Virus record (IMG/VR): IMGVR_UViG_3300047375_001100
Location: 1 to 24,796 of that record
Reading direction: 5' to 3' (one strand)
DNA: 24,796 bases
DNA from: a virus
A model generated the notes under the pieces. That model made no database searches, was not told the origin of the DNA, and saw only the letters and a list, made by a program, of their open reading frames with translations. Each line of letters begins with the position of its first letter. The first letter of the stretch is position 1. The position numbers were made by a program, and so were the translations under genes. Of this stretch, positions 1 through 24,796 are shown piece by piece.

Positions 1-1
1 G

Positions 2-175
2 CTTAATAGTTTATATGGTGCCACAACATTACCTTCATTTAGATATGGGATGAACCATTCTATACTAAGTGAAGCAATTACATTATCAGGACACAGAATT
101 ATACAAGAATCAGCCCTATGTGCTAACAGACACATGAATAAAGTTATGCGTGGGGAATTAAAATTAGAAATATAA
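2..175 (+). CDS. 43A: DNA polymerase, T4 gp43-like, N-terminal piece (gp43A), C-terminal 57 residues only
   Basis: The gene enters from the left edge, and its last 57 codons are visible before a TAA at 173-175. They begin with LNSLYGA, the motif B (Kx3NSLYG) finger helix of family B DNA polymerases. An FRY motif and a long helix (about residues 20-50) follow, as in T4 gp43. The protein then stops before motif C (DTDS), the thumb and the clamp-binding tail, which sit in the gene at 1247-2182. The polymerase is therefore encoded as two polypeptides that must associate, since motif B and the motif C aspartates together form the active site. The stop overlaps the next start (TAATG), so this is a tidy gene end and not an obvious frameshift. 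The exonuclease and N-terminal palm lie outside the window. The family call is confident; that the two halves form one enzyme is inferred. Confidence 0.88.
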   Translation, partial: LNSLYGATTLPSFRYGMNHSILSEAITLSGHRIIQESALCANRHMNKVMRGELKLEI

Positions 176-438
176 TGGCATTAAAAAAACAATCAATTAG
201 AAGTAAACATCATATAACAGTAGAAGGTAAAACTGTTTCTAAAGATGTTTTAATTACTAGAAGTAAAGATTGGAATGAAATTCAAGAAAATCTATTTAGA
301 AAAATGCTCAAGCAAGGAGGTACATTTAAAGTTGCAGGAATTAAGTATAAGATAGAAATTAAAGAAAGAAATGATTTAGACTCAAATAGACAAGCTCCTG
401 TTAATTTACCACCAATCCCAGGTGAAAGATCATTTTAA
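175..438 (+). CDS. Small basic protein of unknown function inserted between the polymerase halves
   Basis: An 87-residue protein that I do not recognise. Its ATG overlaps the stop of gp43A (TAATG), suggesting translational coupling. It is lysine-rich at the N-terminus (ALKKQSIRSKHH), has a GGTFKVAGIKYKI segment at about residues 48-60 that looks like a beta-hairpin, and ends in a proline-rich tail (APVNLPPIPGE). A similar GGTF...KYK segment occurs in the unknown protein at 23552-23854, so the two may share a small domain. It has no nuclease motif (HNH, GIY-YIG or LAGLIDADG), so it is not an evident homing endonuclease, although it lies where a mobile element might be expected. It is the first of three genes separating the polymerase pieces. 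Confidence 0.7.
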   Translation: MALKKQSIRSKHHITVEGKTVSKDVLITRSKDWNEIQENLFRKMLKQGGTFKVAGIKYKIEIKERNDLDSNRQAPVNLPPIPGERSF

Positions 439-448
439 AAATAATTAT

Positions 449-862
449 ATGGTAAAAGGAGCAATAGCAGGTAACTTTGATGTAATGCATCCAGGTTATA
501 TAAAAATGTTTAAAGAATGTGCTGAGAATTGTGATTGTTTAATAGTGCTTTTACATTCAGATCCTTCTATAGAAAGGCCTCATAAACTTAAACCTATTTT
601 GTCTACTAAGGAAAGAAGAGAGATGCTATCTGAGTTAAAATCTGTATGTGATGTATTTGAATATAATTACGAAGCTCAACTTTATGATTTACTTAAAATG
701 GGTGAATTTGATATTAGATTTTTAGGAGATGATTATGTTAATAAACCGTTTACTGGAGATGATTTAAAAATACCTATTCACTATATAAATAGGGATCATG
801 GTTGGTCTACAACTAGATATAAACAAATGTTAATAGATAATGAAATAGATTACCCCTTTTAA
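449..862 (+). CDS. Nucleotidyltransferase of the glycerol-3-phosphate cytidylyltransferase-like family
   Basis: A 137-residue protein starting at ATG 449. An in-frame GTG at 422 would add nine residues but overlaps the previous gene. The sequence fits the small HxGH nucleotidyltransferase fold: GNFDVMHPGY at residues 8-17, an STKERREML helix in the middle, and HGWSTTRYK near the C-terminus, equivalent to the RTxGISTT signature of TagD-type enzymes. Such enzymes couple CTP or ATP to a phosphorylated polyol or sugar to make an activated precursor for surface polymers. The second histidine of HxGH is tyrosine here (HPGY); I believe this is a natural subfamily variant, but it could alter activity. 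The gene lies between the two polymerase pieces, next to a DUF6165 gene that is also glycan-associated. The substrate cannot be told from sequence. Confidence 0.78.
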   Translation: MVKGAIAGNFDVMHPGYIKMFKECAENCDCLIVLLHSDPSIERPHKLKPILSTKERREMLSELKSVCDVFEYNYEAQLYDLLKMGEFDIRFLGDDYVNKPFTGDDLKIPIHYINRDHGWSTTRYKQMLIDNEIDYPF

Positions 863-863
863 T

Positions 864-1250
864 ATGAAAGTAGAAATATCAAACGGAGAATTACTAGATA
901 AAATTACAATTCTAGAATTAAAATTAGATAAAATTAAGGATAAGGATAAATTGGTTAATATTCAAAAAGAATTTGATACCCTAAACCCCTTATGTAATGA
1001 ATTATTTAAAATATATGGTGGAGAATTACAAGTGCACTATTTAGCTTTAGCTAAAATTAATGGAAAACTTTGGGACATAGAAGATTGGATTAGAGATTGT
1101 GAACGAGAAAAGAGATTTGATAAAGAATTTGTAGAACTAGCTCGCTCTGTGTATATTACGAATGATAAGAGGTGTGAAGTAAAAAATTTAATTAATATAG
1201 TAACAGCATCAGATTTAATAGAAGAAAAATCATATAAAGATTATAAATGA
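864..1250 (+). CDS. DUF6165-family protein, probably glycan-associated
   Basis: A 128-residue, largely helical, charged protein. The N-terminus (ISNGELLDKITILELK) and the later pattern LWDIEDWIR, FDKEF, LARSVYITND match what I know of DUF6165, a family often found in lipopolysaccharide and glycosyltransferase gene clusters. Its biochemical role is unknown to me. It starts one base after the nucleotidyltransferase stop, and its TGA overlaps the ATG of gp43B (ATGA at 1247-1250), so the second polymerase piece is translationally coupled to it. There is no transmembrane segment or signal peptide. With the preceding gene it forms a glycan-type pair inside the polymerase split, far from the main glycan island at 10.5-19.2 kb. 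Confidence 0.62.
   Translation: MKVEISNGELLDKITILELKLDKIKDKDKLVNIQKEFDTLNPLCNELFKIYGGELQVHYLALAKINGKLWDIEDWIRDCEREKRFDKEFVELARSVYITNDKRCEVKNLINIVTASDLIEEKSYKDYK
1128..1159 (+). promoter_or_regulatory. Candidate Bacteroidota-type promoter for gp43B
   Basis: TTTG at 1128-1131, a 20-base spacer and TATATTAC at 1152-1159 match the Bacteroidota -33/-7 pattern (TTTG, 19-21 bases, TAnnTTTG). It lies inside the DUF6165 gene about 90 bases before the gp43B start, so it could let the second polymerase piece be transcribed independently. In AT-rich coding DNA such matches can arise by chance. Confidence 0.35.
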
Positions 1251-2182
1251 AACATTTAGAAGAAACACCATGGTGGATATGTGATACAGATGATGAAAAT
1301 TACTGTGCTTATGTTGATACTGATTCTAATTATTTTAATGCTGAACCTATATTACTTCACCTATACCCCAATTTTGAGGAATTTAGTAATAAAGAAAAGG
1401 ATGATATTTTAGAAAAAGTAGCACTTAAATATCAAGATATTATTACAGATCATTATGATATTTTAGCCCAAGAATGTTTTAATGTCCCAGAACATAGACT
1501 TGAAATGAAAACTGAGTGTGTAATTAGGTCAGCTTATTTTAGAGCTACTAGACGTTATGCACAGTGGATTACTAAACAAGAAGGTATTGAAAAAGAAACT
1601 TTAGATATTAAGGGTCTAGAGTTTATGAAAGCAAATTTCCCACCCATTTTAGGGGAATTTTTTAATGATATACTCCAACAAGTACTCAAAGGAGAAGAAA
1701 AATCAAATATAATTGATCAAATTAAAATATTTAAAAAACAAATACTAGGTGGAGAAATACCCTTAGCAAAATTAGGTAATCCAACAGCCGTTAAAAAATT
1801 ACAAAAATATTCAGGTACAAGTGCTAGAGCAGGTGAAATGTTTACTGAAATACTTAAAGGTGCCCCTGCACCTGTAAGAGCGGCTATTCGTTATAATGAT
1901 TTATTAAAGCTATGGAAATTAGATAGAAAACATAATTTAATTACAATGGCTGATAAAGTTAAATGGATTTATTGTAAAGATAACCCATATAAGATAGAAG
2001 CATTAGCATTTTTTGACTATGATATTCCTGAAAAAGTCCAAGATTTTTTAGATAGATATGCCGATAGACAAAAAGTCTTTGATTCAATATTATTGAATAA
2101 ATTAGAGGGATTCTTCAGTGATTTACAATGGTCATTAGATTTAAATCCTTATACAAATGCATTAAGTTCGTTTGAAATTTAA
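1247..2182 (+). CDS. 43B: DNA polymerase, T4 gp43-like, C-terminal piece (gp43B)
   Basis: A 311-residue protein holding the C-terminal third of a family B DNA polymerase. Motif C is YVDTDSNYF at residues 22-30, with the two catalytic aspartates D24 and D26; the usual YGDTDS glycine is valine here. A TRRYA element at about 101-105 corresponds to the KKRYA template-primer-binding motif, followed by LDIKGLE. The thumb region follows, and the end (KLEGFFSDLQWSLDL...SSFEI) resembles the gp43 C-terminus, where a short hydrophobic tail binds the sliding clamp. It begins about 20 residues before motif C, so the break falls between motifs B and C. The start overlaps the DUF6165 stop (ATGA). The sliding-clamp gene follows after 23 bases. 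No intein or intron boundary is visible; the halves appear to be stable separate genes. Confidence 0.9.
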   Translation: MKHLEETPWWICDTDDENYCAYVDTDSNYFNAEPILLHLYPNFEEFSNKEKDDILEKVALKYQDIITDHYDILAQECFNVPEHRLEMKTECVIRSAYFRATRRYAQWITKQEGIEKETLDIKGLEFMKANFPPILGEFFNDILQQVLKGEEKSNIIDQIKIFKKQILGGEIPLAKLGNPTAVKKLQKYSGTSARAGEMFTEILKGAPAPVRAAIRYNDLLKLWKLDRKHNLITMADKVKWIYCKDNPYKIEALAFFDYDIPEKVQDFLDRYADRQKVFDSILLNKLEGFFSDLQWSLDLNPYTNALSSFEI

Positions 2183-2201
2183 GATAAAATTCGTATATTA
2201 C
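2171..2201 (+). promoter_or_regulatory. Bacteroidota-type promoter upstream of the sliding clamp
   Basis: TTTG (2171-2174), 19 bases, TATATTAC (2194-2201), within the extended element TTCGTATATT at 2190-2199 that recurs in this window. The -33 element lies in the end of gp43B. Initiation 4-6 bases after the -7 box would fall at or next to the ATG at 2206, so the clamp transcript could be almost leaderless. Confidence 0.6.
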
Positions 2202-2205
2202 AGTT

Positions 2206-2928
2206 ATGATAAATAAGAGTACACTCACATCAGTTATTTCCAAATATTACCTAAATGGTTTAAATAATCAGGTAAAATGGAGAATTAAAGATAAACAACT
2301 TACTATTTACGCAGGTGAATCAGGTAGAGTATGTAAAATAGAACATAATAATTTTCCACTAGAGGATGCTGAATTAGGTGTATTTGATACACATAAATTG
2401 AGTAAATTGATATCTATTACTAATGGTGATCTAATGGTTTCATTAGAAAAGATTAAAGCAGTTTATACTAAAATACATTTTGCAGATGCTAATTTTGATT
2501 TAACTTATTCATTAGCTGATATTCTTATTTTAGGTAAGAATACTTATTATGAAGATCCTGAATCGTTTGAAATGGAACTTGATTTAACTAGAGAAGACAT
2601 CGATCATTTAATTAAAGCTAAAAGTGCATTAGCTGATGTAAATAATATGTTAATAACAAGCACTACAGATATGGATAGTACAAATATTTGTGAATTTATA
2701 TTTGGTGATAATACAGGATTTTCTAATAAAATTACATACCAAATTAATGGTACTATATTAAAAAGTGGTATAGAAATACCTTTTGACTCTGATGTATTTA
2801 AAGATATTTTAAATGCTAATAAAGATATGGATAGTGGCACATTAAAATTATCAGAACAAGGAATGTTAAAACTAAACTTTTATTCAGAAGAAGTAAATAG
2901 TGAATATTTTATAGCAAGAAACGAATAA
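2206..2928 (+). CDS. 45: DNA polymerase sliding clamp, T4 gp45-like
   Basis: A 240-residue protein, close to the length of T4 gp45 (228). Its pattern fits a two-domain trimeric clamp: FPLEDAELGVFDTHKLSKLIS in the first domain corresponds to the gp45 segment in which DFDVAIYDLNGFLGILS occurs. A second repeat (LTREDIDHLIKAKSALADVN...) leads to a beta-rich C-terminus. The protein encircles DNA and tethers polymerase, and in T4-like phages it also activates late transcription. It directly follows gp43B and has its own promoter. In T4, gene 45 lies beside 44 and 62; here the clamp loader is about 4.3 kb downstream with the chaperone genes in between. Overall similarity to gp45 is low in the parts I can compare, so the call rests on pattern plus context. 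Confidence 0.82.
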   Translation: MINKSTLTSVISKYYLNGLNNQVKWRIKDKQLTIYAGESGRVCKIEHNNFPLEDAELGVFDTHKLSKLISITNGDLMVSLEKIKAVYTKIHFADANFDLTYSLADILILGKNTYYEDPESFEMELDLTREDIDHLIKAKSALADVNNMLITSTTDMDSTNICEFIFGDNTGFSNKITYQINGTILKSGIEIPFDSDVFKDILNANKDMDSGTLKLSEQGMLKLNFYSEEVNSEYFIARNE

Positions 2929-2931
2929 TAT

Positions 2932-3525
2932 ATGGCTAATAGTGTACAAATTATAGACAATTTTTATAGTAATGTAGATGATGTAAGATCTAGTGCCTTA
3001 AAACAAAGCTTTGATGTTAAAGGAAACTACCCAGGTAACCGTACTGTTCCTTTTATAAATGATCTTACAAAAAAAGAAATAGAAAGGCATTTATCTCCTG
3101 TGCATGGAAAAATATTTTGGCCTGACCCTAAAAATATACATTCTTATTGTGGTTCTTATCAATATACTACATCAAGAGATAGAACTTGGATACATGCTGA
3201 TAGTTGGAATTCTTGGGCTGGAGTACTTTATTTAACCCCAGATGCACCTTTATCAGGTGGAACTGGTTTATTTAAACATAAAAAAACGGGATTGATAAAA
3301 GTCCCAAGGTTAAAAAGTGGTAAAATTAACCAAAAATTGTTAGATAAAATATATATAGACTCACAAGATTATACTAAATGGGAAATAACTGATAGAATTG
3401 CTAATGTTTATAATAGACTTGTTTTATATAAAGGGGATTTATTTCATGCTTCTTTAGATTATTTTGGTGCTAATAAAAATGATGGAAGATTATTTCAAAC
3501 TTTTTTCTTTAATACTGAATTATAA
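2932..3525 (+). CDS. 2-oxoglutarate/Fe(II)-oxygenase-like protein (DUF6445-like)
   Basis: A 197-residue protein starting three bases after the clamp gene stop. It shows the double-stranded beta-helix iron-binding arrangement of 2OG/Fe(II) oxygenases: HAD at H88/D90, a distal histidine H172 in GDLFHASLDYFG, and R186 in DGRLFQTFFF, placed to bind 2-oxoglutarate. The WAGVLYLTPDAPLSGGTGLF segment is typical of prolyl-hydroxylase-like phage oxygenases and DUF6445. Members hydroxylate proteins, small molecules or nucleic-acid bases; the substrate is not apparent. Similar oxygenases are common accessory genes in marine T4-like phages. It has no signal peptide. The fold call is fairly secure and the exact family less so. 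Confidence 0.75.
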   Translation: MANSVQIIDNFYSNVDDVRSSALKQSFDVKGNYPGNRTVPFINDLTKKEIERHLSPVHGKIFWPDPKNIHSYCGSYQYTTSRDRTWIHADSWNSWAGVLYLTPDAPLSGGTGLFKHKKTGLIKVPRLKSGKINQKLLDKIYIDSQDYTKWEITDRIANVYNRLVLYKGDLFHASLDYFGANKNDGRLFQTFFFNTEL

Positions 3526-3528
3526 TAA

Positions 3529-3909
3529 ATGAAAAAAAAACCTGATATGTACGCTGAAAATAAGGCGATAATGCCATATGGGGATAGTGTTGCTGCCCCC
3601 AAAATAGAATTAGAAGATACTAATTCATGGGTAGCTAAACAAACAGTAGACGTAAATAACTATTTAGCAACTAAATTTGCTGAATTAAAAGAAGAATATG
3701 CTAGGTTAATTTCATTATATAAATGGAATGAACTAGTAAATAAAGCTGATTTTAGTTTTATTCCTGTAAAAGGACATATTTACTTTTTATATCAACGAGA
3801 AGATGGAAATTTATTTTTATCTCTTATTGAACCTGAATATTGGAACCAATTATTTGTGGGTAAAGTAAAACTAGATTCAGATAATAAATGGATAAAAGAA
3901 GAAAATTAA
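3529..3909 (+). CDS. Conserved DUF2452-like protein
   Basis: A 126-residue protein. The order of its motifs matches what I recall of DUF2452: an N-terminal MPYGDSVAAPKIELED segment, a central helix (KFAELKEEYARLISLYKWNELV), then a small beta domain (SFIPVKGHIYFLYQ...GNLFLSLIEPEYW). The family occurs in Bacteroidota and other bacteria and has no known function. It follows the oxygenase gene after three bases, and its end marks the close of the clamp transcription block, because a promoter for hsp20 begins about 20 bases later. There are no membrane segments and no catalytic motif that I can name. Confidence 0.62.
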   Translation: MKKKPDMYAENKAIMPYGDSVAAPKIELEDTNSWVAKQTVDVNNYLATKFAELKEEYARLISLYKWNELVNKADFSFIPVKGHIYFLYQREDGNLFLSLIEPEYWNQLFVGKVKLDSDNKWIKEEN

Positions 3910-3931
3910 TATATGTATAATAGAACATAAT

Positions 3932-3962
3932 ATTGTAGAGCTAGGGCATGCTGTTATGTTTA
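3932..3962 (+). promoter_or_regulatory. Bacteroidota-type promoter upstream of hsp20
   Basis: ATTG (3932-3935), 19 bases, TATGTTTA (3955-3962), close to TAnnTTTG. It lies in one of the few real gaps (3910-4005) and would give a leader of about 40 bases before the ATG at 4006. It lacks the TTCG extension seen in the other promoters, so it may respond differently. Confidence 0.5.
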
Positions 3963-3987
3963 AATTAAATTAACCGAGAGCTACGGC
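3938..3987 (+). repeat. Imperfect 10-base direct repeat, copies exactly 40 bases apart
   Basis: GAGCTAGGGC at 3938-3947 and GAGCTACGGC at 3978-3987 differ by one base. The first copy is inside the spacer of the hsp20 promoter and the second in the predicted leader. The arrangement could be a pair of operator sites or a chance repeat. Around the second copy CCG/CGG can form only a short stem. Confidence 0.4.
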
Positions 3988-4005
3988 CTCACAAAACTAA
4001 ATGAT

Positions 4006-4422
4006 ATGAGTACATTATTCAATGAACGTACACCGTTCGACTTACTATTCCGAAACTTTTTTAAAGCAGACGGATCTTTTCAACCAACCACGTTTGACAA
4101 CAAACAACCACACCCACTAGATATTTTTTATGACGAAGAAGGGCTTCACTTTGAGATTGCCTGTACTGGTCTAACTAAAAAAGACATCCAACTAGAAATA
4201 GATGGAGATCTTTTAAAAATTATCTATGATAAACCAAAAGAAGAAGAAGATTATTCTGGTTACATCTATAAAGGATTAGCTAAACGATCTTTTAACTTAG
4301 GTTATAAAGTAGCAGCTAAATTTGAACTTGAAAGTTTATCAGCTGAAATGAAGGATGGCTTACTTCATATTTTTATTCCAATTGCCGAATCTAAAAAGCC
4401 AAAAACAATTAAAATTAAGTAA
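4006..4422 (+). CDS. hsp20: Small heat-shock protein (Hsp20/alpha-crystallin family)
   Basis: A 138-residue protein. After a short N-terminal region (RTPFDLLFRNFF, the aromatic start typical of Hsp20 proteins), an alpha-crystallin domain spans roughly residues 38-130: HPLDIFYDEEGLHFEIACTG, then KKDIQLEIDGDLLKI and the A/G-L element GLLHIFIPI. The end carries an IxI motif (KTIKIK), used to lock oligomers together. Such proteins hold unfolding proteins in an ATP-independent way. T4-like cyanophages commonly carry an hsp20, but here it leads a module with GroES and GroEL. It has its own predicted promoter. Codon choice in the first 150 bases looks richer in C and G than its neighbours. Confidence 0.93.
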   Translation: MSTLFNERTPFDLLFRNFFKADGSFQPTTFDNKQPHPLDIFYDEEGLHFEIACTGLTKKDIQLEIDGDLLKIIYDKPKEEEDYSGYIYKGLAKRSFNLGYKVAAKFELESLSAEMKDGLLHIFIPIAESKKPKTIKIK

Positions 4423-4440
4423 TAAGTTTTATTAAAAAAG

Positions 4441-4472
4441 CGTGTCCTAGCGCAATATTATTCGTATATTCA
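4441..4472 (+). promoter_or_regulatory. Promoter upstream of the groES/groEL operon
   Basis: The extended element TTCGTATATTCACGT starts at 4461 and contains the -7 box TATATTCA (4465-4472). The -33 position with a 20-base spacer is CGTG, only a partial match. It shares a block of about 25 bases with the promoter at 21688-21719 (CGCAA, a TATT-rich stretch, then TTCGTATATTCACGT). The predicted leader is about 17-20 bases before the ATG at 4494. Confidence 0.6.
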
Positions 4473-4493
4473 CGTTACAAATAAATAAGTTAT

Positions 4494-4817
4494 ATGTCTG
4501 AAACAAAACGAAGGAAATCAATTCAAATTATTACTGATCCTCTACTAGAACCATTTTTTATTACAAAAGATGAATACAGTTATACTGTAAAACAAAATGT
4601 AGTATCAGATGCATCCCACTTTAGATCCAAGGGAAATGCAAAAACATATGAAAAGTCATTATATTATTATCCTACTTTTAGTGATGCTCTTAATAAAATA
4701 GCTGAGTTAAAAGCTGGAGTTGATGATTATAATGATTTAAATAGTTTTATTAACAATTATAAAGAAATTAGTAACCAAATAAAAATTTATACAGATGGAA
4801 TTAGAAGCACTGTTTGA
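4494..4817 (+). CDS. Conserved phage protein of unknown function
   Basis: A 107-residue protein with motifs (IQIITDPLLEPFFITKDEYSYTV, then SHFRSKGNAKTYEKSLYYYPTFSDAL) that I recognise as a small family recurrent in tailed phages, without known function. It begins with a lysine/arginine-rich stretch (KRRKS) and ends in a helical region. It is the first gene after the promoter at 4461 and overlaps the GroES start by 23 bases, so it is probably co-transcribed and translationally coupled with the chaperonin pair. Whether it relates to chaperone function cannot be told. No enzyme motif is visible. Confidence 0.7.
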   Translation: MSETKRRKSIQIITDPLLEPFFITKDEYSYTVKQNVVSDASHFRSKGNAKTYEKSLYYYPTFSDALNKIAELKAGVDDYNDLNSFINNYKEISNQIKIYTDGIRSTV

Positions 4818-5166
4818 TGCTGTTATCGTAAAACCTATAGAAGTAGAAGAAACTACTTATGGTAATATTATTGTACCTGATTTAGGTAAAGAAAAAAATG
4901 AAATGGGCACTGTAGTAGCAGTAGGTCCCGGAAAACCAACAATTTCTGGTAATTTTATTCCTACTAATTTAAAAGTAGGAGATAGAGTAGTTTTACCTAC
5001 TATGGGGTTCACAAAACTACCATATAATGGAGAAGAATATTATGTTGGTCCTGAAAATCAAGTTTTAGCTAAACTTAAAACACAAGTTGCAATTGAAGAG
5101 GCAATAGCAACCACTAAAGTTACTGAAGAAGAAATTAATCAAATAAAAGATTTAACAAATGAGTAA
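4795..5166 (+). CDS. groES: GroES-like co-chaperonin (Cpn10)
   Basis: A 123-residue protein with a full Cpn10 domain in about residues 1-98. DAVIVKPIEVEE is the N-terminal strand. TTYGNIIVPDLGKEKNEMG is the mobile loop, with the hydrophobic IIV that docks on GroEL. GTVVAVGPGKP and LKVGDRVVLP follow, and the core closes with EEYYVGPENQVLAKL. T4 and relatives encode an unusual co-chaperonin, gp31, for folding the major capsid protein; this one looks more like a bacterial GroES. It has an extra tail of about 25 residues, acidic and helical (EEAIATTKVTEEEINQIKDL), that ordinary GroES (about 97 residues) lacks. Its end overlaps the groEL start by eight bases, as in a coupled operon. Confidence 0.92.
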   Translation: MELEALFDAVIVKPIEVEETTYGNIIVPDLGKEKNEMGTVVAVGPGKPTISGNFIPTNLKVGDRVVLPTMGFTKLPYNGEEYYVGPENQVLAKLKTQVAIEEAIATTKVTEEEINQIKDLTNE

Positions 5167-6781
5167 ACAAGTTATATTAGGTTCAGATGCAAGAACCAAT
5201 TTAGTAAAAGGAATTGATATATTAGCAGATGCGGTGGTATCAACATTAGGACCTAATGGTAGAAATGTAGTAATTGCAAACCCCCAAGGAGTACCTCAAT
5301 CAACTAAAGATGGAGTTACTGTAGCAAAATCAATTACACTATCAGAACCTAATCAAGAGTTAGGAGTGCAGTTAGTAAAACAAGCAGCAATTAAAACTGC
5401 AGAAAAAGCAGGTGATGGTACAACAACATCTACTTTATTAGCTCGTGAAATGGTTAAAGCTGGATTAAATGCTTTAAACAATAACGAAAATGCTGTACAA
5501 ATTAAAAGAGATATTGACTCAACTGTTGAAGAAGTAGTTAATAATCTTAGAAATAATATATCAGAAGATATTTCAGGTGAAGAACAATTAGAACAGATTG
5601 CAACAATTTCTGCTAATAATGACCCTGAAACTGGAAAATTAATTTCAACCGCAATAGAAAAAGTAGGATTAGAAGGTGTTGTCCATATTGAAGAATCTCG
5701 TACAGGAGAAACTTACTTAGAAACTGTTGAAGGGTTACAGTTTGAAAGAGGATATAAGTCTCCTTATTTTGTTACTAATAATAGTAATATGACTGCCACA
5801 TTAGATAACCCTCTAATCCTTATTGCGGATCAAAAATTAACCCAAGTTAAAGAATTATTACCTGTATTAGAAGCAGTATCAGCACAAGCAAAATCATTAT
5901 TAATTATAGCAGAAGATATTGATAATGAAGCTTTAGCTACTCTTATTGTTAATAAAATGAGAGGTACAATGAAAGTATGTGCGGTTAAAGCACCTGATTT
6001 TGGTGATAGACGTAAATTAGTATTAGAAGATATTGCTATCACTACTGGTGGGGTAGTATTTGATAAACAAAAAGGAATGAAGCTTGACAAATTCTCTTGG
6101 GAGTGGTTTGGTGAAGCTCGTACTGTAACAATAGAAAAAGAACAAACAACAATTGTAGATGGAAAAGGAGGAATTGAACCAATTGAAGCACGTATTGAAG
6201 AGTTACAACAACAAATCAATAAAGCAACAACGCCGTTCGAAATCGAAAAACTTCAAGAAAGACTCGCGAAATTCACAGGAGGAGTAGCGATAATTCATGT
6301 AGGTGGGAATACTGAAACCGAAATGAAGGAGAAAAAAGATAGAGTTGATGATGCACTACATGCAACAAAAGCTGCTATTGAAGAAGGTATAGTACCTGGA
6401 GGAGGAACAGCATTATTATATGCCTCTTCAGGTCTAGAAGCTAAAACAACAGGGGCTCAAATTGTAATAGAAGCTTGTGCTAAACCATTTAATCAAATCT
6501 TAGTTAATGCTGGGTTTGATATTGTTAAAGGGCAAATTTTAGCAGATAATTTAGTTAATTCAGGTAATGATACTTGGGCCGGGTTTAATATTAAAACTGA
6601 AGAAATAGTTAATATGAAAGAAGAAGGTATTATTGACCCTACTAAAGTAGCTAGAACAGCTTTACAAAACGCGGCATCAGTAGCGGGTACAGTATTATTA
6701 ACAGAATGTACTGTAGTAGATGAACTAAGTGAAGATAATAATCAACCTCAAATAGATCCTTCTATGATGGGGATGATGTAA
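5159..6781 (+). CDS. groEL: GroEL-like chaperonin (Cpn60), apparently complete
   Basis: A 540-residue type I chaperonin. Equatorial ATP-site motifs are intact: GPNGRNV (31-37), DGVTVAKSI (51-59), GDGTTT (85-90) and VDDALHATKAA, with the aspartate needed for hydrolysis, followed by GGGTALL. Apical substrate- and GroES-binding positions are kept (RGYKSPYF, ELLPVLEAV, ATLIVN), and GFGDRRK is nearly intact as DFGDRRK. Compared with E. coli GroEL, a short equatorial loop after the GGG motif is missing by several residues. The tail is SMMGMM, not a long GGM repeat. Complete GroEL genes are known in only some large phages, where they help fold phage proteins. Paired with its own GroES it is probably a functional ring-and-lid system for the virion or replication proteins. 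Confidence 0.96.
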   Translation: MSKQVILGSDARTNLVKGIDILADAVVSTLGPNGRNVVIANPQGVPQSTKDGVTVAKSITLSEPNQELGVQLVKQAAIKTAEKAGDGTTTSTLLAREMVKAGLNALNNNENAVQIKRDIDSTVEEVVNNLRNNISEDISGEEQLEQIATISANNDPETGKLISTAIEKVGLEGVVHIEESRTGETYLETVEGLQFERGYKSPYFVTNNSNMTATLDNPLILIADQKLTQVKELLPVLEAVSAQAKSLLIIAEDIDNEALATLIVNKMRGTMKVCAVKAPDFGDRRKLVLEDIAITTGGVVFDKQKGMKLDKFSWEWFGEARTVTIEKEQTTIVDGKGGIEPIEARIEELQQQINKATTPFEIEKLQERLAKFTGGVAIIHVGGNTETEMKEKKDRVDDALHATKAAIEEGIVPGGGTALLYASSGLEAKTTGAQIVIEACAKPFNQILVNAGFDIVKGQILADNLVNSGNDTWAGFNIKTEEIVNMKEEGIIDPTKVARTALQNAASVAGTVLLTECTVVDELSEDNNQPQIDPSMMGMM

Positions 6782-6813
6782 TAATTAATAATTAATAAAT
6801 AAAAAGTAAAAAA

Positions 6814-6981
6814 ATGACAAAAAATGAAATTTTTGAGATTATTGAAACAAATTTCAATATCTTAGCAGCAGAAAACGATGGAACTACTAAGGCGAGTCAA
6901 GCACGAGCTAGAAAAGCAGCACAAGCTATTAAACGAGTAATCACGGATTACAAAAAAGCATCTGTGGCTGAGTTAAAATAG
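6814..6981 (+). CDS. Small histone H1-like DNA-binding protein
   Basis: A 55-residue ORF starting at ATG 6814. It has an acidic, helical first half (TKNEIFEIIETNFNIL) and a basic second half (QARARKAAQAIKRVITDYKKASV). This layout, with the ARARKA...IK...YKKASV pattern, resembles the short histone-H1-like proteins of Bacteroidota and their phages, which bind DNA non-specifically. It starts 32 bases after groEL in an A/T-only leader and ends just before the promoter-like TTCGTATATT at 6983. Its small size leaves room for error, but the composition and the lack of any other gene in this gap support it. It may compact phage DNA or bind host DNA. Confidence 0.68.
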   Translation: MTKNEIFEIIETNFNILAAENDGTTKASQARARKAAQAIKRVITDYKKASVAELK

Positions 6982-6994
6982 TTTCGTATATTAT
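6963..6994 (+). promoter_or_regulatory. Promoter-like element overlapping the start of the 6993 gene
   Basis: TGTG (6963-6966), 20 bases, TATATTAT (6987-6994), containing the recurrent TTCGTATATT at 6983-6992. The box abuts and overlaps the ATG at 6993, so a normal start site 4-6 bases past the box would exclude that ATG. It may serve the clamp-loader gene further on, use an unusually short spacing, or be a coincidence. Confidence 0.42.
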
Positions 6995-7262
6995 GGCTAC
7001 AAAGATTGAAGAAAAAAATATCCTAATCGCTCGGAGAGTTCCTCCGGGCGATAAATGGAGATTAGTTGCAAATGAACCTGATGGTCCTATACATAAAACT
7101 TTAACTGATGCTTTGGAAGCTTATATGATTAAAACAGGATTTAAAGGCAGTTATAGATTAGAACCTCTAAAAAGCAGTTTATATGCAATTGATTCCAAAG
7201 AAACAGAAGTAACACCAGAACCAGAAAAGAAATATTCATTGTATGGCGAATTCGGAGAATAG
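6993..7262 (+). CDS. Hypothetical protein preceding the clamp loader
   Basis: An 89-residue protein that I do not recognise. It has a short conserved-looking N-terminal half (IARRVPPGDKWRLVANEPDGP, then a helical HKTLTDALEAYMI) and a C-terminal acidic/proline linker. It overlaps the start of the gp44 gene by 20 bases, so its translation probably feeds the clamp loader. There are no membrane segments, zinc ligands or enzyme motifs. The ATG directly abuts the promoter-like TTCGTATATT, and no ATG, GTG or TTG occurs in frame until about codon 45, so the start is either this ATG or the gene is read from upstream transcripts. Confidence 0.62.
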   Translation: MATKIEEKNILIARRVPPGDKWRLVANEPDGPIHKTLTDALEAYMIKTGFKGSYRLEPLKSSLYAIDSKETEVTPEPEKKYSLYGEFGE

Positions 7263-8187
7263 CTTATTAGTAGAGAAATATAGACCATCCAAGTTAGAAA
7301 ACTATGTTGGTAATGAAAATATTAAAAAATCCATATCTAAATATTTAGAACAGAATGATATTTTAAATTTAATATTTTATGGACCTGCTGGTACAGGAAA
7401 AACTACTTTGGCAAAACTTTGTGTTCAAAATCTTAATTGTGATCATCTTTATATCAATGCCTCTGATGAAAGAGGGATTGAAACGATTCGTGATAAAGTA
7501 CAAAGCTTTGCAAGCGTTGCTTCTTTTAAACCACTTAAAGTGGTTATTTTGGATGAAGCTGATTTTCTTACTATCCAAGCGCAAGCTTCACTCCGTAATA
7601 TCATCGAAACTTTTTCACGTACGACGCGTTTTATTATGACTTGTAATTTTGTAGAGCGTATTATTGATCCTCTACAATCTAGATGTCAAGTACTTAAAAT
7701 TGTACCCCCAACTAAAAAAGACGTTGCTAAACATTTACATTGGATTTGTAATGAAGAATCAATTACACATGAAGTAAATGATTTAGTACCCTTAGTTAAC
7801 CAATATTATCCTGATTTACGTAAGTGTATTAACACTATACAATTATCAACTGTAGATGGTGGGGCAAATGATTTATATCTTAGTTTAGACCAATCAGTAT
7901 TAGTATCATCTAATTATATAGATAAAGTAATCAATGCTTTATCAGAAGGATCTAAACATAATAAAATAGATTGTTATAATGATATACGTCAAATTATAGC
8001 CGATGCTAATGTAGATGATTTTGATGAATTATTTAAATCATTATACGAACGTGCATCTGAATATTTACAAAATAAAGAAGGCACAGCCGCTATTTTAATA
8101 AATGAACATCAATATAAAGCAAATTTCCGAATCGACAAGGAAATAAATACAATGTCGTTAATTCAAAACTTAATAAATAATAAATAA
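7243..8187 (+). CDS. 44: Sliding-clamp loader large (AAA+) subunit, T4 gp44-like
   Basis: A 314-residue AAA+ ATPase, close to T4 gp44 (319). It opens with the clamp-loader signature LLVEKYRPSKLENYVG. Walker A is GPAGTGKTT (residues 47-55), Walker B is VILDEAD (101-107), sensor 1 includes TCN (133-135), and the SRC motif with the arginine finger is at 146-148. A lid region and a C-terminal collar domain follow. With gp62 it forms the 4:1 loader that opens gp45 at primer-template junctions. It overlaps the preceding gene by 20 bases and is followed after two bases by a small gene and then gp62. Codons around the Walker B region (about 7460-7640) look less AT-biased than the rest. Confidence 0.95.
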   Translation: MANSENSLLVEKYRPSKLENYVGNENIKKSISKYLEQNDILNLIFYGPAGTGKTTLAKLCVQNLNCDHLYINASDERGIETIRDKVQSFASVASFKPLKVVILDEADFLTIQAQASLRNIIETFSRTTRFIMTCNFVERIIDPLQSRCQVLKIVPPTKKDVAKHLHWICNEESITHEVNDLVPLVNQYYPDLRKCINTIQLSTVDGGANDLYLSLDQSVLVSSNYIDKVINALSEGSKHNKIDCYNDIRQIIADANVDDFDELFKSLYERASEYLQNKEGTAAILINEHQYKANFRIDKEINTMSLIQNLINNK

Positions 8188-8189
8188 TT

Positions 8190-8432
8190 ATGCAACAGCA
8201 ACAACAACCTCAAATTGATTTAAAAAACACAACAGCTATTAAAAATTTTGATGGTGGAGTTATTTTTCAACAAGGAGTAGTATTAAGAACTGTATCTAAA
8301 TTTATAATGGGTACAGATGAAGATGCTCTACTACCAATCCCAGTTTTTTATGACCCATCAACTAAGAAAATTCTTAAATCATCGGTTCCAAAAGAACTTA
8401 GAGAAGAATTAGCTGATGAATTAATGGACTAA
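8190..8432 (+). CDS. Small conserved phage protein between gp44 and gp62
   Basis: An 80-residue protein with a glutamine-rich start (MQQQQQPQ). The core, GGVIFQQGVVLRTVSKFIMGTDEDALLPIPVFYDPSTKKIL, looks like a small beta domain, followed by a short helix. I recall similar small proteins in marine T4-like phages but know no function. Its place between the two clamp-loader subunits, with two-base gaps on both sides, points to co-expression with the replisome. T4 has no gene between 44 and 62. It is not RegA, the translational repressor of T4 replication genes, whose length and motifs differ. Confidence 0.66.
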   Translation: MQQQQQPQIDLKNTTAIKNFDGGVIFQQGVVLRTVSKFIMGTDEDALLPIPVFYDPSTKKILKSSVPKELREELADELMD

Positions 8433-8434
8433 GT

Positions 8435-8848
8435 TTGAAGAATATCTTTGATTGGTTAAAGGTAATTAATACTACTAAGCCCCCCGTTGATTCTTTTACA
8501 GATAAAGATTGGGAAGTTTGGAACAGTTATATGATACATAGATTTTTATCTATGAATCCTGATTATTTAGAAGTTGTAAATTATGTTCAAGATTTTCCTC
8601 CCCAAGAAAAAAGAATGATCTATAACATATATAGAGAATTCATTCCCAAAAACAATAAGTGGAATAAATATATTAAATCTAAGATAAAACAACCTAATAA
8701 AGATTTAGTAGACCATATTAAAGGTTATTTTGAATGTTCTTCTAAGGAAGCAAAAGAATATATAAATATATTGACCACCCCAGAAATAAGTCGTATATTA
8801 ACGAATAAAGGATTAGATAAAAAAGAAATAAAACCATTATTAAAATGA
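8435..8848 (+). CDS. 62: Sliding-clamp loader small subunit, T4 gp62-like
   Basis: A 137-residue protein beginning at TTG 8435, the only plausible start before the conserved NIFDWLKVINTTK. The family pattern is clear to me from cyanophage-type gp62: an N-terminal NIFDWL helix, then W...YMIHRFLSMNPDYLEVVNYVQ, then KRMIYNIYREFIP, then KWNKYIK. It is shorter than T4 gp62 (187) but typical of the compact versions. It is the non-ATPase arm of the gp44/gp62 loader. Its last codons overlap the next gene (ATGA), and a promoter-like sequence is embedded in its 3' end. Confidence 0.82.
   Translation: MKNIFDWLKVINTTKPPVDSFTDKDWEVWNSYMIHRFLSMNPDYLEVVNYVQDFPPQEKRMIYNIYREFIPKNNKWNKYIKSKIKQPNKDLVDHIKGYFECSSKEAKEYINILTTPEISRILTNKGLDKKEIKPLLK
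8770..8801 (+). promoter_or_regulatory. Possible internal promoter in the 3' end of gp62
   Basis: ATTG (8770-8773), 20 bases, TATATTAA (8794-8801), with gTCGTATATT matching the recurrent extended element except for its first base. It could serve the 8845 gene and those beyond it. It lies in coding sequence (codons for R-I-L), so chance is a real alternative. Confidence 0.38.
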
Positions 8849-9078
8849 CAAAAGAATTATACACTATGTTAAAAACATCTGCTGAAGCAGATAAAGCTAA
8901 AGCATTATTATCACTTGAATTACTGGGTAATAAGGCAGTTGGCATTGGAGATCATTCAACCGAAGATTTTTATAAAAATGCTGAAGAAGCACTTATAAAT
9001 CTAGTTGATGCTGATGATAGACTTACAACACTAGATACATATTTCAATATTAATAGACCAGTACAAGTAAATGGGTGA
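8845..9078 (+). CDS. Small conserved phage protein of unknown function
   Basis: A 77-residue, probably all-helical acidic protein. The segment GIGDHSTEDFYKNAEEALINLVDADDRLTTL is a pattern that I associate with small unknown proteins of T4-like cyanophages near replication genes. It overlaps gp62 by four bases (ATGA) and the next gene by eight, so it belongs to the same translational chain. There are no zinc ligands, membrane segments or enzyme motif. The role may be structural or regulatory, but nothing in the sequence shows which. Confidence 0.66.
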   Translation: MTKELYTMLKTSAEADKAKALLSLELLGNKAVGIGDHSTEDFYKNAEEALINLVDADDRLTTLDTYFNINRPVQVNG

Positions 9079-9487
9079 TACAATAACTAAATACCACGAA
9101 ATAATGAGTGATAGAGAAATTATGAATGCCAAAAGAGGTGTTTCAGCAAAATTAGGTGTACAAGTATTCGAAAAAGAGTATCCCGAATTATCTAAGGAGT
9201 TTAAAAAAATTCAAAAAGAAATGTATGAAATGTTTGCTCGTAAGCATATGGACTATGGTTTAAATAACATTGCTTTAGGCGGAGATATCGTTAATAATAG
9301 CGATGATAAACAATTCTCACTAACTGGGTTATGTATTAGATTAACTGACAAAATATCACGTTTAAAAAATTTACTAATTAATGGTAGATCATTTGTTGAA
9401 GGTGAAGGTATGCAAGATACATTTATTGATATTGCCAATTATGGAATAATAGGTCTTTTAGTAGGTCGAGATAAATGGAAAAAATAG
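9071..9487 (+). CDS. DUF1599 / nucleotide-modification-associated domain 1 (Nmad1) protein
   Basis: A 138-residue helical protein. The core MYEMFARKHMDYGLNNIALGG, then LTGLCIRLTDKISRLKNLL and DTFIDIANYGIIGLLV, matches DUF1599, later renamed Nmad1 because of links to DNA base-modification systems in phages. The E/K/D-rich helices resemble MazG-type all-alpha nucleotide-handling proteins, so a nucleotide-binding or pool-cleaning role is plausible. It overlaps the preceding gene by eight bases and is followed by a PD-(D/E)XK nuclease after one base. No thymidylate-synthase-like or hydroxymethylase gene is in this window, so modification of phage DNA is only a possibility. Confidence 0.72.
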   Translation: MGDTITKYHEIMSDREIMNAKRGVSAKLGVQVFEKEYPELSKEFKKIQKEMYEMFARKHMDYGLNNIALGGDIVNNSDDKQFSLTGLCIRLTDKISRLKNLLINGRSFVEGEGMQDTFIDIANYGIIGLLVGRDKWKK

Positions 9488-9488
9488 T

Positions 9489-10460
9489 TTGGCTAAAAAA
9501 ATCCCAAAGATTATAAAGGAGATTAGAAATAACCCTCCAACCCCCGTTAATTATGGCTATCAAAAGAATATATCATATTCTCAGATGTCTATATTTAGAG
9601 GATGCCCCCATAGGTGGAAATTACAGTATAAGGATAAAATTAAACGTTTTACTTCTTCAATTCATACTGTATTTGGGACAGCCATTCATGAAGTTATGCA
9701 ACATTATTTAGATGTGGCATATGATAAATCCTTTGCTGTAGCAGATAGGGAAATTGATATGGAAGAATTTTTCCAAGAAAAATTTATAGGTGAATATCGA
9801 AATCAATACAAGAAAAATAAAGACCAACATTTCTCCTCAGCTGAGGAAATGAGAGAATTTTTTGATGATGGAATGGGTATTTTAACTTGGTTTAAGAAAA
9901 AAAGATCTAGGTACTTCTCTAAACGTGGTTGGCATTTAGTTGGTTGCGAAATACCATTAGTAATTGCACCAAATAAAATGTATAACAACATATTATACGC
10001 TGGTTTTTTAGATGTTGTCATGTACCATGAGGAAACAGAAACATTTAAAATAATCGATATTAAAACAAGTACTCGTGGTTGGAGAGAACAAGACAAGAAA
10101 AATGAAGATAAACAATATCAATTACTTCTATACAAACAATATTTCTCAGAACAGTATGGGATACCTTTAGATAAAATTGAAATTGAGTTTTTTATTGTTA
10201 AAAGGAAAGTAATGGATTGGGATGATGAAAAAATAATGTCACCTCATCAAGCATATAGGGTACAGCAATTTAGCCCACCAAGTGGTAAAATTAAATTAGG
10301 AAGAGCTAAAAAAGCTATAAATAATTTTATAAATGAATGTTTTAATTCTAATGGAGACATAAAAGATATAGAATATCCAAAATCCCCAAGTAAATGGAAT
10401 TGTAACTTTTGCCCCTATAAAGAAGATAAAGAAAATTGTGGAGAAGGTATAATCTACTGA
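9489..10460 (+). CDS. PD-(D/E)XK nuclease of the RecB/Cas4 type with Fe-S cysteines
   Basis: A 323-residue protein starting at TTG 9489; the next in-frame ATG would remove the conserved N-terminus. Nuclease motifs are in order: YSQMSIFRGCPHRW (30-43), FGTAIHEVM with H67, GCEIPL with E154, AGFLDVV with D175, IIDIKTS with D190 and K192, and KQYQLLLY (208-215, with Q209). One early cysteine (C39) and three late ones (C305, C308, C317) match the 4Fe-4S staple of Cas4 and AddB nucleases. It likely trims DNA ends during recombination or repair, or degrades host DNA. It ends the replication block, since the glycan island follows after a 45-base gap. No CRISPR array or Cas1/Cas2 is present, so a CRISPR role is unlikely. 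Confidence 0.87.
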   Translation: MAKKIPKIIKEIRNNPPTPVNYGYQKNISYSQMSIFRGCPHRWKLQYKDKIKRFTSSIHTVFGTAIHEVMQHYLDVAYDKSFAVADREIDMEEFFQEKFIGEYRNQYKKNKDQHFSSAEEMREFFDDGMGILTWFKKKRSRYFSKRGWHLVGCEIPLVIAPNKMYNNILYAGFLDVVMYHEETETFKIIDIKTSTRGWREQDKKNEDKQYQLLLYKQYFSEQYGIPLDKIEIEFFIVKRKVMDWDDEKIMSPHQAYRVQQFSPPSGKIKLGRAKKAINNFINECFNSNGDIKDIEYPKSPSKWNCNFCPYKEDKENCGEGIIY

Positions 10461-10505
10461 TATCCCAATATATGTATACTAAAATAATGTTATAAAATAA
10501 AGATT

Positions 10506-10694
10506 ATGAGCGCAAAAAAAGATATGACACTAACGAGTGTTAAAGTTAAAAGCGATTTATTCGAGAATTTTAAAATTGAATGTGTAAAACGTAAATTTTC
10601 ATTCCAAAAACTTGCCGATCGGTCTTTGTTTTTGTATCTTACAGATGAAGATTTTCGTAAATCAATTACTAATCAAACTAATCTCGAGTTATAA
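10506..10694 (+). CDS. Ribbon-helix-helix-like small DNA-binding protein
   Basis: A 62-residue protein. After a basic start, TSVKVKSDLFENFKIECVKRKFSFQKLADRSLFLYL fits a ribbon-helix-helix fold: one short strand (TSVKV) that would pair in a dimer and insert into the DNA groove, then two helices. This fold is used by small repressors and plasmid or phage regulators. It is the first gene after a 45-base gap and lies 11 bases before the glycosyltransferase genes, so it could regulate the glycan operon, including itself. The gap holds a TATAAAATA stretch at 10491 but no clear TTTG/TAnnTTTG pair. Confidence 0.72.
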   Translation: MSAKKDMTLTSVKVKSDLFENFKIECVKRKFSFQKLADRSLFLYLTDEDFRKSITNQTNLEL

Positions 10695-10705
10695 ATCCAA
10701 AACCA

Positions 10706-12145
10706 ATGAATAAAAGTTTTAAATACCTTCCTCAAGATAAAAGGAAGAAAATATTATTAATTTGTGATGATATTAGAGTACACTCAGGTGTTGCCACAAT
10801 AGCAAAAGAAATTGTAACCCACACAGCTCACCATTTTAATTGGGTACAAATGGCTGGGGCAATAAACCACCCAGATAAAGGGAAAAAATTAGATTTATCT
10901 TCAGATACTAATAAAGTAGCTAATATAGAGGATTCTTCTGTAAGACTTTATCCCGTTGATGGTTATGGTAATCCATCAATTCTAAGACAAGTTATATCCC
11001 TTGAAAAACCAGATGCTATAATGCTTTTTACTGACCCAAGGTACTTTACATGGGTATTTAATATGGAACATGAAATTAGAAAATTAATTCCTATTGCTTA
11101 CTTAAATATTTGGGATGATTATCCCGCTCCAATGTACAATAAACCCTATTATGAAGCTTGTGATTTACTAATGGGTATATCAAAACAAACAGTTAATATA
11201 AATAAATTAGTACTTAATAATAAAAAAGATAGTAAAATTTTCAAGTATATTCCTCATGGAAAAAACCCAGAAATATATTACCCCATTATAGAGGAAAATA
11301 AAGATTATTTAGAATTTAGAAATAAAATATTTGGTAATACAAAACCAGAATTTGTTGTATACTTTAATTCTAGAAATATACGAAGAAAACAAATACCAGA
11401 TACAATGTTAGCTTTTAGGGCATTTTTAGATTCTTTACCTAAGGAAAAATCAAAAAATTGTTTCCTTTTATTAAAAACAGAACTAGTTACAGATGCCGGA
11501 ACAGATTTACCAAGAGTAAAAGAATATTTCTTTGGAGAAGAGTATGACAATAATGTTAAATTTATAGAATCTAAATTAGAGGAAAAGCATTTAAATTATT
11601 TATATAATATAGCAGATGTTCAAATTTTATTAACCTCAAATGAAGGTTGGGGGTTAACAATTACGGAAGCAATATTATCAGGTACTCCTATTATAGCAAA
11701 TACTACGGGTGGAATGCAAGATCAAATGAGATTTATAGATGAAAATGGAAAATGGTTTACCCCTAGTCCGGATATACCTTCTAATCATAGAGGAACATAT
11801 AAAGAACATGGTGAATGGGCCTTTCCCGTTTATCCAACCTCAAGATCTATTCAGGGTTCTCCTCCAACACCTTATATCTATGATGATAGATGTAAATGGG
11901 AGGATGCTTTAGAACGAATTAAAGAAGTCTATAATTTAAGTCCTGAAGAACGTAGAACTAAAGGGTTAAAGGGAAGAGAATGGGCTATAAGTGAGGAAGC
12001 AGGTTTTACATCTGAACATCAAGGAAAAAGAGTTATAGAAGCATTTGATGAATTATTTGATACTTGGAAACCAAGAGAAAAGTATGAAATAATAAGTGCT
12101 AATGAATATAAAGGAAAAAATTTAAATCATAAATTATTTTATTAA
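10706..12145 (+). CDS. Glycosyltransferase, GT-B fold (GT4/GT1-like)
   Basis: A 479-residue protein. The N-terminal Rossmann domain begins KKILLICDDIRVHSGVATI, typical of the acceptor-binding half of GT4 enzymes. The C-terminal donor domain holds FNSRNIRRKQIPDTMLAF, then NIADVQILLTSNEGWGLTITEA, the E-x7-E nucleotide-sugar motif, and SGTPIIANTTGG. These enzymes transfer a sugar from an activated donor, usually with retention of configuration. Acceptor and donor cannot be read from sequence. It follows the RHH gene after 11 bases, and its last base is the first base of the next start (TAATG at 12143-12147). There is no signal peptide or membrane segment. Confidence 0.9.
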   Translation: MNKSFKYLPQDKRKKILLICDDIRVHSGVATIAKEIVTHTAHHFNWVQMAGAINHPDKGKKLDLSSDTNKVANIEDSSVRLYPVDGYGNPSILRQVISLEKPDAIMLFTDPRYFTWVFNMEHEIRKLIPIAYLNIWDDYPAPMYNKPYYEACDLLMGISKQTVNINKLVLNNKKDSKIFKYIPHGKNPEIYYPIIEENKDYLEFRNKIFGNTKPEFVVYFNSRNIRRKQIPDTMLAFRAFLDSLPKEKSKNCFLLLKTELVTDAGTDLPRVKEYFFGEEYDNNVKFIESKLEEKHLNYLYNIADVQILLTSNEGWGLTITEAILSGTPIIANTTGGMQDQMRFIDENGKWFTPSPDIPSNHRGTYKEHGEWAFPVYPTSRSIQGSPPTPYIYDDRCKWEDALERIKEVYNLSPEERRTKGLKGREWAISEEAGFTSEHQGKRVIEAFDELFDTWKPREKYEIISANEYKGKNLNHKLFY

Positions 12146-13440
12146 TGAGTAAGCCAAGATTTGTAATAAGTTGCCCTTTTGACACATATTCAGGATATGG
12201 AGGACGTAGTCGTGATATAGTTAAGGCAATAATAGAATTAGATAAATACGAAGTACAACTTTTACCTCAAAAATGGGGGGAAACTTCTTGGGGATTCTGT
12301 AAGGATCACCCTGAATGGAAATTTCTAAATAAATATATAGCCCCACAAAACTGGCAGCAAACTAAACCAGATTTATGGATGCAAATAACTATACCAAATG
12401 AATTCCAACCTGTGGGAAAATATAATATAGGATTAACTGCTGGTATTGAAGCAACAGGGTGTAAACCTGAATGGGTTGAAGGATTAAATAGAATGGATAT
12501 AAATTGGGTATCTTCTAAATTTGCAAAACAAACTTTTGAATCTATGTCTTTTGAAAAAAAAGATCAAAGAACCAATCAAACAGTGAGTATACTTAAATTA
12601 GAAAAGCCTATTGAAGTTATATTTGAAGGAGCAGATTTGGCTACTTATAAACCACTATCCCCTAAAGAAATTAAAACTATTAAACTTGATGAAGTTAAAG
12701 AAAGTTTTGCTTTTCTATTTGTGGGACATTGGATGCAAGGTGAATTTGGTCATGATAGAAAAAATGTAGGTGTATTAATTAAATCTTTTTATGAAGCATT
12801 CAAAAACAAATCAGGTCAAAAACCAGCACTAATATTAAAATGTTCTACAGGTGTAGCTTCTTATATGAGTAGAGATTCTATTTTAGATAGAATAAAACAA
12901 ATTAGAACGTTAGTTAATTCTTCAAATCTACCTAATATTTACATTTTAAATGGAGAATTTAATGATTCAGAAATGAATGAGTTATATAACCACCCAAAAG
13001 TAAAAGCAATGGTTAGTGCTACTAAAGGAGAAGGATTTGGTAGACCCTTACTAGAATTTAGTTTAACAGGAAAACCTATTATAGCTTCAGGATGGTCAGG
13101 ACATACAGATTTTCTCAACCCAGAATATGTAGCGTTAGTTCCTGGTTCTTTAGAAAAAGTACATAAAAGCGCAGCTAATAATTGGTTAATAGAACAAGCA
13201 CAGTGGTTTAAGATTAATGAATCCGACTTAAAGAAGTTTTTTAAATCTTGTTTTAAAAAATATAAACAATTCCACCAAAAATCTAAAAAGCAAAAATACT
13301 ATGCTAAGGAAAATTTTAGTTGGGAAGAAATGAAAAAGTTAGTAGGAAAGATTTTATTATCTAATGTTCCTGATTTTCCAAAACAAGTAGAATTAAATTT
13401 ACCTAAATTAAATTTACCTAAATTACAAAAACTAAAATAA
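12145..13440 (+). CDS. Glycosyltransferase, GT-B fold (GT4-like)
   Basis: A 431-residue protein, apparently a distant relative of its upstream neighbour. It begins KPRFVISCPFDTYSGYGGRSRDIVKAI, an acceptor-side start with a glycine-rich loop. The donor side has FLFVGHWMQGEFGHDRKNVGVLIKSF and SATKGEGFGRPLLEFSLTGKPIIASGWSG, the E-x7-E-like motif. The end contains a short LNLPK repeat encoded by a 15-base tandem duplication. It shares single-base stop/start overlaps (TAATG) with genes on both sides, so it is part of one translational unit. It most likely adds a sugar in the glycan made by this island. Confidence 0.88.
   Translation: MSKPRFVISCPFDTYSGYGGRSRDIVKAIIELDKYEVQLLPQKWGETSWGFCKDHPEWKFLNKYIAPQNWQQTKPDLWMQITIPNEFQPVGKYNIGLTAGIEATGCKPEWVEGLNRMDINWVSSKFAKQTFESMSFEKKDQRTNQTVSILKLEKPIEVIFEGADLATYKPLSPKEIKTIKLDEVKESFAFLFVGHWMQGEFGHDRKNVGVLIKSFYEAFKNKSGQKPALILKCSTGVASYMSRDSILDRIKQIRTLVNSSNLPNIYILNGEFNDSEMNELYNHPKVKAMVSATKGEGFGRPLLEFSLTGKPIIASGWSGHTDFLNPEYVALVPGSLEKVHKSAANNWLIEQAQWFKINESDLKKFFKSCFKKYKQFHQKSKKQKYYAKENFSWEEMKKLVGKILLSNVPDFPKQVELNLPKLNLPKLQKLK
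13393..13422 (+). repeat. 15-base perfect tandem repeat in the glycosyltransferase 3' end
   Basis: TTAAATTTACCTAAA occurs twice head to tail (13393-13407 and 13408-13422), encoding two LNLPK units before LQKLK. It stays in frame, so it lengthens or shortens the tail without disrupting the gene. It looks like recent slippage. Confidence 0.85.
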
Positions 13441-13880
13441 TGAATTTTGATGAATTAAAAACATGTAGCAGATGTGATTCTGATGCTTGTTATAGCCAAG
13501 AAGTTACTAAAGACATTACAATTGAAATATGTTATGGGTGTGGTTTTCAATCTAATTCCTTAATGAAAAAAGGATCAGAATTTTTTAATAAGCAATGGGA
13601 GATATTACCTGAAATATATAAAGTTTTAATGGATGAAGAAGAAGAAACTGGTAAAATTTGGATGCCCTCTACCATTAATGTTAAAAATAAAGGAATGGTG
13701 TTTGCTACAGGAAAAGATAGAGATAATTGGATGTGGGGAGCTGTAAAATCATCCAAAATTAAAAAGAAAGATAGAGATAAATATAATAAAGAAAAATATA
13801 GAGCAGATATGACAACCATTAAATATTTTAAAGAACGGGATTATATGGATGCTTTATCATATATTAATGTAATACCTTAA
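13440..13880 (+). CDS. Zinc-ribbon-containing phage protein
   Basis: A 146-residue protein. The N-terminus has two CxxC pairs (CSRC at residues 9-12 and CYGC at 31-34), a zinc ribbon. A tryptophan-rich middle (KQWEILPEIYKVL, then KIWMPSTINVKNKGMVFATG, then DNWMWGAVK) and a basic helical end follow. I associate this layout with small conserved proteins of marine T4-like phages but know no function. It sits between glycosyltransferases and the epimerase with gaps of 0-3 bases, so it is co-transcribed with the glycan genes even though it looks like a phage core protein. This suggests the island grew around it. Confidence 0.65.
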   Translation: MNFDELKTCSRCDSDACYSQEVTKDITIEICYGCGFQSNSLMKKGSEFFNKQWEILPEIYKVLMDEEEETGKIWMPSTINVKNKGMVFATGKDRDNWMWGAVKSSKIKKKDRDKYNKEKYRADMTTIKYFKERDYMDALSYINVIP

Positions 13881-13883
13881 AAG

Positions 13884-14762
13884 ATGAAAATACTGGTAAC
13901 AGGAGGTGCAGGGTTTATAGGCACTAATTTAATTAAAAAATTACTATCAGAAAACCATAAGGTTACATCACTTGATGACTATTCTATTGGTATAAAAGAA
14001 AACCATATAGAAGGGTGTAATTATATAGAAGGGGATATAAATGAAATACTAGATCTTTTTGTATTAAAAACTTATGTTGAAGAATATAATTTTGATCTTA
14101 TATATCATCTTGCTGCACTTTCAAGAATACAACCTTCATTTGATGAACCTACTAAAACATTTGATGCTAATGTTATGGGTACTCAAAATGTTATTGAATT
14201 TGCTAGAAAATCTAATGCTAAAGTAGTGTATGCAGGTTCATCTTCAAGATGGCATGACCCATCACAATCCCCTTATGCTGCTTATAAACATTTAGGGGAA
14301 GAAATTTGTAAATTATATAAAAAAACTTATAAAATGGATATAGAAATAGCTCGATTCTATAATGTTTATGGTCCCAATGAAGTATTAGAAGGTGATTGGG
14401 CAGCAGTTATTGGAAAGTGGAGACGTCAAGTTAGAGATGGTGAGTTAATTACTATAGTAGGAGATGGAGAACAGAGAAGAGACTTTACCCATGTAGAAGA
14501 TATTTGCGATGCTCTATGGAGAATAGGAATAAATAATATTAAACATGAAGATGCTTGGGAGTTAGGAACAGGTATGAATTATTCTATAAATGAAGTTTAT
14601 CAAATGTTTAAAGAAAGATTTGGAACAGAATTTACCCAAATCCCAGATCAACCTGGGAATTACAGAAAGACATTAAGGGAAAATGATGATACCATAGAAA
14701 AGTTAGGATGGGCCCCTAGTGATAAATTAAGGGATTATATTTTTAGTCTAAGTAAAGATTAA
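13884..14762 (+). CDS. NAD-dependent sugar-nucleotide epimerase/dehydratase (extended SDR)
   Basis: A 292-residue extended short-chain dehydrogenase. The cofactor motif GGAGFIGTNL (GxxGxxG) is at residues 7-16, followed by LDDYSIG after the second strand and YHLAALS. The catalytic part has YAGSSSRWHD and SPYAAYKHLGEE, which supply the serine and the YxxxK pair. RFYNVYGPNE and RRDFTHVEDICDAL complete the GalE/RmlB-like pattern. The likely substrate is a UDP-, GDP- or dTDP-sugar; the reaction could be 4-epimerisation or 4,6-dehydration. This is the only clear sugar-donor enzyme in the island, implying that the other precursors come from the host. Confidence 0.9.
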   Translation: MKILVTGGAGFIGTNLIKKLLSENHKVTSLDDYSIGIKENHIEGCNYIEGDINEILDLFVLKTYVEEYNFDLIYHLAALSRIQPSFDEPTKTFDANVMGTQNVIEFARKSNAKVVYAGSSSRWHDPSQSPYAAYKHLGEEICKLYKKTYKMDIEIARFYNVYGPNEVLEGDWAAVIGKWRRQVRDGELITIVGDGEQRRDFTHVEDICDALWRIGINNIKHEDAWELGTGMNYSINEVYQMFKERFGTEFTQIPDQPGNYRKTLRENDDTIEKLGWAPSDKLRDYIFSLSKD

Positions 14763-14764
14763 AC

Positions 14765-15388
14765 ATGAAAATAAGTTATGCAATAACAGTTTGTAATGAA
14801 AAAAAAGAAGTTAAACGATTAGTTGATTTCTTACTTGCTAACAAACGTCAACAAGATGAAATAGTTGTACTTTATGACCAAAAAAATGGTGATGAAGCAG
14901 TTATTAATATGCTTATTAAACTAAATAAATTACCCAACTTCCAAGTATGGAGAGGATTCTTTGAAGGCCATTTTGCTGATTGGAAAAATAAACTTACTGA
15001 ATACTGCTCAGGAGATTATATCTTTCAAATAGATGCTGATGAGATACCTATTAAGACGCTAGTTGATAATGTTCCAAATATTATAGAATCAAATCCAGAC
15101 AACGATGTTTATTTAGTCCCTAGAGTTAATACAGTTGAAGGTTTAACTCAAGAACATATTACTAAATGGAGATGGAATATTGATGATGAAGGAAGAGTTA
15201 ACTGGCCTGATTACCAATGGAGAATCTGGAAGAATAAACCTGAAATTAAATGGGTTAATAAAGTACATGAAAGGTTAGAAGGTTTTAAAACCTATGCTAC
15301 ACTTCCGGCTTATCATGATTTAGCTTTACAGCATCCTAAAACTATTGAAAGACAAGAGAAACAAAACGCTTATTACGATACGTTATAA
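14765..15388 (+). CDS. Glycosyltransferase, GT-A fold (GT2-like)
   Basis: A 207-residue compact GT2-type enzyme. It starts ISYAITVCNEKKEVKRLVDFL, the classical nucleotide-binding start. A metal-binding DxD lies in GDYIFQIDADEIP, here DAD. An arginine/tryptophan-rich acceptor region (TKWRWNIDDEGRVNWPDYQWRIW, then WVNKVHERLEGF) follows, a pattern that I associate with transferases acting on surface glycans. It is shorter than many GT2 enzymes but carries all core elements. It begins two bases after the epimerase stop and overlaps the next ATG by one base. Confidence 0.86.
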   Translation: MKISYAITVCNEKKEVKRLVDFLLANKRQQDEIVVLYDQKNGDEAVINMLIKLNKLPNFQVWRGFFEGHFADWKNKLTEYCSGDYIFQIDADEIPIKTLVDNVPNIIESNPDNDVYLVPRVNTVEGLTQEHITKWRWNIDDEGRVNWPDYQWRIWKNKPEIKWVNKVHERLEGFKTYATLPAYHDLALQHPKTIERQEKQNAYYDTL

Positions 15389-15960
15389 TGGGACAACACA
15401 ATTTTTCAGAAAAAGTTATAGTAGAATTATTTAAAAGAGAACCAATTGATGTTTGGATAAATTCATTTGGGGGGTGTAGATCAAATTTTGTTAGAGATTG
15501 TATAAAAAATAAATATACTACTTATAATTCCTCTTACGAAATGAAAGCTTGTCATTACATAAGACCTTTAGATGTAAAAGTGGGGAGTGGTATCTTTTGC
15601 TATACTGAAGATGTGGGAATTGCTTTATCATCTCAAATAAAAAGAGATATGTACCATAATTTTCAAAAATTAATGGAAGGAAGTAAAGAGGTCCCCTTTA
15701 GTGTTGAAACCTGGTTAAATAATATTAATATACAAATTGATAATTGGACCACTCCATCGTATTTCCCAATAGTAATAATTAATACAGATAAACTAAAAGA
15801 AAACTCAGATTTATTTGAAGAAGTATATGGGGTAAAATTTGGGGAATTTAAACAAAGAAGCACAGTTGAATATGATTCTAGCTTAACCCCTTATCTACCC
15901 TTAGTAAAAGAAATTAATCAAAAGTTAAAAAATTTACCTAATTTTGCAGTTAATGAATAA
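15388..15960 (+). CDS. Unknown glycan-island protein, possibly sulfotransferase-like
   Basis: A 190-residue protein. Early on, DVWINSFGGCRSNFVRDCI resembles the strand-loop-helix that binds the PAPS 5'-phosphosulfate in sulfotransferases. Later, PIVIINTDKLKENSDLFEEVYGVKF resembles the end of the sulfotransferase core, where an aspartate/leucine segment precedes the LF...G helix. The match is by shape only: the classical GxxRSGTT loop is altered to GGCRSNFV, and I cannot place the second binding motif. It sits between a GT2 enzyme and the DUF6492-type gene, so tailoring a glycan with sulfate would make sense, but it may be an unrelated family. Its stop overlaps the next gene by eight bases. 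Confidence 0.6.
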   Translation: MGQHNFSEKVIVELFKREPIDVWINSFGGCRSNFVRDCIKNKYTTYNSSYEMKACHYIRPLDVKVGSGIFCYTEDVGIALSSQIKRDMYHNFQKLMEGSKEVPFSVETWLNNINIQIDNWTTPSYFPIVIINTDKLKENSDLFEEVYGVKFGEFKQRSTVEYDSSLTPYLPLVKEINQKLKNLPNFAVNE

Positions 15961-16732
15961 TTTAATATCTATATTATGTAAAAGTTATAAAGGGGATTTA
16001 AAGAGAGTAATTGAACTTTCTAAAAGTATTAACCAATATAATAAAGACGATATCCCTTTTTATATATCAGTTCCACCTCATGATATAGAATTATTTGAAA
16101 AAGAAATCCCTCATTATACTAAAATTTTGGATGATTCTTCTATAACAAATAATTATGAAGGTTGGGTAGGACAACAATATGTAAAATCTTTTTTTTATAA
16201 AACTAAGTTAAGTAAATTTTATCTTATTATCGATAGTGATAGTTATTTTATCAAAAACTTTTATATTAATGATTTTTTAGTTAATGAAGAAACTCCATAT
16301 ATGGTAATGTCTCAACATGAAGATATGCTAAATTGGACCGATAGATACTCCAGAGAAACATTACCCTTTAATCCCAGAGATTCATTTGAAAAAGATTATA
16401 ATATAATTAAATCTAAGTTAAATAGACAAGGAAAAACTTATCATTTTGGTCCTACCCCATGTATATGGGATTGTGGGGTTTGGGAAAAAGCTGATAATGA
16501 ATTTGGAATTGATAATCTTTTAAAATTAAAACCAACCGAAATAAAGTGGTATGGGGAACTAGTACTATATCAAAAGAAAAACTATTTACCTATTCCTCCT
16601 TTATTTAAAGTATTTCATTACCCCCAACAGTATAGCTTTCATAAACAATTGGGGTGGGAAGAAAAAGATTGGGAAAAACAATACTTTGGTATTATATTAC
16701 AATCTAATTGGGATTCTCCTTTAAAATATTAA
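15953..16732 (+). CDS. DUF6492-type putative glycosyltransferase
   Basis: A 259-residue protein. I chose ATG 15953 over the TTG at 15944 because the conserved part begins at NNLISILCKSYKGDLKRVIELSKSI. The sequence reads as a GT-A-like enzyme: a first strand with SYKGDL, then FYLIIDSDSYFIKNF, a DSD metal motif, then FGPTPCIWDCGVWEK and WYGELVLY, the pattern that I know from DUF6492. The family is found in surface polysaccharide clusters and is presumed to transfer sugars. The gene overlaps the previous stop (ATGAATAA) and lies one base before the next start. Confidence 0.75.
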   Translation: MNNLISILCKSYKGDLKRVIELSKSINQYNKDDIPFYISVPPHDIELFEKEIPHYTKILDDSSITNNYEGWVGQQYVKSFFYKTKLSKFYLIIDSDSYFIKNFYINDFLVNEETPYMVMSQHEDMLNWTDRYSRETLPFNPRDSFEKDYNIIKSKLNRQGKTYHFGPTPCIWDCGVWEKADNEFGIDNLLKLKPTEIKWYGELVLYQKKNYLPIPPLFKVFHYPQQYSFHKQLGWEEKDWEKQYFGIILQSNWDSPLKY

Positions 16733-16733
16733 T

Positions 16734-17567
16734 ATGATTACTTTTTGCATTAGTACTTACAGAAATTTAAATTATCTAAAGCTAGCCGTTGAATCAGTTA
16801 GAAAGTATTCTTATTATAAAGATGCACCGTTTATAATTCATTCAGATGAATCTAATAACGATGGAACTAATAAATGGTTATTAGAGAATAAAGATAAGTT
16901 TAACCTTACACCTATTATTAAAAACCTCAACCCTTCTGGTATAGGACCAGGAATGAATATATGTGCCGAAAATGTAGAAACAGAATATATTATGTTCCTC
17001 CATTCAGACTTTTATGTTACACCTAATTGGGATTTAGAATTAATGAAAGTTCACCAAAAATATCCTAATAAAAAATTATGGGTTAATTCATTTAGAATAG
17101 AACCTAATATGTTTAATGATCAGGATAGACCTGGTACTCATTTTGTGCCAAAAAATGCTTTTGGGGCTTATTATAATGACTTTACTCCTAAAAATATGTT
17201 AGAATATGCACAACAATTATCGGAATTAAATAATTTTGAAATACCTAAAGGAGAAGGAGTGTCTGGTTTAGTTAAAAAAGAAGTATGGGATGAAACAGGG
17301 GGCAATGATAATAGATTTGCTCCTACTAGTTGGGATGATATGGACTTATTTTGGAGAATGATTCAAAATGGAGTTGAATTTATATTACCAACTAAATCCG
17401 TAGTTTGGCATTTTGGTGCTAGGGGAAGCCATAGATTAGAAGAAAATAATAATCAAACCTCTGAGAGACAATCTAAACATGAAAGAATAAATACCCAAAA
17501 ATTTTTTGATAAGTGGGGTGGTTTACCTATATTTAACGAATATGGAATGATAAATGGAATTAAATAA
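16734..17567 (+). CDS. Glycosyltransferase, GT-A fold (GT2-like)
   Basis: A 277-residue GT2-type enzyme. It begins ITFCISTYRNLNYLKLAVESV. HSDESNNDGTNKWL marks the nucleotide-binding turn, and YIMFLHSDFYVTPNWD holds the DxD-like HSD metal site. In the acceptor half, GVSGLVKKEVWDETGGNDNRFAPTSWDDMDLFWRM is the typical ED/DD-containing catalytic region. It resembles the 346-residue enzyme at 18204, so the two may have arisen by duplication. Its 3' end overlaps the methyltransferase start by 14 bases. Donor and acceptor are unknown. Confidence 0.88.
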   Translation: MITFCISTYRNLNYLKLAVESVRKYSYYKDAPFIIHSDESNNDGTNKWLLENKDKFNLTPIIKNLNPSGIGPGMNICAENVETEYIMFLHSDFYVTPNWDLELMKVHQKYPNKKLWVNSFRIEPNMFNDQDRPGTHFVPKNAFGAYYNDFTPKNMLEYAQQLSELNNFEIPKGEGVSGLVKKEVWDETGGNDNRFAPTSWDDMDLFWRMIQNGVEFILPTKSVVWHFGARGSHRLEENNNQTSERQSKHERINTQKFFDKWGGLPIFNEYGMINGIK

Positions 17568-18207
17568 AATGGAAGAAATAAGAAGTGACTTAAAGCAATT
17601 AACCCTTTTATTATTAGAAAGAGGGTTTAACCCCCATTCTTTTATTGAAATTGGGTCAAGAGATGGAGATGACACTAATGCCCTGTGTCATTGGTGGAAA
17701 CTCAACCCTAACAATTGTTATATAATAGAAGCCCACCCAGAATGTTATAAACATATAACCCATTACTACCCTCAGTATAATTCTTTTAATATCGCGGCAT
17801 CAAATAAAACTGAAGTGACTAATTTTAATGCTGGTATTATAGGTAAGGAAAAAAATATTGGTATATCTTCTATTTTAACAAGAACTTTATCCCCTTTTAA
17901 ATCTAATGTTATAGAAGTAGATGGATGGAGAATGGAAGATTTTATGGAAAAATTAAGTATAGACAATTTTGATTTTATGAAAATTGATGTAGAAGGATTC
18001 AGTCTCCAAGTTTTAAAAGGATTTGGCAGTAAAATTAAAAAGACAAAATATATCCAAATGGAAGTAGAAACAAAAGAAGTTTGGGAAAACCAATCTTATT
18101 ATAAAGAAATATTAAAATACATGAAAACAATGGGGTTTGAATTGTTAGATGAAATAATTTTAGACCAATATCAAAATGATATTTTATTAGAAAATATAAA
18201 AATATGA
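17554..18207 (+). CDS. FkbM-family methyltransferase
   Basis: A 217-residue SAM-dependent methyltransferase. FIEIGSRDGDD supplies motif I, and IIEAHPECYKHI the acidic residue that binds the ribose of SAM. ISSIL and VDGWRMEDFMEKLSIDNFDFMKIDVEGFSLQVLKG follow, the last being the diagnostic KIDVEG(F/A)..VL.G block of the FkbM family. FkbM enzymes O-methylate sugars or polyketides and are frequent in glycan clusters. It overlaps the previous gene by 14 bases; a second ATG at 17569 is an alternative start that would avoid the overlap. Terminal methylation of the glycan is the natural inference. Confidence 0.9.
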   Translation: MELNKMEEIRSDLKQLTLLLLERGFNPHSFIEIGSRDGDDTNALCHWWKLNPNNCYIIEAHPECYKHITHYYPQYNSFNIAASNKTEVTNFNAGIIGKEKNIGISSILTRTLSPFKSNVIEVDGWRMEDFMEKLSIDNFDFMKIDVEGFSLQVLKGFGSKIKKTKYIQMEVETKEVWENQSYYKEILKYMKTMGFELLDEIILDQYQNDILLENIKI

Positions 18208-19244
18208 AAATAAGTTTAGTAATACCTAGTTATAATAATCTAAGACATTTAAAAAATGCTTATGGTAGTGTTAGAAAGTATTATACTAATGAAGTAGAAT
18301 TAATTTTAATAGATGATGGTTCTAATGATGGAACTATTGAATGGTTAAAATCTTTAAAAGATAATAATTTAATTTATTGGAGAGAACAAAGTAGAATAGG
18401 CCACACTATTCTATATGATAAGGGAATAAATAAAGCTACCAATGACATTGTAGGTATTTTACATGCAGATATGTATATTGCACCTGACTATATAGAAAAT
18501 TTATTAAAACATTTAAAACCAGGAAAAGTTATATGTGGTACAAGAGTTGAACCACCTCTACATCCCCCTGGAAATGAAAAAATTATTAAAGATTTTGGAT
18601 TAGATTTTGATACACTTAAAATTAATGAATTTTATAAATTTTCTAAAATTGAAATAAAAAAATCTAAAGATTTGACTTCTAAAGGAATGTTTGCTCCTTG
18701 GATTTTATATAAAAAAGATTTTCAATCAATGGGTGGTCATGACCCTAAATTTGCTCCATTCCCATATGAAGATTCTGATATTTTTCAAAGATGGCTTATC
18801 GCTGGTTATGAATTAGTACAAAGTAGAGATGCTTTAGTTTATCACTTAACTTGTAGAGGACATAGGTGGAATAAAGAAATAGGTAAAAATGATGATGAAT
18901 TTAAACTATTTGAAGAAAATGCTAGAAAACATTATCTTAAAAAATGGGGAAGTTGGATCCAAAATGATAATTTCAACCACCCAATATTAATACCAGTATA
19001 TAAGAAAAAACTTATTATAAATAATCCAAACCCCCAATTAGAACAATTGCATGACTGGTTTAATGATGGTGAAGATATAATTGTAACTATTGATGGGAAT
19101 AATTTGGATCAAAATGATATGGAATATATTGTTAAATTAAACCAAATAATAGAAGATAGTGGAGAAATTGGGGAATTTCAAATTGGAAATATTCATATAA
19201 AAATAAATAAAATAAAAGATATTTCTAAAACTTTCATTAAATAA
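18204..19244 (+). CDS. Glycosyltransferase, GT-A fold (GT2), with C-terminal extension
   Basis: A 346-residue GT2 enzyme. ISLVIPSYNNLRHLKNAY starts the domain, ELILIDDGSNDGTIEWL is the classical nucleotide-binding loop, and ILHADMYIAPDY holds the DxD-like HAD site. GGHDPKFAPFPYEDSDIFQRW contains the ED catalytic-base region. About 70 residues beyond the transferase domain form a separate-looking tail with charged and hydrophobic stretches (LEQLHDWFNDGEDIIVTIDGNN) of unknown role. It is the last gene of the glycan island; a 59-base gap with a promoter follows. It overlaps the methyltransferase stop by four bases (ATGA). Confidence 0.9.
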   Translation: MKISLVIPSYNNLRHLKNAYGSVRKYYTNEVELILIDDGSNDGTIEWLKSLKDNNLIYWREQSRIGHTILYDKGINKATNDIVGILHADMYIAPDYIENLLKHLKPGKVICGTRVEPPLHPPGNEKIIKDFGLDFDTLKINEFYKFSKIEIKKSKDLTSKGMFAPWILYKKDFQSMGGHDPKFAPFPYEDSDIFQRWLIAGYELVQSRDALVYHLTCRGHRWNKEIGKNDDEFKLFEENARKHYLKKWGSWIQNDNFNHPILIPVYKKKLIINNPNPQLEQLHDWFNDGEDIIVTIDGNNLDQNDMEYIVKLNQIIEDSGEIGEFQIGNIHIKINKIKDISKTFIK

Positions 19245-19246
19245 TA

Positions 19247-19278
19247 TTTGGAATCCTAAATACTTTTTCATATATTTA
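19247..19278 (+). promoter_or_regulatory. Bacteroidota-type promoter after the glycan island
   Basis: TTTG (19247-19250), exactly 20 bases, TATATTTA (19271-19278), inside TTCATATATT, one base different from the recurrent TTCGTATATT. It sits in a true intergenic gap and would give a leader of about 20 bases before the ATG at 19304. Confidence 0.62.
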
Positions 19279-19303
19279 CACCTAATTTAAAGGTTATATA
19301 TTT

Positions 19304-19654
19304 ATGCAACAGACTATTAAAACCCCCCGTACTGTGAAAATGATTCCATGTATTAGATGTAAAGAAGATATGCCCGAATTAAGGTTAACTAAATTTGGAT
19401 ATGATTTTTGTGTTAACTGTTCAACAGTTGGTGCTAAAAGAGGTATTCCTGTAACAAGAGGATCAGGTGATCATACTTACACTGAAACTATTGTTATGGA
19501 AGAAGACCAATATCAAGACTTTGTATTAGCAACAGCTATTGAACGTGGTGATACTAAAACAGCTAAAGCTGAAATGTTAAATATGGATAAAGAAGAACGT
19601 AATTTACAAGGTCCATTCCAAATTATTAACAATACAGATAAAGATAGAAGCTAA
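19304..19654 (+). CDS. Small zinc-finger protein (DksA/TraR-like zinc ribbon)
   Basis: A 116-residue protein with one zinc ribbon: CIRC at residues 16-19 and CVNC at 36-39, surrounded by MIPCIRCKEDMPELRLTKFG. The spacing resembles the zinc finger of DksA/TraR proteins, which bind RNA polymerase, but the long coiled-coil tip of DksA is not evident. The rest is acidic and helical (VMEEDQYQDFVLATAIERGDTKTAKAEML). It is the first gene after a promoter and overlaps the next ATG by one base. A transcription-related role is possible but unproven. Confidence 0.65.
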   Translation: MQQTIKTPRTVKMIPCIRCKEDMPELRLTKFGYDFCVNCSTVGAKRGIPVTRGSGDHTYTETIVMEEDQYQDFVLATAIERGDTKTAKAEMLNMDKEERNLQGPFQIINNTDKDRS

Positions 19655-20271
19655 TGCCTAAGGCAAAACCACTATCCAAAGAACAAATTTTAGCAGCTCA
19701 AGCCAAAACAAAATCTAATATGGCTGCTGCTCGTTATCTTCATGTGTCATATCAACATTATAAGAAGTGGGCTAAATTATATAAATTATTTGCGGGTCAT
19801 AAAAATCAAAGTGGTAAAGGTATTCCTAAATTTTTAAAAGGACCTAAAAAAATGCCTCATATGTTAGAAATAATTGAGGGTAGAATAGCTGCATCTTCAT
19901 TTGATCCAAATAAACTTAAATATGCTTTAATAGAGCAGGGATATTTATTAGAGGAATGTGCTGTATGTTCTTTTAAAGAAAGGCGAGTATTAGACTATAA
20001 AATACCTTTGTTACTTCATTTTCAAGATAATAATAGCAATAATTACAGCTTAGATAACGTTCAGCTATTATGTTATAATCATTATTTTTTAACTGTAGGA
20101 GATATTTTTAATGTTAAAGATGTTAAACAAATAGAATCTAAACAAGAACATTTTGGTACAAGCGAAAAAGTAGAATGGGAGGTAGATGATTATCATTTAC
20201 AACGTTTAAAAGAATTAGGTTTAGATAGTGATGATAAAGATGATCCTAATCAATACATAAGCAGAATATGA
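19654..20271 (+). CDS. Helix-turn-helix protein with an HNH-like zinc-binding domain
   Basis: A 205-residue protein with two parts. Residues about 8-48 (SKEQILAAQAKTKSNMAAARYLHVSYQHYKKWAKLY) look like a helix-turn-helix of the kind in homing-endonuclease and transposase DNA-binding domains. Residues 102-143 resemble an HNH/beta-beta-alpha-metal domain: C102xxC105, LLLHFQDN with H122, LDNVQLLC with N135 and C140, and a final H143. The first catalytic histidine pair is weak (HF instead of DH or HH), so nuclease activity is uncertain. It may be a site-specific DNA-binding factor. It lies between a zinc-ribbon gene and a small basic gene with single- to four-base overlaps. Confidence 0.7.
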   Translation: MPKAKPLSKEQILAAQAKTKSNMAAARYLHVSYQHYKKWAKLYKLFAGHKNQSGKGIPKFLKGPKKMPHMLEIIEGRIAASSFDPNKLKYALIEQGYLLEECAVCSFKERRVLDYKIPLLLHFQDNNSNNYSLDNVQLLCYNHYFLTVGDIFNVKDVKQIESKQEHFGTSEKVEWEVDDYHLQRLKELGLDSDDKDDPNQYISRI

Positions 20272-20447
20272 AAAAAGCAAGACGAGCTAGATCATTAGAT
20301 AAAAAATATCATAAAATAACTAAAGATTATGATAAACAAAAATCTAAACATTTAGAAAAATTAACTGATAAAATGCTTAAGAATGATGAAAAAGCTCAAC
20401 AATTAAAATCTAAAACAATGAAAGGTGACTTTCTAAAAAACTTTTAA
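20268..20447 (+). CDS. Small highly basic helical protein
   Basis: A 59-residue ORF whose ATG overlaps the previous stop (ATGA) and which ends two bases before the next start, filling an otherwise empty gap of about 180 bases. It is dominated by lysine (KKARRARSLDKKYHKITKDYDKQKSKHLEKL) and reads as one long, strongly charged helix. I recognise no family. A nucleic-acid-binding or scaffold-type role would fit the composition, but such sequences are hard to judge. The tight fit with both neighbours is the best evidence that it is real. Confidence 0.65.
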   Translation: MKKARRARSLDKKYHKITKDYDKQKSKHLEKLTDKMLKNDEKAQQLKSKTMKGDFLKNF

Positions 20448-20449
20448 TT

Positions 20450-20758
20450 ATGAAATTTAAACACAATTGGGAATTTAATACTATAGAAGAAGTAAATAAT
20501 ATCTTTAAAGATGGGATGAAAGAACTAAATGATTTAATTGTAGATACTGCTATAAAAAATTTAAAAACAAAAAGAGTAACAATCCCAGTGGTATCAATTT
20601 ATACTAAAGATGAAGATGTAACATATGATATTATGATTGATCGTCCTGATATGATTGAAACATTAGAACAGAATTTAACTGCAATGGAAGAGTATGAAGA
20701 TTATGAGCGTTGTCAAAAAATTGTTAGTGCTTTAGATTATTTAAAATCAAAATCTTAA
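20450..20758 (+). CDS. Hypothetical protein, helical with a small beta segment
   Basis: A 102-residue acidic protein that I do not recognise. Two helices (FNTIEEVNNIFKDGMKELNDLIVDTAI and TLEQNLTAMEEYEDYERCQKIVSAL) flank a short beta region (KRVTIPVVSIYTKDEDVTYDIMI). There is no zinc site, membrane segment or catalytic motif. It starts two bases after the small basic ORF and ends two bases before the transglycosylase-like gene, in the same run of short genes. The basic protein before it and this acidic one could be partners, but only their adjacency suggests it. Confidence 0.62.
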   Translation: MKFKHNWEFNTIEEVNNIFKDGMKELNDLIVDTAIKNLKTKRVTIPVVSIYTKDEDVTYDIMIDRPDMIETLEQNLTAMEEYEDYERCQKIVSALDYLKSKS

Positions 20759-20760
20759 TT

Positions 20761-21291
20761 ATGAGAACATTTTTATTATTATTTATATTATTTATTGTAC
20801 CTTCAAATAAACCAATCCCCCAAGAATTACCTGTATTAGAGGTTAAAGATATTAAAAAAGAGGTTATTGAAATTAAAGGTATGAATGAATTTTTATTTGC
20901 TATAGGACATCAAGAATCAGGTAATAGATATTTTATTGTGAACAGATATGGTTATATGGGTAAATACCAATTTGGTAAATCAACATTAAAAACTTTAAAA
21001 ATTAAAGTAACTAAAGAAGCATTTTTAAATAGTCCCGATTTACAAGAATTTGCTATGAAACAAAATTTATTATATAATAAGAAAAAATTACAAAAATATA
21101 TAGATAAGTTTGAAGGGCAAACTATAAATGGTATATTAATAACGGAATCGGGTTTATTAGCAGCTGCTCATTTAGGTGGACAAGGCAGTGTTAAAAAATG
21201 GTTTAGAAATGGTAAAGTTAAAGAAGATGGTAATGGTGTGAAAATAACTACGTACATGCAGCGTTTTTCTGGATACACATTATATTTATGA
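20761..21291 (+). CDS. Exported lytic-transglycosylase-like (lysozyme-fold) protein
   Basis: A 176-residue protein with an N-terminal hydrophobic segment (residues 1-14, MRTFLLLFILFIVP) that looks like a signal peptide or signal anchor. The mature part resembles soluble lytic transglycosylases: FLFAIGHQESGN with the likely catalytic E52, GYMGKYQFGKSTL at about 64-76, then LAAAHLGGQGSVKKWF. It ends with GVKITTYMQRFSGYTL, the typical final element. It would cleave peptidoglycan, acting at lysis or as a virion-linked wall-opening enzyme. The export signal argues for action in the periplasm by a route other than an ordinary holin-released endolysin. No holin is evident beside it. The next gene overlaps its stop by four bases. 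Confidence 0.8.
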   Translation: MRTFLLLFILFIVPSNKPIPQELPVLEVKDIKKEVIEIKGMNEFLFAIGHQESGNRYFIVNRYGYMGKYQFGKSTLKTLKIKVTKEAFLNSPDLQEFAMKQNLLYNKKKLQKYIDKFEGQTINGILITESGLLAAAHLGGQGSVKKWFRNGKVKEDGNGVKITTYMQRFSGYTLYL

Positions 21292-21599
21292 TAAAAAGAT
21301 TATGGCACGAATTGTTATATCAGATTACAAAGCTAATAAGCGTAAAAAACGACCTGGGGTACATTCAAAAAACAACACAAGTAGAAGTAAACAAAGCAAA
21401 AATTATGTCAAAGCATATAGAGGCCAAGGGAAATAGAATGCAACTAAGTACAATAGCATTATTTAATAATATGACTGAAGAAGATTTTATGGCAATCCAT
21501 AATGCAGGTCAATTAAAAAATTTATGTATGGCTTTAAGTCTAGATTTACAATCAATTAAAGATGAAAAATTTAAAAATAATAACACTTACTCAGCATGA
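21288..21599 (+). CDS. Hypothetical protein following the transglycosylase
   Basis: A 103-residue protein that I do not recognise. Its first 20 residues are mildly hydrophobic and amphipathic (IKRLWHELLYQITKLISV), followed by a helical stretch (TTQVEVNKAKIMSKHIEAKG) and a short acidic, helical C-terminal half (NNMTEEDFMAIHNAGQLKNL). The start overlaps the transglycosylase stop (ATGA). It could be a lysis-related helper because of position, but no transmembrane segment is strong enough to call a holin or spanin. It ends about 80 bases before a terminator. Confidence 0.58.
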   Translation: MIKRLWHELLYQITKLISVKNDLGYIQKTTQVEVNKAKIMSKHIEAKGNRMQLSTIALFNNMTEEDFMAIHNAGQLKNLCMALSLDLQSIKDEKFKNNNTYSA

Positions 21600-21676
21600 A
21601 TGGAATGATGCTATGAAACTTCCTACACCTCATAGGAATAAAAAGAAATACTATAAAAAAATAAAACATAAGAAAA

Positions 21677-21709
21677 GCGGTGACCAATTTGGTTGCCGCA
21701 AATATTTTT
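21677..21709 (+). terminator. Intrinsic terminator overlapping the next promoter
   Basis: A hairpin at 21677-21699 has arms GCGGTGACCAA and TTGGTTGCCGC with a single central T. All 11 arm positions can pair in RNA, with two G-U wobbles; in practice the loop would be the central AATTT. It is followed by AAATATTTTTC, a U-rich run. It ends the block of genes from 19304 to 21599. The -33 box (TTTG, 21688-21691) of the next promoter lies inside the hairpin. Confidence 0.7.
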
Positions 21710-21719
21710 CGTATATTCA
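21688..21719 (+). promoter_or_regulatory. Bacteroidota-type promoter for the SWIM/ligase operon
   Basis: TTTG (21688-21691), exactly 20 bases, TATATTCA (21712-21719), within TTCGTATATTCACGT. It is the best match in the window. The predicted leader is about 20 bases before the ATG at 21744, and TATAAAATAAAG follows the box. It overlaps the terminator hairpin, so termination and initiation are arranged back to back. Confidence 0.68.
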
Positions 21720-21743
21720 CGTATAAAATAAAGGTTACATTAT

Positions 21744-22184
21744 ATGGCATTGTGGAAATTTACAAATTTAAATAAACACGGAAATTACAGGTCAAGAATA
21801 ATTCATACTAAGGGTGCATTAAGCATACCTGGTAGTGGATTTGGTCCAATTATATTTGCAAATCGATTTAAGTATGAATATAAAGGTGAAGTTTTGCCCC
21901 CAACAATAGCAAGTATCGGTGGTAAAACATATTTAATGCCATTATGGAAAGAAGTAATTGAAGGCACTACAGCTGATGATGTGGAATGGATTAAACCTAA
22001 ACCTAAGGTTAAACAAGAACCAATAGTTGTAATGACTGTTAGCAGTAGTGACGCAAATAAAACGTATAAAACGGTATATTACCCAGAATCAGGCAAATTC
22101 CATTGTAATTGTCCAGGTAGATGGAGAGCGTTTGATGGTAAGTGTAAACACATAAAAGCATTAGAATTAAAAATAAATAAATAA
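21744..22184 (+). CDS. SWIM zinc-finger protein
   Basis: A 146-residue protein. The C-terminal end has a SWIM motif: C121-N-C123, ten residues, C134-K-H136 (FHCNCPGRWRAFDGKCKHIKALE). SWIM fingers bind DNA or proteins and occur in SWI2/SNF2 helicases, transposases and RAD51-linked proteins. Here the finger is alone with a beta-rich N-terminal region (GPIIFANRFKYEYKGEVLPP, then GKTYLMPLWKEVIEGT) that I do not recognise. It is the first gene after the terminator/promoter and lies five bases before the DNA ligase gene, so a role in DNA end handling or strand joining is plausible. Confidence 0.78.
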   Translation: MALWKFTNLNKHGNYRSRIIHTKGALSIPGSGFGPIIFANRFKYEYKGEVLPPTIASIGGKTYLMPLWKEVIEGTTADDVEWIKPKPKVKQEPIVVMTVSSSDANKTYKTVYYPESGKFHCNCPGRWRAFDGKCKHIKALELKINK

Positions 22185-22189
22185 AGGTT

Positions 22190-23461
22190 ATGACAGAATT
22201 ACAAAATTTTATAGATAAAATGCGTGCTACAAGCAGTAGCACAGATAAAGTCCAAATTATTAAAGAATCAAGTAAGTATATTCATAAAGTTTTAGAATAT
22301 ACATACAATCCCTTTAAACAATACTATGTTACAAGTAAAACAATTAAGAAAAATCCTAATATATCAGAAATAGGATATTTTGATTTATTTTATTTATTAG
22401 ACGCTTTAAATAAACGTACTGTAACAGGTCATAAAGCTATAGCTCATATTAATGCTTTTACTGAAGGTTTAAGTGATAGTGAAGTTGAATTAGTTTATAG
22501 TATTATAGATAAAGATTTAAAAATTAGAGCTGGAGATAAAGTAATTAATAAAGCTGTACCTAATTTAGTACCTACATTTTCAGTTGCATTAGCCAAAGAA
22601 TATGATGGTAAATGTGATTGGCAAAATGATAATTGGTGGGCATCAAGAAAATTAGATGGTGTTAGGTGTTTAGCTGTAGTTAATTATGAAGGTGAATGTA
22701 CACTTTATTCTAGAATGGGTAAAGAATTAACTACATTAAATAAAGTTAAAGAAGCAATTGAAGCAACAGGTATTATTAACACAGTATTTGACGGTGAGAT
22801 TTGTTTACTTGATGAAAATGGAAATGAAGATTTTCAAGGTGTAATGAAACAATTAAGACGTAAAGATCATCAAATTGAAAACCCCGCTTATATGATTTTT
22901 GATATGATTCATAAACCTAATTTTGATAATCAAAAAGGTGGTCCTATATTAAGTGAAAGACTATCAGCATTAAGAGGATTTTTACATGGTAGATTTAATA
23001 TAACTAATATTTTACGTTATACCTCCCAATTCAGAATAACAGATGGTAGACACTTTGATAAATGGGGTCAAATAGCAACTGATAATAATTGGGAAGGATT
23101 TATGATACGTAAAGATGTTAGTTATGAAGGTAAACGTACTAAAAATTTACTTAAAGTAAAGAAATTTTATGATGCTGAATATGTTGTAGTTGATTATGAT
23201 AATGATGATCATGAAGTGGTTAGAGATGGTAGATCAGAAACAATTAAAATGTTAGCTCAAGTATGGATTGAACATAAAGGACATAGAGTAAAAGTTGGTA
23301 GTGGTTGGACTCAGGATCAACGTTTGCAGTATATGGATGGTTCAATTGTAGGCAAAGTAATTACTGTTCAGTATTTTGAAGAAACTAAAAATGATAAAGG
23401 TGGAATTAGTTTACGATTCCCTACTGTTAAAATTGTTCATGGAGATAAACGAGAAGTATAA
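22190..23461 (+). CDS. 30: ATP-dependent DNA ligase, T4 gp30-like
   Basis: A 423-residue ligase. The N-terminal region (1-140) resembles the DNA-binding part of gp30-type ligases (TVTGHKAIAHINAF, KDLKIRAGDKVINK). The nucleotidyltransferase core has motif I RKLDGVR with the adenylated lysine K154, FDGEICLLDENG with E203 (motif III), YMIFDMI (236-240 region, motif IIIa), EGFMIRKD (302-309, motif IV) and LLKVKKF (320-326, motif V). The OB-fold with GSGWTQDQR and LRFPTVKIVHGDK follows. It is slightly shorter than T4 ligase (487). It seals Okazaki fragments and nicks and completes the T4-like replication set. Confidence 0.95.
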   Translation: MTELQNFIDKMRATSSSTDKVQIIKESSKYIHKVLEYTYNPFKQYYVTSKTIKKNPNISEIGYFDLFYLLDALNKRTVTGHKAIAHINAFTEGLSDSEVELVYSIIDKDLKIRAGDKVINKAVPNLVPTFSVALAKEYDGKCDWQNDNWWASRKLDGVRCLAVVNYEGECTLYSRMGKELTTLNKVKEAIEATGIINTVFDGEICLLDENGNEDFQGVMKQLRRKDHQIENPAYMIFDMIHKPNFDNQKGGPILSERLSALRGFLHGRFNITNILRYTSQFRITDGRHFDKWGQIATDNNWEGFMIRKDVSYEGKRTKNLLKVKKFYDAEYVVVDYDNDDHEVVRDGRSETIKMLAQVWIEHKGHRVKVGSGWTQDQRLQYMDGSIVGKVITVQYFEETKNDKGGISLRFPTVKIVHGDKREV

Positions 23462-23478
23462 AGTAATGCGCGGGAAAT

Positions 23479-23509
23479 TTTGATACTCGGAGGAGGGTAT
23501 GTATCTTCC
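23479..23509 (+). promoter_or_regulatory. Possible promoter in the gap after DNA ligase
   Basis: TTTG (23479-23482), 19 bases, TATCTTCC (23502-23509) fits TTTG/TAnnTT. It lies in the 90-base gap 23462-23551, which also contains the only strong GGAGGAGGG run in the window. If it is real, the leader to ATG 23552 is about 38 bases, which supports that start. Confidence 0.35.
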
Positions 23510-23551
23510 CCATGTTGTGATAATGAAGTTACAGCACTAAATAAAGGTTTT

Positions 23552-23854
23552 ATGAACAAATTAGAGCAAAAACAATTATTATTTTTAAAGAAAAATTATT
23601 TTACTTCTACCCAAAAAACATTATGTAAAAAGTTTGAGCAATATGGGGGTACATTTAGTTTTATGGTAGATAATAAAAAATATAAACTATCATATAAGCA
23701 ATCTAAAGCATATACTAATTTTTTATTTGAATCTACTAAAAATAATACAGGTACAATGCATAAAGGTAATAATGTTCGTGTACAAGATAAGTATGGTAAA
23801 ATTAATTACACTGAATTAAATTTACACAATAAAATAGATAAAGCCTATGTGTAA
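23552..23854 (+). CDS. Hypothetical protein with a GGTF...KYK segment
   Basis: A 100-residue basic protein if it starts at ATG 23552. An in-frame TTG at 23480 would add 24 residues (ILGGGYVSSPCCDNEVTALN...), but that stretch overlaps a possible promoter and reads as non-coding. The core has a helix (QKTLCKKFEQ), then YGGTFSFMVDNKKYKLSYKQ, similar to GGTFKVAGIKYKI in the gene at 175-438, so the two may be distant paralogues. The rest is polar and rich in asparagine and lysine. Its end overlaps the HNH gene by eight bases. I know no family for it. Confidence 0.6.
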   Translation: MNKLEQKQLLFLKKNYFTSTQKTLCKKFEQYGGTFSFMVDNKKYKLSYKQSKAYTNFLFESTKNNTGTMHKGNNVRVQDKYGKINYTELNLHNKIDKAYV

Positions 23855-24308
23855 AGAAAAGTGTAAAGTACATTATTGTGATAATAAAAGGGATTGGGGT
23901 AAAAATGGTCAATTAATGAACTATTGTAGCCACTGTAAAAAATTAAATCTACTTAATAAAAGTGGTACATGGAAGAATCCCCATATAATTTTTAAAAATA
24001 ATATAATCTTTAATGATGTAACGGCTTTAAAATGTAATTATGATATTTGGGGAGATGGAAGTAAATGTAATGATAATAAGCAAAAATACTTAGCAGTACC
24101 TGGTATAGATAAAAAATGGGTATGGGGTATGTTTGATGTTGATCATATTAAAAAACCAACAGAATGGGATAAAAAACATAATAAATGGTACTGCTCCCAT
24201 ACAGGTAAAATAGAACACCCAAGCAATTATCAATTAATTTGTAAAGATTGCCATAGAGTAAAAAGTCATATTAATGGTGATTATGATGGAAGTAAAAATA
24301 AAAAATAA
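23847..24308 (+). CDS. HNH endonuclease-like protein
   Basis: A 153-residue protein with an HNH (beta-beta-alpha-metal) domain: FDVDHIKKP with D99/H100, HPSNYQLICKDCHRVKS with N127, C132xxC135 and H136. Upstream cysteines (CSHC at 27-30, with C63 and C74) could form a second zinc site. HNH proteins cut DNA as homing endonucleases, restriction enzymes or packaging-linked nickases. Here it stands free between two unknown genes, overlapping the first by eight bases and followed directly by the next. A mobile homing nuclease is one option and a domesticated phage enzyme another. Confidence 0.78.
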   Translation: MCKEKCKVHYCDNKRDWGKNGQLMNYCSHCKKLNLLNKSGTWKNPHIIFKNNIIFNDVTALKCNYDIWGDGSKCNDNKQKYLAVPGIDKKWVWGMFDVDHIKKPTEWDKKHNKWYCSHTGKIEHPSNYQLICKDCHRVKSHINGDYDGSKNKK

Positions 24309-24689
24309 ATGGAAAATAGAGGTAGACCAAGTGAAAATGTAGTTAAACTTACAAAATGGAATCTAGATACAGATGATTCTATATGGAAGTACGATATGGA
24401 TAAGGCAACTAATGGTCCTTATTCAGTAGAACAAAAATTTCAAGCTGGGAATAAACCAGAAAAATTTAAGGTTGATCAAAAACCTTATGGTAAACATCCG
24501 GTTGTAATGGTATTTAAAACGTCTAATCGTTCTAATGCTAAAACTAAAATTAAAGTATTTAATAAAAATATAGATTATATTTTAAGTGCTAAAAAGTTAC
24601 CTGGTGTACCTGAAAAAGCAGAAATAATTGATTTAGCAGTTGGTAAGTCATTTATTAGTAAATATAAACAAAAATATAGCTTAGCTTAA
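24309..24689 (+). CDS. Hypothetical protein
   Basis: A 126-residue basic protein that I do not recognise. It has a tryptophan-containing acidic start (LTKWNLDTDDSIWKYDMDKA), a middle rich in lysine and glycine, and a helical end (FNKNIDYILSAKKLPGVPEKAEIIDLAVG) that looks like the most conserved part. No metal sites or membrane segments are seen. It begins at the base after the HNH stop. A 42-base AT-rich gap with a TATATTTA box at 24696 follows, but no matching -33 element was found. Confidence 0.62.
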   Translation: MENRGRPSENVVKLTKWNLDTDDSIWKYDMDKATNGPYSVEQKFQAGNKPEKFKVDQKPYGKHPVVMVFKTSNRSNAKTKIKVFNKNIDYILSAKKLPGVPEKAEIIDLAVGKSFISKYKQKYSLA

Positions 24690-24731
24690 TTTTTATATAT
24701 TTATAACAAAATATTAATTAATAAATTTATT

Positions 24732-24796
24732 ATGTTAAAAATTATAGGTCTTATAGTAGTATTATTAACAATTGGAGCTGCAGTTTATTATTTCGG
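24732..24796 (+). CDS. Start of a membrane or exported protein, cut by the window end
   Basis: Twenty-one full codons from ATG 24732 encode a strongly hydrophobic segment (LKIIGLIVVLLTIGAAVYYF) that reads as a transmembrane helix or signal anchor. The rest is outside the window. It follows an AT-rich gap. Nothing more about its identity can be said from this fragment. Confidence 0.55.
   Translation, partial: MLKIIGLIVVLLTIGAAVYYF

Follow-up and report, generated by a model that had tools for sequence, protein, structure and literature searches.

The window analysed here, a 24,796-nucleotide stretch of viral DNA, contains a site at which an RNA hairpin, probably the terminator of one gene group, overlaps the promoter of the next, the stop and start signals sharing about 45 bases of DNA. 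Judged from its sequence, we read this site as an intrinsic terminator fused to a tandem Bacteroidetes-type promoter (-33 TTTG / -7 TAnnTTTG), and put the probability of this reading at about 0.74. The fused form is a variant of the known arrangement of a terminator followed by a tandem promoter. The overlap of the two signals, its recurrence, compensatory changes between the hairpin arms, a preference for pairing in RNA of one strand and an association with T-runs can all be read from the sequences compared below.

The window covers part of the genome of a large phage; its PHROG matches include a DNA polymerase fragment, a clamp loader, an exonuclease, GroEL, Hsp20, glycosyltransferases and an ATP-dependent DNA ligase. 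The GroEL-like chaperonin gene lies at 5159-6781 (phrog_5725) and the Hsp20-like gene at 4006-4422 (phrog_432). The closest named records are Tenacibaculum and Flavobacterium phages, with 66-68% DNA identity across 4-5% of a 5.8-kb query. An Rfam search of the window returned 0 matches up to E 1. The features around the overlap are as follows.

21288-21599, plus strand: upstream ORF of 103 aa, taken from the ORF list, whose 3' end overlaps the start of the small ORF; tblastn finds homologs in relatives, and PHROG and Pfam searches gave no match.
21562-21726, plus strand: small ORF of 54 aa (MKNLKIITLTQHEW...), with tblastn E values down to 3e-22 in relatives and no match in PHROG and Pfam searches.
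21677-21699, plus strand: candidate terminator stem-loop GCGGTGACCA-ATT-TGGTTGCCGC, from sequence and fold.
21688-21692, plus strand: TTTGG box, the -33 element, at offset -20 to -16 from TTCG.
21700-21709, plus strand: loose U-run AAATATTTTT, the last two bases of which are the first two of TTCGTATATT.
21708-21721, plus strand: -7 region TTCGTATATTCACG, with TTCGTATATT at 21708-21717; TATATTCA (21712-21719) corresponds to TAnnTTTG.
21724-21725, plus strand: predicted transcription start of the downstream operon, placed by analogy with Flavobacterium johnsoniae (PMC6847099, available text) at 4 or 5 nt beyond the -7 element.
21744-22184, plus strand: ORF of 146 aa, the first one downstream, in which a C-x-C ... 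C-x-x-x-H pattern is visible by eye close to the C-terminal end; no match in PHROG or Pfam, and none in named phage records by tblastn.
22190-23461, plus strand: ATP-dependent DNA ligase (phrog_114, E 1.4e-76), the second gene downstream of the hairpin.

The hairpin is made up of 10 pairs, six of them G-C and two G-U, around a 3-nt loop. Its minimum free energy is -15.9 kcal/mol, whereas shuffles average -6.5 (z -4.39); 0 of 200 shuffles were equally stable. The preliminary description of this DNA had spoken of an 11-position hairpin with a U-run: the hairpin stands, but it has 10 pairs rather than 11 positions, and the U-run, though present, is imperfect, being displaced by AAATA between the stem and TTTTT. 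The RNA 3' end would presumably fall near 21705-21709 under general terminator rules. The same description had placed the TTTG box of the next promoter inside the hairpin, and this is borne out, 21688-21691 taking in the final two bases of the loop and the two with which the 3' arm begins. Among the 30 plus-strand hairpins of the window that reach 18 on a simple stem score this one ranks third; the top-scoring stem, ATCGCTCGGAGAGTTCCTCCGGGCGAT at 7026-7052, lies inside ORF 6993-7262 just past its promoter. Terminator-like matches in 19000-24796 number 2, the hairpin included, against an average of 1.4 in shuffles, so that scanning the window for terminators would not by itself prove the hairpin.

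In a logo of 359 distinct TTCGTATATT contexts, drawn from 200 viral loci with TTCGTATATT that were chosen irrespective of upstream sequence, T, T, G and G occupy -19 to -16 with frequencies of 0.81, 0.89, 0.93 and 0.85. This TTGG box is separated from TTCGTATATT by a fixed 15-nt gap, and CACG-like bases follow on the 3' side. In the larger contigs TTCGTATATT lies almost wholly on one strand (25 to 0 in G001, 43 to 0 in G007 and 26 to 1 in G006). The consensus for the Bacteroidetes primary sigma factor is -33 TTTG / -7 TAnnTTTG, and transcription begins 4-5 nt downstream of the -7 element (PMC6847099, in the text available). By its boxes and spacing the phage motif fits such a promoter, TTTG and TATATTCA occupying the corresponding positions at a distance of 20 nt (between -17 and +4). 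The correspondence is not complete: the end bases TTCA differ from TTTG, TTCACG replacing the latter, the phage motif has TTCG before the -7 element, and its -33 box is strong, whereas that box is weak and much less evident in F. johnsoniae in the same portion of PMC6847099. A literature search with the literal TTCGTATATT gave no title on phage promoters among the matches listed. TTGG-N15-TTCGTATATT also occurs in at least 119 stretches of bacterial genome contigs from many phyla; with 14 fixed bases and 257 billion bases chance matches are expected, and the scan gives nothing firm on hosts.

Since the TTGG box must stay, a hairpin can be set over this promoter with the box in its loop (centre near -19.5) or in its 5' arm (centre near -13.5), and both registers are found. 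Stems scoring at least 17 and centred between -21 and -17.5 are present in 18 of 359 deduplicated contexts in which the T-run was not selected (a number equal to that of the logo contexts by coincidence), while the arm-swap means sum to 3.1. The 18 are divided among the ligase loci (3/52), the CACG scan (6/142) and the TTTGG scan (9/165), for which arm swapping gives means of 0.93, 0.78 and 1.40. In the T-run-selected set the stem occurs in 17/101 contexts against 1.27 expected from the arm swap. For the second register (centre -14 to -12.5, box in the 5' arm) the ligase, CACG, TTTGG and T-run-selected sets hold 4, 9, 9 and 4 stems against 0.68, 1.20, 3.08 and 1.85. At the control positions, -50 and -70, the sets have 0 to 3 stems, except for 6 against 1.38 at -50 in the CACG set. 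These contexts were deduplicated at 70-75% identity within each set, not by tree, and the stem scores and cut-offs were devised for the present analysis. Among the unselected contexts, at least 5 T in -8 to -1 are found in 10/18 with the hairpin as against 31/341 without. The 341 of 359 promoters that have no hairpin make the fused element a minority class, the TTGG-in-loop register accounting for about one in twenty promoters of this type.

The element also recurs across phage contigs that were chosen for holding the motif: G001, G006, G007 and G008 whole, with 100 kb of G005, which was picked since a T-run site was already evident there. Fifteen of their 146 promoters, called by the -7 block alone, have a stem of at least 20 centred between -21 and -12, where random positions give 0.88 and nearby ones 0.80; 6 of the 15 fall in one 60-kb block of G005. 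A strict terminator filter, applied to the five contigs and to Flavobacterium phage immuto, returns 76 matches on the coding strand and 33 on the other, and those fused to a promoter-like motif number 13 against 0. A lax filter shows no excess of terminator-like matches on the coding strand (148, with 156 on the other), and 17 of the 148 are fused. G008 gave no fused element with the stem search or with either filter, and the strict filter found none in the second G005 block. The overlap of hairpin and promoter is thus found beyond the window, in relatives, phage contigs and a cultured phage, with different arms. It had been proposed as a design of this phage; in view of the 18/359 contexts and 15/146 contig promoters we reject the idea that it is exclusive to it, many relatives and other contigs having it too.

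The cultured phage is immuto, whose genome is NC_055915 and which has 10 TTCGTATATT copies, all on one strand. By eye, those with TTCG at 22088, 64518 and 130562 follow a hairpin with a T-run; they lie between the phosphoesterase and endolysin genes, after gp157, and between gp064 and a PhoH-like gene. In Tenacibaculum phage PTm1 no hairpin of the fused kind accompanies any of the three TTCGTATATT copies. The PTm1 locus L762 (55967-57420) carries three TTCGTATATTTGA copies on one strand within 1.5 kb, and none occurs elsewhere in that genome.

Upstream of homologs of ORF 21744-22184 the site can be compared directly among 32 relative loci and the window. Ten of the 33 are without the motif and 23, which include three near-identical pairs, keep the promoter. 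A stem scoring at least 17, in one or other of the two registers, accompanies it in 14 of the 23; by eye, the stem is interrupted in two more loci (L010 and L024), and in the remaining seven the promoter stands without one. The orthologous arms change together, from GCGGTGACC/GGTTGCCGC in the window to GTGGGAGCC/GGTTCCCAC in L004, ATGGGAACC/GGTTCCCAT in L002 and GTGGGGAAG/CTTCCCCAC in L025.

A larger family is provided by a dehydrogenase-like gene (phrog_12409). From 80 loci, L687, L719, L726, L731, L736 and L745 were left out as their match lay too near the contig end; 14 of the remaining 74 lack the motif, and the other 60 reduce to 41 distinct contexts. A stem of at least 20 stands upstream of the gene in 33 of the 41, where swapping arms within the family gives a mean of 14.5 and a maximum of 24 in 300 trials. 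The inner pairs switch type from one context to another (G-C 15 and C-G 11; T-A 20 and C-G 11; C-G 19, A-T 7 and T-G 3); they were tallied from each sequence's own stem, a MAFFT alignment of 20 of the site sequences having disagreed with the stems. In the related contexts L738, L739, L742 and L749 the promoter is kept and both stem and T-run are lost. The gene (L162:3354-4649 and relatives) occurs in at least 598 candidate stretches in IMG/VR, very often with the fused element upstream, and matches Campylobacter phages and faecal phages at less than 60% identity. Besides this gene, those downstream of fused sites include, among the ones searched, a T4-type baseplate protein, a PD-(D/E)XK nuclease and a UvrD-like helicase.

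The types of mismatch tolerated in the stems point to the molecule that is under selection. In the -20 register, 50 deduplicated stems from 1,097 contexts contain 588 Watson-Crick, 31 G-T and 7 A-C pairs, counted under a scoring scheme that gives G-T and A-C equal weight. When arms that do not belong together are paired at the same coordinates, the G-T fraction is 0.565, from which the observed 31 to 7 departs with p 0.001; when the box itself is left out the ratio is 25 to 7 (p 0.006). Since G and T can form a wobble pair only in the RNA transcribed towards the promoter, the structure is, by these sequences, selected on, and kept as, RNA of that strand. In the -13 register G-U pairs do not significantly exceed A-C (10 to 4 in all, 2 to 3 with the box left out). 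At least 5 T of 8 accompany 45/50 stems in the -20 register, from a pool that includes the T-run scan, and 13/25 in the -13 register.

An inverted repeat could alternatively act as DNA: a dimeric phage regulator would use it at -33 as its operator or as a site for activation, and the RNA would be uninvolved. The stem does cover the -33 box, the GTGGC of the dehydrogenase family is conserved in sequence, and repeated GCACGGGAGGCTTGGCTTCCCGGG copies without a U-run are present in several contigs; 12 of the 25 deduplicated -13 register stems likewise have no U-run, and for such stems a dyad is a possible reading. However, the arms differ wholly between families and covary, T-runs come after the stems, and an excess of G-U over A-C of 31 to 7 is not favoured by a DNA dyad. 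The RNA strand asymmetry leads us to reject both a dyad and a hairpin like those of phage N4 as the main reading, and we consider a regulator dyad an unlikely explanation of the element. The GCACGGGAGGCTTGGCTTCCCGGG-type stems, which sit on the TTGG box before TTCGTATATT without a U-run in L141, L091, L095, L182, L148 and L115 (two copies each in L141 and L182), are not explained by termination.

Most fused hairpins lie clear of translation. The upstream stop codon is more than 30 nt before TTCG at 50/54 fused sites, as against 163/418 other promoters of this type, most of the remainder of which have the upstream stop codon within the promoter; fused hairpins should thus usually be untranslated. 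In the window the hairpin follows the stop codon of the 103-aa ORF but not that of the small ORF, which is conserved up to about HKK and whose last 16 codons or so cross the hairpin and promoter. The product of the small ORF is basic (TLTQHEW ... HRNKKKYY), and its TAA, at 21724-21726, falls in the promoter of the next operon. The stop lies beyond the U-run in all eight hairpin loci that have this ORF directly upstream (the window, L137, L004, L006, L002, L003, L341 and L005), although these are few and related. In L281 and L011 the small ORF meets a promoter without a hairpin and the stop codon comes before TTCG; in the other six of the 16 small-ORF loci compared, the ORF ends soon after the conserved part, with no adjoining promoter of this type.

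With its stop codon beyond the U-run, the small ORF would yield messages that end at the U-run without a stop codon, and a ribosome translating it could block the hairpin. Either termination at the window site is partial, or it is gated by translation, or the ORF tail is unused. The overlap speaks against simple, efficient termination at this site and complicates the idea of insulation there; since its U-run is displaced and its hairpin lies within a conserved small ORF, termination by the window copy is probably partial. The gated option can be stated as regulated read-through, in which a ribosome on the small ORF opens the hairpin and the site serves to attenuate transcription passing from the small ORF into the ligase operon. 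It would account for the conserved ORF crossing the hairpin in 8/8 loci and for the stop before TTCG in L281 and L011, which have no hairpin, and it would avoid the non-stop messages otherwise made. Against it, in L010, L025 and L035, for example, the gene upstream is another one and stops short of the hairpin, the upstream stop generally precedes the hairpin, and the independent loci are few; we think it improbable.

The hairpin could also be a 3'-end processing or stability element, with RNA running through the promoter and then being trimmed back. Selection at the RNA level and stems without a U-run fit this scheme equally well, but the T-run association (10/18 against 31/341) is expected of termination and not of trimming, and we regard the scheme as distinctly less than probable, with long odds against it. 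A DNA hairpin extruded by supercoiling and read by, or limiting, the polymerase, as at N4 virion RNA polymerase promoters, would suit the fixed place relative to the promoter, the conserved loop box and the gyrase-dependent abolition of an E. coli promoter by a hairpin between -35 and -10 (described in the available part of PMC4496689), but is very improbable in view of the RNA strand asymmetry, the shifting registers, a motif of host sigma type and the 18/359 frequency of the TTGG register, where an N4-type mechanism needs a hairpin at every promoter.

From the overlap, the covariation and the T-runs we infer termination, initiation and insulation as follows. As a fused terminator and promoter, the element would act twice. 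RNA from the upstream genes would fold into the hairpin and the polymerase would be released on the U-run leading into TTCG; as duplex, the same DNA would present the TTTGG box and TTCGTATATT to a sigma-loaded polymerase, and the downstream operon would start about 15-20 bp beyond the RNA end. In the second register (centre near -13.5) the U-run would merge with TTCG.

A conventional intrinsic (Rho-independent) terminator with a tandem promoter is alike in its GC-rich hairpin, its U-run and the codirectional next promoter. It is unlike the fused element in that the latter has the phage -33 box inside the hairpin, a U-run that extends into the -7 region and two fixed registers. The early region of the Streptomyces phage phiC31 has terminators just before its early promoters, with hairpins that have no U-tails. 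It resembles the present case in its repeated terminator-promoter pairs insulating short operons, and differs in that its hairpins precede the promoter and have no U-tails, whereas the fused element has the box inside the hairpin. In the N4 virion RNA polymerase promoters, as described in the text available from PMC4496689, a hairpin likewise has a fixed place in a phage promoter and consists partly of conserved bases and partly of free pairs; there, however, the recognition element is a DNA hairpin, whereas the fused element is selected as RNA and most promoters of its type have no hairpin. According to the available portion of PMC11347151, most mapped E. coli and B. subtilis terminators have a start site within about 1000 bp, and the distances in T7, T3 and SP6 range from 14 to 1742 bp. 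Our literature search, in which subscription journals were thinly covered, found no fused terminator-promoter in Bacteroidetes phages among the matches listed.

In recycling termination, a bacterial polymerase that stays on the DNA after terminating can restart at the nearest promoter; as reported in the same portion of PMC11347151, and unlike the fused elements, this was shown in vitro with bacterial terminators at a distance. A handover of this kind, in which host polymerase terminating on the U-run remains positioned on the -33 and -7 boxes and begins a new round immediately, is conceivable here, though we think it rather unlikely. Were it to occur, the RNA would be cut while the flow of polymerase was kept, adjoining operons being coupled in rate with their messages separate; where a copy overlaps an ORF, the proportion of read-through to handover would depend on translation of that ORF. 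The elements offer a natural test bed for whether, inside cells, a terminated polymerase starts again at the promoter nearest to it. Signals for termination and for initiation are commonly regarded as distinct parts, and here they share 45 bases repeatedly, with different arms. Phage transcription is little mapped in the bacterial phylum concerned, and TTGG in the loop with a T-run into TTCG provides a sequence rule for operon borders in these phages, as well as a compact part for Bacteroidetes circuits.

Three other plus-strand promoter sites in the window were compared with the fused one.

2190-2199, plus strand: TTCGTATATT copy without a hairpin (z -0.13).
4440-4453, plus strand: GCGTGTCCTAGCGC, put forward as a second hairpin; conserved in sequence, weak in fold and with no U-run.
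4461-4474, plus strand: TTCGTATATTCACG promoter upstream of ORF 4494-4817.
6983-6992, plus strand: TTCGTATATT copy without a hairpin (z 0.84), directly abutting the ATG of the ORF at 6993.

Neither of the intergenic plus-strand copies at 2190 and 6983 has a hairpin better than chance in shuffles, and a fifth TTCGTATATT copy, at 11375 on the minus strand, lies within a gene. A search for hairpins at the other window promoters accordingly leaves one site of four, 21677-21699, the others having z of -0.13, 0.84 and -1.36, so the fused element is not a general design within the window. The suggestion that 4440-4453 repeats the same design does not hold. Its fold of -5.3 kcal/mol (z -1.36) was equalled by 20/200 shuffles, it has no U-run, and the sequence itself is what relatives keep; we reject it as a terminator and regard it as a conserved sequence element. 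Nearly identical GCGTGTCCTAGCGC and promoter motif stand upstream of homologs of ORF 4494-4817 in 53 of the 54 loci examined, out of 80, with variants in L560, L562, L567, L583, L585, L586, L605 and L633, among others. L633 has by eye a longer stem and a T-run at the place of GCGTGTCCTAGCGC.

At 6983-6995 (TTCGTATATTATGG) the annotated start would be upstream of the predicted RNA start. An ATG at offset 10 or 11 is found in 35/359 TTCGTATATT contexts; at this site, either the gene starts further downstream or the motif has another role. The whole of 4440-4474, GCGTGTCCTAGCGCAATATTATTCGTATATTCACG, is an unusually conserved promoter element upstream of ORF 4494-4817 and is perhaps the site of a regulator.
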